Shown one piece after another: positions 1 through 47,305 of a stretch of 47,305 bases of DNA (position 1 is the stretch's first letter; each line of letters opens with the position of its first letter). The notes below the pieces were generated by a model. That model ran no database searches, was not told the DNA's origin, and was given only the letters and a program-made list of their open reading frames with translations. A program made the translations under genes and the position numbers. The stretch covers positions 1-47,305 of the forward strand of contig JADGPR010000018.1 in NCBI GenBank assembly GCA_017882335.1, given 5' to 3'. Origin of the DNA: Bacteroidales bacterium (GTDB taxonomy: Bacteria > Bacteroidota > Bacteroidia > Bacteroidales > FEN-979).

Positions 1-1
1 C

Positions 2-211
2 AAGGGGACTAAGCTCGGGGACCGCCCGGTTTCACGAGGCAGCCGGGTATTAGCAGATAAAATGTTAGGAGGAGTTCGGCAACCCAAGAAATGGTACTCC
101 CGGACTTTCTATGGAGAAGCTCAACGACTTTTTGAGATCCTGCAAAAAGAATATGGCAGGAAAGCCCAAGTGGTAATCTCAGAGAATATCAACGACAATT
201 CAATAAAGTAA
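2..211 (+). CDS. Phage protein, C-terminal fragment (cut by window edge)
   Basis: An open frame enters from the left edge and gives 69 residues before TAA at 209-211, four bases before the tape measure start. The product is basic and hydrophilic (KGTKLGDRPVSRGSRVLADK at its visible start, then WYSRTFYGEAQRLFEILQ) with no domain I can name. Position and tight spacing suggest a small protein of the tail module, such as a chaperone or completion protein located just before the tape measure gene. The 5' part lies outside the window, so its size and start are unknown. Confidence 0.6.
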   Translation, partial: KGTKLGDRPVSRGSRVLADKMLGGVRQPKKWYSRTFYGEAQRLFEILQKEYGRKAQVVISENINDNSIK

Positions 212-215
212 GGCA

Positions 216-3200
216 ATGGCAAAGATGACAGAAGAAGCCAGGGCAACCGTTATCCTGAATGGTCAACAGGCCAATGCAACGCTGAAGGAGATTGAAGGGT
301 CTGCCAGGGCTTTGAATGCAGAGCTGAAGGGACTCAAGACCAATACCCAGGAGTTCGCTGACAAATCAAAGCAGCTTCAGCAGCTCAATACCAAATTGGC
401 TGAAATCCGTAGCCAGACAAAAGCAGTGGGGGATGAAATGAAAAAGAATTCCGGTGGCATGAGTGGCCTTTTTGATTCTTTGAAAGGGGCTGCCTTGCAG
501 ATGGGAGCAGCAATGGCCGCTGCTTTTTCGGTCACAGCCATTGCAAACTATGTCAGTGGCGGAATTCAGAAAGCCATTGAACTCAAGGATGCAGAAAAGT
601 TGCTCCTTGATGTTTTGGACGGAAATAAAGCAGTCCAAACAGAACTGATTGACCTTGCCAAAGAAAGGGCAGGATCAACCAAATACACACGCCTTGAGAT
701 CGAAGAAGCTGAGAAGTTCCTGGCAATCCAGGGCAGGACCCCGGAACAGATACGCAAGACCATTTTAGCCGCACAGGATCTGGCGGTAGTCACCGGCCAG
801 ACATTGGAAAAGGCTGTTGAAGACCTTGACGGAACGATGGAAGGCAGGCTTGCCAAGGGGTTGCAAAAGCTTTCAAGTCAATTCAAAGATTTGTCAAAAG
901 AACAACTCTATCATGGCGCTGCCATCGATATTGTTGCCAAAAAATATAAAGGACTTGCAGAAGAAGAGATGCAAACCACCGAAGGCCGGCTGGTCCTTTT
1001 GGGAAAAAGTTGGAAAGCATTGCAGCGCACAGTGGGAGAAGCGCTTCTTGGAACCGATGGCATGTTCGACGGACTGGTGCAGGGAGCAACAGAAGCTTTG
1101 AATTCGGTCAAGAAACTCTTCGAAGTGCCGATGGCCCAAAAATACCGTGAAGAACAAGATAGCTTGAATGCACTTGTCTTCCAGATCCAGGCCACCAACA
1201 CCAGCCAGGCAGAACGTAACCGGCTGATCGATGACCTGAGGCAAAAATACCCTGAGTTTCTGGGCAACATCAAAGATGAAGATGTTACCAACCAGTTCCT
1301 GGCAAAACATCTGGAGGAAGTCAATTATCAGTACATGGAGAAGATCCGCCTGGCTGAATCCGAGGATAAGCTCAAAGACATTGCAGAAGCCCAGTCAAAA
1401 GCTTCCAAGAAACTCTCTGATGCAGAAGGTGAACGAAACAGGATACTGGCTGCTTCCATGCAACTCTTGTATGATTCCAAGCCTGCCTATGCAAAGTTGG
1501 TTGAAGAGGCCAGTTCTTTGGAGGAGAAGATAAAACTAGTGAAACAATATTGGGGAGCCGGCGGGGGGACAATGGGAACGGGAGGATGGTTTTTGGAGGC
1601 GGCTGAGAATGCCAAAAAAGCTGCTGACAAAATGAGAGTGTACTCAGTGGAATTCAAAACTGAGCAATTAAGGATTGCCGAAGAAGCAGTCAATTCCTCT
1701 TTGAACCTCAATAACAATCTTGATATGGTTTCCAACCAGATCTTAACGATTGCCATGCAAACCAAGGATGAAACCTTAAAGATGATCATCAAGGCCGAGA
1801 TGGAGGACAGGGAGCGCACCCATCGGATGGTCGAGAACCGTAAAACGGAATTCAAGGAAGAGCTCAATTGGAAGAGAATGTCAATCGATCAGCTCAATGA
1901 TTACATCTCAAAAGGCAGGGAAGCGGATGCGACCAACACGGACCGCACCAATATGCGAAAGGCGACCGATGAATTGAACAGCCGGGTCAAGACAAACGAT
2001 AAGATCAAGGAAGCTTATAAGAACCTGATGGATTCCTTGAAAGAGATTGAAGGGAAGAACTATGCCGACAAATTCACCCAGACCCAGCAAGAGATACGAG
2101 CGGTAGAAGAGAAGTACGATACCCTGATCAAAAAGGCTTTGAAGTTCAAGGCTGATAATGAAAAGGCATTATCGCCTGAGCAGAAAAAGGGAATCGATGA
2201 CAATGTATCTTCTTTGGAAATTCAACGGGATGCCCAGATCAAGCAGGTGCTGCTTCAGGCAGAACAGGCCTTTGCGCAAGACGTTAAGAAGATCCATGAA
2301 AACCTGCGGGTTGCCCGCATGAGCATTACCCAACGGCAAATCTATGAGGTAAACAAAAAATATGAGGATGCCAGAAAGGAGATCCTCGGGGCGATAGAGT
2401 TTGCCTATAAGGAAGAAGTCGCTGCAGCCCAAGGCAATGCTGATAAGATCATTCAGGCAGAGCAGAATAAAGCCGATGCGCTCAAAGCAATCCAGAAGGA
2501 CCTGGATGCTTTGAAGAAAGGTCAGAAGCAGGAAACCGCCGATGCAAAGAAACAAGGGGATACGAAGTTTGAGGATGACCTGAATAATCTCAAACTCAAA
2601 GGCGATCGTGACCTGGCAAAAGGAAAAGAGAAAATCCAGCTTGAGGTCAATGCCAGGTACAAAAAACTGCTGGAAGAAAACCTGGGAGATGAACAAAAGA
2701 CTGCCGAGATCAAAAAGCAGATCTCTGAAGAGGTCGCTGCTAAACAGCTTCAATTCTCCAAGGAGACTGCAAAGAAAGTGGCCGATGATGCGATCTCTCT
2801 TGCAAAAGGCGCTGTGGATGGCCTTGCTGCCATCTTCTCCATGCAGACCGATGAAGAGAACCAGCAGCTAAAGCAGGATGAAGAGGTCAATAACAAAAAG
2901 AAAGAGAGCCTGCAGGCGCAGTTGAATGCCGGGCTTATCTCAAGGGCGCAGTATGATTCCCAGGTCAGTAAAATGGATAAGGACCTTGCGGCAAAGAAAA
3001 AGAAGATGGAGCATGATCAGGCCGTAAGGAACAAAGAAGTGGCTTTGTTCAATGCGCTGATCAGTGTTGCCACGGCAGTTGCCACGGCCTTGAGCGCCGG
3101 TCCAGGGGTAGGGATTGTACTCAGCATCATCACGGCCGCATTGGGAGCAATCCAAATCGGTTACATCCTGAGCCAGAAGGTGCCGGAAGCTGCCAAAGGC

Positions 3201-3602
3201 CGCTATTCGGTAATAGGCCAGGATGATAACAAACTATACAAAGATGTTCCACTTGTGAGTTCTCCCGAAACTGGTTTGTATTCCACCCCAACGCTGATAA
3301 GTGAGACAGGGCAGGAGATTGTCATCGATCCCAAAACGACAAAGAACCTGATGGTGAATTACCCTCATGTTATCGATGCGATCAATTTTGCAAGGGTTCC
3401 CCAGCGCGCCATTGGCAGGTATGTGGAAACACCGGCTTCGGCTCCCGGTGGATTTCCCGGTGTGGTAGATCCTGAATTCACGGCCAGCATAAACCGGCTG
3501 AATTCCTTGATCGAGAAAGGCATCCCTGCTTTCATCTCCTTTGACCACTTAAGGGAAACGACGAACCGGGTCAACCAGATCGAAGCCGAAGTATCCAAAT
3601 AA
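216..3602 (+). CDS. Phage tail tape measure protein
   Basis: This 1128-residue protein is mostly charged alpha-helix and coiled coil, as expected for a tape measure protein that sets tail length and is later ejected or associated with DNA passage. Helical repeats cover roughly residues 15-80 and 370-900. A hydrophobic stretch rich in Ala and Gly lies at about 88-113, and a second, membrane-like segment at about 945-990 (ALFNALISVATAVATALSAG and onward). The C-terminus (about 1000-1128) is a non-helical tail with Gly/Pro. It starts with ATG five bases after the previous gene and is followed after 12 bases by a tail protein, consistent with one late operon. Function is inferred from length, composition and position. 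Confidence 0.88.
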   Translation: MAKMTEEARATVILNGQQANATLKEIEGSARALNAELKGLKTNTQEFADKSKQLQQLNTKLAEIRSQTKAVGDEMKKNSGGMSGLFDSLKGAALQMGAAMAAAFSVTAIANYVSGGIQKAIELKDAEKLLLDVLDGNKAVQTELIDLAKERAGSTKYTRLEIEEAEKFLAIQGRTPEQIRKTILAAQDLAVVTGQTLEKAVEDLDGTMEGRLAKGLQKLSSQFKDLSKEQLYHGAAIDIVAKKYKGLAEEEMQTTEGRLVLLGKSWKALQRTVGEALLGTDGMFDGLVQGATEALNSVKKLFEVPMAQKYREEQDSLNALVFQIQATNTSQAERNRLIDDLRQKYPEFLGNIKDEDVTNQFLAKHLEEVNYQYMEKIRLAESEDKLKDIAEAQSKASKKLSDAEGERNRILAASMQLLYDSKPAYAKLVEEASSLEEKIKLVKQYWGAGGGTMGTGGWFLEAAENAKKAADKMRVYSVEFKTEQLRIAEEAVNSSLNLNNNLDMVSNQILTIAMQTKDETLKMIIKAEMEDRERTHRMVENRKTEFKEELNWKRMSIDQLNDYISKGREADATNTDRTNMRKATDELNSRVKTNDKIKEAYKNLMDSLKEIEGKNYADKFTQTQQEIRAVEEKYDTLIKKALKFKADNEKALSPEQKKGIDDNVSSLEIQRDAQIKQVLLQAEQAFAQDVKKIHENLRVARMSITQRQIYEVNKKYEDARKEILGAIEFAYKEEVAAAQGNADKIIQAEQNKADALKAIQKDLDALKKGQKQETADAKKQGDTKFEDDLNNLKLKGDRDLAKGKEKIQLEVNARYKKLLEENLGDEQKTAEIKKQISEEVAAKQLQFSKETAKKVADDAISLAKGAVDGLAAIFSMQTDEENQQLKQDEEVNNKKKESLQAQLNAGLISRAQYDSQVSKMDKDLAAKKKKMEHDQAVRNKEVALFNALISVATAVATALSAGPGVGIVLSIITAALGAIQIGYILSQKVPEAAKGRYSVIGQDDNKLYKDVPLVSSPETGLYSTPTLISETGQEIVIDPKTTKNLMVNYPHVIDAINFARVPQRAIGRYVETPASAPGGFPGVVDPEFTASINRLNSLIEKGIPAFISFDHLRETTNRVNQIEAEVSK

Positions 3603-3614
3603 TAGTAAAGTTCT

Positions 3615-5240
3615 ATGCTATCCATCCAGATTGCTGACCAACCGCTTGACCTGTCCGATGATTTTTCGGTTTCTCTGAACCTCAAATCTCCTCTGTTCAA
3701 CGATGTCGGGGATTATTCCTTTCCCTTCAAAGTTCCTTCTACGAATAGGAATATGGCAATCCTGGGATGGAAAAACCGAATGGCATCAACCCGCAGCATT
3801 TACGAAAGTTTCGATGGAAGCATCCGCTGGAACGGAATGGTCCTTTATGCAGGCCAGATACTGATCAAGACAGCCTCAGATAAGACATTTGAAGGTACTC
3901 TTTACATCAACAAGGGCAACTTCAACTATGAAGTGAAGGACCTTCTTTTAAACCGGGTGGATTTCGGGATGAAAAACTTTGAAAGTGATGACCAGGGCAT
4001 GGATTACTTCAACTGGTCTTTGACACATTTTTATCCTGAAAGCGATTTTTCCATGCCTCAGATCACCAACCTTTACTTCTATGATCCCCAGGCGACCAAC
4101 CCTGAGCTTCTGGCCTACAATCTCATCTTCCCGGACGGAAAGCTTCATAAGAACACAACGGACGGCCAGCACCGTACGATCCTTGTTCCGTTTCTCTACC
4201 TGAAATTTGTTCTCAATAAACTTGCTGAAAATTTCGGCTACCGGCTGCAGGACGAATTCTTTACTTCCAGCACCGAGCTTTCCCGACTGGTGATCTACCA
4301 TTCGGTCAATATCAGCGAGGTTTTGTTTGGGCTGCAGCAAATCTATTACTGCCGCTTTTTGCCTAAGGTGAAGGTTAGCGAATTCATTTCCGGTCTTGAA
4401 AAATGGTTCAATTGCAGCTTTCACGTTGATTCACGTCAAAGAGTAGTTAAGATCGTTAGCAACAAAGAAGTGTTGCTTCACTCCGAAGTCATTGAGTTTT
4501 CAAAGCATGTTCTTTCTATCTCCCAGGAGATCCCTGATCCGATATCCGGTTTCCGGTTCCTTTTGGGACCCGATTCCGGGGATAAGGTCTACCAAGATCA
4601 ATTGGATCAGGAAAAAGGAATCACCGACTATATCAAAGGCGCAGTCCAGAGCTTTTCAGATATCCCACCGTATCCCTTTACCTTGCTGGGTGACATCTAT
4701 TATATCGTTGATACGGACTCCTGGTGGCAGCTGGGAGTCGTCAGTTTTTTGATCCAATGGATACAATTGCCTATTGGGCCTTCATTGACAGATAAGTTTT
4801 TCTATAAGTGGGGAGATGATAAGAACAAGTACGAAACTGTATTTTCCTCTCTATCGGATAAGTATGGGATGGTAAGTTGCGGGAACCTGGGAGCAGACAA
4901 CCAGAAGGTCACCCCAAGGTTGTTTTGGGTTGGGATGTACGGTGGTTATGGTTCACCTTACCTGCTTCGCGGACTTGCCTATGATACAAATTTCTCTTTG
5001 CGTTACCCTGGCCCAAATGGGCTATTCAACCTCTATTGGAAAGACTGGGTAAGCTGGATGATGAAGGATCGAAAGAGCGTCAAGATCGAAAAACAGATGG
5101 ATTTCATAGAGTTGAAATCGATTGACTTTACCAAGCGCTACTGCATTAACGGCATCAATTATCTGATCAGTGAGGTAGCTGTTACCCTGAATAAATCCTC
5201 GATCAAATCATCTCAGTTAAAATGCTTCACAGCTCCCTGA
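3615..5240 (+). CDS. Phage tail/baseplate structural protein (distal-tail-like)
   Basis: A 541-residue protein encoded immediately after the tape measure gene. The N-terminal 100 residues are beta-rich (SIQIADQPLDLSDDFSVSLN, then a segment with DVGDYSFPFKVPSTNRN), a pattern I associate with proteins at the distal tail or baseplate of Bacteroidota siphophages. There is no signal peptide and no enzymatic motif. Gene order (tape measure, then this protein, then a second large beta-rich protein, then fibres) fits distal tail protein followed by hub or tail-associated protein. The precise role cannot be fixed from sequence alone. Confidence 0.6.
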   Translation: MLSIQIADQPLDLSDDFSVSLNLKSPLFNDVGDYSFPFKVPSTNRNMAILGWKNRMASTRSIYESFDGSIRWNGMVLYAGQILIKTASDKTFEGTLYINKGNFNYEVKDLLLNRVDFGMKNFESDDQGMDYFNWSLTHFYPESDFSMPQITNLYFYDPQATNPELLAYNLIFPDGKLHKNTTDGQHRTILVPFLYLKFVLNKLAENFGYRLQDEFFTSSTELSRLVIYHSVNISEVLFGLQQIYYCRFLPKVKVSEFISGLEKWFNCSFHVDSRQRVVKIVSNKEVLLHSEVIEFSKHVLSISQEIPDPISGFRFLLGPDSGDKVYQDQLDQEKGITDYIKGAVQSFSDIPPYPFTLLGDIYYIVDTDSWWQLGVVSFLIQWIQLPIGPSLTDKFFYKWGDDKNKYETVFSSLSDKYGMVSCGNLGADNQKVTPRLFWVGMYGGYGSPYLLRGLAYDTNFSLRYPGPNGLFNLYWKDWVSWMMKDRKSVKIEKQMDFIELKSIDFTKRYCINGINYLISEVAVTLNKSSIKSSQLKCFTAP

Positions 5241-5283
5241 TGCTGTCCTTTATTTCATCCTGATCTCATGGTACTATTGCACC

Positions 5284-6957
5284 ATGATCGACATCACGGA
5301 AACTCCCAATCTCATTTCCTTTGCCGGGAATCCTGTCATTTTTGAAGCCTGCTCTGATAATTACCAGACCTCGTTAGGCGCTCGTGCTTACTTCGAAGTG
5401 GTAGTTTCCGGAATTGATACCAATGTCGGTCATACGTTTCAGCTTCAGTTTACAGGGAAAACCCTGGTCTTTCAAACTGCGGGTATTACCGGTTTTGACG
5501 GTTTGTTGTTTGGGGTTGCTTATCCCGGGCAGACATTCAATGATTTCGCCTATAATATCTATAAGTGTTTCATTGAAAATTACGATATCCAGAAATATTT
5601 CAACGTAACGCTGGATCCGGTAGGAACAAGTCAGCGAAAGATCATTCTCCAGGCAAAGCAGCGCGGAGCCAATTGTTCTGTTGTATTGTCGAATGTTGGA
5701 GTCTCAGGGGTAGGGCAGGGGGTAAACACTTCCGGAACAGATGATGTTTACTTAGATTACTTCAGTATCCTTTGCCTGATACGCGATACGCTGAATAGTC
5801 CAATAGGGGAGGATATTAAGCCGGCTGATTTTATCGGCAGTGCAAGGTTCGATATATCGGATTACCTATTGTCAAAGTTTGCTTCCTGGGAGATACCGCG
5901 TTTTGAATTCCCTGAGCTTGCAGGCAATGTCAAAGTTCATGGATGGGATTACCTTTTGAAGTACCGTGTATCGTTTGCTGAAAGCATCGCCGGTAAAGTC
6001 AGGGGCCTGCAATCGGACGGTTGGAAATACGTCCTGGCCGGAGGATTGAACCATGAACTCCTGACTTCTCTCAATGAGAAGTACCTGGAGTATTTCTCTA
6101 TCCCGGCAAATAAACTCAAATTCCTTTCGTGGCTTCCAACGACAAAGTATTCCCGCTCAGGAGTCATGGAGAAACTGTTTTTCCTGTTCCAGGAAAATCC
6201 TTCGGGAATTCATTACCGGCTGGTTGTGGTCATCACTTTCACCGACGGTTCCCACAAGGTGGTCAACGCGACCGAACAGGCAACGTTTGCTGCCTTTTCG
6301 ATACTGGAATTCAAAGTCGGGTATGACCACCTTGACCTGGTGAATGCCCAATACGGCAAAACGGTCCAGTTGTGGGAAGTTTTTTTAATGGACAGTAATG
6401 ATGATTTGCTTTCCGAGCGACGGATATTCTATAATGATACCCGGGTTTTTGAGAATGAAAAGATCTTTTTTTACCGCAATTCCTTCTCTGCCTATGACAC
6501 ATTCCGGTTTATAGGCAAATCAGAATTAAACCTGGAATATGAACGATTGATCGGCTCCACCGTAAGGGAAGAGAAGTATTCCTTCTTTAATGCACCTTCC
6601 AAACAGTTCAGTGCAAGCGAAACAGAAAGCTGCAAAGCCAATTCCGGGTGGATATCTCTTGAAGAAAAGAATTGCCTCAGGGAGCTTCTTTTGACTACTG
6701 AAGCTTATGAGCAGATCGGGAAAGAGCTGTTCCAGATAGTAGTCAAATCGGCAAAAGTAACTCCATTCCTAAAGGACGGAGAATACCTGTACAACCTGGA
6801 AATCGAATACGATCGCTCTTATCAGAACTCTTTCTTTTCAGTTCATACTGCGGAAAGTTCGGCCAATTCGATATTGGTACCGCAGCCGCTGACCTGGGAT
6901 AACATAGAAGTAAGTTTTGACGACATGGAAATAACATTTGACCAGATAGAATTTTAA
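5284..6957 (+). CDS. Phage tail protein, hub or tail-associated (hypothetical)
   Basis: A 557-residue beta-rich protein on the + strand, 43 bases after the preceding tail gene and two bases before the next one. It has many aromatic residues and short strands, no signal peptide, no transmembrane segment and no recognisable catalytic motif. The N-terminal third (about 1-170) resembles a structural beta-sandwich; the central part (about 225-440) includes a region with LFFLFQENPSG. The C-terminus ends in a short acidic tail with repeated WDNIEVSFDDMEITFDQIEF. Position between the distal-tail-like protein and the fibre genes supports a baseplate or tail tip role, but I do not recognise the family. 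Confidence 0.55.
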   Translation: MIDITETPNLISFAGNPVIFEACSDNYQTSLGARAYFEVVVSGIDTNVGHTFQLQFTGKTLVFQTAGITGFDGLLFGVAYPGQTFNDFAYNIYKCFIENYDIQKYFNVTLDPVGTSQRKIILQAKQRGANCSVVLSNVGVSGVGQGVNTSGTDDVYLDYFSILCLIRDTLNSPIGEDIKPADFIGSARFDISDYLLSKFASWEIPRFEFPELAGNVKVHGWDYLLKYRVSFAESIAGKVRGLQSDGWKYVLAGGLNHELLTSLNEKYLEYFSIPANKLKFLSWLPTTKYSRSGVMEKLFFLFQENPSGIHYRLVVVITFTDGSHKVVNATEQATFAAFSILEFKVGYDHLDLVNAQYGKTVQLWEVFLMDSNDDLLSERRIFYNDTRVFENEKIFFYRNSFSAYDTFRFIGKSELNLEYERLIGSTVREEKYSFFNAPSKQFSASETESCKANSGWISLEEKNCLRELLLTTEAYEQIGKELFQIVVKSAKVTPFLKDGEYLYNLEIEYDRSYQNSFFSVHTAESSANSILVPQPLTWDNIEVSFDDMEITFDQIEF

Positions 6958-6959
6958 CT

Positions 6960-7718
6960 ATGGCAAGACAAGAAATAAATATCGGGATTGTCCCGGGTGA
7001 TAAACGAGGCGACAAGCTCCGCGTTGGCGGAAAGAAGATCAATGAAAACTTTACTGAATTGTACAACTGGTTGTTCAACGTCCAGTCTTCGCCCATCATT
7101 GCAGGAACTCATGTAATTACCGAGGATGAAAGCACCCGTCTGACAGAGATCAATGTGATCATCCCTGCTCCGGGAACCGGTAAGGTCATCGAACTCATAT
7201 CGCTCATTGCCCGCATCACCCCGACAGCGCCGCCTGTCGGAGGATTGCAGGTCAACCCCCTCCAGACGTTGAATGTGACAACGGATGGGGATACGCAGAC
7301 GCAGGACTGGGGTTATTTCCCGACATCCTTTGTTACATCTTCACAGAAGATCATTAAACGGATGACGCCTGTTTTCTCAACTCAGATCTTTGAGAATACG
7401 CCTGTCTATGTTTGCCTTTCCGGTGGGGCAGACCCCCAATCGGGAAGCGCAAAAATTGAGCTTTTTTACCTGTACCGGATCATTGACCTTGCCGGATCAG
7501 GGGTTCCTGGTGGCGGCGGCAGCTCTACGTTTCAGGTAGTGCAGTCTTTTGTCAACCAGAGTGAAATCACGGTTCAACACAATCTTCAAAAGTATCCCAC
7601 GGTGGTAGTTGTCGACACCACCGGGCGCGAACTGGTGGCAGAAATAACCCATGAATCGACTGATCAGATGGTGATCCGTCTTAATCCTGCTGCAAGTGGA
7701 AAAGTAATTTACAGTTAA
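6960..7718 (+). CDS. Phage tail tip/fibre-associated protein
   Basis: 252 residues, starting at ATG two bases after the upstream stop, so translationally close to it. The first 40 residues (RQEINIGIVPGDKRGDKLRV, then GGKKINENFTELYNWLF) look like the short N-terminal attachment modules seen in phage fibres and virion-tip proteins. A Gly-rich hinge at about residues 183-190 (GVPGGGGSS) leads into a C-terminal 60-residue module with a VVVVDTTGRELVAEI core, the type of small beta domain that caps many tail fibres. Probably a structural receptor-side component; no catalytic motif is visible. Confidence 0.55.
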   Translation: MARQEINIGIVPGDKRGDKLRVGGKKINENFTELYNWLFNVQSSPIIAGTHVITEDESTRLTEINVIIPAPGTGKVIELISLIARITPTAPPVGGLQVNPLQTLNVTTDGDTQTQDWGYFPTSFVTSSQKIIKRMTPVFSTQIFENTPVYVCLSGGADPQSGSAKIELFYLYRIIDLAGSGVPGGGGSSTFQVVQSFVNQSEITVQHNLQKYPTVVVVDTTGRELVAEITHESTDQMVIRLNPAASGKVIYS

Positions 7719-7748
7719 CCTTTTAATAAACCTTAAACTCTCAAAATC

Positions 7749-8840
7749 ATGGCAAAAAAAGTGCTGGTCGCTCTCGATCTTAACAAAAACGAGTTACAGA
7801 ATGCTGTAATTCAAAACCTCTCTGCGGCTCCGTCAAGCCCGATAAAAGGTCAGAAGTATTTCGATACAACGGACAATACGGAAAGGTATTGGAATGGAAC
7901 CGTCTGGGTAAAATCGGTTGATCCAACCGCTATTGATCACAATTCACTGTTGAACAGGGGCACCAATACCCATGCGGCCATTGATACCCATATTGCATCA
8001 ACGGCAAATCCCCATGCAACGACCAAGGCACAGGTTAGCCTGTCAAGTGTGGATGATATCAAACAAATGCCGTTATCCTATCTGGATACAGATGCAGCTT
8101 TAACTGCCAATTCCGATGTAAAGGTGGCTAGCCAGAAAGCTACCAAGTCTTATGTTGATGGTCAGGTTGCTGCCATCCAGGGACAGATCACGGCAGGGAT
8201 GGTTTACAAAGGCACGTTTGACGGAAGCCAGACGATTGTAGCCCAGGGGATCACTGCCATTCAAAAAGGCTGGTTCTGGAAAGTTACCGTTGCCGGTATA
8301 GTTTCCGGAGTGAATACGCCTTCAGGCGCTGGTGTGAGTGTAGGCGATATGGTTATCGCAAACGTCACTAAAGGCTCCGGCGTCGCAGCAGCCGACTTTG
8401 ATGGTGTAGATAACACAGAATCTTCTGATCTGGTAAGGTTGGCAGGCGCTCAGACCTTGACTTCAAAAACCATCGATGCTGATTCCAACACGATCAGCAA
8501 CCTTGAAACAGACAATTTCAAAGCCGGTGTTATTGATACGGATGGGGCCCTGGCAGCTAACAGTGATACAAGGCTTGCAACCCAGAAAGCAACGAAATTG
8601 TATGTGGATAACAAGACCGTCGGTACTCCCAAGAAGTTTGTGCAGATTATTACCGCCGTGGCCACTCAGACCATTACTCCAGCAGTTCATGGATGCGGAA
8701 CAAATCCGATCGTGCAGGTTTTTGAAACTGTTGGCGGGAACCGTTGTGCAATTGAAGTGGACATCAGTGTGGATGCTTCAGGCGATGTAACATGGACTTC
8801 AGCAACCGTGTTTACCGGACTCATCATAATAATCGGTTAA
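7749..8840 (+). CDS. Phage tail fibre-like protein with internal repeats
   Basis: 363 residues. The N-terminal module ([16 protein letters not shown], then [20 protein letters not shown]) is shared with the next gene and looks like a virion-attachment or adaptor unit. An internal repeat is visible: one copy with [20 protein letters not shown] (near residues 112-140) and another with [20 protein letters not shown] (near 260-290), each followed by TK-x-YVD. Such repeats are typical of tail fibre shafts. The C-terminal 80 residues form a separate beta-rich tip domain ending in a hydrophobic Ile/Gly run. Probably a receptor-binding fibre. Confidence 0.65.
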
Positions 8841-8864
8841 TCCCACTAAACTAAAACCGTTAGA

Positions 8865-9437
8865 ATGCCAACGTTCAAAACAGACATAGATTTACAAACG
8901 AACCAGTTGCTTAACGCTGTGATGCACAATCTGCCTGTTATGCCCTCAAATCCATTGGAGGGGCAGATGTATTATAATACCGGTAAGAAAACAGCCTATA
9001 TCTGGAACGGCAGTTACTGGGCTGTTTGGGGAGGAACGTCTGCAGGGCAGGAAATCAAACAATTCTCATTTATTATACAAAATCCAATAGGCAAAACCGG
9101 TGCTTTACTTTTTAGGTTATATCAGTCGCTGACAGTGTTAAGAATCGATTCCGTTATTACTTCCGGACTTGAGGCGAGTTTTAATATCGAACATAGAAGT
9201 ACAGCAAATGTACCAGGAACAAATATCACTTCCACTGAAATAGTTGCCGTTGAAACCGGTACTGAAACTACCGTATTTGATACTTCTGATTTAATACCAG
9301 ACTATTGGCTTTATATTAATATTGTTAATGTTAGTGTAACAACCGGGCTTCCTGTTGAAGGTGGAACAGGCGTGATTCCTGGTGACGGTGGAACAGTTGG
9401 GTTTTTAACAATAACGATCACCTGTATGACCATGTGA
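8865..9437 (+). CDS. Short phage tail fibre-like protein, paralogue of the upstream fibre N-terminus
   Basis: 190 residues. The N-terminal 55 residues (KTDIDLQTNQLLNAVMHNLP, then GQMYYNTGKKTAYIWNGSYW) match the upstream fibre at the same spacing, so the two share an attachment module. The rest is different: a beta-rich domain of about 120 residues ending in a Gly/Pro-rich stretch (GTGVIPGDGGT) and a hydrophobic tip. No shaft repeats are present. It is the last + strand gene of the prophage tail module and ends 22 bases before the stop of the convergent cargo gene. Likely a second, alternative or accessory receptor-binding protein. Confidence 0.55.
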   Translation: MPTFKTDIDLQTNQLLNAVMHNLPVMPSNPLEGQMYYNTGKKTAYIWNGSYWAVWGGTSAGQEIKQFSFIIQNPIGKTGALLFRLYQSLTVLRIDSVITSGLEASFNIEHRSTANVPGTNITSTEIVAVETGTETTVFDTSDLIPDYWLYINIVNVSVTTGLPVEGGTGVIPGDGGTVGFLTITITCMTM

Positions 9438-9459
9438 TCGTAATCAAATAAATTCCTGA

Positions 9460-10446
9460 TTATTTTAGTGATTCTTCCAATCCTTTGAATATTGGTTCGC
9501 CTTGCACCCAATCGTAATAAAGAGGTTGGATTCCGATTTTGTAAAGTCGAGTTTCAACCATCTTGGTTAATTTTCCTGGAATTACAATTCGTAACTTTAC
9601 ATCATTGGTTATTGGTATGCTATAGAGAATTAATTGTCCTATAGCCGAATAAATTGCATGTGTTCGAGAATTTGTTTTGACTTCGAAAAGAGTGATTATT
9701 TTACTTTTTCGATGAATAAATAGATCTCTGTTTTTATCATTTCCTACTTTAAAATTCAGCCTTTCAAGTTCTCTTGCCAATGCATTTACTACTAATCCAT
9801 GGGTTCTCTTGATGATCGTTGGCCCTAGTCGATTTGAAGTAGTAGATCCTGAATGCTCATCAGAGAATTTAAAGTTTTCTAATTCTTTAAATTCATTCAA
9901 TTTTCCATTCTTAACAATGTCTTTGATTCTTCTAATTTCCCAAATAAAGTCTGCAACTTGCCTTGGGAATAAATTTGAATGAAGTTCTCCAACAAGACAG
10001 AATCGATTTTCTACTTTTCCATCCAAAGCTGTTACAAATTCACCTCTAAAATTATCAACGAAAAGATTCTTGCCAACACCCGGTTGCCCTCCCCCAATTT
10101 TTCCCCTATGCAAGACCAATATGTTACCATCTGATTCTCGACCAAATGCACCCGCAGTTCTTCTATCAATACCCGTCTTAGGGAAATTAATTTCGCCAGT
10201 AAGTGAATTCATTCTATCTGCTAATGGTTGATCGACACCAAATCCATTCCAAAATCTACTATAATCACTATCGTTAAATGATAGCCATATGTTAAGATCG
10301 CTTGAATATTGGATAAAATCATGAAAATTTCCTGCCGGAAAACCAACATAAATTGGAATTCTTTGGTCAAAACTATTTTCAAGAGATTTGTGAAATTGTT
10401 TGTGAAGTCGTCCTATCTCAATAGTATCGGTAATTATTTCTATCAT
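9460..10446 (-). CDS. Prophage cargo protein with PD-(D/E)XK nuclease-like C-terminus
   Basis: From ATG at 10446 the protein has 328 residues. The C-terminal part carries a restriction-endonuclease-fold signature: H216, a helix (NALARELERL), D241 in NRDLFIH, a strand with E255-V-K257 (ITLFEVKTNS), then a helix with Q271 (AIGQLILY). This order is typical of PD-(D/E)XK DNA nucleases; the N-terminal 200 residues are not recognised. A longer frame could start at TTG 10506, overlapping the integrase stop by two bases; I prefer the ATG but cannot exclude the TTG. The gene is visibly more AT-rich than the tail genes and sits between tail and integrase, where phages carry accessory or defence genes. 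A role in defence or DNA processing is inference. Confidence 0.62.
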   Translation of the reverse strand: MIEIITDTIEIGRLHKQFHKSLENSFDQRIPIYVGFPAGNFHDFIQYSSDLNIWLSFNDSDYSRFWNGFGVDQPLADRMNSLTGEINFPKTGIDRRTAGAFGRESDGNILVLHRGKIGGGQPGVGKNLFVDNFRGEFVTALDGKVENRFCLVGELHSNLFPRQVADFIWEIRRIKDIVKNGKLNEFKELENFKFSDEHSGSTTSNRLGPTIIKRTHGLVVNALARELERLNFKVGNDKNRDLFIHRKSKIITLFEVKTNSRTHAIYSAIGQLILYSIPITNDVKLRIVIPGKLTKMVETRLYKIGIQPLYYDWVQGEPIFKGLEESLK

Positions 10447-10502
10447 TTGAATGGATTTTTGGTGAATTATTCTTTTGGTATATAGCGATGGTATTAAAAG
10501 TT

Positions 10503-11699
10503 TCAACTAAAAAAAGGATGATCCTTTAGCTTTTCAGCAGTCTCCAGTTTCGTGACCCTGATATATTTCAGGAATGATTCAGTTGTCCGGTGTCCGGTAA
10601 TTTGCATGATATCGCGCATTGGAATGCCTGACAGATAAGCGTTTGTTGCAAATGACCTTCTGACGGTATGGGTTCTGATCTCAAGCCATTTTCTAATATC
10701 GCCCGGACCCAGCTTCTGATCAAAGGCTTTTTCTCCAATCCACCGGATCGCTTCATTCGTCTTCTGTAGAGTAGGGACCTCTATTGTCCCGTACTTCTCA
10801 AGGATCTCTGATACCAAAGGCTTGACGGGTATGATAACCGGTTCATCCGTTTTCTGTGTCCGGACATACAACTTTCCATCATGAATATTTTTAATGGAAA
10901 CCTTCGGCCAATCAGAATGCCTCAGCCCGGTATAGCAATTGAGAACGAAAATGTCACGGATTTTTCTCTTTGCAGGTAGATCTATTTGCATTTCGTAGAG
11001 AGCCTTAATTTCATTTTCTGTCAGGTAGACAGTATCCACGTCTACCTTGATAACCTTGAACTCTCGCTTATGATGGTCCTGGTTAGTTGTCAGTTTATCC
11101 TCAAACGCTTCGTTCATCAAACGCTTGACTCTTTTAATGTGGGCTCCAATCGTATTTGGCTTAAGGTTGATTTCCTGCAAATAATCTGTGAACTTGATAT
11201 AAAAGTCCTTACCTATGGTATCAAAGTCGACCCTGAACCCAGTCTTTGTCTGAAAGGCTTCAAGGTGGTTTTTCAGACCGCCATAATGTTTTATGTGAGC
11301 TGGGTTGAACTTGTTTTTATAGCGATTCTGGAAGATTGTGATAAAGGAGATTAAAGAAACGCGTACTACCTCTTTAGCCACTTTTCTACCCATAAATACC
11401 TGGTAAGCCTCCAGTATTTGCTGGGATTTCGACGAAACTTCATCCTTCGTAAATACTGCATCAGAAGGGAATAGTTCATCATATTTATCCAGTAGAAAAT
11501 TGGTGATCTCCCGAAGCCGCTTGTTAACTTCGGCAAAATCCTTGAATGGCCTGGCTTTTTGATCTTCGCTACTCCATGCATTGAGGGTGACTGACATCCC
11601 GGTTGAAAGTCTCAGCCTTGCGTGATTAAATGTGAATGATATAAGAATCAATGTCTTACCATTAGTTTCTTTATGGGGATAAAACTTTACTGATGCCAT
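10503..11699 (-). CDS. Tyrosine site-specific recombinase (phage integrase)
   Basis: 398 residues with the layout of Bacteroidota phage integrases: an N-terminal arm-binding region (about 1-50), a SAM-like core-binding domain (about 110-215) and a C-terminal catalytic domain. The catalytic set is complete: R260 in YTGLRHSDW, K283, H344-x-x-R347 in THTVRRSF, H370 in TGHRTTES and the nucleophile Y379 in FLKYIRV. It would integrate and excise the prophage. Its start faces tRNA-Lys about 170 bases away, the usual arrangement when the tRNA 3' end is the attachment site. Start ATG at 11699 is the first in frame. Confidence 0.93.
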   Translation of the reverse strand: MASVKFYPHKETNGKTLILISFTFNHARLRLSTGMSVTLNAWSSEDQKARPFKDFAEVNKRLREITNFLLDKYDELFPSDAVFTKDEVSSKSQQILEAYQVFMGRKVAKEVVRVSLISFITIFQNRYKNKFNPAHIKHYGGLKNHLEAFQTKTGFRVDFDTIGKDFYIKFTDYLQEINLKPNTIGAHIKRVKRLMNEAFEDKLTTNQDHHKREFKVIKVDVDTVYLTENEIKALYEMQIDLPAKRKIRDIFVLNCYTGLRHSDWPKVSIKNIHDGKLYVRTQKTDEPVIIPVKPLVSEILEKYGTIEVPTLQKTNEAIRWIGEKAFDQKLGPGDIRKWLEIRTHTVRRSFATNAYLSGIPMRDIMQITGHRTTESFLKYIRVTKLETAEKLKDHPFFS

Positions 11700-11753
11700 A
11701 ACTTAGCTTTTTAAAAAGTTGCCTAATAAAAAATCGTTAGTCAAAATATTAGA

Positions 11754-11761
11754 CAAATATA
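11754..11761 (-). promoter_or_regulatory. Candidate integrase promoter -7 box
   Basis: Read on the minus strand the site is TATATTTG, a full match to the Bacteroidota -7 consensus TAnnTTTG. It lies 54 bases upstream of the integrase start. No good TTG box is seen at the expected -33 distance. Just downstream, 11740-11754 is an imperfect palindrome (GTC-TAATATTTT-GAC), which could bind a regulator. Confidence 0.45.
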
Positions 11762-11805
11762 CCATAAAAAGCTATTATTTTGCTGTAAATTCCTGTAAAA
11801 GTTAA

Positions 11806-11834
11806 TAAAAAAAAACCAGCGTATTCGCTGGTTT
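11806..11834 (-). terminator. Intrinsic terminator after tRNA-Lys
   Basis: On the minus strand a perfect 9-base stem (AAACCAGCG / CGCTGGTTT, loop AATA) is followed by a run of T residues. It lies about 36 bases past the tRNA 3' end and fits a rho-independent terminator for the tRNA transcript. It may mark sequence retained on the chromosome side of the attachment site, or carried in by the phage. Confidence 0.8.
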
Positions 11835-11869
11835 CCGTGTTATCGGCCTGATTGTCAAGAGGCCTTTCG

Positions 11870-11942
11870 TGATCCGCCTGGGATTCGAACCCAGGACCCC
11901 CGCCTTAAAAGGGCGATGCTCTACCTACTGAGCTAGCGAATC
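11870..11942 (-). tRNA. tRNA-Lys (anticodon TTT)
   Basis: A 73-base cloverleaf is readable on the minus strand. The acceptor GATTCGC pairs with GCGGATC (one G-T pair), the D arm is GCTC/GAGC, the anticodon stem TCGCC/GGCGG carries the loop CTTTTAA, and the T arm is CTGGG-TTCGAAT-CCCAG. The discriminator is A and no CCA is encoded. The loop gives anticodon TTT, hence lysine. The tRNA is the probable integration target of the adjacent phage. Confidence 0.95.
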
Positions 11943-12006
11943 TCCTTCTGATTTTTGAGCGTGCAAAAGTACAGGTTAAATTTTACTTTTCCAATAACGG
12001 TAGGAA

Positions 12007-12047
12007 ATTAATAATTGATAATTGAAAATTTATAATGGATAATTAGT
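12007..12047. repeat. 7-base-period tandem array (aattgat type)
   Basis: About six degenerate heptamers in register: aattaat, aattgat, aattgaa, aatttat, aatggat, aattag. Nothing coding is seen between 11943 and 12201. That spacer also holds a small hairpin at 12062-12076 (CGCGTT-GCA-AACGCG) and the octamer array below. Confidence 0.8.
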
Positions 12048-12121
12048 ATTGGTTGTGGGCACGCGTTGCAAACGCGCGCCAGCCATCTTTTTCCTGAATT
12101 ACCGCATTCCTGCATTGTGAA

Positions 12122-12199
12122 TCAACTCGCCAACTCACCAACTCATCAACTCACCAGCTCGCCAACTCGCCAACTCGCCAACTCGCCAGCTCGCCAGCT
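12122..12199. repeat. 8-base-period tandem array (gccaactc type)
   Basis: Nine or more copies of an octamer close to gccaactc or gccagctc (variants caccaact, catcaact) run up to the stop codon of the YciO-family gene. The same unit recurs at 12887-12960 and 24096-24134, and its complement near 18341-18373. Confidence 0.85.
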
Positions 12200-12201
12200 A
12201 T

Positions 12202-12822
12202 CTACAGGTACTCCAACAGGTTTCCCTTCCCTTCCCGGATGATCACAGGTTCCTCGCCGGTACAATCCACCACGGTGGAGGCAACATTTCCCCCATGACC
12301 GGAATCAACGACGATATCCACAAGGTCCCGGTATTTTTCATAGATCAGCTCGGGATCAGTTGAATATTCGATGATCTCATCCTCGTCGTGGATGGATGTG
12401 GTCATAATGGGATTGCCAAGTTTCTCGACGATTTGAAGAGGAACAAAGTGGTCGGGAATACGGATCCCTACCGTTTTCTTTTTGCTCTGGAAATAATGCG
12501 GAACATTGTTATTGGCATTCAGGATGAAGGTAAAAGGGCCGGGCAACGCTTTTCGCATCAGCCGGAAGATATGATTAGGGATGGGCCGGGTAAAGTCGGA
12601 AAGATGACTGAGGTTATGGCAGATAAAGGAAAAATTAGCATTTTCCCTTTTAATACCCTTGATCTGCGCAATCCTGTCAACCGCCTTGATCTGGGTGATA
12701 TCGCATCCCAATCCATAAATCGTATCCGATGGATAGATCACCAACCCCCCGCTGTGCAGGCAATCGGTGATGATCTTAAGATGACGGTCACCGGGATTGT
12801 CGGGATGAACACGTAACAACAT
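12202..12822 (-). CDS. YciO/Sua5/YrdC-family protein (threonylcarbamoyl-AMP synthase family)
   Basis: 206 residues forming a single YrdC-type domain. The family binds ATP, threonine and bicarbonate to make threonylcarbamoyl-AMP for tRNA t6A37. The P-loop-like motif is visible as YPSDTIYGLGCD (about residues 29-40), with KGIKRENANFSFICHNLSHL at about 54-73 and the conserved core GNPIMTTSIH (about 136-145). The KR-x-x-x-F-S-F-I-C segment resembles E. coli YciO (KRHHHFTLMC) more than TsaC, so I place it in the YciO-like branch, whose in vivo role is less certain than that of TsaC. It stands alone between repeat arrays. ATG at 12822 gives the usual family length. Confidence 0.85.
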   Translation of the reverse strand: MLLRVHPDNPGDRHLKIITDCLHSGGLVIYPSDTIYGLGCDITQIKAVDRIAQIKGIKRENANFSFICHNLSHLSDFTRPIPNHIFRLMRKALPGPFTFILNANNNVPHYFQSKKKTVGIRIPDHFVPLQIVEKLGNPIMTTSIHDEDEIIEYSTDPELIYEKYRDLVDIVVDSGHGGNVASTVVDCTGEEPVIIREGKGNLLEYL

Positions 12823-12825
12823 AAT

Positions 12826-12960
12826 TACGAATTACGAATTGAGTTTATAAAGTTTTTAAAGTTATAAAGTAAGTTTACCCTTTTTACTCACCATGTCACC
12901 AACTCACGAGTTCACCACTTTTTTTAACTCGCCAGCTCGCCAACTCACAAACTCGCCAAC
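12826..12960. repeat. Intergenic 7- and 8-base tandem arrays
   Basis: Three arrays lie back to back between the YciO-family gene and the SRP RNA. 12826-12840 has two and a half heptamers (acgaatt). 12844-12876 is an A/T-rich stretch with loose repeats of ttataaag. 12887-12960 is an octamer array of the gccaactc type with several variants. Confidence 0.7.
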
Positions 12961-12964
12961 TAAA

Positions 12965-13064
12965 AAGGGTAAGCCCCTTATATCGCACCGCTCGACCATC
13001 TTACCCTTGCTTCCTTCCGAACCTGGGGGAGTTTGACGGGAGCTGGTCGTATAAGACTTACCCC
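12965..13064 (-). ncRNA. ffs: Signal recognition particle RNA (4.5S-type)
   Basis: On the minus strand the highly conserved SRP hairpin core is visible: CCCAGGTTCGGAAGGAAGCA, carrying the GGAA tetraloop-side motif and the symmetric loop bound by Ffh. Ends pair over a long helix (5' GGGTAAG with 3' CTTACCC), giving a rod of about 100 nt. The transcript is followed by a short T run into the repeat array. With Ffh it targets nascent membrane and exported proteins to the Sec machinery. Confidence 0.92.
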
Positions 13065-13068
13065 GGCG

Positions 13069-13076
13069 CAAAGATA
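13069..13076 (-). promoter_or_regulatory. ffs: SRP RNA promoter -7 box
   Basis: Minus-strand TATCTTTG is a full match to TAnnTTTG. It sits about five bases before the GGGG that begins the SRP RNA helix, which fixes the expected transcription start near 13064. Confidence 0.75.
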
Positions 13077-13117
13077 CAATTTTGTCGCCTTTCATCATCA
13101 TTCTTCATATTTTTTTG

Positions 13118-13125
13118 TAAGTTTG
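13118..13125 (+). promoter_or_regulatory. Promoter -7 box of the DUF4199 gene
   Basis: TAAGTTTG matches TAnnTTTG and lies 30 bases before the ATG at 13156. A longer reading frame upstream would run across this promoter and into the divergent SRP RNA promoter, so it argues for the ATG at 13156. Confidence 0.65.
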
Positions 13126-13155
13126 CCTGTAATTGAACAAAAAAAAAATATCACC

Positions 13156-13692
13156 ATGGACGAGAAAAAAAAATCAGTTTCTTCAAACGCATTAATGTAC
13201 GGTTCACTTGTAGGCGGCGCTGGAATAGTATATAGCCTGATCCTTTACATTATGGACCTTTCCATGAATAGATGGTTGGGTAATGTTTCATTTCTTTTCT
13301 ATATCGGAGGAATGATTCTTGGCACACTTCATTACAGAAAACTCTATCAGGACAATTTCATGACCTACTCTCAGGCCGTAGGTAGTTCCTTTCTGATCGG
13401 CTTATTTGCAGCTATTATCCTGGCTATCTATTCTTTTATTTTCTTTAAATTCATCGATCCTGGTATGATTGATAAAATTCTGGAAAGCTCCAGGAATGAA
13501 ATGACAGCCAAGGCTCCACAGATGTCAGATGACGACGTTGATAAGGCATTATCCATTGCCCGTTTCTTTACAAATGCCTACGTTCTCCCCATCATGAGCA
13601 TCATCATGAGCAGTTTTATTTCGATCATTATTGCCCTGATCCTTGCGATATTTTTAAAAAAGGAAGATACTACAATCAAAAGCACCAATTAA
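13156..13692 (+). CDS. DUF4199 integral membrane protein
   Basis: 178 residues with a basic N-terminus and four membrane segments, at about 15-35, 45-62, 76-98 and 142-170. The arrangement (two helices, GxxxG-type linker, third helix, long charged loop with DDDVDKALSIA, last helix) is that of the DUF4199 family, which is widespread in Bacteroidota and of unknown function. It is followed nine bases later by a GT2 glycosyltransferase; this pairing of DUF4199 with a dolichol-phosphate-mannose-type transferase suggests a link to envelope glycan assembly, but that is inference. Confidence 0.82.
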   Translation: MDEKKKSVSSNALMYGSLVGGAGIVYSLILYIMDLSMNRWLGNVSFLFYIGGMILGTLHYRKLYQDNFMTYSQAVGSSFLIGLFAAIILAIYSFIFFKFIDPGMIDKILESSRNEMTAKAPQMSDDDVDKALSIARFFTNAYVLPIMSIIMSSFISIIIALILAIFLKKEDTTIKSTN

Positions 13693-13701
13693 CAATCATT
13701 G

Positions 13702-14640
13702 ATGAATATTTCAGTTGTAATACCACTTTTAAACGAGGAAGAGTCACTTCCGGAACTGGCGGCATGGATCGAACGGGTGATGCTTGAAAATCATCTTTCC
13801 TACGAGGTGCTCTTTGTGGATGACGGCAGCCGCGATGGATCCTGGAAGATCATCGAAGGACTGGCTACACAGAACCCGAACCTGAAAGGGATCAAATTCC
13901 GGAGGAACTATGGCAAAGCTGCTGCCTTGAATGTGGGTTTCGGTAATGCAACCGGCGATGTGGTTATCACCATGGATGCGGATATGCAGGACAGCCCGGA
14001 TGAGATACCCGGTTTGTACGAGATGATCCGGACCGGCGGGTATGACCTGGTTTCCGGATGGAAAAAGAAGAGGTATGATCCCATATCCAAAACGATTCCT
14101 ACAAGATTCTACAACTGGACTACCCGGCGCATGTCGGGGATCAAACTTCACGATTTCAACTGTGGACTGAAAGCCTACAAGAACGATGTGATAAAAAGCA
14201 TTGAAGTGTATGGCGAGATGCACCGGTATATCCCCGTCATAGCGAAATGGGCAGGTTTCAACCGGATAGGGGAGAAGGTGGTGGTTCACCGTAAACGGAA
14301 ATACGGAAAGACGAAATACGGACTCGACCGATTCCTCAAAGGTTACCTAGACCTTCTGACGATAAATTTTACGGCACGTTTTGGGAAAAGACCCATGCAT
14401 TTCTTCGGATTACTGGGGTCACTTCTCTTTATTCTGGGGTTCATCATCGCAGGCTACCTTGCCTATGAAAAATTCTTCTTGCAGGCATTCAAAATGACCG
14501 AACGCCCGCTGTTTTTCTTTGGCCTCCTTGCCATGATCCTGGGAACACAGCTTTTTGTGGCAGGCTTTCTCGGTGAGATGATTACCCGGACTGCTGCAGA
14601 TAAAAACCAATACCTTGTCGAAAGAAAGCTCGGACTTTAA
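13702..14640 (+). CDS. Family 2 glycosyltransferase, polyprenyl-phosphate sugar transferase type
   Basis: 312 residues from ATG 13702 (a TTG one codon earlier is less likely). The GT-A fold motifs are clear: ISVVIPLLNEEESLPEL at the start, LFVDDGSRDGSW, the nucleotide-sugar segment DADMQDSPDEIP (DxD metal site), and NCGLKAYK. Two C-terminal membrane helices (about 232-258 and 268-295) resemble the DPMS/GtrB/ArnC group, which transfers a sugar to undecaprenyl phosphate on the cytoplasmic side. The next gene overlaps its end by 26 bases, so the two are probably co-translated. Acceptor and sugar are unknown. Confidence 0.87.
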   Translation: MNISVVIPLLNEEESLPELAAWIERVMLENHLSYEVLFVDDGSRDGSWKIIEGLATQNPNLKGIKFRRNYGKAAALNVGFGNATGDVVITMDADMQDSPDEIPGLYEMIRTGGYDLVSGWKKKRYDPISKTIPTRFYNWTTRRMSGIKLHDFNCGLKAYKNDVIKSIEVYGEMHRYIPVIAKWAGFNRIGEKVVVHRKRKYGKTKYGLDRFLKGYLDLLTINFTARFGKRPMHFFGLLGSLLFILGFIIAGYLAYEKFFLQAFKMTERPLFFFGLLAMILGTQLFVAGFLGEMITRTAADKNQYLVERKLGL

Positions 14641-15775
14641 CAAACGTAAAGTCGTGATCATTGGTTCAGCCCACCCGCTCCGGGGCGGGCTTGCAACCTA
14701 CAACGAGCGGCTGGCGAAAGAGTACATTGACCAGGGCCACTACGTTACCATCTATACATTCAGCCTGCAGTATCCCGGTTTCCTGTTTCCAGGGAAAACT
14801 CAATATTCAACCGAACCTGCTCCGAAAGGCATCCCGATTAAGATCAAGATCAATTCCATCAACCCGCTGAACTGGATAAAAGTGGGGCGGCAAATCAAAA
14901 GAGAACGTCCCGACCTGGTTATCGTTAAATTCTGGATCCCTTTTATGGCGCCCTGTCTCGGCACCATCTGCAGGATCATCCGAAGAAATAAACACACCAA
15001 AATTATCTCCATCGTGGATAACCTGATCCCTCATGAAAAAAGGCCAGGCGACCTGCTTCTCATCCGTTACTGGGTCAATTCAGCAGATGGATTTATTGCC
15101 ATGTCGCGTTCGGTACTTGGTGAGATCAACCAATTCCTCACCCCCAAGCCCAAGCCCACACTTTTTTGTCCTCATCCGCTCTATGATAATTTTGGCAAAC
15201 CGGTATCCAAAACTGAAGCAAAAAAACACCTCGGGCTGGATTCAGGGTATTCCTATATCCTCTTCTTTGGGTTTATCCGCGATTACAAAGGGCTTGACCT
15301 TCTCCTGAAAGCATTTGCTGACGAACGGTTACGTGTATATCCCATGAAACTGCTTGTTGCCGGAGAGTTTTATACCGACATAAAACCTTATATTGATCTC
15401 ATTGATCAGCTTCATCTAAGGGAGAAAGTCATCATGCATAATGAGTTTATCCCCGACAGCGCTGTATCGGATTATTTCAGTGCCTCAGATCTAGTGGTTC
15501 AGCCATATAAAAGTGCCACGCAAAGCGGCGTTACACAGATCGCCTATCATTTCAACAAACCAATGATCATCACCAATGTTGGCGGACTGGGTGAATTTGT
15601 ACCCGATGGAAAAGTAGGTTATGTGGTTGAACCTTCGGTACCTGAGATTGCTTCATCCATCCTGAGATTTTTTGATGAAAAAAAGGAAGATGAATTTTCT
15701 GCCAATGCTGCTGTCGAAAAGCAGAAATATTCCTGGGATAACATGGTTAATGCGATCGAATCTCTTGTCCGATAA
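14615..15775 (+). CDS. Family 4 (GT-B) glycosyltransferase
   Basis: 386 residues from TTG 14615; no ATG is available until far inside the first domain, and the frame overlaps the GT2 gene by 26 bases. The N-terminal Rossmann domain opens with VVIIGSAHPLRGGLATYNER, where the Gly-Gly loop binds the acceptor side. The C-terminal domain has LFFGFIRDYKGLDLLLKAF, DLVVQPYKSATQSGV and MIITNVGGLGEFV, the usual donor-binding region of GT4 enzymes. It should add a sugar from a nucleotide-sugar donor to an envelope glycan. Its last codons are partly duplicated 1.5 kb downstream (see the remnant at 17150). Confidence 0.87.
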   Translation: MSKESSDFNKRKVVIIGSAHPLRGGLATYNERLAKEYIDQGHYVTIYTFSLQYPGFLFPGKTQYSTEPAPKGIPIKIKINSINPLNWIKVGRQIKRERPDLVIVKFWIPFMAPCLGTICRIIRRNKHTKIISIVDNLIPHEKRPGDLLLIRYWVNSADGFIAMSRSVLGEINQFLTPKPKPTLFCPHPLYDNFGKPVSKTEAKKHLGLDSGYSYILFFGFIRDYKGLDLLLKAFADERLRVYPMKLLVAGEFYTDIKPYIDLIDQLHLREKVIMHNEFIPDSAVSDYFSASDLVVQPYKSATQSGVTQIAYHFNKPMIITNVGGLGEFVPDGKVGYVVEPSVPEIASSILRFFDEKKEDEFSANAAVEKQKYSWDNMVNAIESLVR

Positions 15776-15776
15776 A

Positions 15777-15800
15777 TAACTTTATATCTGCATAAGGAGG
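15777..15800 (+). promoter_or_regulatory. Near-consensus -7 box and strong Shine-Dalgarno before the secreted PKD gene
   Basis: TAACTTTA at 15777-15784 matches TAnnTTTG except at the last base. AAGGAGG at 15794-15800 is a full Shine-Dalgarno five bases before the ATG at 15806. Such a strong site stands out here, because the neighbouring genes have none. It may reflect a separate origin of this gene. Confidence 0.5.
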
Positions 15801-15805
15801 TATTT

Positions 15806-17149
15806 ATGAAACATTTTTTCCTTGTCGCATTATTTCACGTGACCTTTCTGGTGCAAGGTTATTCGCAAAAAACGCTTGTTCTTCAACCCGGCCCGGAAGA
15901 CGGATATGATACCTATGTGAATAGTTCGATTCCGGATGTCACATGCGGAGATTGGATTGTTATGATCGCTTGCGGGTGGACTTTTGGCGGCATAGATGGA
16001 ATTGGTCGATCACTGATGCGGTTCGATCTTTCACAGATCCCAACCAGCGCCTGTATCCAGGATGCAAAGCTGAATCTTTATTATCAGGAAGGTACATTCG
16101 CACCGCAGACAGGCGAGAACGCAAGTTACCTCGAGAAGATACTTCAGCCCTGGAATGAGGCTACGACCACCTGGAATACAAAACCTGCTACTACCAGTTT
16201 CGGAAGTGTATTTATACCAAAAACATTACTGCCGGACCAGGATCTGACTAATATTGACGTTACTGATTTTGTAAAAGGCTGGGCTCTTGACCCATCGACA
16301 AATTATGGCTTTCTCCACAAACTGGCACTGGAAGTTCCTTACAATTGCGTTGTCTATCATTCCAGCGACAGCCCTGATTCGCTCAAACGCCCTAAACTAG
16401 TAATAACCTATTTCGATTGCGATGCACCTGTTGCCGGGTTTTCCTCTAGTGTTCAGCTCCCGGTTGTATTCTTCAGCGACTCATCATCCCATGCATCACT
16501 CTGGTGGTGGGATTTTGGCGATGGATACTATTCGACCGTTCAGAATCCACAACATGTCTATGAGCAGACAGGGATTTACCAGGTTTGCCTTAGGGTGCAG
16601 GATTCATGTGGTTCTGACTCAATTTGCAAGCCTGTTCATGTTTGCAGTTTCCCTGATCCTCATTTTACTTTTATCAAGGATGAAAGCATGGTATCTTTTT
16701 CTGATTCATCCTTTCAGCCGATCTCATGGTATTGGGATTTCGGGGATGGGTTTTATTCTGATCTGAAAAATCCACAGCACTATTTCAATAAGTCAGGAAC
16801 CTATTATGTTTGTGAAAAGGTTACAAATGTGTGCGGCGAACAGACCTATTGTGATTCAGTGACGGTCATAGCCGCATCGGTCAATGACAATACAAATTAC
16901 TGTTACCTTGATGTGTTTCCTAACCCTGCCCACGATAACATCCTGGTTTCTGTCAATGTTCAGAAGGAGGGGGTGATGAATATCGATCTATATAACCCGC
17001 AGATCCTTAAAATGTATTCATTTATCAAGGAAATCATACATGGTGAGAACAAGATTCAGTTGAATATTCCCGGTTTGCCGGCAGGATTATATTTTCTCCG
17101 GATTGAATTCGGCGAAAACAAAAGGTTGATAAAGCTGGTAATCTATTGA
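15806..17149 (+). CDS. Secreted DNRLRE-PKD protein with type IX sorting domain
   Basis: 447 residues. A signal peptide (about 1-20, ending GYSQ) precedes a DNRLRE-like beta-sandwich (about 22-205; LMRFDLSQIP, WNEATTTWNTKP, NIDVTDFVKGWA, LVITYF). Two PKD domains follow at about 212-285 and 290-355, marked by WWWDFGDGYYS and WYWDFGDGFYS. The C-terminal 80 residues (VFPNPAHDNILVSV, LPAGLYFLRI) are a type IX secretion sorting domain. It is probably exported and attached to the cell surface. The gene sits between glycan genes and is flanked by a 28-base direct repeat taken from the end of the GT4 gene, so it looks inserted. Confidence 0.85.
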   Translation: MKHFFLVALFHVTFLVQGYSQKTLVLQPGPEDGYDTYVNSSIPDVTCGDWIVMIACGWTFGGIDGIGRSLMRFDLSQIPTSACIQDAKLNLYYQEGTFAPQTGENASYLEKILQPWNEATTTWNTKPATTSFGSVFIPKTLLPDQDLTNIDVTDFVKGWALDPSTNYGFLHKLALEVPYNCVVYHSSDSPDSLKRPKLVITYFDCDAPVAGFSSSVQLPVVFFSDSSSHASLWWWDFGDGYYSTVQNPQHVYEQTGIYQVCLRVQDSCGSDSICKPVHVCSFPDPHFTFIKDESMVSFSDSSFQPISWYWDFGDGFYSDLKNPQHYFNKSGTYYVCEKVTNVCGEQTYCDSVTVIAASVNDNTNYCYLDVFPNPAHDNILVSVNVQKEGVMNIDLYNPQILKMYSFIKEIIHGENKIQLNIPGLPAGLYFLRIEFGENKRLIKLVIY

Positions 17150-17260
17150 CTTTGCTGAGGAAGATGAATTTTCTGCCAATGCTGCCGACGAAAAACTTAA
17201 ATACTCATGGAAAAGAATGACAGAAGCAATAGATGAAATAGCGTTACGCGTAACGAAATT
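17150..17260 (+). pseudogene. Orphan duplicated 3' tail of a GT4 glycosyltransferase
   Basis: Bases 17158-17185 are identical to 15684-15711 near the end of the intact GT4 gene (28 of 28). The following reading frame continues as a diverged copy: EDEFSANAADEKLKYSWKRM against EDEFSANAAVEKQKYSWDNM, then EAIDE against NAIES. No start or N-terminal part is present. It is either a scar of an insertion that duplicated the gene end, or the last trace of a second glycosyltransferase. A perfect palindrome CGTTACGCGTAACG lies at 17242-17255, where the similarity stops. Confidence 0.75.
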
Positions 17261-17314
17261 ATCCATTATCAATTATCAATTAATCCAGCATCCAGCATCA
17301 AGAAACCAGAAACC
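17261..17314. repeat. Heptamer array running into the hddA start codon
   Basis: Consecutive 7-base units are readable in one register: attatcc, attatca, attatca, attaatc, cagcatc, cagcatc, aagaaac, cagaaac. The array ends one base before the ATG of hddA, so it forms the 5' leader of that gene. Confidence 0.8.
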
Positions 17315-18337
17315 ATGATCATTAGAAGTAAAGCCCCATTGCGCCTGGGCCTTGCCGGTGGCGGAACCGACGTAGCACCCTATTCAGAGTTGTTCGGTGG
17401 CACGATCCTCAATGCAACCATCAGCATGTATGCTTATGCGACCATCGTTCCCAGGGATGACAACAAGATCGTCCTGAATTCTGTCGATAAAAATGAGAAC
17501 TATACCTTCGACAGTGCTACCATTTTGCCTATCGACGGAAAACTTGACCTGGTGAAGGGGATCTACAACCGGGTCATAAAAGATTTTGTAAAAAAGCCGC
17601 TATCGTTTGAGCTCACAACTTATGTGGATGCTCCTCCGGGATCTGGGCTCGGAACCTCATCTACCCTGGTTGTTGCAATCCTTGGCGCCTTTGCCGAATG
17701 GCTGGGTTTGCCACTGGGGGAATATGACCTGGCCCATCTTGCTTACGAGATCGAACGGATCGACCTGGGCATGGCAGGAGGGAAGCAGGATCAATATGCA
17801 GCTACTTTCGGCGGCGTAAATTTTATGGAATTCTCGAAGGAAGATAAGGTTATTGTGAACCCGCTGCGGATCCATGAAAAGTACCTGGATGAACTGGCGC
17901 ATAACCTGATCCTCTACCACACCGAGACCAGCCGGCTATCGTCTATCATCATTGAACAACAATCAAAAAATGTAACTGACAGGAATGAGAAAACAATAGA
18001 GGCAATGCACAAGCTGAAAGAACAGGCCGTGATGATGAAGGAAGCATTGCTGAAGGGAGAACTGGGAAAGATCGGCGAGATCCTTGATTTTGGATGGCAG
18101 TTCAAAAAGAATATGGCGGCAGGGATCACTAATCCTTTCATCGATAATATATACACAACAGCCATGCAGCATGGAGCCACAGGAGGAAAGATCTCCGGTG
18201 CAGGCGGTGGCGGATTTATGTTCTTCTATTGTCCCGGAACCAGCCGTTCAGGCGTGATCGAAGCGCTGAAGAAGTTTGGAGGACAAGCGAAGCGCTATGA
18301 ATTTACGAGCAAGGGACTTTCGACATGGACACTTTAA
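17315..18337 (+). CDS. hddA: D-glycero-alpha-D-manno-heptose 7-phosphate kinase
   Basis: 340 residues of the GHMP kinase superfamily. The N-terminus IIRSKAPLRLGLAGGGTDVA is the sugar-binding motif of HddA and related kinases. The ATP loop PPGSGLGTSS is at residues 107-116, DLGMAGGKQDQYAA follows at about 150, and motif 3 is GGKISGAGGGGFMFFY near 290-305. It phosphorylates D-glycero-D-manno-heptose 7-phosphate at C1 (alpha), the second step toward GDP-heptose. The three other pathway enzymes follow within 2 kb, which supports heptose rather than fucose or mevalonate as substrate. Confidence 0.88.
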   Translation: MIIRSKAPLRLGLAGGGTDVAPYSELFGGTILNATISMYAYATIVPRDDNKIVLNSVDKNENYTFDSATILPIDGKLDLVKGIYNRVIKDFVKKPLSFELTTYVDAPPGSGLGTSSTLVVAILGAFAEWLGLPLGEYDLAHLAYEIERIDLGMAGGKQDQYAATFGGVNFMEFSKEDKVIVNPLRIHEKYLDELAHNLILYHTETSRLSSIIIEQQSKNVTDRNEKTIEAMHKLKEQAVMMKEALLKGELGKIGEILDFGWQFKKNMAAGITNPFIDNIYTTAMQHGATGGKISGAGGGGFMFFYCPGTSRSGVIEALKKFGGQAKRYEFTSKGLSTWTL

Positions 18338-18340
18338 TAG

Positions 18341-18514
18341 CTGGTGAACTGGTGAACTCGTGAGCTGGTGAGTAAAAATAAATAGCGAAATTTGTGAGAT
18401 ATGAGATGTGGGATGTGAGATGATGTAATTATTCATTTGAACTTACTCTGTGACTTTGTGACTCTGTGACTTTGTAACTTTAATTGTCAATTATCAATTT
18501 TCAATTGTCAATTA
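18341..18514. repeat. Four different tandem arrays in the hddA-gmhA spacer
   Basis: Four arrays with distinct units follow one another: an octamer (gaactggt/gagctggt) at 18341-18373, a heptamer (gagatat, gagatgt, gggatgt, gagatga) at about 18393-18424, an octamer (ctttgtga/ctctgtga) at about 18446-18480 and a heptamer (attgtca/attatca) at about 18482-18514. No gene is seen in 18338-18548. Confidence 0.85.
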
Positions 18515-18533
18515 CACTTATAGCTTATATTTG
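18505..18533 (+). promoter_or_regulatory. gmhA: gmhA promoter
   Basis: TATATTTG at 18526-18533 fits TAnnTTTG, with TTG at 18505-18507 and an 18-base spacer. The -33 element lies inside the last heptamer array. The start codon follows 15 bases after the -7 box, so the leader is very short. Confidence 0.65.
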
Positions 18534-18548
18534 TAGAAAATATTTTTG

Positions 18549-19121
18549 ATGAGAATTACTGAAGCCATTAATGAATCCATTCTTGTAAAGCAACGCATAT
18601 TGGCCGATGCACGCCTGATCGAGGTGATCCGTGAGGTTGCAGATACCTGTACTGAAACTTTCTGTGATGGCAACAAGGTTCTCTTCTGCGGTAATGGCGG
18701 GAGTGCCGCCGATGCACAGCACCTCGCTGCCGAGTTTTCCGGCCGGTTCAATTACGACCGGGAACCTCTTCCTTCTGAGGCCTTGCATGTAAATACTTCC
18801 TATCTTACTGCAGTGGCAAATGATTATTCATTTGAGGAAGTCTATTCCCGCATGTTGCGGGGGATCGGAAATGAAGGAGATGTGCTCATTGCAATTTCCA
18901 CTTCAGGAAATTCCGGAAATATCATCCGTGCCCTCGAAACGGCCCGCGAATTGGGGATCATTACGGTTGGCCTGACAGGAGCAACAGGCGGTAAAATGAA
19001 GGATCTCTGTGATTTCCTGGTCAATGTTCCATCCACGGAAACGCCAAGGATACAGGAATCCCACATCATGATCGGGCACATCATTTGCGAATACGTTGAA
19101 TCGACGATCTTTCCTAAATAA
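18549..19121 (+). CDS. gmhA: Sedoheptulose 7-phosphate isomerase
   Basis: 190 residues from ATG 18549; the TTG just before it is less likely. It is a single SIS domain with the GmhA hallmarks CGNGGSAADAQHLAAEFSGRF (about 50-70), ISTSGNSGNIIRALE (about 118-132) and GLTGATGG, plus the C-terminal ESHIMIGHIICEYVE helix that carries metal-ligand residues in this family. It converts sedoheptulose 7-phosphate to D-glycero-D-manno-heptose 7-phosphate, the committed step of heptose synthesis. Family length is normal. Confidence 0.92.
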   Translation: MRITEAINESILVKQRILADARLIEVIREVADTCTETFCDGNKVLFCGNGGSAADAQHLAAEFSGRFNYDREPLPSEALHVNTSYLTAVANDYSFEEVYSRMLRGIGNEGDVLIAISTSGNSGNIIRALETARELGIITVGLTGATGGKMKDLCDFLVNVPSTETPRIQESHIMIGHIICEYVESTIFPK

Positions 19122-19129
19122 TCTGAATA

Positions 19130-19831
19130 TTGGAAGCAATAATTCTTGCAGGTGGCTTTGGAACACGGCTGCAGAAGGTGGTAAATGACCTGCCAAAATC
19201 CATGGCTTTGATCAATGATAAGCCTTTTCTGGAATATCTGCTGAACTTTCTGACCGGACAGGGAATTCAGAAAGTCATCCTATCGGTTGGCTACAAACAG
19301 GAAATGATCCGGGAGCATTTTAAAGATCACTACAAGCATCTTGTCATTTCCTATGCGATTGAAGAAGAACCGCTGGGAACAGGTGGCGGTATTCTGAATG
19401 CGCTTGAACAGGTGGAAGGAGAGTCTGCTTTTGCTATGAACGGCGACAGCATGTTCCGTATCGACCTGCTGGCAATGCAGCATCTGCACGAGAAGACAGC
19501 GGCTGATTTGACGATGGCACTCCGATACCTGGATGATACATCCCGTTTCGGAACTGTCAGAATCGATGCTGAAAAACGGGTAACGGGATTTCATGAAAAA
19601 AATGAGGATTCCGAACCGGGCTATATCAATGGAGGGATCTACCTGATCAACAAAAATTTCCTGACATCCTTTTCTTTTGGAAAGAAATTCTCCATTGAAA
19701 AAGATTGTTTTGAAAAATGTTATATGGAATCTAGAATCTTTGGTTACCCTGCAAAGGGATATTTCCTGGATATCGGGATCCCTGAGGATTACATGACTGC
19801 ACAGGATGAATTTAAGCGATTTGAAGATTGA
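19130..19831 (+). CDS. hddC: D-glycero-alpha-D-manno-heptose 1-phosphate guanylyltransferase
   Basis: 233 residues from TTG 19130, eight bases after gmhA; no ATG exists before the nucleotide-binding motif. That motif, AIILAGGFGTRLQKVVNDLP, begins at residue 3, followed by KSMALINDKPFLEY, PLGTGGGILNA and the metal-binding MNGDSMF. The C-terminus has the INGGIYLINK and FLDIGIPEDY motifs of sugar-phosphate nucleotidyltransferases. Placed between gmhA and gmhB, it should form GDP-D-glycero-alpha-D-manno-heptose from the 1-phosphate. GDP rather than ADP specificity is inferred from pairing with the HddA-type kinase. It overlaps gmhB by 26 bases. Confidence 0.87.
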   Translation: MEAIILAGGFGTRLQKVVNDLPKSMALINDKPFLEYLLNFLTGQGIQKVILSVGYKQEMIREHFKDHYKHLVISYAIEEEPLGTGGGILNALEQVEGESAFAMNGDSMFRIDLLAMQHLHEKTAADLTMALRYLDDTSRFGTVRIDAEKRVTGFHEKNEDSEPGYINGGIYLINKNFLTSFSFGKKFSIEKDCFEKCYMESRIFGYPAKGYFLDIGIPEDYMTAQDEFKRFED

Positions 19832-20378
19832 TTACAGCTGGACTCTATTCCTCGACCGGGATGGCGTGGTCAATACACGGGTCCTGGGAGGGTATGTGCA
19901 GAAGTGGGAGCAGTTCGAATTTCTTCCGGGCTTTTTGGAAGCCCTGAAGATCCTTTCATCGGAATTTTCCCGGATCATCATTGTAAGCAACCAGCAGGGT
20001 ATCGGAAAAGGCCTGATGACAGAGGATGAACTTGAAATTCTTCACCGGAAAATGATCACTGAAATTGAACGGAATGGTGGAAGGATTGATCGTATCTATC
20101 ATAGCCCTCATCTTGAAAAGGAAGGCTCTGTAAAACGAAAACCCAATGTGGGCATGGCCCTCATGGCCAGAAAAGAGTTTCCGGGAATCAACTTTAAACG
20201 ATCCGTGATGGTGGGCGATTCCATTTCAGATATGATCTTCGGCAAACGGTTGAATATGGTAAATGTCTTCCTATCCGAAGATATCAACCAGGCAAGGAAA
20301 AGCCACCAATGCATTGATTTTGTTTTCCCTGACCTGATCTCCTTTGCGGAAGCAGTTTCGGGGATGAAAATAAATTAG
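19806..20378 (+). CDS. gmhB: D-glycero-D-manno-heptose 1,7-bisphosphate 7-phosphatase
   Basis: 190 residues, HAD superfamily subclass IIIA. Motif I is FLDRDGVVN (D17 and D19), motif II SNQQGIGKG (S61, N62), motif III K112 in KRKPNVGM and motif IV MVGDSISDM (D138, D142). It would remove the 7-phosphate from heptose 1,7-bisphosphate before nucleotide activation. The zinc-binding loop of the E. coli enzyme (CPHH..CDC) is replaced by the shorter segment YHSPHLEKEGSVKRKP without cysteines. Start ATG 19806 lies inside hddC, suggesting coupled translation. Confidence 0.86.
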   Translation: MNLSDLKIDYSWTLFLDRDGVVNTRVLGGYVQKWEQFEFLPGFLEALKILSSEFSRIIIVSNQQGIGKGLMTEDELEILHRKMITEIERNGGRIDRIYHSPHLEKEGSVKRKPNVGMALMARKEFPGINFKRSVMVGDSISDMIFGKRLNMVNVFLSEDINQARKSHQCIDFVFPDLISFAEAVSGMKIN

Positions 20379-20398
20379 GAACCGATTATCTGAACCGC

Positions 20399-21856
20399 GT
20401 GAATCCTGTAACCATCCTCATCACTTTTCTTGCCTACACCGTACTGTTGTTTCTCGTTACCTGGATCACGGCCAGGAGAGCCACGAACCGCACTTTTTTC
20501 ATCGGCAATAAAGCCTCTCCCTGGTTTGTGGTAGCTTACGGCATGATCGGGGCTTCGATGTCGGGTGTCACGTTTATGTCTGTCCCTGGTTGGGTTGGTT
20601 CCACGCAATTCTCCTATATGATGCTGGTGGTGGGCTACATATTCGGATATACCGTTATTGCAACGGTGCTGATGCCACTGTACTACCGCCTCAACCTTAC
20701 GTCGATCTATTCTTACCTTGAAACCCGCTTTGGGTTCTGGTCGTACAAGTCGGGCGCTTTTTATTTTATCCTTTCAAGGGTGATCGGGGCTTCATTCCGG
20801 ATGTTCCTTATCGTCAATGTTCTCCAGGTATTCGTGTTTGATACCTGGAATATACCCTTCGGCGTGACCGTCCTGATCTTTATTATCCTGATCCTTCTTT
20901 ATACTTTTAAGGGAGGTATTAAAACCATCATCTGGACCGACACGATCCAGACAACCTTTATGCTCCTGGCGCTTGTATTTTCCATCGGGTTCATCATACA
21001 GCACCTGGGAAGTTCCCTTCCTGCCATGTCGGCAGATGTGATTCATAGCGCCTATTCGAAAATGGTTTTCAGCGACTGGCACGATAAGCGGTTTATACTG
21101 AAACAATTGCTTAGCGGGGCATTCATCGCGATCGTGATGACCGGGCTCGACCAGGAGATGATGCAAAAAAACCTCAGCATCAGAAGTCTGAAAGATGCCC
21201 AGAAGAATATGTTCACTTTTACCGGGATCATGGTATTTGTGAACTTCGTCATCCTTTTCCTCGGGGCTGTCCTTTTTATTTATACCGACCGTGTCGGAAT
21301 AAAAGTTCCTGCACGAACGGATGACCTCTTTCCGATGATCGCAATCCAGTACCTCGGTCCTGTTGCCGGGATGGTTTTTCTGGTCGGGCTGATATCAGCA
21401 GCTTACCCAAGCGCCGATGGAGCGTTGACTTCCCTGACCACCTGTTTCAGTATTGACTTCCTTGGGCTTGATAAACGGACTGATCTTGATGAAAGACAAA
21501 AGAAACGGGTCCGGTATTTGGTTCATATCAGCTTTGCCATTATTTTACTGATGGTCATCGTGGTCTTCAGGGCGATTAACGACAGAGCCGTGATCGATAA
21601 GTTGTTTACGATCGCAGGGTACACTTATGGGCCGTTGCTCGGTTTGTATGCATTCGGACTGTTTATGCCTTACAACGTGAAAGACCGCTGGGTGCCGGCT
21701 GTAGTAATCGCTTCACCGGTACTCTGTTATTTTCTCAGCAGTTATTCGGATGTACTTTTCGGAGGCTACAAATTCGGTTTTGAATTACTGCTTGTTAACG
21801 GAATTATTACATTTGCAGGGTTGTTCCTTTTAAGAGTGAAGAGTATAAAGTTTTAA
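20399..21856 (+). CDS. Sodium:solute symporter (SSS family)
   Basis: 485 residues from GTG 20399, twenty bases after gmhB, with about 13 hydrophobic helices. Family signs include TFFIGNKASPWFVVAYGMIG, then ASMSGVTFMSVPGW in the second helix, ETRFG before helix 4, and SAAYPSADGALTSLTT in the eighth-ninth helix region that forms the sodium site. It imports a substrate with sodium. The substrate is not evident: the group includes sugar, proline, sialate and pantothenate carriers. The position after the heptose genes could be chance or an added gene of the operon. Confidence 0.86.
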   Translation: MNPVTILITFLAYTVLLFLVTWITARRATNRTFFIGNKASPWFVVAYGMIGASMSGVTFMSVPGWVGSTQFSYMMLVVGYIFGYTVIATVLMPLYYRLNLTSIYSYLETRFGFWSYKSGAFYFILSRVIGASFRMFLIVNVLQVFVFDTWNIPFGVTVLIFIILILLYTFKGGIKTIIWTDTIQTTFMLLALVFSIGFIIQHLGSSLPAMSADVIHSAYSKMVFSDWHDKRFILKQLLSGAFIAIVMTGLDQEMMQKNLSIRSLKDAQKNMFTFTGIMVFVNFVILFLGAVLFIYTDRVGIKVPARTDDLFPMIAIQYLGPVAGMVFLVGLISAAYPSADGALTSLTTCFSIDFLGLDKRTDLDERQKKRVRYLVHISFAIILLMVIVVFRAINDRAVIDKLFTIAGYTYGPLLGLYAFGLFMPYNVKDRWVPAVVIASPVLCYFLSSYSDVLFGGYKFGFELLLVNGIITFAGLFLLRVKSIKF

Positions 21857-21870
21857 GTGTTAAGGGAAAA

Positions 21871-21890
21871 GCGAACAGCGAACAGCGAAT
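21871..21890. repeat. Heptamer array (gcgaaca)
   Basis: Three units gcgaaca, gcgaaca, gcgaata lie between the symporter and the DUF4831 gene. Confidence 0.65.
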
Positions 21891-21919
21891 AAAAAGTCAA
21901 CAATAAAATACCAATCCTT

Positions 21920-23104
21920 ATGCGTAAAATTTTCTTTGCATTTCTTATCATCCTTTCAGGATTTTTCCTGAATCCGGGATTTTCCCAGATCAATGTTTTC
22001 CATATTGATAATAATTCTACTCCTTCGGGGAAGGAAGGTGTATTTTATTCGCTTCCACGAACGGTGATCAGAATCGATGTGAACATCGACCGGATCGAAA
22101 ATTACAAAGGGCCCTATTCTGAGTATGCCCTGAAATATCTCGGATTAAAGAATGTGGTGATGGCCAATTCGGTGGAATACAAGATCACCGGCATGAAGGT
22201 CACCACCTCTCAGCAACCGGATCCCGACCAGTATTACTTCCTTGAACTTGCAGGAAAACTGTCAAAGGATGAGCAGGCCGGACTATTGTCATTTACCGAA
22301 TCAGGGCTGATTCTTGGTACTATTCCGGAACGTATTGACACGCTTGCCAAAGAGGAAAAGATCATCAACAAGGAAGAGCCTGGGTTGGCAACAGAGAAGG
22401 ATGTCTTTCCTGAAGTGTTTAAATATTCTGCGGACGTGAATTTTTTTGAAAAAGTGGATACCATCATCCGCAAGGTGAACATTGATACGATGACATTGGA
22501 GCGCCAGTACCTGAAAAGGACCGTAGTGGAAAAACCACCGGAACAAAAGGCGAAAGAGGCATCGGATTACATTGTTAAGATCAAAGATAACCGCTTCAAC
22601 CTCATCAGTGGTTTCCAGGAGGTGAATTACAACAAGGAAACCCTCGAATATATGGATTCCCAATTAAAGCAGATGGAGAAGGAATACCTGAAACTTTTCA
22701 CCGGGATCAGCCTTCATAAAACCCTGACTTTTTCATTTGTTTACACTCCCAACCCAAATCAGGTCAATACAGAAGTGCCCATCTTCAAATACATGAAATC
22801 AAAAGGTATGATGGAACTCGATGAACCTGGCGGAAAGATTGTCACCATCAAGGTCCAGCGGTCGGGAACCACCAGTACCGTTGCCAGTTATCTTAAGAGG
22901 GGAGGCGATGCCAACAAAGTTCATGGTTTTTATTACCGTATTCCCGAACTGGCAAGGGTAACTGTAAAAGTGGATGACAACCTGACCGAAGAAACCCAAT
23001 GCCTGGTTAGCCAGCTCGGTATTGTTTCCTTCCTTCCCTCAAACAAATGGAAGGTGCAGTTCTACAAGGGAACCGGAGGAATCAAAGGGATGTCGCTCGA
23101 ATAA
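21920..23104 (+). CDS. DUF4831 family exported protein
   Basis: 394 residues with a signal peptide (about 1-22, ending GFSQ). The body matches DUF4831 in style: an early segment EGVFYSLPRTVIRIDVNIDR, then YSEYALKYLG, the repeat-like EYKITGMKVTTSQQPDPDQY and a final beta-rich domain ending GIKGMSLE. The family is nearly confined to Bacteroidota and has no known function; the signal peptide places it in the periplasm or outer membrane. It stands alone, with a convergent kdsA after 112 bases. Confidence 0.82.
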   Translation: MRKIFFAFLIILSGFFLNPGFSQINVFHIDNNSTPSGKEGVFYSLPRTVIRIDVNIDRIENYKGPYSEYALKYLGLKNVVMANSVEYKITGMKVTTSQQPDPDQYYFLELAGKLSKDEQAGLLSFTESGLILGTIPERIDTLAKEEKIINKEEPGLATEKDVFPEVFKYSADVNFFEKVDTIIRKVNIDTMTLERQYLKRTVVEKPPEQKAKEASDYIVKIKDNRFNLISGFQEVNYNKETLEYMDSQLKQMEKEYLKLFTGISLHKTLTFSFVYTPNPNQVNTEVPIFKYMKSKGMMELDEPGGKIVTIKVQRSGTTSTVASYLKRGGDANKVHGFYYRIPELARVTVKVDDNLTEETQCLVSQLGIVSFLPSNKWKVQFYKGTGGIKGMSLE

Positions 23105-23112
23105 TCAGAGCG

Positions 23113-23215
23113 CCCGTTCAGATTTACGATTGGACGATTTACGAGTTTAGATTTAATGGGATTTACGATCTGCGATTTATTTCCTGAACAATCGTAAATC
23201 AACAAATCGTAATTA
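23113..23215. repeat. Repeat array with inverted halves between convergent genes
   Basis: Units near gatttac (gatttac, gattggac, gatttac, gggatttac) run in one direction and their complement (aatcgtaaatc, aaatcgtaatt) in the other, so the transcript could fold back. The array lies between the ends of DUF4831 and kdsA and may serve as a two-way terminator, though no T run follows a tight stem. Confidence 0.65.
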
Positions 23216-23216
23216 A

Positions 23217-24026
23217 TTACAGTGCTTTTCTAATCCTTATAAGCTTCTTCAACAGTTCTTCCAGCAGGTCGAGCCTGAGCATGTTAGCGCCATCGGATTT
23301 TGCGGCGGCAGGGTGCGGGTGCGTTTCGATGAAGATTCCGTCGGCACCGCAGGCAATGGCCGCTTTCGCAATGGTCTCGATCAGTTCGGGATGCCCACCG
23401 GTTATGCCGGCCGATTGGTTGGGTTGTTGAAGCGAATGCGTCACATCCATGACAACCGGAACTTTCAATCGTTGCATCTCCGGGATGTTCCGGAAGTCAA
23501 CCACAAGGTCCTGGTATCCGTATGAGTTTCCCCTTTCGGTTAGGATCACCTTCTTGTTTCCTGCATAGTTGATCTTCTCAATGGCAAACTTCATGGAAGA
23601 TGCAGAAGCAAACTGTCCCTTCTTGATATTGATCACCTTTTCCGTTTTCCCGGCGGCGATCAGCAATTCGGTCTGCCGGCAAAGGAATGCAGGGATCTGG
23701 AGCACATCCACATACAAGGCTGCCCGGATGGCTTCTTCTTCCGTATGAATATCGGTCAGCGTAGGAATGTTAAGATGCTCTCCCACTTTTCGGATCACTT
23801 CAAGGGCTTTTTTATCCCCTATACCCGCAAAGGAATCGACCCTCGACCGGTTGGCTTTTTTATAGGAAGCCTTGAAAATGAAGGGAATCTCAAGCGATTC
23901 CGTGATCCTGAATATCTTCTCAGCGATCTCCATGGGCATTTTTTCATCTTCCACAACACAAGGACCGGCAATCAGGAAGAAATTACCTTTTGTCTTGTGA
24001 TTAAGTTTTGGAACCTCTGGTAACAT
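23217..24026 (-). CDS. kdsA: 3-deoxy-8-phosphooctulonate (KDO-8-P) synthase
   Basis: 269 residues, a single TIM barrel of the DAHP/KDO8P synthase family. Clear motifs are FFLIAGPCVVEDE near the start, FKASYKKANRSRVDSFAG (phosphoenolpyruvate site), LTDIHTEEEA, QIPAFLCRQTELL, VILTERGNSYGY, VVMDVTHSLQQPNQ and GIFIETHPHPAAAKSDGANM. It condenses phosphoenolpyruvate with arabinose 5-phosphate for the KDO of lipopolysaccharide inner core. The TERGNSYGY site has Asn in the usual KdsA position; metal dependence is not settled here. Length is normal. Confidence 0.95.
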   Translation of the reverse strand: MLPEVPKLNHKTKGNFFLIAGPCVVEDEKMPMEIAEKIFRITESLEIPFIFKASYKKANRSRVDSFAGIGDKKALEVIRKVGEHLNIPTLTDIHTEEEAIRAALYVDVLQIPAFLCRQTELLIAAGKTEKVINIKKGQFASASSMKFAIEKINYAGNKKVILTERGNSYGYQDLVVDFRNIPEMQRLKVPVVMDVTHSLQQPNQSAGITGGHPELIETIAKAAIACGADGIFIETHPHPAAAKSDGANMLRLDLLEELLKKLIRIRKAL

Positions 24027-24027
24027 G

Positions 24028-24134
24028 ATAATTGATAATTGAAAATGGATAATTGATAGTTGATAATTGATAATTTTTTCGCTATTTCGCTACTTTTTAA
24101 CTCGCCAGCTCGCCAGCTCACCAACTCGCCAGCT
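24028..24134. repeat. Heptamer and octamer arrays between kdsA and rarA
   Basis: 24028-24075 is a heptamer array (gataatt, gataatt, gaaaatg, gataatt, gatagtt, gataatt, gataatt). Two cgctattt-like octamers follow, then a gccagctc-type octamer array at 24096-24134. No gene lies in this spacer. Confidence 0.85.
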
Positions 24135-24136
24135 AA

Positions 24137-25405
24137 TTAATATCCGTACTTCTTCTTCCACAAAGCTTTCAGCCTTGCCCTGAGTTCGTTTTCGCGCGCA
24201 TTATCCTGCGGGTCATAGAACTTTTTACCGGACAGCTTCTCAGGAAGGAATTCCAGATCCACAAAGTTGTTCTCGTAGTCATGAGCATATTTATAGTCTT
24301 TCCCATAACCGATATTCTTCATTAGTTTGGTGGGTGCATTCCGGATGGGTAGCGGAACCGGTTGATCTCCCATTTCGCGGAAGGCTTTCTGTGCACTCCG
24401 GATGGCTTTGTAGGAAGCATTGCTCTTAACCGAACAGGCAAGGTAGATCGCGGTTTGTGAAAGGATCAGGTCACATTCGGGATAGCCGATCACATTCACG
24501 GCCTGTAAGCAGGCATTGGCCAACAAAAGCGCATTCGGGTTCGCATTGCCAATGTCTTCTGAAGCCAGGATAACCATCCGCCGTGCGATGAAAAGAGGGT
24601 CTTCGCCTGACTCGACCATCCTGGCCAGCCAGTAGACCGCAGCATTCGGATCGCTTCCGCGCATGGATTTGATAAAGGCTGAGATCACGTCGTAATGCAT
24701 TTCACCGCCTTTATCATACATGGCCAGGTTTTGCTGGATGATCTTGACGGTAGATTCATTGGTGATGATGATCTCTTTTGTTTTTTTGCTTTCAGTATTC
24801 ACAATGAGTTCGAGGGCGTTGAAGAGTTTCCTTGCATCACCACCGGAAAGGCGCATCAGGGCTTCTGTTTCTTCAATACGGATCTTGATCCCTGAATTTT
24901 TTTCCAGACTTTTTTTTCCAAGATCCAGCAGTTTTAAAAGATGTTCCTCTTCGAGGGATTTCAGGATATAGATCTGGCAACGGGACAGCAAGGGAGAGAT
25001 TACCTCGAAGGAAGGATTCTCTGTGGTGGCCCCGATGAATGTAACGATGCCTTTTTCAACAGCCCCAAGCAATGCGTCTTGCTGGGATTTACTGAACCGG
25101 TGAATCTCATCAATAAAGAGAAAAGGACTTTCCCCGCTTTCTTTGGCTTTTGCAATCACCTCCCTGACTTCTTTAACTCCTGAACTGACGGCACTGAGGG
25201 TAAAAAATGAACGCTTTAGCTGCTGTGATATAATGTAGGCAAGCGTGGTTTTTCCTACACCAGGTGGCCCCCACAGGATCATGGAAGGAACATTCGCGGA
25301 TTCGATCGCCTTGTATAGTATGGCATCCTTACCCACAAGATGTTCCTGCCCGATGTATTCATCAAGGCTGGAGGGACGCAACTGTTCGGCAAGGGGAATG
25401 ACCAT
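24137..25405 (-). CDS. rarA: Replication-associated recombination ATPase RarA (MgsA)
   Basis: 422 residues. The AAA+ domain has Walker A GPPGVGKT (46-53), Walker B FLFIDEIHRF (about 95-104), sensor 1 IGATTENPSF and the arginine-finger region PLLSRC. The C-terminal part carries the helical tetramerisation region with KSMRGSDPNAAVYWLARMVE and the conserved IGYPECDLILSQTAIYLA. RarA acts at stalled replication forks and single-stranded DNA. Start ATG 25405 gives standard length. The gene is monocistronic, with repeats on one side and a promoter region on the other. Confidence 0.95.
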   Translation of the reverse strand: MVIPLAEQLRPSSLDEYIGQEHLVGKDAILYKAIESANVPSMILWGPPGVGKTTLAYIISQQLKRSFFTLSAVSSGVKEVREVIAKAKESGESPFLFIDEIHRFSKSQQDALLGAVEKGIVTFIGATTENPSFEVISPLLSRCQIYILKSLEEEHLLKLLDLGKKSLEKNSGIKIRIEETEALMRLSGGDARKLFNALELIVNTESKKTKEIIITNESTVKIIQQNLAMYDKGGEMHYDVISAFIKSMRGSDPNAAVYWLARMVESGEDPLFIARRMVILASEDIGNANPNALLLANACLQAVNVIGYPECDLILSQTAIYLACSVKSNASYKAIRSAQKAFREMGDQPVPLPIRNAPTKLMKNIGYGKDYKYAHDYENNFVDLEFLPEKLSGKKFYDPQDNARENELRARLKALWKKKYGY

Positions 25406-25406
25406 T

Positions 25407-25434
25407 ATAATTACGAATTATGAATTAGGAATTT
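25407..25434. repeat. Heptamer array upstream of rarA
   Basis: Units ataatta, cgaatta, tgaatta, ggaattt follow in register directly before the rarA start (minus strand). The rest of the 287-base spacer up to 25692 is A/T-rich, with a repeated tgttaaaaaa pair near 25600-25620 and the promoter described next. Confidence 0.65.
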
Positions 25435-25634
25435 AAACCAAAGTTACGAAAATAAAGGGTTTGGCATTGCATTACTGATATCTGATATTGGCTTAATATC
25501 AAAGATTTATAAAAACAAACCTTTCCGCGACTGTTAATAACATCCGATTTGAGAAAAAAAATGAATTTTATTTGCCTGATAATGAGTGCCCTGAATCAAA
25601 TGTTAAAAAATGTTAAAAAATAGTGGTTAAATTA

Positions 25635-25667
25635 TTTGGAAGCTATGGTTGAATTGATTTATCTTTG
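25635..25667 (+). promoter_or_regulatory. Consensus Bacteroidota promoter of the small lipoprotein gene
   Basis: TTTG at 25635-25638 and TATCTTTG at 25660-25667 are separated by 21 bases, the textbook -33/-7 layout for this phylum. The likely start point is near 25674 and the ATG is at 25693, which also argues against a longer frame starting at 25636. Confidence 0.8.
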
Positions 25668-25692
25668 CATGAATTTAAAAATCAATAAACAA

Positions 25693-25983
25693 ATGAAAAA
25701 ACTCGCAACATTATTAGTTATCGGTGCAGTAGCTCTCATGTATAGCTGCGGCCCAAGCGCAAAAGAATTAGAAGAAAAAAGAATTGCTGACTCTATCAGG
25801 GTTGCTGACTCATTAGCAATGGTACAGGCAGAACAACAGAGAATTGCTGACTCTATCGCTAAGGTTCAGGAAGAAAAGAGAAAAGCAGATTCTATCGCAC
25901 ATCAGGATTCAATCACAAAGAAACTGATCAAGCCTGCTAAGAAAGTTAAGGAAGTAAAGAAAAGCAAAACCAAGATCAAGTAA
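25693..25983 (+). CDS. Small lipoprotein with repeated ADSI helix
   Basis: 96 residues. The N-terminus KKLATLLVIGAVALMYSCGP is a lipoprotein signal with Cys at about 20. The mature part is a charged helix with a repeat: RIADSIRVADSLAMVQAEQQ, then RIADSIAKVQEEKRKADSIA, followed by a Lys-rich tail (KKVKEVKKSKTKIK). At DNA level an 18-base segment (agaattgctgactctatc) occurs twice. It resembles abundant small envelope lipoproteins in design (coiled helix plus basic end that could contact peptidoglycan or an acidic surface). The strong promoter and terminator suggest high expression. No family name is claimed. Confidence 0.75.
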   Translation: MKKLATLLVIGAVALMYSCGPSAKELEEKRIADSIRVADSLAMVQAEQQRIADSIAKVQEEKRKADSIAHQDSITKKLIKPAKKVKEVKKSKTKIK

Positions 25984-26001
25984 TCTTTCGATTGAACAAA
26001 C

Positions 26002-26029
26002 AAAAAACCCCGCAACAGCGGGGTTTTTT
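26002..26029. terminator. Bidirectional intrinsic terminator
   Basis: A-run, CCCCGC, loop AACA, GCGGGG and T-run form a symmetric terminator that can serve both the small lipoprotein gene (+) and pntB (-), whose stops lie 19 bases before it and four bases after it. Confidence 0.92.
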
Positions 26030-26032
26030 GTT

Positions 26033-27505
26033 TTACAGACTTTTGATCTCCGTGATCAGCTTCTGCATCGTCGACTTTGCATCGCCGAAAAGCATCCTTG
26101 TTTTAGGATGATAAAACAGCTTGTTTTCGATGGCAGCATAGCCTTTAGCCATGCTTCTTTTCATCACGATCACATTTTTTGCATTCCATGCCTGGATTAC
26201 GGGCATTCCTGCGATCGGGCTGGAAGGATCATCTTCGGCCGCAGGGTTGACTACGTCATTGGCGCCAACCACAATTACCACATCAGTATTGCCCATCTCG
26301 TTGTTGGCATCTTCCATTTCCATTAATTTTTCATAAGGAACATCGGCTTCCGCCAGCAATACATTCATGTGGCCGGGCATCCTGCCGGCAACCGGATGGA
26401 TCCCGTATTTGACTATCACGCCTTTTGAAGAAAGAAGCACATCCAGTTCATGGCAAAGATGCTGTGCCTGGGCAACGGCCAATCCATACCCGGGAACAAT
26501 AAATACTTTCTGTGAATAGCTCAGAAGAATTGCCGCATCACTCAGGGTGATCTCCTTGACCGTTAGATCGCCCAACTGTGTACCGGCTGCTGCACTGCCA
26601 CCGAAAGCACCTATGATCACGTTCAGCAGCGAACGGTTCATGGCTTTGCACATCAGGATCGTCAGGATGGTTCCGGATGAACCGACAAGGATACCCCCTG
26701 TAAGCATGGCCTGGTTGTGATAAAGAAACCCGCCCATGGCGGCGGCGACTCCCGTAAAGGAGTTCAGCAGGGAAATAACAACAGGCATGTCTGCTCCACC
26801 GATCGGCAACACGAAGGTTACCCCGTAAACCAGCGCCAGGAAGGCAAGTGTATAAATCATCCAGGTTTCCCCGGCAACCGGCTGCCTGAACATGATAAAT
26901 ACCACAAACCCGAGGAGAAGAAATAGAAAACTAAGGTTAATGTACCTTAATACCGGGCTTTTAAAATCCCCGATCCGTTCATCCAGTTTCCCGAATGCGA
27001 TCATACTCCCGGCGAAGGAAACACCTCCGATCATCAACCCCAGCAGGATCGCCAGCGCTTCTCCGTTGAGCATGTTATGGGCTGGCAGAATTGAAAGGGC
27101 CGTTTGCATCTTCGGAAATTCCATCATGGAGATCAATGCCGCGCAGGCACCGCCCATACCATTGAAAAGCGAAACCATCTGTGGCATCGCCGTCATTTTT
27201 ACCTTTTTTGCGGCAAACCATCCAACGAAAGTTCCGATGAACAGGGCGACAAGGATAAACGGGATATTGTGAATTCCTTCGTAATTACCTTTTCCCACTA
27301 AAGATTTATGAAACAGGATGGTACACAGGATGGCAAGTCCCATGCCTGCGGCTGCCCATAGGTTCCCGCTGCGGGCCGTATCCGGATGGCTGAGCTTTTT
27401 CAAGCCGAGTACAAAAAGAACGGATGCAAGGATATAAGAAATCTCAAGAATTGAGATGGTTTCTGAAAATTCAAAGTGACGGGTCAGCGGTATAATCGTA
27501 TCCAT
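26033..27505 (-). CDS. pntB: NAD(P) transhydrogenase subunit beta
   Basis: 490 residues, with eight or nine membrane helices up to about residue 300 and then the NADP(H)-binding domain III (QKVFIVPGYGLAVAQAQHLC, YGIHPVAGRMPGHMNVLLAE, VVIVVGANDVVNPAAEDDP, KSMAKGYAAIEN, and FGDAKSTMQKLI at the C-terminus). With the alpha subunits it couples hydride transfer from NADH to NADP+ to inward proton flow, supplying NADPH. The Gly-rich GYGLAVAQAQH fingerprint and MPGHMNVLLAEA are intact. It lies six bases after the alpha-2 gene, in one operon. Confidence 0.95.
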   Translation of the reverse strand: MDTIIPLTRHFEFSETISILEISYILASVLFVLGLKKLSHPDTARSGNLWAAAGMGLAILCTILFHKSLVGKGNYEGIHNIPFILVALFIGTFVGWFAAKKVKMTAMPQMVSLFNGMGGACAALISMMEFPKMQTALSILPAHNMLNGEALAILLGLMIGGVSFAGSMIAFGKLDERIGDFKSPVLRYINLSFLFLLLGFVVFIMFRQPVAGETWMIYTLAFLALVYGVTFVLPIGGADMPVVISLLNSFTGVAAAMGGFLYHNQAMLTGGILVGSSGTILTILMCKAMNRSLLNVIIGAFGGSAAAGTQLGDLTVKEITLSDAAILLSYSQKVFIVPGYGLAVAQAQHLCHELDVLLSSKGVIVKYGIHPVAGRMPGHMNVLLAEADVPYEKLMEMEDANNEMGNTDVVIVVGANDVVNPAAEDDPSSPIAGMPVIQAWNAKNVIVMKRSMAKGYAAIENKLFYHPKTRMLFGDAKSTMQKLITEIKSL

Positions 27506-27511
27506 AGGTCC

Positions 27512-27823
27512 TTATTTTTGATTTTTCTTTTTCCTGAACATTTCAAGCATGCGGTCTGTCACAACAAAGCCGCCAACAACATTCAAAGTGCCAAGCACCA
27601 CTGCAATGAATCCAAGAATCATAGGCAACAGGTCCCTGGCATGTCCCATGACGATGATCGCACCGATAATTACAACACCATGAATGGCATTTGCCCCCGA
27701 CATCAGCGGCGTATGAAGAACAGACGGAACATGGGAGATGACCTCTATCCCAAGGAAAACAGAGAGAATGATAACAAAGATCGCCTCCCGGTACAACAGG
27801 AAAAAACTTAATATTTCAGTCAT
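27512..27823 (-). CDS. pntAB: NAD(P) transhydrogenase alpha-2 (membrane) subunit
   Basis: 103 residues with three or four membrane helices, including IFVIILSVFLGIEVISHVPS, then LHTPLMSGANAIHGVVIIGA, and a last helix with GFIAVVLGTLNVVGGFVVTD. This corresponds to the membrane piece fused to the C-terminus of PntA in E. coli; here it is a separate gene, as in Rhodospirillum and many Bacteroidota. Spaced 12 bases from alpha-1 and six from beta. Confidence 0.93.
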   Translation of the reverse strand: MTEILSFFLLYREAIFVIILSVFLGIEVISHVPSVLHTPLMSGANAIHGVVIIGAIIVMGHARDLLPMILGFIAVVLGTLNVVGGFVVTDRMLEMFRKKKNQK

Positions 27824-27835
27824 AAGTATAATATT

Positions 27836-28963
27836 TTAATGTTGAATCAAGGCTTTCACCCGCTCATTGATGATTTCTTTGTTGTGTGTGACGCAGGTTC
27901 CTTTCACGATATCATCCTCCCAGTTGATCCTGAATCCTTCGGTAGGTGAGATCATGAGCTTCAGGAAGTTGAAAACATTTTTCCCGAACATCTTACTTGC
28001 ATCATAGGGCATATCGATGGCAAGGAAGGAATTGCCGATAATCGTTATGCCATGGATAAAAACGGTTTCCCCGTCTTTTGTTAGCTCACAGTTTCCTCCC
28101 GAACTGGCTGCGATATCGATGATCACAGATCCTGGTTTCATGGCTTCAACGGTTTCCTTTTTCAGGAGGAGAGGCGCTTTTTTTCCAGGGATCTGGGCTG
28201 TACATATGATCACATCGGATTTCACTGCATGATCATGGATGGCCTGTGCCTGCCGGTTTTTGAATTCTTCAGTCTGTTCAACGGCATATCCCCCGGCCGA
28301 TTTTTCGTCCCTGGCACCTTCCACATCGATGAACTTACCTCCAAGGCCCATCACTTCTTCCTTAACGGCAGCCCTGACATCAAAAACTTCCACCACACCG
28401 CCCAGCTTCCTGCTGGTTGCCAGTGACTGGAGCCCGGCAACACCCGCACCGAGGATCAATACCTTGGCCGGAGTAATTGTCCCGGCAGCGGTCATGAACA
28501 TGGGGAAAAACTTCGGCAACGTATTCGCGGCCGTCAGAACTGCTTTATATCCATTTACTGTTGCCATGGAGGATAAAATGTCCATGGCTTGTGCCCGTGA
28601 AGTTCGCGGAATGATATCCAGGCTGAATCCTGTCACATCGGCGGCGGCAAGTTTTTTCACGGTTTCATGGTCGACCAAGGGGTTCAGGACACCCAGAAAG
28701 ATCTGTCCCGGTTTCATCCACCCCAATTCTTCCACAGTTGGAGGATTGATCTTCACAATCATGCCGGATCCATTGAATACCTCTTGTTTTGAATGGATCG
28801 TAGCGCCTGCTGCCCTATATTCTTCATTGGAGGCAAAGGAGCGTTCACCGGCATCCTTTTCGACCATCACGGGAACATTCAATTTAACAAGGGCAGCAAC
28901 TACTTCCGGCAACAAGGCAACCCTGCGTTCAATTCCCGATTCTTTGATTAAACCAATATTCAT
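27836..28963 (-). CDS. pntAA: NAD(P) transhydrogenase alpha-1 (NAD-binding) subunit
   Basis: 375 residues, the soluble domain I that binds NAD(H). Family marks are RRVALLPEVVAALVKLNVPV near the N-terminus, the GAGVAGLQSLATSRKLGGVV dinucleotide fold at about 170-190, FDVRAAVKEE, the mobile-loop region and KPGSVIIDIAASSGGNCELT. It is the first gene of pntAA-pntAB-pntB. A CDGSH-type gene precedes it by 50 bases on the same strand and may be co-transcribed. Confidence 0.94.
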   Translation of the reverse strand: MNIGLIKESGIERRVALLPEVVAALVKLNVPVMVEKDAGERSFASNEEYRAAGATIHSKQEVFNGSGMIVKINPPTVEELGWMKPGQIFLGVLNPLVDHETVKKLAAADVTGFSLDIIPRTSRAQAMDILSSMATVNGYKAVLTAANTLPKFFPMFMTAAGTITPAKVLILGAGVAGLQSLATSRKLGGVVEVFDVRAAVKEEVMGLGGKFIDVEGARDEKSAGGYAVEQTEEFKNRQAQAIHDHAVKSDVIICTAQIPGKKAPLLLKKETVEAMKPGSVIIDIAASSGGNCELTKDGETVFIHGITIIGNSFLAIDMPYDASKMFGKNVFNFLKLMISPTEGFRINWEDDIVKGTCVTHNKEIINERVKALIQH

Positions 28964-29013
28964 GCAGTAAGATTTTTACGAGTTAAAATAATTTACAGGG
29001 ATATCTTCGTATT

Positions 29014-29505
29014 TCAGTCTTTAAATCCAATGGTAAGATGGGTTCCATCGCAAAGAGGTTTTTTGTGGGAGGCCCCGCAACGGCAGATCGCTGCTTTTTC
29101 TGTTTCAAGGTGGATCTTTTTCCTGCTTGGATCACGGAGGATAAAATTACCAGAGATAATGGCCGGCCCGTCTTTTAGTATCTGGATCCGTGCAAATTTG
29201 GGAGTCTTTTTCGATTTCTTACGGGCTTTCCTCAACGAAAAATTAGCATTTTTCAGGTAGAGAAGTGCACGCGAAGGACATGTATCAATGGTTTTCATGA
29301 TCTCTTTTGAAGAAGCGCCGCGGATGTTAACCCAAGGGCGTTCCGACGAATCGAAAACTCCCGGTAATCCTATTAGGCAATTGGCAGAGTGGATACAAAG
29401 CTCCGGGCGCCAGAAAACCGTGATCTCATCATTGGAGTATGACTTCGATCTGCCCTTACTTTGCTTCATCTCTTCCAATTCAATTTTTGTGACCTTATTT
29501 GACAT
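29014..29505 (-). CDS. Two-domain iron-sulfur protein: divergent 4Fe-4S plus CDGSH
   Basis: 163 residues. The N-terminal domain (about 25-85) has ITVFWRPELCIHSANCLIGL and DTCPSRALLYL, the pattern of the divergent mono-cluster ferredoxin family (Fer4_19). A Lys-rich linker leads to a CDGSH domain with ICRCGASHKKPLCDGTHLTI, where three Cys and one His hold a 2Fe-2S cluster. Such fusions occur in bacteria as small redox or iron-sulfur transfer proteins of uncertain partner. Position upstream of the transhydrogenase genes hints at a shared redox role but is not proof. Divergent from pdxH. Confidence 0.85.
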   Translation of the reverse strand: MSNKVTKIELEEMKQSKGRSKSYSNDEITVFWRPELCIHSANCLIGLPGVFDSSERPWVNIRGASSKEIMKTIDTCPSRALLYLKNANFSLRKARKKSKKTPKFARIQILKDGPAIISGNFILRDPSRKKIHLETEKAAICRCGASHKKPLCDGTHLTIGFKD

Positions 29506-29544
29506 TACACTTGTTTTAATTTTCCGTAAAGTTATAAATTAAAT

Positions 29545-29552
29545 TAACTTTG
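29545..29552 (+). promoter_or_regulatory. pdxH: pdxH promoter -7 box
   Basis: TAACTTTG fits TAnnTTTG. A possible TTG start at 29550 lies inside this box, so the ATG at 29580 is the real start. No clear -33 box is seen. Confidence 0.6.
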
Positions 29553-29579
29553 AATCACGCAATAACGCGGTTTTTCATT

Positions 29580-30224
29580 ATGCCAAAAATCCCATTATCC
29601 TCTGATCCTTATCCTTATAAAAATAATGAACTGGATGAACATTCAGTTGACCCTGATCCTTTTCGCCAATTCTCTGCCTGGTTCAGGAATGCTGTGGATT
29701 CGGGCGTATCAGAGCCGGAAGCCATGTTCCTTGCAACTACCGGTGAAAACGGAATCACATCGGGGCGTGTTGTGCTTTTAAAGGGATTTGATCCCAAAGG
29801 GTTTGTATTCTTTACGAATTACAATAGCAGGAAAGGAGCTGAAATTGCGGTCAACCCTTTCGTTGCAATTGCATTTCACTGGAAAGAAATAGAACGTCAG
29901 GTGAGGATAACCGGGAAAGTGCATACAGTCTCCGAAGCCGAATCGGATGAATATTTCTCTTCACGTCCCCTGGAAAGCCAGATCAGCGCAATGATCTCTT
30001 CACAGAGTATGGTCATCCCGGGTAGGAAAACCCTTGAGGAAAAATTTGATGAAATGAAACACATGATCACCGGGCATGAACTCAAAAGACCAGCAAACTG
30101 GGGAGGCTTCAGAGTCATCCCTTCCACATTTGAGTTCTGGCAAGCCCGGATTCACCGGCTTCACGACAGGATCCAGTACCGTTTGGTGAAAGAAAAGTGG
30201 ATCATCGAAAGACTTGCTCCATAG
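29580..30224 (+). CDS. pdxH: Pyridoxamine 5'-phosphate oxidase
   Basis: 214 residues. It has the FMN-binding split barrel: DPFRQFSAWFRNAV, FLATTGENGITSGRVVLLKG, FVFFTNYNSRKGAEI, VAIAFHWKEIERQVRITG, SRPLESQISAMIS and the C-terminal substrate-site signature FEFWQARIHRLHDRIQY. It oxidises pyridoxine or pyridoxamine phosphate to pyridoxal 5'-phosphate. Length and motifs are complete. Single gene, divergent from the CDGSH gene. Confidence 0.95.
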   Translation: MPKIPLSSDPYPYKNNELDEHSVDPDPFRQFSAWFRNAVDSGVSEPEAMFLATTGENGITSGRVVLLKGFDPKGFVFFTNYNSRKGAEIAVNPFVAIAFHWKEIERQVRITGKVHTVSEAESDEYFSSRPLESQISAMISSQSMVIPGRKTLEEKFDEMKHMITGHELKRPANWGGFRVIPSTFEFWQARIHRLHDRIQYRLVKEKWIIERLAP

Positions 30225-30330
30225 AAAATTATTTTTTCCCCTTTTTAACTGTTGTTTCCTTCAGGGATGAAAATTTAAAAGAAAATCCCTGCAATACTTC
30301 GGCTTTTAAACCGATTGTTGAGCAGGGATT

Positions 30331-30375
30331 GGGGTTAGCCTTCCCAATGACTAACCCGGGTTTCGGAAATTTCCG
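30331..30375. terminator. Hairpin pair between convergent genes
   Basis: gggttag (30332-30338) pairs with ctaaccc (30351-30357), and a perfect palindrome CGGAAATTTCCG sits at 30364-30375, ten bases before the stop codon of the minus-strand gene. They may end transcription from pdxH and/or the minus gene. There is no long T run, so this is uncertain. Confidence 0.4.
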
Positions 30376-30385
30376 TTTAATGAAC

Positions 30386-30739
30386 TTAGTCCTGTTGGAA
30401 ACTGAATTTTACTTTGTAGTATTGATTATATGGATAAACAAAATCCTTGCAGGGAACTTTGATAATCTTCTCTTTTACATAATTGGCGGCTTCATCATTG
30501 GTACCCTTGAGCTTTTTAATATCAATGGTTCCGTCATCCCTGACAGTAAACAGGACTTCAACTTCCCCGCTTGTAGGGATAGTCGTCAGGTCTTCCGGGT
30601 TCTGGACTGCCTGGATGAACTTTTGACGGATGTTCTTTGCACTGATGGCTGCAGGACTTTCAGCATAGGATGAGAATGTGGAAATGAACCCAACCAGTAA
30701 AGTAATTACAATGATGCGTGTTACATTTATCGTTTTCAT
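30386..30739 (-). CDS. Small exported protein with TonB C-terminal-like domain
   Basis: 117 residues from ATG 30739; an upstream in-frame start at 30763 would break the signal sequence. Signal peptide at about 1-26 (IIVITLLVGFISTFSSYA). The mature part contains EVEVLFTVRDDGTIDIKKLK, then NEAANYV-like helix residues (NDEAANYVKEKI) and KVKFSFQ, the strand-helix-strand pattern of a TonB C-terminal domain as found in many small Bacteroidota periplasmic proteins. There is no membrane anchor or proline-rich linker, so it is not a functional TonB. Role unknown. Confidence 0.7.
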   Translation of the reverse strand: MKTINVTRIIVITLLVGFISTFSSYAESPAAISAKNIRQKFIQAVQNPEDLTTIPTSGEVEVLFTVRDDGTIDIKKLKGTNDEAANYVKEKIIKVPCKDFVYPYNQYYKVKFSFQQD

Positions 30740-31186
30740 GTTTTTTTTTTTATTAATGAACATTTATTGAATGAATCGTCTGAAAAAAATAAAAATATTT
30801 CTGCCTATGATGGAAATTGAATCAGCTAGCCTCCATCAACATCAGATCAGTTTAAAATGACCGGAACAGAAATAATGAGACAACAACCTTGATCAGGAAG
30901 AACCCGAGGATGTTATTTGTCATCATCTTGATTTTAATTTTATTTAGACCGGATAAAAATAATACCAAATGGACCTTTTTCCAACAATTCTCGATCATCC
31001 ATTTGAAAGTACGGGTGAAAGCATATAATTCTCCGGTAAAACAGGTGTCGGTTTTTCAATTTGTTTTACCGGTTATTATCCTGCATTCATCTAATAAGAA
31101 GAACGGACACATTGAAAATCCGGGAAATTCCCTACATTTACAAGATCCTTTTCAAACCAACACAAACGCTTCAAAAACATTCATCC
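30740..31186. other. 447-base spacer with an 11-base inverted repeat and a promoter-like pair
   Basis: A/T-rich and not coding by composition. CCGGTAAAACA (31033-31043) and its perfect complement TGTTTTACCGG (31062-31072) flank an 18-base loop. TTG (31112-31114) and TACATTTA (31133-31140), 18 bases apart, are a near-consensus promoter for the M3 peptidase gene. Frames crossing this stretch look spurious. Confidence 0.5.
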
Positions 31187-33295
31187 ATGAAAAAAATCAT
31201 TTTTCTGTTAACGATTATGACCATCGTATCTTTTTCGGCCTGCAAACAGACCAAAGAGGTGAAGAATCCTTTTTTCACCGAGTACTCGACACCTTTCCAG
31301 GTACCTCCGTTTGATAAAATCGACTCGACGGATTACATGCCGGCATACATTGAAGGCATGAAACAACAGATGGCGGAAATCGATGAAATTCTGAACAATT
31401 CAAAGGAATCCGATTTTGAGAATACCATTCTGGCATTTGATAAATCCGGCAAACTGTTTACGAAGGTCAGTAAGGTCTTCAACCAGTTGAATGAAGCGAA
31501 CACAACACTACAGATGCAGGATATTGCCAGGAAACTCAGCCCGATGCTTTCGAAGCACAGGGATGACATCGCCATGAATGAGAAATTATTCAAAAGGATC
31601 AAGGCTGTTTATGAAAAGCGTTCGCAGATGAAGTTGGATGATCAGCAGATCCGCGTTGTGGAGAAATATTACCGCGATTTTGTGCGAATGGGTGCTGATC
31701 TTCCCAAAGATAAACAGGATACCTTGCGGAAACTGAATGAACGGATTTCTCTCCTGACCTTGAAATTCGGTGAGAATCTCCTGGCAGAAACCAATAAGAA
31801 CTTTAAACTGGTTATCGATGATAAAAAAGACCTGGACGGCTTGCCGCAGGGCGTGATCGATGGCGCTGCCGAAACAGCCAAGACAGCCGGGATGGAAGGC
31901 AAGTGGATATTCACACTGGCAAAGCCCAGCATGATTCCTTTCCTGCAGTATGCCAAAAACCGTGACTTGCGTGAAAAGATCTACCGTGGATATTTTATGC
32001 GCGGAAATAATGGGAATAAAAATGATAATAAAGAGATTGTTGCACAGATCGTGAAAGTGAGGGCACGCCAGGCTGCATTGCTGGGTTATAAGAGTTATGC
32101 TGGCTATGTTATTGATGAAAACATGGCGAAAACGCCCGAAGCCGTTGACGCTTTCCTCATGAAACTCTGGAATGCAGCCCTGCCGGTTGCGAAGAAAGAG
32201 GTGAAGGAAATGCAGAAGATCATCGATCGTGAAGGTGGAAAATTCAAACTCCAGTCGTGGGATTGGTGGTATTATGCAGAAAAAGTGAGAAAAGAAAAAT
32301 ACGACCTGGATGAAAATGAACTGAAGCCCTATTTCAGCCTTTCAAATGTTCGTGACGGGATGTTTCATGTAGCCAATAAACTTTACGGCATCACCTTTAT
32401 CAAACGTACCGACCTGCCTGTTTTCCAGAAGGATGTTGAGACATATGAAGTGAAGGAAGCAGATGGAAAAGCCCTGGGTATTCTCTATCTGGATTATTAT
32501 CCGCGGGAATCGAAACGCAATGGGGCATGGTGTACCGACTTCCGTTCATCAGGTTATCAGGACGGGAAAAAAGTAGATGCCATAGAATCGGTGACCTATA
32601 ATCTATCGACACCCACTGCAAATGCGCCTGCATTGTTGACCTGGGATGATGTGACCACCATGTTCCATGAATTTGGGCACAGCTTGCACGGATTGTTCAT
32701 CGAAGGAAAATATGACCGGACGGCAGGCAATGTTCCCATGGACTATGTTGAGTTGCCTTCACAGGTCATGGAAAACTGGGCAGGTGAACCGGAAGTCCTG
32801 AAGTTTTATGCCAAGCATTATAAGACGGGTGAAGTAATTCCGGATAAACTGATCGAAAAAATCGTGAAAAGCGGCTTGTTCAACCAGGGGTTCATCACGG
32901 TTGAATACCTTGCAGCATCTCTATTAGATATGAATTATCATAACCTCACGACACCGAAAGACATCGATATACTGGCATTTGAAAAGAAAGCCATGGATAG
33001 CATCGGCCTCATCGAAGAGATAATCCCACGGTACCGTTCAACCTATTTTTCACATATTTTCAGTGGAGAATACGCTGCCGGATATTATGTTTACATCTGG
33101 GCTGCCGTGCTGGATGCTGATGCCTTCAATGCCTTTAAGGAATCGGGCGATATTTATAACCATGACCTCGCCGTTAAATTCAGGAAATACTGCCTGGCCG
33201 AATCCGGCAATGATGAAGGAATGATTCAGTATAAGAAGTTCAGGGGAAAGGAGCCATCCATCGACCCGCTGCTTAGGAGGAGGGGATTAAAGTAA
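31187..33295 (+). CDS. M3-family zinc peptidase (Dcp/oligopeptidase A type), lipoprotein
   Basis: 702 residues from ATG 31187, where a lipoprotein signal begins (KKIIFLLTIMTIVSFSACKQ). The zinc site HEFGH is at residues 494-498 (TMFHEFGHSLHGLF), with the third ligand expected in the ENWAGEPEVLKF segment about 28 residues later. The C-terminal region has the family segment PRYRSTYFSHIFSGEYAAGY and WAAVLDADAFNAF. Long helices before the active site form the closed channel that limits substrates to short peptides. It should be a peptidyl-dipeptidase anchored on the periplasmic side, digesting peptides for uptake. Signal and lipobox distinguish it from cytoplasmic oligopeptidase A. Confidence 0.93.
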   Translation: MKKIIFLLTIMTIVSFSACKQTKEVKNPFFTEYSTPFQVPPFDKIDSTDYMPAYIEGMKQQMAEIDEILNNSKESDFENTILAFDKSGKLFTKVSKVFNQLNEANTTLQMQDIARKLSPMLSKHRDDIAMNEKLFKRIKAVYEKRSQMKLDDQQIRVVEKYYRDFVRMGADLPKDKQDTLRKLNERISLLTLKFGENLLAETNKNFKLVIDDKKDLDGLPQGVIDGAAETAKTAGMEGKWIFTLAKPSMIPFLQYAKNRDLREKIYRGYFMRGNNGNKNDNKEIVAQIVKVRARQAALLGYKSYAGYVIDENMAKTPEAVDAFLMKLWNAALPVAKKEVKEMQKIIDREGGKFKLQSWDWWYYAEKVRKEKYDLDENELKPYFSLSNVRDGMFHVANKLYGITFIKRTDLPVFQKDVETYEVKEADGKALGILYLDYYPRESKRNGAWCTDFRSSGYQDGKKVDAIESVTYNLSTPTANAPALLTWDDVTTMFHEFGHSLHGLFIEGKYDRTAGNVPMDYVELPSQVMENWAGEPEVLKFYAKHYKTGEVIPDKLIEKIVKSGLFNQGFITVEYLAASLLDMNYHNLTTPKDIDILAFEKKAMDSIGLIEEIIPRYRSTYFSHIFSGEYAAGYYVYIWAAVLDADAFNAFKESGDIYNHDLAVKFRKYCLAESGNDEGMIQYKKFRGKEPSIDPLLRRRGLK

Positions 33296-33312
33296 TCCTG
33301 GTTTGGGTTTTT

Positions 33313-33399
33313 AATGAGTAATGAGTAATTCCATGATTAATAATTATAAAATTATTCATTCCTCATTTTATTCATTCTTAATTCTTCATTTTTAATTTC
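33313..33399. repeat. Tandem heptamer region after the peptidase gene
   Basis: taatgag, taatgag, taattcc open the spacer, and attcatt, cctcatt, ttattcatt, cttaattcttcattttt follow as the reverse-oriented counterpart. The rest of the spacer to 33571 shows no gene or clear RNA. Confidence 0.6.
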
Positions 33400-33571
33400 C
33401 TTCTTTCTTGTTTCGGGTGCTGATCCCAAAGGGAAGATAGATAGTGCAGAATCTCGAATCACTGGGATCGGAATTGACAGAGAAGCTAAAACGTGTCATT
33501 GAGTCTTTATAACAGGCTCTTTGCGGCTTACAATATTTTGGGTTCTGCAAATAAATGTGATGGGTTGACCA

Positions 33572-34459
33572 TCATTGTTTAATGAATTTGCGACCAAAAG
33601 TGCCGTCCTGTGAAGTAATCCGGAGGAAGTATTCACCGGCATGAAAGGTTGTAACATCCATGGAAACGGGAAAATGCTGGTTTATCATGGTCTTTCTGAT
33701 AATCAGTTTCCCTTGAAGGTCAAGAATATCGATATAATCGGCAGTGAAATCACGATTTTTAAGGTCAATAATCAGATTGTTTTGGGTGACAGGATTAGGA
33801 AAGACCAACAATCCTGATAAGGCAGATTGACCTTGCATACCAATAGTTCCCCCGACAAACGAAAGGTTATCGATGTAAAGGTAACTCCCGTTAACAGGAA
33901 TGCTGCCGCTGGCCGATAAAATAATCATTGCGGTATCGGGGATATCAGAATTAGAATAGGATAGGGGTAGGGAGAAGTTTCTCCAGCTCATCACCATCCC
34001 TGATAATGGATTCACAACCTGTCCTATGGTGTCACGTCTATTCAGTCCGGCATCCCATTTTGTAAGACATACAGCAATGTATCCCTGATCAGAACCACCA
34101 GCCATAAATTGCCATGATCCATCCAATTCAGCCGGTCGGTCGGTATAAGCAAACCCTGAAACGGACTGAAATGTTGTGGTATTCAGTACGCCGCTCACCG
34201 CGATCCCGGGCTGTACACCCATCCCTGAAATTGTTTTAGAGACCAGCTTAAGGTAAGCTGTTCCGGGGTTTCCCGGTGAACCTTTCACGCAGGTATAAAT
34301 CCCTGTCGTAGTGGTGACCGCGTTTAAGTTTCCCCAATTGTCGGGAGTGCTGTAATTGCCCATATTGGTCCAGTTTTCAAAACCATTGTTGGGAATCTGA
34401 GAAAATATTGAATTGCCAATGGCTATGAAAATGAATAATAAGATAATCCTTGTTTTCAT
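33572..34459 (-). CDS. Secreted protein with type IX sorting domain
   Basis: 295 residues. Signal peptide at about 1-20 (ending GNSIFSQ). The N-terminal domain starts IPNNGFENWTNMGNYSTPDN, the pattern of Bacteroidota carbohydrate-binding-like modules (PCMD type) with a jelly-roll fold, and contains LYIDNLSFVGG. The last 80 residues (LLVFPNPVTQNNLIIDLKNR, ILDLQGKLIIRKTM, FHAGEYFLRIT) are a type IX sorting domain. It is likely released or attached at the surface. Ligand unknown. It is the last gene of a minus-strand group; a 172-base spacer separates it from the BNR gene. Confidence 0.8.
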   Translation of the reverse strand: MKTRIILLFIFIAIGNSIFSQIPNNGFENWTNMGNYSTPDNWGNLNAVTTTTGIYTCVKGSPGNPGTAYLKLVSKTISGMGVQPGIAVSGVLNTTTFQSVSGFAYTDRPAELDGSWQFMAGGSDQGYIAVCLTKWDAGLNRRDTIGQVVNPLSGMVMSWRNFSLPLSYSNSDIPDTAMIILSASGSIPVNGSYLYIDNLSFVGGTIGMQGQSALSGLLVFPNPVTQNNLIIDLKNRDFTADYIDILDLQGKLIIRKTMINQHFPVSMDVTTFHAGEYFLRITSQDGTFGRKFIKQ

Positions 34460-34631
34460 TTGAATAAGTATGGGGTGAATTTTGTTTCTAAAGCAGTCCT
34501 GAAAATATTCTTACTAATAGGCTGCAAACATAGTTAGTAAAAGATCCTCCTATTCAAGATTGAATCTAAATAATTTTATTATCTTTTCCTGGGTTGATGG
34601 ATATGCCAGGTAAGATTGCATCATCTTACAT

Positions 34632-37600
34632 TTATGGCTCTTTTGTGAAATCCTCCTTGGAAATTAACCTGATCTCTTCTTTTTTGGTTTTTATCAATGC
34701 TTTATTGAGTCCGGGAAGCTCATTTGTTTTAAAATCAGAAATTGTCGTACTGATTTTATCAATCTCTTTTGACAGGTCGTTCAGACCATTAAGCTGAGTA
34801 TCAGTTGGTTTTCCCCTGTAACTAAGGATCGAGCCATAAAGAAATCCGATCTTTTCTCTTAACCGTTCTTCCCCGACCACTTTCCCTTCTTTTACTACCA
34901 CCATCTTTAGATGAAGGCTATCCATTATGACTTCCACGTTATAAAGTTGTTTTGAAAGCGATTTGGAAACACCTCCCGACCTCTCCTTTGCGGCATCGCG
35001 GATATCGATCGCCTGACGATCGAGATAAGCCAGTGTTTCCATCATGTGATAAGCCTTCATGACGGCTTCCTGGCGGATCTCCTGATCCTTTACGGGATGC
35101 CGGGAAGCAGGGTCAAACAATAACCGGATCTTCGAATTATAGACATGATTTCCTTTATGAAGCCTGATAGTATATTCACCTGCCGGGTAGTTCGGACCGA
35201 ACATGGATGAGCCTTCAATCTGCGGTGATTTTGGGACTTTCGGCGGTTTCATCCGGATATTCCAGTAAACGATATTGATTCCTTTACGGATTCCGGCCGG
35301 AAGTTTCTGTATCATGGTACTATCCTTATCAAAGACCTCCAGATACATCTCTCCAAAAACATGTCGTTTTTTCTGGTAATAGACGATTTGTGCAGCCTCC
35401 CTTGGAACCTGTCCGGAAAATTCATCATCGCCGTTCCAACCCTGCCCAGGTAAGCTTTCCCGTATGATATATTCTTTGGTTTTTAGAAATGAGAGGTCTG
35501 ATTCCATCACATTATAAGACAGTTGCCGGATAGGAGTGAGGTCATCGATGATCATGATGCCCCGTCCATGGGTGGCAACAACAAGCGACTGGTCACGCGG
35601 ATGGATCAGCATATCCATAACCGGCACCTCTGGGATTTTACCTGTAAAATGTGCCCAGTTCTTTCCTTGCTCGGGTGAAATGTACAGTCCGCCTTCGGTG
35701 CCAAGAAAAAGCAGATCAGGATTAACAAAATCTTCTTTGATGACATGGCAGTAAGCTTTGATTGAAGTATCTGCCAGTGTTTTCCATGTTTTTCCAAGAT
35801 CTGAAGAAGTAAAAACATAGGGCGTTTTATCACCTGTGCGGTGTCCGTCGAAAGTAGCATACACCCTGTTTTTATCAAACCTGCCGGGCTGCATATAGGA
35901 ACACCAGGTAGCATGCGGAAGTCCTGTAATGTTTTTAACCACATTGGTCCAGGATTTTCCGCCATCGGTTGTCACCTGAAGGTTTCCGTCATCAGTTCCG
36001 GCCCAAATGATCAGACTGTCGAGCGGGGATTCATTGATGGTATAAATGGTACAATGATTTTCTGCAGATGAGTTGTCTGCTGTCAGTCCACCGGATTTTT
36101 CCTGCTTTTGTTTTTTCGGATCATCGGTTGTCAGGTCAGGTGAAATCCGGATCCAGCTGTCGCCACAGTTCGTGGTTTTATATAAATACTGAGCGCCGGT
36201 ATAAAAATTATTGCTTGCCGGACTGAAGATCAATGGTGTATTCCAGTTGAAACGAAGATCTTTTGTTCCTTCATCCTTCAGGGGCATTAAGGATTTATAT
36301 TCCCCGGTTTTTTTATAGTAACGAGCGATCCGACCTCCCTGAAACTGCCAGTATAAAATATTTGAATCCAGTTTATCGCAGTAGACATAAAACCCATCGC
36401 CATACCCGACGCTTTTCCAGTCTGCATTCGAGATCCCGCCGGCTGCGCTGGATGGACCGTACCATGAACCATTGTCCTGTAATCCTCCATAAACATTGAA
36501 GGGATCGGCCATATCAGCGCTCACATGATAAAATTGTGAAACCGGAAGATTTCTCAGGAACCGCCATGTATTTCCCTTATCCATAGAGCAGTAAACCCCG
36601 CCATCGGTTCCCATATAGATGAAATTATTGTCTTTTTTATTAATGTATAGGACATGACAATCGCTATGATAATTTCCTCCTTCAACGGCAGCGGAACTGA
36701 AAGTTCGGCCACCATCCGTACTCTTGAAAAGCGAGAACCCAGGTTTATACAGAATGTTGGTATCGGCCGGATCCGTATAAAGATTTGAAAAATAAAATGG
36801 CCGGTCATTGACAGCCTGAGATTCTGTGATCATTTTCCAGGTCAATCCTTTATCTCTGGACATATAAAGTCCAGTTTTTGCGGCCTCGATCAGGGCGTAC
36901 ACAAGATCAGGATTTACATTGGATACAGAGAGGGCAATTCTTCCCGGAATACCTTCCGGAAGGTCCTTCGTGATTTTTGTCCAAGTCTTTCCTCCATCGG
37001 CTGAACGGAAAAGGCCACCTCCCTTGCCACCGGAGCTGAACGACCATGCGGTCCTGCGGAATTCCCACATTCCGGCATACACAATATCCGGATTCCGGGG
37101 GTCAATAGCCACATCGGAACAACCAGTATTTTCATCGGCATACAGGATTTTTTCCCAGGTTTTCCCACCATCGATAGTCTTATACAAACCCCTGTCAGGA
37201 CTTGAATTCCAGAGGTTTCCCGGAACAGCAACAAACAGGATATCCGGATTGCTGGGATGGATTATGATCTTGGCGATCCGTTCGGAGTTCTCAAGGCCCA
37301 TCTTCTTCCAGGATTCACCGCCATTGGTCGTTTTATAAATGCCATTCCCGACTGAAACGGAATTCCTCATCCAGACTTCTCCGGTACCCACCCAAACTGT
37401 ATCCGGGTGGTTCTGGTCAATGGCGATGGCTCCGATCGACTGGTTATATTTATCAAAGACCGGTTTAAATGTCGTGCCATAGTTCTTTGATTTCCAAAGT
37501 CCGCCACTGGCAGCGCCTGCATAAACCATGGCTGGATTTTTATCCACTGCATCAATGGCCGAGATGCGGCCGCTCATCGTTGCAGGCCCTAGCTGTCGAG

Positions 37601-37712
37601 CCGAAATATCACCAAAAGTATTTCCGTCGATTTTAACATTACTTTGAGTAAATGTTAAACCCGGTGAAAAATAGAAAAAGAATAATAAGGAATATATGAT
37701 CTTTCTATCCAT
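34632..37712 (-). CDS. Large exported BNR/sortilin-type beta-propeller protein
   Basis: 1026 residues from ATG 37712, where a signal peptide begins (DRKIIYSLLFFFYFSPGLTF). A GTG one base from the upstream gene's stop would add nine residues but spoil the signal. Many Asp-box (BNR) repeats are visible: GLWKSKNYGTTF, GIYKTTNGGESWKKM, GLYKTIDGGKTWEKI, GLFRSADGGKTWTKI, GLYMSRDKGLTWKMI, GVYCSMDKGNTWRFL, LQVTTDGGKSW, FTSSDLGKTWKTL. Together they predict two propellers covering about 40-730. A C-terminal region (about 770-1026) is different, with a helical part. It resembles Bacteroidota proteins annotated as BNR or sortilin-like glycosyl hydrolases; no catalytic proof is visible. Confidence 0.82.
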   Translation of the reverse strand: MDRKIIYSLLFFFYFSPGLTFTQSNVKIDGNTFGDISARQLGPATMSGRISAIDAVDKNPAMVYAGAASGGLWKSKNYGTTFKPVFDKYNQSIGAIAIDQNHPDTVWVGTGEVWMRNSVSVGNGIYKTTNGGESWKKMGLENSERIAKIIIHPSNPDILFVAVPGNLWNSSPDRGLYKTIDGGKTWEKILYADENTGCSDVAIDPRNPDIVYAGMWEFRRTAWSFSSGGKGGGLFRSADGGKTWTKITKDLPEGIPGRIALSVSNVNPDLVYALIEAAKTGLYMSRDKGLTWKMITESQAVNDRPFYFSNLYTDPADTNILYKPGFSLFKSTDGGRTFSSAAVEGGNYHSDCHVLYINKKDNNFIYMGTDGGVYCSMDKGNTWRFLRNLPVSQFYHVSADMADPFNVYGGLQDNGSWYGPSSAAGGISNADWKSVGYGDGFYVYCDKLDSNILYWQFQGGRIARYYKKTGEYKSLMPLKDEGTKDLRFNWNTPLIFSPASNNFYTGAQYLYKTTNCGDSWIRISPDLTTDDPKKQKQEKSGGLTADNSSAENHCTIYTINESPLDSLIIWAGTDDGNLQVTTDGGKSWTNVVKNITGLPHATWCSYMQPGRFDKNRVYATFDGHRTGDKTPYVFTSSDLGKTWKTLADTSIKAYCHVIKEDFVNPDLLFLGTEGGLYISPEQGKNWAHFTGKIPEVPVMDMLIHPRDQSLVVATHGRGIMIIDDLTPIRQLSYNVMESDLSFLKTKEYIIRESLPGQGWNGDDEFSGQVPREAAQIVYYQKKRHVFGEMYLEVFDKDSTMIQKLPAGIRKGINIVYWNIRMKPPKVPKSPQIEGSSMFGPNYPAGEYTIRLHKGNHVYNSKIRLLFDPASRHPVKDQEIRQEAVMKAYHMMETLAYLDRQAIDIRDAAKERSGGVSKSLSKQLYNVEVIMDSLHLKMVVVKEGKVVGEERLREKIGFLYGSILSYRGKPTDTQLNGLNDLSKEIDKISTTISDFKTNELPGLNKALIKTKKEEIRLISKEDFTKEP

Positions 37713-37738
37713 ATGATTTGCTATTAGTACTCTGAACA

Positions 37739-38467
37739 CTATTTTTTTACAGGCTTCACAAAGAGATTATCATCCATCTCTTTATCCACTTCATATTTAT
37801 CGATAATCACACTCGAGACAGTCTGTCCTTTGGACTTATTCTCAACAGAAAAAGGCATCATGGCGCCATTCACCTCTTTATAGTTTCCCGGGTAGGTGTC
37901 ATTTTCAACGTCATTTCCCTGGAACTTATAGACTGAAGATACCTTCAGCGGAATAAAATTCTCGGCATCGATAAAATAAGTTTCAATGTTACCGTTTGCC
38001 CGGGTGACTTTTATTTTATATACCGAATTGCCTTCCATATCTTCTTTAACGATCAGTTCCACTTTATGACCTTTTTCTTTCCAGTTGAATAGTGGACCTT
38101 CGAAATCGGCCTGATCTTTCATTGCTTTCGCTTCATCTACGGTCATATCCTGCGGAACGGTGGACCCGGACCATGGAATGACGCTCCATCCTGCCTCTCC
38201 GTCGATTACCTGCAGCATTTTATTACCCTGTAACTCGACTTCGGTTCTCATCTTCCCGGGTCTTTTCATGAGGATCGTGACCGGGAATTCCATCCCCTGT
38301 GCAATTGATTTCCCGGTCATGGTAAGTGTTTTCCATTCTTTGATTTTGTCAATTCCGGAGGCTTGATAATATTTGGCAAGAACCGCGTCGAGGCTCATCT
38401 CCTGTGCAGATCCTGAGAAGGACATGAAGGAAACCATTAAAATAACCAATACGATAAACTTTTTCAT
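37739..38467 (-). CDS. LolA-like outer membrane lipoprotein-sorting family protein
   Basis: 242 residues with a signal peptide (about 1-21, ending GSAQ). The body has a LolA/LolB-fold pattern: LDAVLAKYYQASGIDKIKEW, TMTGKSIAQGMEFPVTILMK, KRPGKMRTEVELQGNKMLQV, DGEAGWSVIPWSG, DFEGPLFNWKEKGHKVELI, TYFIDAENFIPLKVSSVYKF. Proteins of this type in Bacteroidota are often paired with surface enzymes and may carry lipids or lipoproteins. The BNR gene starts 26 bases downstream on the same strand, so the two are likely co-expressed. Confidence 0.8.
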   Translation of the reverse strand: MKKFIVLVILMVSFMSFSGSAQEMSLDAVLAKYYQASGIDKIKEWKTLTMTGKSIAQGMEFPVTILMKRPGKMRTEVELQGNKMLQVIDGEAGWSVIPWSGSTVPQDMTVDEAKAMKDQADFEGPLFNWKEKGHKVELIVKEDMEGNSVYKIKVTRANGNIETYFIDAENFIPLKVSSVYKFQGNDVENDTYPGNYKEVNGAMMPFSVENKSKGQTVSSVIIDKYEVDKEMDDNLFVKPVKK

Positions 38468-38667
38468 GATCTTTGATTTAAAATATTAAGTTGTTTTTTG
38501 TTCCGCAAGATAACAAAAATGTTGAACGTGTCCTTATTTTTGCAGATCACTTTATCAACGATCTCTGCAAATTCTGTATGGGTTTCCTTGATCTTTTCAA
38601 GGAATGGCAATCCATGACAATCATCTATCTTTAAAGCAAAAAAAGTTTTATCGTATATTTGAATCAT
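38464..38667 (-). CDS. Possible small protein upstream of the LolA-like gene
   Basis: A 67-residue frame (MIQIYDKTFFALKIDDCHGL at its start, NIFVILRNKKQLNILNQRS at its end) whose stop overlaps the next ATG by four bases (ATGA), typical of coupled genes. Its start lies only 13 bases from the divergent TlpA-like gene and overlaps that gene's promoter, which makes it doubtful. No family is recognised. Confidence 0.35.
   Translation of the reverse strand: MIQIYDKTFFALKIDDCHGLPFLEKIKETHTEFAEIVDKVICKNKDTFNIFVILRNKKQLNILNQRS
38654..38661 (+). promoter_or_regulatory. Promoter -7 box of the TlpA-like gene
   Basis: TATATTTG, a full match to TAnnTTTG, lies 20 bases before the ATG at 38681. The expected -33 position has no clear TTG. 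Confidence 0.6.
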
Positions 38668-38680
38668 TCAAAGTTGAATA

Positions 38681-40132
38681 ATGAACATACACTTTAAAAG
38701 CATAAGCAACATAATAGTCATTACTGTTTTTCTTTGGCAGGCATCAGCGTTTCATGGTAGGGCACAAGTTCGAAATGTCGCTATAACTATTCACCTGCAT
38801 GGTGTTTACGAAAGTAAAATAAGCCTTTTGTCCCTGTCGGGTAATAAAATCTTTAAATCCAGTGCCGAGGTTCAGGGAATAAAAAATGGTGAAACAACCA
38901 GGTTTTCGGTTTCAAAAGAAAACCTGCCAGGGGAGTTTGTTTTGCGGTTCGATTACAAAGAAAAAGAATCAAGCACAGCTTACCCTTCGGAGAAGTATAT
39001 TTTCATCAATGATCAGGATCTGGAACTATGGATTAGTCCGATTTATTGTAATAATATCGATAGCACCTGGTTTCAGAAAGGTGAAAGAGAAAATGCGACA
39101 TTTGTGCAATTCTCAAAAGAAAATGGCAGGCAAAAAGAAAAACTAGGTTTGTTGCAGAATTTTTTAATGAACTATGATGATACAGAATCACAGTTTTACC
39201 AGCAAGGGATTAAAGAATATGAACAACGGCGGCAATCCTATAACAAATGGCTTACAACCCGGACCCTACAGGATAAAGCGCTGTTTGTAAGCAGGCAGTA
39301 TTGTTTTCAATATATGCCGGAAATATCATGGAAAGGTGACGAAACTGACCGGATCAAAAACCTGATAAATCACTATTTTGACGGCATGGATTTTAAAGAT
39401 TCCTTGCTGATAAAAACATCCGACCTGAACAAATGGATGGACAGTTACGTCAATCTCTATGGACAACTATCCACTACAGCAGCCTTGCGCGATTCCTTAT
39501 TCCCTGAAGCCGGAATAACCGCGATTGAGGAAGCCAGGCAAGGCCACCCGCTGGTTTATGGCTGGATGGTTGATTATTTCTACCGGGGTTACGAAACCAA
39601 CGGCATAACGGCAGGAATGAAAATACTGGAACCTTATATGAATGACCCGAACTGTCTTACCTCGAAAAGGCAGGAAATCGCCCGAAGGCTGCAAGGAATG
39701 GAAACATTGGTTGCAGGAAGCAGAGCACCAAATATTATCATGAAAGATATTGATGGTAATCAATTTGAACTGAATACACTCGAAACCCAATGCAAATACA
39801 TCCTTGTGCTCTTCTGGTCGGCGGGTTGCAGCCATTGTGTTGAAATGGTAAATAGTTTATACCCCTGGCAGCAGCAAATGGAAGTGCAGCAGAAAATTAA
39901 GGTTGTATCCATCAGCCTGGATGAAACTGAAACGGATATAAAAGCCTGGGAGCAGAAGATAGGGGGATTGAAGGGATGGAAACACTTGCATGAAGCAGAA
40001 GGTGTCCGCAGCAAAGTAGCCGGCGATTACTTTGTATTAGCCACTCCGGTAATGGTTTTGCTTGATGCCAGAACAAAGGAAATCATTGCCACACCAAATA
40101 CCCTAAATGATTTATTGACTGCCATTCAGTAA
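38681..40132 (+). CDS. TlpA-like exported thiol oxidoreductase
   Basis: 483 residues with a signal peptide (about 1-28, ending GRAQ). The N-terminal domain (about 30-130, beta-rich, GVYESKISLLSLSGNKIFKS) and central helical region (about 135-345) follow the pattern of Bacteroidota thioredoxin-fold proteins with a DUF4369/DUF5106-like front. The C-terminal thioredoxin domain (about 348-483) has LVLFWSAGCSHCVEMVNSLY with the redox pair C-S-H-C and VVSISLDETE, then the cis-Pro segment VLATPVMVLLD. It should act in the periplasm as a thiol-disulfide reductant or maturation factor. It is the last ordinary gene before the lectin-fold cluster. Confidence 0.85.
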   Translation: MNIHFKSISNIIVITVFLWQASAFHGRAQVRNVAITIHLHGVYESKISLLSLSGNKIFKSSAEVQGIKNGETTRFSVSKENLPGEFVLRFDYKEKESSTAYPSEKYIFINDQDLELWISPIYCNNIDSTWFQKGERENATFVQFSKENGRQKEKLGLLQNFLMNYDDTESQFYQQGIKEYEQRRQSYNKWLTTRTLQDKALFVSRQYCFQYMPEISWKGDETDRIKNLINHYFDGMDFKDSLLIKTSDLNKWMDSYVNLYGQLSTTAALRDSLFPEAGITAIEEARQGHPLVYGWMVDYFYRGYETNGITAGMKILEPYMNDPNCLTSKRQEIARRLQGMETLVAGSRAPNIIMKDIDGNQFELNTLETQCKYILVLFWSAGCSHCVEMVNSLYPWQQQMEVQQKIKVVSISLDETETDIKAWEQKIGGLKGWKHLHEAEGVRSKVAGDYFVLATPVMVLLDARTKEIIATPNTLNDLLTAIQ

Positions 40133-40202
40133 ATTATTTGCGAATAACCAATCGCTTGGGATCCTTTTTGTTAAAAAGTTAACAATAATCTTCCTTTACC
40201 TC

Positions 40203-40232
40203 TTGACTTTGCAGTTTTAGTGATTATATTTG
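40203..40232 (+). promoter_or_regulatory. Candidate upstream promoter of the first lectin-fold gene
   Basis: TTG at 40203-40205 and TATATTTG at 40225-40232 are spaced by 19 bases, a consensus layout. It lies about 130 bases before the ATG at 40362. Confidence 0.55.
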
Positions 40233-40260
40233 TCGTATATCATGTAATGCGATTGTTATG

Positions 40261-40289
40261 ATATATACATATGTATATATATAAGTTTG
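40261..40289 (+). promoter_or_regulatory. 20-base perfect palindrome abutting a second promoter box
   Basis: Bases 40261-40280 (ATATATACATATGTATATAT) are a perfect palindrome. One base later comes TAAGTTTG (40282-40289), a consensus -7 box. The palindrome fills the place where the -33/-7 spacer should be, so a dimeric regulator bound here would block the polymerase. This looks like an operator of the lectin-fold cluster. Confidence 0.55.
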
Positions 40290-40361
40290 CATGAGCTACA
40301 TTCATTTTGCCATTGGTACATTCCATTTACGTTTAATTTTCTTTCAGAAAACCATACACTT

Positions 40362-42341
40362 ATGAAGAAGTTTTTTACTTTCTTTTTCGCACTGGTACTG
40401 GCTACCATGCTTTGCGCCAACAACATTACCATCAGCAACCTGAGCCTTACAGGCAAAAACACAACGGATCACTATACGCTGGTACAGTTCGACATTTCCT
40501 GGGAAAACTCATTCCGGGTGAGTATAGGTCCCGCTAACTGGGATGCCGCATGGGTGTTTGTAAAGTACCGCGTGCCTGTGTCAAACGGAGGCGACGGGCT
40601 GTGGAAGCATACAAAGCTCAACAATACCGGCCAAACTGTACCAAGTGGCAGCGTTATAGAGATTGGGTTGCTCACTCCCGGCACAGCCTTTAATGCCACC
40701 TTCAACCTTGGCCTTGGCGCATTTATTTACCGTAGCGCCGATGGTACAGGAACGTTTTCCAAAACCGGGGTGCAACTTCGCTGGAACTATGGCGCAAATA
40801 GTGTTGCCGATGATGCTAATGTGGAAATACAGATTTATGCAATCGAGATGGTATATGTACCGCAGGGAAGTTTTTATGTGGGCAGTGGCGGAACAGAAAG
40901 CGGTGCTTTTCACAAATACCCTACTACAACCAATCCTTACCAGGTTACTAGTGAAGGACAAACCACCGTAGGAACTGCAACCGATAACCTTTATTACCCA
41001 AATCCCTCCGGTAATAGCGGAGACCAGGCAGGTCCAATCCCTGCCGCTTTCCCAAAAGGTTACAATGCTTTTTACTGCATGAAATACGAAATAAGCCAGC
41101 AGGAATATGTGGATTTTCTGAATAGCCTTTCTTACACTCAGCAAGCGACCCGAACAGAAATAGCAATACCGCCTAGTTCAGGCGCAGGAACTTTTCTTTA
41201 CAACACTAACCGAAACAAAATAAAAATAAGTACATCCGGAACGAACAACACAGTGCCTGCCATTTATGCTACTGATTACCCTTATGTAGCCTGCAACTAT
41301 TTAAGCTGGGCCGATTTGGATGCCTATCTTGATTGGAGTGGTTTGCGCCCGATGACCGAGCTTGAGTTTGAAAAAGCATGTCGGGGAACCGGATCAGCAG
41401 TACCTGATGAATATGCGTGGGGTAGCACAAGCATTATAGCAGCCGCCGGCATTAGTAACAGCGGCTTAAACAACGAAACGGCAAGCAATTCCGGAGCAAA
41501 TGCTTGCTATGCTAATAGTGGTTCCGGAGGCCCTATACGGGTTGGGGCATTTACTAAATCTTCCTCTACCCGCGTAACAGCCGGCGCCACATACTATGGC
41601 ATCATGGAGATGAGCGGTAATCTATGGGAGCGCACTGTTACAGTGGGCAATACCACAGGAAGAGCTTTTACAGGCGCCCATGGCGATGGAAACTTAACAG
41701 GTGATGCAAATCCTGCTGCGTGGCCGGGAACTGACGCTGTAGGAGCCGGCTTCCGGGGCGGCAATTGGGATGGCGTTGCTACGCATTCGCGAGTTTCCGA
41801 CCGCGAATTCACGGCGTTTGCCTGGGTTACTCGTATGCTCGATTATGGTGGTCGTGGGGTTCGTGGAATTTCTCCACCCTATATTGGCCAAAGTTATGGA
41901 GGTGGCATTATTTTCTATATTGATGGTACTGGACAACATGGATTGATTGCCGCACCAAGCGACCAAGTGGCGGCACAATGGGGTTGTATTTATACAACAA
42001 TATCAGGAGCAGATGGTACAGCAATAGGAACTGGAAATCAGAATACCATAGATATTATTGCTGGCTGTGCAACAGCAGGAATAGCAGCAAGATTATGTGG
42101 TGATTTAGATTTGGGTGGCTATAGCGACTGGTATTTACCAAGTAAAGATGAGCTGTCCCAGCTTTATATTAATAGGGTTGTGGTTGGAGGTTTTTGTAAC
42201 GGGTGTTACTATTATAGTTCCACCGAGAGCGCTGACTGGTTGGCGTGGGTCGTATACTTCTACACTGGCTGGGACGGTGGCGGGCTGCATACTATGCCTA
42301 AGGACGTCACAATAAGTGTGCGTGCTGTTCGGGCTTTTTAA
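40362..42341 (+). CDS. Exported SUMF1/FGE-like plus DUF1566 protein (candidate variable-surface protein A)
   Basis: 659 residues from ATG 40362, where a signal peptide starts (KKFFTFFFALVLATMLCANN). An N-terminal beta domain (about 20-150) shared with the next gene is followed by an FGE/SUMF1-like C-type-lectin-fold domain (about 160-502; YVPQGSFYVGSGGTESGAFH, FYCMKYEISQQEYVDFLN, LRPMTELEFEKACRGTG, MEMSGNLWERTV, GFRGGNW, GGRGVRG). The catalytic cysteines of true FGE are absent from the block after GFRGG, so it is probably a binding domain. The C-terminus (about 506-659) is a DUF1566 domain (GYSDWYLPSKDELSQLYINR, YYYSSTES, VRAVRAF). Segments 41763-41864 and about 42199-42316 show retroelement-like variable-block patterns. 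Confidence 0.83.
   Translation: MKKFFTFFFALVLATMLCANNITISNLSLTGKNTTDHYTLVQFDISWENSFRVSIGPANWDAAWVFVKYRVPVSNGGDGLWKHTKLNNTGQTVPSGSVIEIGLLTPGTAFNATFNLGLGAFIYRSADGTGTFSKTGVQLRWNYGANSVADDANVEIQIYAIEMVYVPQGSFYVGSGGTESGAFHKYPTTTNPYQVTSEGQTTVGTATDNLYYPNPSGNSGDQAGPIPAAFPKGYNAFYCMKYEISQQEYVDFLNSLSYTQQATRTEIAIPPSSGAGTFLYNTNRNKIKISTSGTNNTVPAIYATDYPYVACNYLSWADLDAYLDWSGLRPMTELEFEKACRGTGSAVPDEYAWGSTSIIAAAGISNSGLNNETASNSGANACYANSGSGGPIRVGAFTKSSSTRVTAGATYYGIMEMSGNLWERTVTVGNTTGRAFTGAHGDGNLTGDANPAAWPGTDAVGAGFRGGNWDGVATHSRVSDREFTAFAWVTRMLDYGGRGVRGISPPYIGQSYGGGIIFYIDGTGQHGLIAAPSDQVAAQWGCIYTTISGADGTAIGTGNQNTIDIIAGCATAGIAARLCGDLDLGGYSDWYLPSKDELSQLYINRVVVGGFCNGCYYYSSTESADWLAWVVYFYTGWDGGGLHTMPKDVTISVRAVRAF
41763..41864 (+). 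other. Candidate variable region A1 (FGE-like domain)
   Basis: 34 codons aligned without gaps to 43965-44066 of the next gene. By hand, 20 residues differ and 14 are shared. Of the 20 differing codons, 13 keep the same third base. Of the 14 shared codons, 12 are identical at DNA level. It ends in the G-rich common stretch GGTCGTGGGGTTCGT (41850-41864). Confidence 0.6.
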
Positions 42342-42359
42342 CAATTTAATAATATCGCG
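42199..42359 (+). other. Candidate variable region A2 (DUF1566 domain) with conserved 3' flank
   Basis: The last 40 codons of protein A differ strongly from those of protein B up to the shared VRAVRAF end. Many variable codons end in C (gac, gtc, tac, ttc, ggc), each reachable from AAC by changing A bases. 42317-42359 matches 46325-46367 at 39 of 43 bases, 18 of which lie beyond the stop codon. Confidence 0.55.
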
Positions 42360-42452
42360 TACCGACCAACAGGAGCTCATGAGCGATAGCGAATAACTGG
42401 TCGAATTTTTCTTTGAGAACATGAATAATAATGGAGTTTCAACAAAAAAACC

Positions 42453-45400
42453 ATGATAAATAACCTTTCAAAACCAGCACTCAGCTTACCAAGCAAAACC
42501 TTTGCCTCAGCTGTTTTAGTATTTATTTTATTAACCGCCGGCGCTTACGCCAACAACATTGCCGTAACCAATATAAAGCTCACCGGCCAAAACATCAGCG
42601 GCCAATATACGCTGGTTCAGTTCGACATCTCATGGGAAAACTCCTGGCGAACTTCCTCAGCGCCATACAACTACGATGCCGCCTGGGTTTTTGTGAAATA
42701 CCGTATACCGGTGACCAGCGGAGGCGATGGGTTGTGGAAGCATGCCTGGTTTAACGATGCAGGGCATACCGCCCCTTCAGGCTGCACAGTAGATATTGGC
42801 CTGCACGCACCCAGCGGGTATTTCAACCCCACCACCAACCCGGGCCTGGGCGCTTTTATTTACCGCGATGCCAATGGCACAGGCGCGTTTACTAAAACCG
42901 GGGTACAACTTCGCTGGAACTATGGCGCAAATAGTGTTGCCGATAATGCCGTGGTTGATATACAGGTTTTTGCCATCGAAATGGTCTATGTGCCTCAGGG
43001 GAACTTTCAGTTAGGTTCAGGAGGCACTGAAGAAGGACATTTCTATAAATATTCAACAACTACAGATACGTATTCGGTAAGTACTGAAGCTGCTATTACA
43101 ATTGGTACTGCAACCGGTAATCTCTATTATCCAAGCGGCACGAATACTGGCGACCGGCTAGGTCCTATCCCGGCCGCTTTCCCAAAAGGCTACAACGCTT
43201 TTTACTGCATGAAATACGAAATAAGCCAGCAGGAGTATGTGGATTTTTTAAATACGCTTACTTACATACAGCAAGAAACTCGAACGGTTAATGCGCCATC
43301 TTCTGCTGCTGGTACCGCTGCCTTAATTAACGCATTTCGAAATGGAATAGATATTCAAACACCGGGAGTGATCTCAACTACTCCGGCAGTGTATGCGTGT
43401 AACTTAAATGGGAATGTAACTTATGGCGAATCCGTTGACGGCCAATGGATTGCCTGCAACTATTTAAGCTGGACCGATTTGGAGGCCTATCTTGATTGGA
43501 GTGGCTTGCGCCCGATGACAGAATTAGAATTTGAAAAATCCTGCCGGGGTACCTTACCGGCAGTAGCCAACGAATATGCCTGGGGCACGACGGGTATTGC
43601 CGGCAGCGCATATACATTAAGTAATAGTGGAGCAAACAATGAAGTCATAGCTACCAACTACAGCACAACAGTTGGTAATGCTGCATATCTTCCAACTATT
43701 CCCGCCGCTAGTATTAATGGACCTTTGCGAGTAGGAATATTCGCAGGTACGAGTGGTAACACAGGCAGAATAACAGCAGGCGCCGCGTATTACGGCATTA
43801 TGGAGATGAGCGGCAATCTGTGGGAGCGTTCTGTAACGGTGGGCAATGCCGCAGGAAGACTATTTACCAGCACGAATGGTAATGGTTTGCTCAATGCCAC
43901 GGGCAATGCCGATGTCACCACCTGGCCCGGAACATCTATCACGGGCTCTGGTTTCCGGGGCGGCGTTTGGAACAACAATAATACGTACTTGCCAGTTTCC
44001 TGCCGCTACCAAGCGTCGGGCGCCTACGATACTCGCCTCAGCTATTGTGGCGGTCGTGGGGTTCGTTCGCCTTTTAGTTGCGGTTCTTCCTTCACAATTA
44101 CCCATACTATCGGCACTGTATCGCCTGAAACAAAGTCAGTAAACTATGGTACTGTAATAACAAGTCTTTCAGGCGCCAGTAAATGCTGGATAACCCAAAA
44201 CTTAGGTTCAACTAATCAGGCAACTTCAGCAACCGATGCCACCGATGCCGCTGCAGGTTGGTATTGGCAGTTTAACCGCATGCAAGGGTACAAGCACGAT
44301 GGTACAACACGTACCCCCAATAGTGTCTGGATAACTTCTATTTCTGAAAACAGCAACTGGCTTACAGCTAACGATCCCTGCACCATAGAGCTAGGTGCAG
44401 GTTGGCGTATCCCTACCCATACAGAATGGGCTAATGCGGATGCAACCGGAGCTTGGGCTAATTACACCGACACTTACAATTCGGTGTTAAAACTCCATGC
44501 TGCCGGTTTCCTGAACTACAGCAATGGTTCGCTGTCCAGTCGCGGCTCACTCGGCTTCTACTGGAATAGTACGCAGAACGATGCCAATACTTTTTACGGC
44601 TGGTACCTGTTCTTCAGTAGTGGAACCAGCCTCAACGACTACAGATACAAGGCTTGCGGCCAGCCGCTCCGTTGCCTCAAAGACTGTACAGAACCACCAA
44701 CCACTGCCGATGCAGGCCCTGATATAATTCTGGCAGCTGGCGTAAGTACTTATACATTAGCGGGAAATACACCTACGATAGGAACGGGCTTATGGTCGGT
44801 TATATCCGGCACAGCCACCATAACCACCCCGGGTTCTCCCACTTCGGGAGTAACAGGATTAGCCTCCTCAGGTACAGCAAAGCTGCGATGGACAATTTCT
44901 AATTCGCCTTTCACCCCTTCAACAGACGATGTAATTATAATTACTATTGCCACCCCTTGTATATGGAATGGATCCGATCAATTTACTTTCACCCACACGA
45001 TAGGCACTGTAGCCCCTGAAACAAAAACCGTTACTTATGGTCAAACACAAACTTCCCTTTCAGGTGCCAGTAAATGCTGGATAACCCAAAACTTAGGTGC
45101 AAGTCACCAGGCATGTTCTGCAGACGATGCTACTGAACCTTCTGCGGGTTGGTATTGGCAGTTTAACCACATGCAAGGGTACAAGCACGATGGTACAACA
45201 CGTACCCCCAATAATGTCTGGATAACTTCTATTTCTGAAAACAGCAACTGGCTTGCAGCTAACGATCCCTGCACCATAGAGCTTGGTGCAGGTTGGCGTA
45301 TCCCTGCCAGTACGGAATGGTTATCTGCGGATGGTGCTCCACAAAACTGGATTAATTACATTGACACTTACAATTCGGTGTTAAAACTCCATGCTGCAGG

Positions 45401-46349
45401 CCTCCTGTATTACCCCGATGGTGTGCTCAACAACATTGGCACCTACGGCGGCTACTGGAGCAGTACGCAGAATAGTAATGCTTATGGCAGAAACTGGGGC
45501 ATAAGCAGTAGCTATAGCACAGAGAATTACAACTATAAGGCTAACGGCTTTTCGCTCCGTTGCCTCAAAGACGAAGTCGTCGCCACCGTCACCACCACTG
45601 CAGTATCTGCAATAACCTCTACCACCGCAACAAGCGGCGGTAATGTAACCGCAAATGGCGGCGCAACCGTTACAGCTCGTGGAGTTTGCTGGAACACTTC
45701 TCCAAATCCCACAACCGCAAACAGCTATACTACCAACGGCAGCGGAACCGGTGTGTTTGTAAGCGATTTAACCAGCCTCACCCCGATTACCCTATATTAT
45801 GTCAGGGCGTATGCAACAAACAACGTTGGAACAGCATATGGCAATGAAGTGAGTTTTACAACAGCACTTGTAATAGGTGATAGCTATCAAGGCGGCAAAG
45901 TAGCTTACATTTTACAACCTACAGACCCTGGTTACGTGGCAGGAGAAACACATGGATTAATAGCCGCACCAAGCGACCAAAGTTCAAGTTCAGGTGCAGT
46001 ATGGGGTTGTTATATGACAACAATATCGGGTGCAGATGGAACAGCAATTGGCACAGGCAATCAGAACACAATTGACATCATGGCCGGCTGTTCAACAGCA
46101 GGAATAGCAGCAAGACTTTGTGGCGATTTAGTATTGGGTGGTTATAGCGACTGGTATTTACCTTCAAAAGATGAGTTGGAAAAAATTTGCCTGAATAGGG
46201 CTGCAATTGGCGGTTTTACTGATGGTGCTGGATATTGGAGCTCAAGCGAAGTAAGTAACTACTATGCGTGGTTTCAATACCCATACGGCTACCAGTCCAA
46301 CAACTCGAAGGAATTCCATTTCTATGTGCGTGCAGTCCGGGCTTTTTAA
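42453..46349 (+). CDS. Exported multi-domain lectin-fold protein B (FGE-like, two FISUMP, FN3-like, DUF1566)
   Basis: 1298 residues. Signal peptide at about 1-34 (TFASAVLVFILLTAGAYA). Domains in order: N-terminal beta domain shared with protein A (about 35-170); FGE/SUMF1-like domain (about 175-538, GNLWERSVTV, GFRGGVW, GGRGVRS); FISUMP-type domain 1 (about 546-744); Ig/PKD-like linker (about 749-831, TADAGPDIILAAGVSTYTLA); FISUMP domain 2 (about 840-1040); an FN3-like domain (about 1043-1138); and DUF1566 (about 1140-1298, VRAVRAF end). The two FISUMP copies (WCWITQNLG-type core KCWITQNLG, GAGWRIP, LRCLKD end) are about 97 % identical over 160 bases, with few synonymous changes, yet diverge in their final 43-45 codons. 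Likely surface-displayed binding protein. Confidence 0.82.
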   Translation: MINNLSKPALSLPSKTFASAVLVFILLTAGAYANNIAVTNIKLTGQNISGQYTLVQFDISWENSWRTSSAPYNYDAAWVFVKYRIPVTSGGDGLWKHAWFNDAGHTAPSGCTVDIGLHAPSGYFNPTTNPGLGAFIYRDANGTGAFTKTGVQLRWNYGANSVADNAVVDIQVFAIEMVYVPQGNFQLGSGGTEEGHFYKYSTTTDTYSVSTEAAITIGTATGNLYYPSGTNTGDRLGPIPAAFPKGYNAFYCMKYEISQQEYVDFLNTLTYIQQETRTVNAPSSAAGTAALINAFRNGIDIQTPGVISTTPAVYACNLNGNVTYGESVDGQWIACNYLSWTDLEAYLDWSGLRPMTELEFEKSCRGTLPAVANEYAWGTTGIAGSAYTLSNSGANNEVIATNYSTTVGNAAYLPTIPAASINGPLRVGIFAGTSGNTGRITAGAAYYGIMEMSGNLWERSVTVGNAAGRLFTSTNGNGLLNATGNADVTTWPGTSITGSGFRGGVWNNNNTYLPVSCRYQASGAYDTRLSYCGGRGVRSPFSCGSSFTITHTIGTVSPETKSVNYGTVITSLSGASKCWITQNLGSTNQATSATDATDAAAGWYWQFNRMQGYKHDGTTRTPNSVWITSISENSNWLTANDPCTIELGAGWRIPTHTEWANADATGAWANYTDTYNSVLKLHAAGFLNYSNGSLSSRGSLGFYWNSTQNDANTFYGWYLFFSSGTSLNDYRYKACGQPLRCLKDCTEPPTTADAGPDIILAAGVSTYTLAGNTPTIGTGLWSVISGTATITTPGSPTSGVTGLASSGTAKLRWTISNSPFTPSTDDVIIITIATPCIWNGSDQFTFTHTIGTVAPETKTVTYGQTQTSLSGASKCWITQNLGASHQACSADDATEPSAGWYWQFNHMQGYKHDGTTRTPNNVWITSISENSNWLAANDPCTIELGAGWRIPASTEWLSADGAPQNWINYIDTYNSVLKLHAAGLLYYPDGVLNNIGTYGGYWSSTQNSNAYGRNWGISSSYSTENYNYKANGFSLRCLKDEVVATVTTTAVSAITSTTATSGGNVTANGGATVTARGVCWNTSPNPTTANSYTTNGSGTGVFVSDLTSLTPITLYYVRAYATNNVGTAYGNEVSFTTALVIGDSYQGGKVAYILQPTDPGYVAGETHGLIAAPSDQSSSSGAVWGCYMTTISGADGTAIGTGNQNTIDIMAGCSTAGIAARLCGDLVLGGYSDWYLPSKDELEKICLNRAAIGGFTDGAGYWSSSEVSNYYAWFQYPYGYQSNNSKEFHFYVRAVRAF
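43965..44066 (+). other. Candidate variable region B1 (FGE-like domain)
   Basis: Counterpart of 41763-41864. It retains a run of AAC-AAC-AAT-AAT codons at 43971-43982, where protein A has gat-ggc-gtt-gct, the change expected when adenines of a template are replaced. It ends in the same G-rich stretch at 44052-44066. Confidence 0.6.
44550..44684 (+). other. Candidate variable region B2 (FISUMP copy 1)
   Basis: 45 codons from the residue before GFYWNSTQ to RCLKD. Invariant codons against copy 2 include tac-tgg, agt-acg-cag, tac/tat-aag-gct and the final 18 bases ctccgttgcctcaaagac. The codons between them differ almost everywhere, with small length differences. Confidence 0.55.
45444..45572 (+). 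other. Candidate variable region B3 (FISUMP copy 2)
   Basis: 43 codons matching copy 1 in frame-keeping anchors only (GYWSSTQ, YKA-x-G, LRCLKD). Asn codons (aat, aac) are frequent at variable positions, for example AAC in KANG where copy 1 has TGC. Confidence 0.55.
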
Positions 46350-46367
46350 CAACTTAATAGTATCGCG
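46208..46367 (+). other. Candidate variable region B4 (DUF1566) with conserved 3' flank
   Basis: The codons between the GYWSSSE anchor and VRAVRAF are rich in NNC codons (tac, ggc, tcc, aac, aac, ttc). The end of the gene and 18 bases after its stop match gene A. Both flanks share AACTGGTCGAATTTT further on (42395-42409 and 46368-46382). Gene A has an extra 35-base insert between, holding the palindrome GCTCATGAGC (42375-42384). Confidence 0.55.
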
Positions 46368-46525
46368 AACTGGTCGAATTTTATCTGGAAAAAGAAATTG
46401 TAAACAGTAAAAACTATAGAACAAAGAAAAATATAAAATTTAAGATACGTTTCAAATGTCGCCTATTGTAGCGGATTATTATAAGTTTTGGCTTTGGCGC
46501 CTTAACCTGGACTTTGATCAATTGA

Positions 46526-46556
46526 AATGAACAATGAGCAATGAACAATGAATAAT
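46526..46556. repeat. Heptamer array before the last gene
   Basis: aatgaac, aatgagc, aatgaac, aatgaat, aatt lie in register. They occupy the leader of the adhesin-like gene, nine bases before its ATG. The rest of 46350-46564 shows only the flank described above and A/T-rich sequence. Confidence 0.7.
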
Positions 46557-46564
46557 TAGCAGTT

Positions 46565-47305
46565 ATGAAAAAACTTACGCTGTATTTTATGTTGCTGTTG
46601 GCATTACCAACAAATTTGGTTGCACAATACACTGGCGCCAATGGCCGGGGAGATATATCAGGAGCAGGAAACGGCTCTTTACTTAATGGTATAGATGGCC
46701 TTTACGCCGGTGGTAATGGCCGGGGAGATTTTACCCTCTTTTATGCATATTGTACCAACCCAACCAATGGCGGCACGATATCATCAGATCAAGCAGGTTG
46801 CACCCCTTTTGACCCGGCTTTGATCACCAGCACGGCACTGCCTGCCAGCTATACCGGAACCCTGGATTATAAATGGCAGAAATCCATTACAAGCAGCAGC
46901 GCTGGCTTTTCGGATATTGGCAGTAGCAATGCGGCTACTTACGATCCGCCAGCCGGTCTGACAGCAACCACTTGGTATAAACGCCTTGCGAGAGTTAATT
47001 GCATGCCTGACTGGACATGGGCCAAGGAATCGAATGTTGTTCAGATGACGGTTAATCCGTTACCGACTTTAACAGGAGCTGCTCAGGCAGCGGCGGTTTG
47101 CGAAGAAATGGGAGCAACGATCAATTTAACAGGATTGCTGGCAAGCAGCACCTTCACGGTGGACTATAAAATTAACACTGTAGCGCAAACATCAGTAACG
47201 GGAGTTGTTTCCAATGGTTCAGGAGCAGGGAGTTTCACCTCGGCCGCTCTGACGGCAGCCAATAACGGTCAGATCCTTCAGATCACAGGCATCACCGTCA
47301 CCACT
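46565..47305 (+). CDS. Large exported adhesin-like protein, N-terminal part (cut by window edge)
   Basis: 247 codons to the window end with no stop. Signal peptide at about 1-23 (KKLTLYFMLLLALPTNLVAQ). A short repeat follows: YTGANGRGDISGAGNGS, then YAGGNGRGDFTLFYA, both with GGNGRGD-like cores. Next comes a domain with CTPFDPALITSTALPASYTG and YDPPAGLTATTWYKR, and from about residue 180 an Ig-like repeat (PLPTLTGAAQAAAVCEEMGA). This is the design of very large Bacteroidota surface proteins carrying many Ig-like repeats and usually a type IX sorting domain, which would lie outside the window. Confidence 0.75.
   Translation, partial: MKKLTLYFMLLLALPTNLVAQYTGANGRGDISGAGNGSLLNGIDGLYAGGNGRGDFTLFYAYCTNPTNGGTISSDQAGCTPFDPALITSTALPASYTGTLDYKWQKSITSSSAGFSDIGSSNAATYDPPAGLTATTWYKRLARVNCMPDWTWAKESNVVQMTVNPLPTLTGAAQAAAVCEEMGATINLTGLLASSTFTVDYKINTVAQTSVTGVVSNGSGAGSFTSAALTAANNGQILQITGITVTT

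Follow-up and report, generated by a model that had tools for sequence, protein, structure and literature searches.

Two adjacent genes of a Bacteroidales genome raise the question whether short variable blocks inside their products were written by a diversity-generating retroelement (DGR), which mutates its targets at defined sites, and, if so, whether such an element still acts on them. The window, i.e. the whole stretch of DNA that was analyzed, comprises 47,305 nucleotides and contains both genes close to one of its ends.

Domain layout of the two proteins

Both genes lie on the forward strand and probably encode surface proteins. Protein A (40362..42341, 659 amino acids from the ATG) consists of an N-terminal region, an FGE-sulfatase domain and a C-terminal Lcl_C (DUF1566) domain. 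Protein B (42453..46349, 1298 amino acids) has an FGE domain, two FISUMP (TIGR02145) domains and a C-terminal Lcl_C domain, so that all three DGR-target types (FGE, FISUMP and Lcl_C) are present in protein B and two of them in protein A. PF03781 was matched over its cut-off by both proteins (E 2.6e-13 for protein A), while PF07603 was over its cut-off in protein B and below it in protein A (E 7.1e-7). One TIGR02145 stretch of protein B scored below the cut-off, and the second FISUMP copy was recognized by alignment. The neighboring gene (46565..47305, forward strand), which is truncated by the contig end, encodes G[GA]NGRGD repeats. Genes with repeats of this type are also found in three relatives described below, namely 3' of the template repeat (TR) in L167, which has a complete DGR, and directly 3' of the target in L106 and L175.

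The DGR-type variable regions VR1 (41751..41864) and VR2 (43953..44066), both on the forward strand, form the ends of the FGE domains of protein A and protein B, respectively, and are internal in their proteins. In the formylglycine-generating enzyme, the active-site cysteine pair lies in the stretch that follows the RGG motif; VR1 contains no cysteine and VR2 contains two. The alignments of both proteins with PF03781 and with solved FGE chains stop before the block. An AlphaFold2 model calculated from a 26-row alignment had a mean pLDDT of 48 and was unusable.

Codon pattern of VR1 and VR2

The first-pass annotation, a reading of the DNA alone, had claimed that the two blocks align without gaps over 34 codons, that 20 of these encode different residues with 13 keeping the third base, and that 12 of the 14 shared codons are identical. 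Our recount reproduced these numbers exactly, and both blocks are translated without a stop. The annotation had also placed the block where true FGE enzymes have their catalytic cysteines and hence on the ligand surface, a location that we regard as putative. For the full block of 38 codons (41751-41864 versus 43953-44066), 20 codons again differ in the residue, with the third base kept in 13, and the identical codon is used for 16 of 18 residues common to both copies; the four codons added at the 5' end are the same in the two. Elsewhere in the two aligned gene parts, by comparison, the third base is kept in 57 of 163 changed codons and the same codon is used for 171 of 297 shared residues (two-sided Fisher p 0.014 and 0.011, respectively, for block versus rest). 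When segments of 38 codons were slid along the flanks, 31 of 423 had as many residue changes as the block, and none of the 423 matched it in both residue changes and kept third bases. The codon pattern thus exceeds the local background, modestly when the two blocks are compared with each other and far more strongly when the template of a related genome, G054, is used as the yardstick.

A template from a related genome

G054 belongs to another family of the same order, and its TR is therefore foreign to VR1 and VR2. There, a homologous target gene adjoins a gene for the accessory variability determinant bAvd (PF22296, E 3.4e-14), a DGR-type reverse transcriptase (RT) gene and a TR. The VR of G054 differs from its own TR at 23 of 36 adenines and at none of the 78 other bases, and the agreement between the two extends through the stop codon and further 3'. 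Measured against this TR, VR1 is changed at 24/36 adenines and 11/78 other positions (p 3.8e-8) and VR2 at 20/36 and 8/78 (p 5.4e-7). The gene flanks, which served as the control, were without adenine bias (p 0.29, 0.40 and 0.34). Most of the adenine-site changes fall into codon positions 1 and 2 (22 of 24 in VR1, 18 of 20 in VR2), which hold 33 of the 36 adenines. When 393 genomes were searched with the G054 TR, VR2 was its best match outside G054. An ungapped scan of 107 homologous loci, 83 of which were scored and some of which stem from the same record, revealed fewer non-adenine mismatches to this TR than in VR1 or VR2 for the VR of G054 alone.

A second complete cassette was found in L167, whose RT contains the motifs IGNLTSQ and YMDD and whose VR and TR differ at 21/35 adenines and 0/79 other bases. 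The window blocks fit this TR less well than that of G054 (VR1: 24/35 and 21/79; VR2: 21/35 and 19/79). The two complete FGE VR/TR pairs thus show no non-adenine differences at all, unlike VR1 and VR2, which depart from the G054 TR, a template from another family, at 11 and 8 such sites. Among these are the third-base differences that the first-pass annotation had left unexplained: they are real, since 9/35 (VR1) and 4/35 (VR2) non-adenine third positions differ from the G054 TR, and they would be accounted for by a slightly different template of the window genome's own or by drift once the mutator was gone. Eleven homologues without a linked DGR share part of the adenine bias (ungapped comparison, p 5e-4 to 0.75) because the same residue positions vary in them; for L018 and L042 the ungapped counts overstate the non-adenine changes, as the block lengths differ. 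Overall, the mark of DGR adenine mutagenesis proposed from the codons is borne out by the template, RT and bAvd next to the homologous target in G054 and by the second complete cassette in L167.

FISUMP and Lcl_C domain ends

The other domain ends were compared with templates of relatives, among them a FISUMP TR and an Lcl_C-type TR from G025, a genome of the same family as the window genome. Since the A-tolerant aligner favors adenine mismatches, the window blocks were also scored symmetrically. FIS1 (44497..44685, forward strand), the VR-like, internal end of the first FISUMP domain of protein B, differs from the FISUMP TR at 23/56 adenines and 21/127 other bases (p 4.6e-4; BLAST E 1.1e-28), and at 22/56 and 22/127 under symmetric scoring (p 1.6e-3). 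LclA (42208..42344, forward strand) is the VR-like stretch with which the Lcl_C domain of protein A ends; its alignment runs 3 bases beyond the stop, and it is changed at 29/48 adenines and 21/77 other bases of the Lcl_C-type TR by symmetric scoring (p 2.4e-4). FIS2 (45391..45572, forward strand), the end of the second FISUMP domain of protein B, is homologous to a DGR template and carries no adenine signature (20/56 versus 43/126, p about 0.5). For LclB (46207..46352, forward strand), the Lcl_C end of protein B and homologous to DGR targets, symmetric scoring against the Lcl_C-type TR of G025 was not significant (21/45 versus 27/76, p 0.15); the counts of 32/59 and 19/84 against a TR of G054 were obtained with the A-tolerant scoring, which favors the signature. 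Judged by these comparisons, FIS1 and LclA are supported as putative variable regions, and FIS2 and LclB are not. As the FISUMP motif search misses diverged ends, its list does not represent a count.

Diversification and cassette loss in relatives

The FGE-target subfamily is being diversified, as is seen from L167 and its near relative L175: they differ at 18/35 adenine sites and at 0/79 others, while 890 of 900 upstream bases (98.9%) are identical. In L106, L163 and L175, the cassette is absent at a VR/TR junction, and the sequence of these junctions suggests a deletion between the repeats. G002, a genus-mate of the window genome, retains a decayed DGR-type RT, a 51-residue remnant with an in-frame stop that is 71% identical to the RT of a FISUMP DGR. 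Another RT of G002, on contig C300, was rejected as a DGR RT; its ORFs, which presumably resemble maturases, were interpreted as a piece of a group II intron.

In the family of the window genome, up to 18 places similar to one FISUMP template were counted per genome. Remote VRs on a contig other than that of the template with only 2/126 non-adenine changes were found once each in G030 and G036, i.e. 1 of 14 measured remote places in G030, 1 of 7 in G036 and 0 of 10 in G025 were fresh, all by A-tolerant scoring. Among 74 pattern-matched stretches of viral contigs, none encoded a relative. Internal VRs had been expected to be more decayed than C-terminal ones, but the position of a VR within its protein was dropped as a predictor of decay, the medians being 0.20 for internal (n=9) and 0.16 for C-terminal VRs (n=34; p 0.06, not significant); of the 46 rows run, L313, L329 and L337 were discarded with alignments ending before template position 170, and L339 is classed among the nine internal rows solely because the fetched stretch ended there.

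Search for the mutator in the window's own assembly

The own assembly of the window genome is 96.7% complete and consists of 123 contigs. Searches with PF00078 (E<=0.001) and with the G054 RT (E<=1e-5) detected no RT in it. DNA searches for a template with VR1, VR2, the G054 TR and the FISUMP TR of G025 returned the genome's own blocks and short matches at chance level. The first-pass annotation had named two observations that together would refute it, a genome lacking both RT and template and equal synonymous divergence inside and outside the block in more paralogues; the first of them holds for this assembly. The mark of DGR mutagenesis stands, and present hypervariability of the block is therefore no more than a possibility. 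A bAvd gene is present (contig C105, 1167-1466; PF22296 E 1.4e-18, over the cut-off) with an open frame, and it adjoins a DGR-like FISUMP target, not the window genes. A comparison of the FISUMP ends of C105 and of a further contig, C75, gave 28 differences in 126 bases (11, 13 and 4 at codon positions 1, 2 and 3); against the G038 template, both were scored with gaps and by the A-tolerant procedure only. Candidate bAvd loci on contigs C81 and C14 were rejected because their matches were under the family cut-off, and the scanned stretches of these contigs yielded no template.

These data bear on the possibility that VR1 and VR2 are still being rewritten in trans, by an RT and a template that lie in assembly gaps. 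The gaps offer some room for this: C105 starts and C75 ends inside a DGR-like target, and VR2 lies 3.2 kb from the end of the window contig. The open bAvd frame is compatible with such a mutator, and the fresh remote VRs of G030 and G036 make action at a distance plausible in this family. However, the non-adenine mismatches of both blocks to the best template found speak against recent rewriting, and a comparison of the two blocks shows differences at 15 of 78 non-adenine sites, more than one shared template allows. Moreover, further domains follow both blocks, which are not C-terminal and lack the stop and the 3' flank common to the VR and TR of G054, and the two RT searches were negative. 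We therefore consider ongoing rewriting unlikely.

Origin of the variable blocks

We favor the explanation, to which we assign a probability of roughly 70%, that VR1 and VR2 are DGR-written regions within multidomain proteins that are now most likely frozen, i.e. remnant targets rather than parts of a working DGR. That the blocks arose by ordinary divergence of paralogues, with a binding pocket under diversifying selection and no retroelement involved, is very improbable: variation at the same residues is indeed seen in homologues from Bacteroidota and, judging by record titles, from other phyla, but third bases and shared codons are kept more often in the block than in its flanks, and the bases that change are predicted by the template of another genome, a bias that the flanks lack. 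Gene conversion or domain swapping among paralogues as the source of the codon mosaic can be dismissed with slightly more confidence still, since, even though the paralogues lie next to each other and protein B, among other loci, contains repeated FISUMP and Lcl_C copies, such exchange would not limit the differences to individual bases at which a separate template has adenine, and the searches with VR1 and VR2 in their own genome found each other and chance-level matches, hence no donor.

For the favored DGR origin, the following course can be envisaged. The DGR of an ancestor would have set VR1 and VR2 by copying a template RNA with random bases at adenines, and the cDNA would have replaced the 3' end of the FGE (C-type-lectin-like) domain. 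The diversified domains would then have been retained in the interior of longer FGE/FISUMP/Lcl_C proteins. Loss of the mutator presumably followed, in relatives apparently via VR-TR recombination that removed RT and Avd, and the blocks may now drift slowly as fixed binding surfaces. The window genome may have had a slightly different template of its own, which is conceivable because the G054 template comes from another family, or may hold a mutator in the missing part of its assembly. As a second template can cause non-adenine changes as well, these changes alone give no drift time.

Comparison with known systems

Remnant DGR targets are already known from Treponema denticola, in isolates that, according to the part of the report considered here (PMC4891356), lack RT and TR. 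As described there, these are several FGE-sulfatase targets whose VRs depart from the TR of a relative mostly at adenines, with no RT or TR, and cassette losses were inferred; in these respects they resemble the targets of the window genome. In contrast to that description, the VR blocks of the window are located within the protein, with more domains of DGR-target types behind them, and the loss of the cassette is readable at base level in relatives, as a VR/TR junction. DGRs of the human microbiome act on the target domains found here, namely FGE-sulfatase, DUF1566 (Lcl_C) and Fib_succ_major, with changes at template adenines (PMC4159848); in the portion of that paper used here, each domain ends its own target, whereas all three kinds are combined in protein B and two in protein A. 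Also on record (PMC7517822, PMC10907252, PMC6642488) are DGRs whose targets are remote or multiple, with dispersed variable proteins, action in trans and several VRs per target. The window's family differs in that a single FISUMP template has up to 18 similar places per genome, few of those measured being fresh.

Overall, our results show that DGR-written sequence can be recognized without a detectable RT or template, via the template of a relative. Surveys restricted to the neighborhood of the RT miss such genes; Roux et al. (PMC8144416) state, in the passage considered, that their own approach would not detect remote targets. In addition, deletion between VR and TR provides a readable route to DGR loss, and the window proteins represent a protein family that combines domains of three DGR-target types. 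More tentatively, DGRs of this bacterial group might act as domain factories, in which a C-terminal domain is diversified, copied into FGE/FISUMP/Lcl_C stacks and fixed by deletion of the mutator between VR and TR. If this somewhat doubtful extension were true, the stacked domains would stem from different templates, the binding surfaces of the host would form a repertoire that is fixed and combinatorial, and the non-adenine changes would be at least a partial record of how long ago the last rewriting took place. It thus becomes testable whether targeted hypermutation serves ongoing change only, or in addition helps to build up a lasting repertoire.

Paired blocks and the template of a relative

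Protein A (40362-42341) combines an FGE-sulfatase domain with an Lcl_C domain at its end, and the adjoining protein B (42453-46349) carries an FGE-sulfatase domain, then two FISUMP domains and an Lcl_C domain at its end. The hypervariable block described in the first-pass annotation forms the end of the FGE domain in both proteins, and its hand counts were exact: 20 residues are changed, the third base is kept in 13 of these, and identical codons encode 12 of the 14 shared residues. Over the 38-codon block (VR1 in protein A, 41751-41864; VR2 in protein B, 43953-44066), identical codons are used for 16 of 18 shared residues. In the flanks of the two genes the third base is kept in 57 of 163 changed codons, and the codon is identical for 171 of 297 shared residues. 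Downstream of the Lcl_C ends, the two genes have two pieces of 3' flank in common (42341-42409 and 46349-46382 of the window), one of 19 bases with 17 identical and one of 15 bases, which are separated after protein A by 35 additional bases.

FGE-domain homologues were detected in 23 of 100 genomes searched, counting the window's own. In G054, a genome of the same order from another family whose sequence matches record CAINEZ010000472 (uncultured Bacteroidetes MAG), the homologue is followed by the accessory variability determinant bAvd (PF22296), a reverse transcriptase (RT) with IGNLTSQ and YMDD motifs, and a template repeat (TR). The variable region (VR) of G054 departs from its own TR at 23/36 adenines and 0/78 other bases. 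Compared to the same TR, VR1 is changed at 24/36 adenines and 11/78 other bases (Fisher 3.8e-8) and VR2 at 20/36 and 8/78 (Fisher 5.4e-7). The gene flanks of G054 and protein A lack this bias (changed share A 0.38, C 0.41, G 0.27, T 0.40; p 0.29). Thus, the mark of adenine mutagenesis by a diversity-generating retroelement (DGR) that had been read from the blocks was borne out. G054 alone contains at least four TR/VR pairs (L077, L260, L261, L262), of which one is of the FGE type and three are Lcl_C; the bAvd family matches eight times in this genome, not always above the cut-off.

As a DNA query against 393 genomes of the order, the G054 TR gave matches at E<=0.01 in 19, including G054 and the own genome; outside G054 the best were VR2 (E 1.6e-18), a block in G286 and VR1, in this order. 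The adenine-bias test is the weaker point, given that the same positions also vary in 11 further homologues that have no linked DGR (ungapped adenine test, p 5e-4 to 0.75). What distinguishes the window blocks is their non-adenine agreement with the G054 TR: among 107 loci (several being one and the same record; 83 scored, ungapped), only the VR of G054 itself has fewer non-adenine mismatches. We consider it highly probable (about 0.93) that VR1 and VR2 were written by a DGR.

Diversification and probable cassette loss in the FGE subfamily

A linked TR was present in two of 78 named loci (the best 78 of 193 domain-profile matches, many on short contigs), namely L148 of G054 and L167. The order in L167 is target, RT, bAvd, TR and a GGNGRGD-repeat gene. 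Its record is labelled as a Pseudomonadota MAG, yet its target gene shares 92% identity with the target of a Bacteroidales MAG (L106/L169). The L167 TR differs from the G054 TR at 19/114 bases and fits the window blocks worse (VR1, 24/35 adenines and 21/79 other bases changed; VR2, 21/35 and 19/79). L175, from another MAG, is identical to L167 at 890 of 900 upstream bases, and the two VRs differ at 18/35 adenine sites and 0/79 others. The FGE subfamily is a DGR target in genomes other than the window's and is diversified between the close relatives L167 and L175. GGNGRGD-type repeat proteins recur after targets or TR (window 46565-47305; L167, 3934-5679; after the target in L106 and L175), and one Ignavibacteriae MAG (JAPLFI) carries at least eight copies of the FGE family on separate contigs (L136, L147, L153, L168, L178, L180, L198, L204).

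In L175, L106 (G286) and L163, the block is joined directly to the sequence that comes after the TR in L167, and RT and bAvd are absent at this junction locus. As VR and TR of L167 are direct repeats flanking RT and bAvd, a single recombination event between the two would remove the cassette, with one hybrid block left in its place. Relative to the L167 TR, the block is changed at 22/35 adenines and 0/79 other bases in L175, 11/35 and 3/79 in L106, and 10/35 and 3/79 in L163. L106 and L163 are 97.6% identical over 1999 aligned bases and their blocks differ at only 4/35 adenine and 2/79 other sites; this low divergence is as expected after the end of rewriting.

FGE-sulfatase, DUF1566 and Fib_succ_major domains are already known as DGR targets (PMC4159848). 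Other reports describe remnant targets in T. denticola strains without RT and TR (PMC4891356), remote targets in cyanobacteria (PMC7517822), 31 of 271 multi-VR DGRs that have several VRs in a single ORF (PMC6642488), action in trans and multi-VR targets in Thiohalocapsa (PMC10907252), and a near-universally C-terminal position of VRs (PMC8144416). Neither proteins stacking three DGR-target domain types nor a cassette deletion read at the VR/TR junction were seen in the passages covered, which came from open-licence papers on DGRs in general.

Templates for the FISUMP and Lcl_C domains

TR/VR pairs with 0 to 2 non-adenine changes were found for FISUMP domains in G025, G030 and G038, all from the window's family, and in G088 and G243, and for Lcl_C domains in G054 (three), G371 and G282. 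The FISUMP cassette of G025 (TR, bAvd and RT) shares its contig with a second RT and an Lcl_C-type TR (L255, C169, 185-6998); the latter TR stands after an apparent truncated bAvd start. The end of one FISUMP domain of protein B (FIS1) differs from the G025 FISUMP TR at 23/56 adenines and 21/127 other bases (p 4.6e-4; symmetric scoring 1.6e-3), and the Lcl_C end of protein A is changed at 29/48 and 21/77 relative to the Lcl_C-type TR of G025 (p 2.4e-4). The adenine signature is not significant in the other FISUMP end (FIS2, p 0.48) or in the Lcl_C end of protein B (p 0.15).

Of the 43 genomes in the family, 22, counting the own, have places similar to the G025 FISUMP TR, with at least 18 in the genome where most were counted (at most 19 candidates scored per genome). 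In G030, for which all 14 remote matches were fetched, non-adenine changes amount to 0/126 in the cassette VR, 2/126 in the remote place L300 and 7 to 32% in the remaining 13; for L301, which lies in the homologue of the window proteins with FGE and FISUMP domains, the count is 9/125. One fresh place (2/126) was found among seven measured of 14 matches in G036; in G025 the 10 places measured in addition to the cassette VR include none. In G002, 11 places show 6 to 26% non-adenine changes. Within a set of five VRs of G025, three on separate contigs (L330, L331, L332) differ from the majority at only 2, 2 and 5 of 127 non-adenine sites and from the known FISUMP TR at 20 to 22; in the remaining two, 28 and 12 sites depart from the majority. 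This common scaffold unlike the known TR points to another template, one not found, so that a second FISUMP TR probably existed. Thus, non-adenine divergence reflects partly age and partly the template.

Mutator traces in the own genome and genus

The search for a DGR RT and a near-copy template proposed by the first-pass annotation was run on the own assembly (3.13 Mb, 123 contigs, 96.7% complete, the window being the entire contig C23) and yielded neither: no RT was found with PF00078 at E<=0.001 or with the G054 RT at E<=1e-5, and no TR in DNA searches. Contig C105 of this assembly begins within a FISUMP target, whose DGR-like end is followed by bAvd with an open frame (L215, 959-1610; E 1.4e-18). 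No RT follows bAvd on C105; the 99 bases after it (1512-1610) match window 40025-40123, where the thioredoxin-like gene upstream of protein A ends, with 86% identity. Two neighbouring FISUMP ends on C75 (L246, 8278 and 9800, minus strand) have a DNA scaffold in common with C105, and the C105 block differs from one of them at 28/126 bases (11, 13 and 4 by codon position). Among the blocks fetched with a TR, that of G038, where bAvd precedes TR and RT, is nearest to the C105 block. Against the G038 TR, the C105 and the two C75 blocks are changed at 29/61 adenines and 23/131 other bases, 36/61 and 22/131, and 33/61 and 20/131, respectively (A-tolerant scoring). In G002, from the window's genus, a decayed DGR-type RT with an in-frame stop (L124, C213, 4542-4694, minus strand) is 71% identical over its 51 residues to the RT of the G030 FISUMP DGR.

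VR1 and VR2 are classed as remnant DGR targets and not as a working DGR; given a DGR origin, it is likely, if not proven, that they are now frozen. The bAvd of C105, the DGR-like FISUMP blocks and the RT remnant of G002 together argue that the window's genus had DGRs, at least one of which has since decayed.
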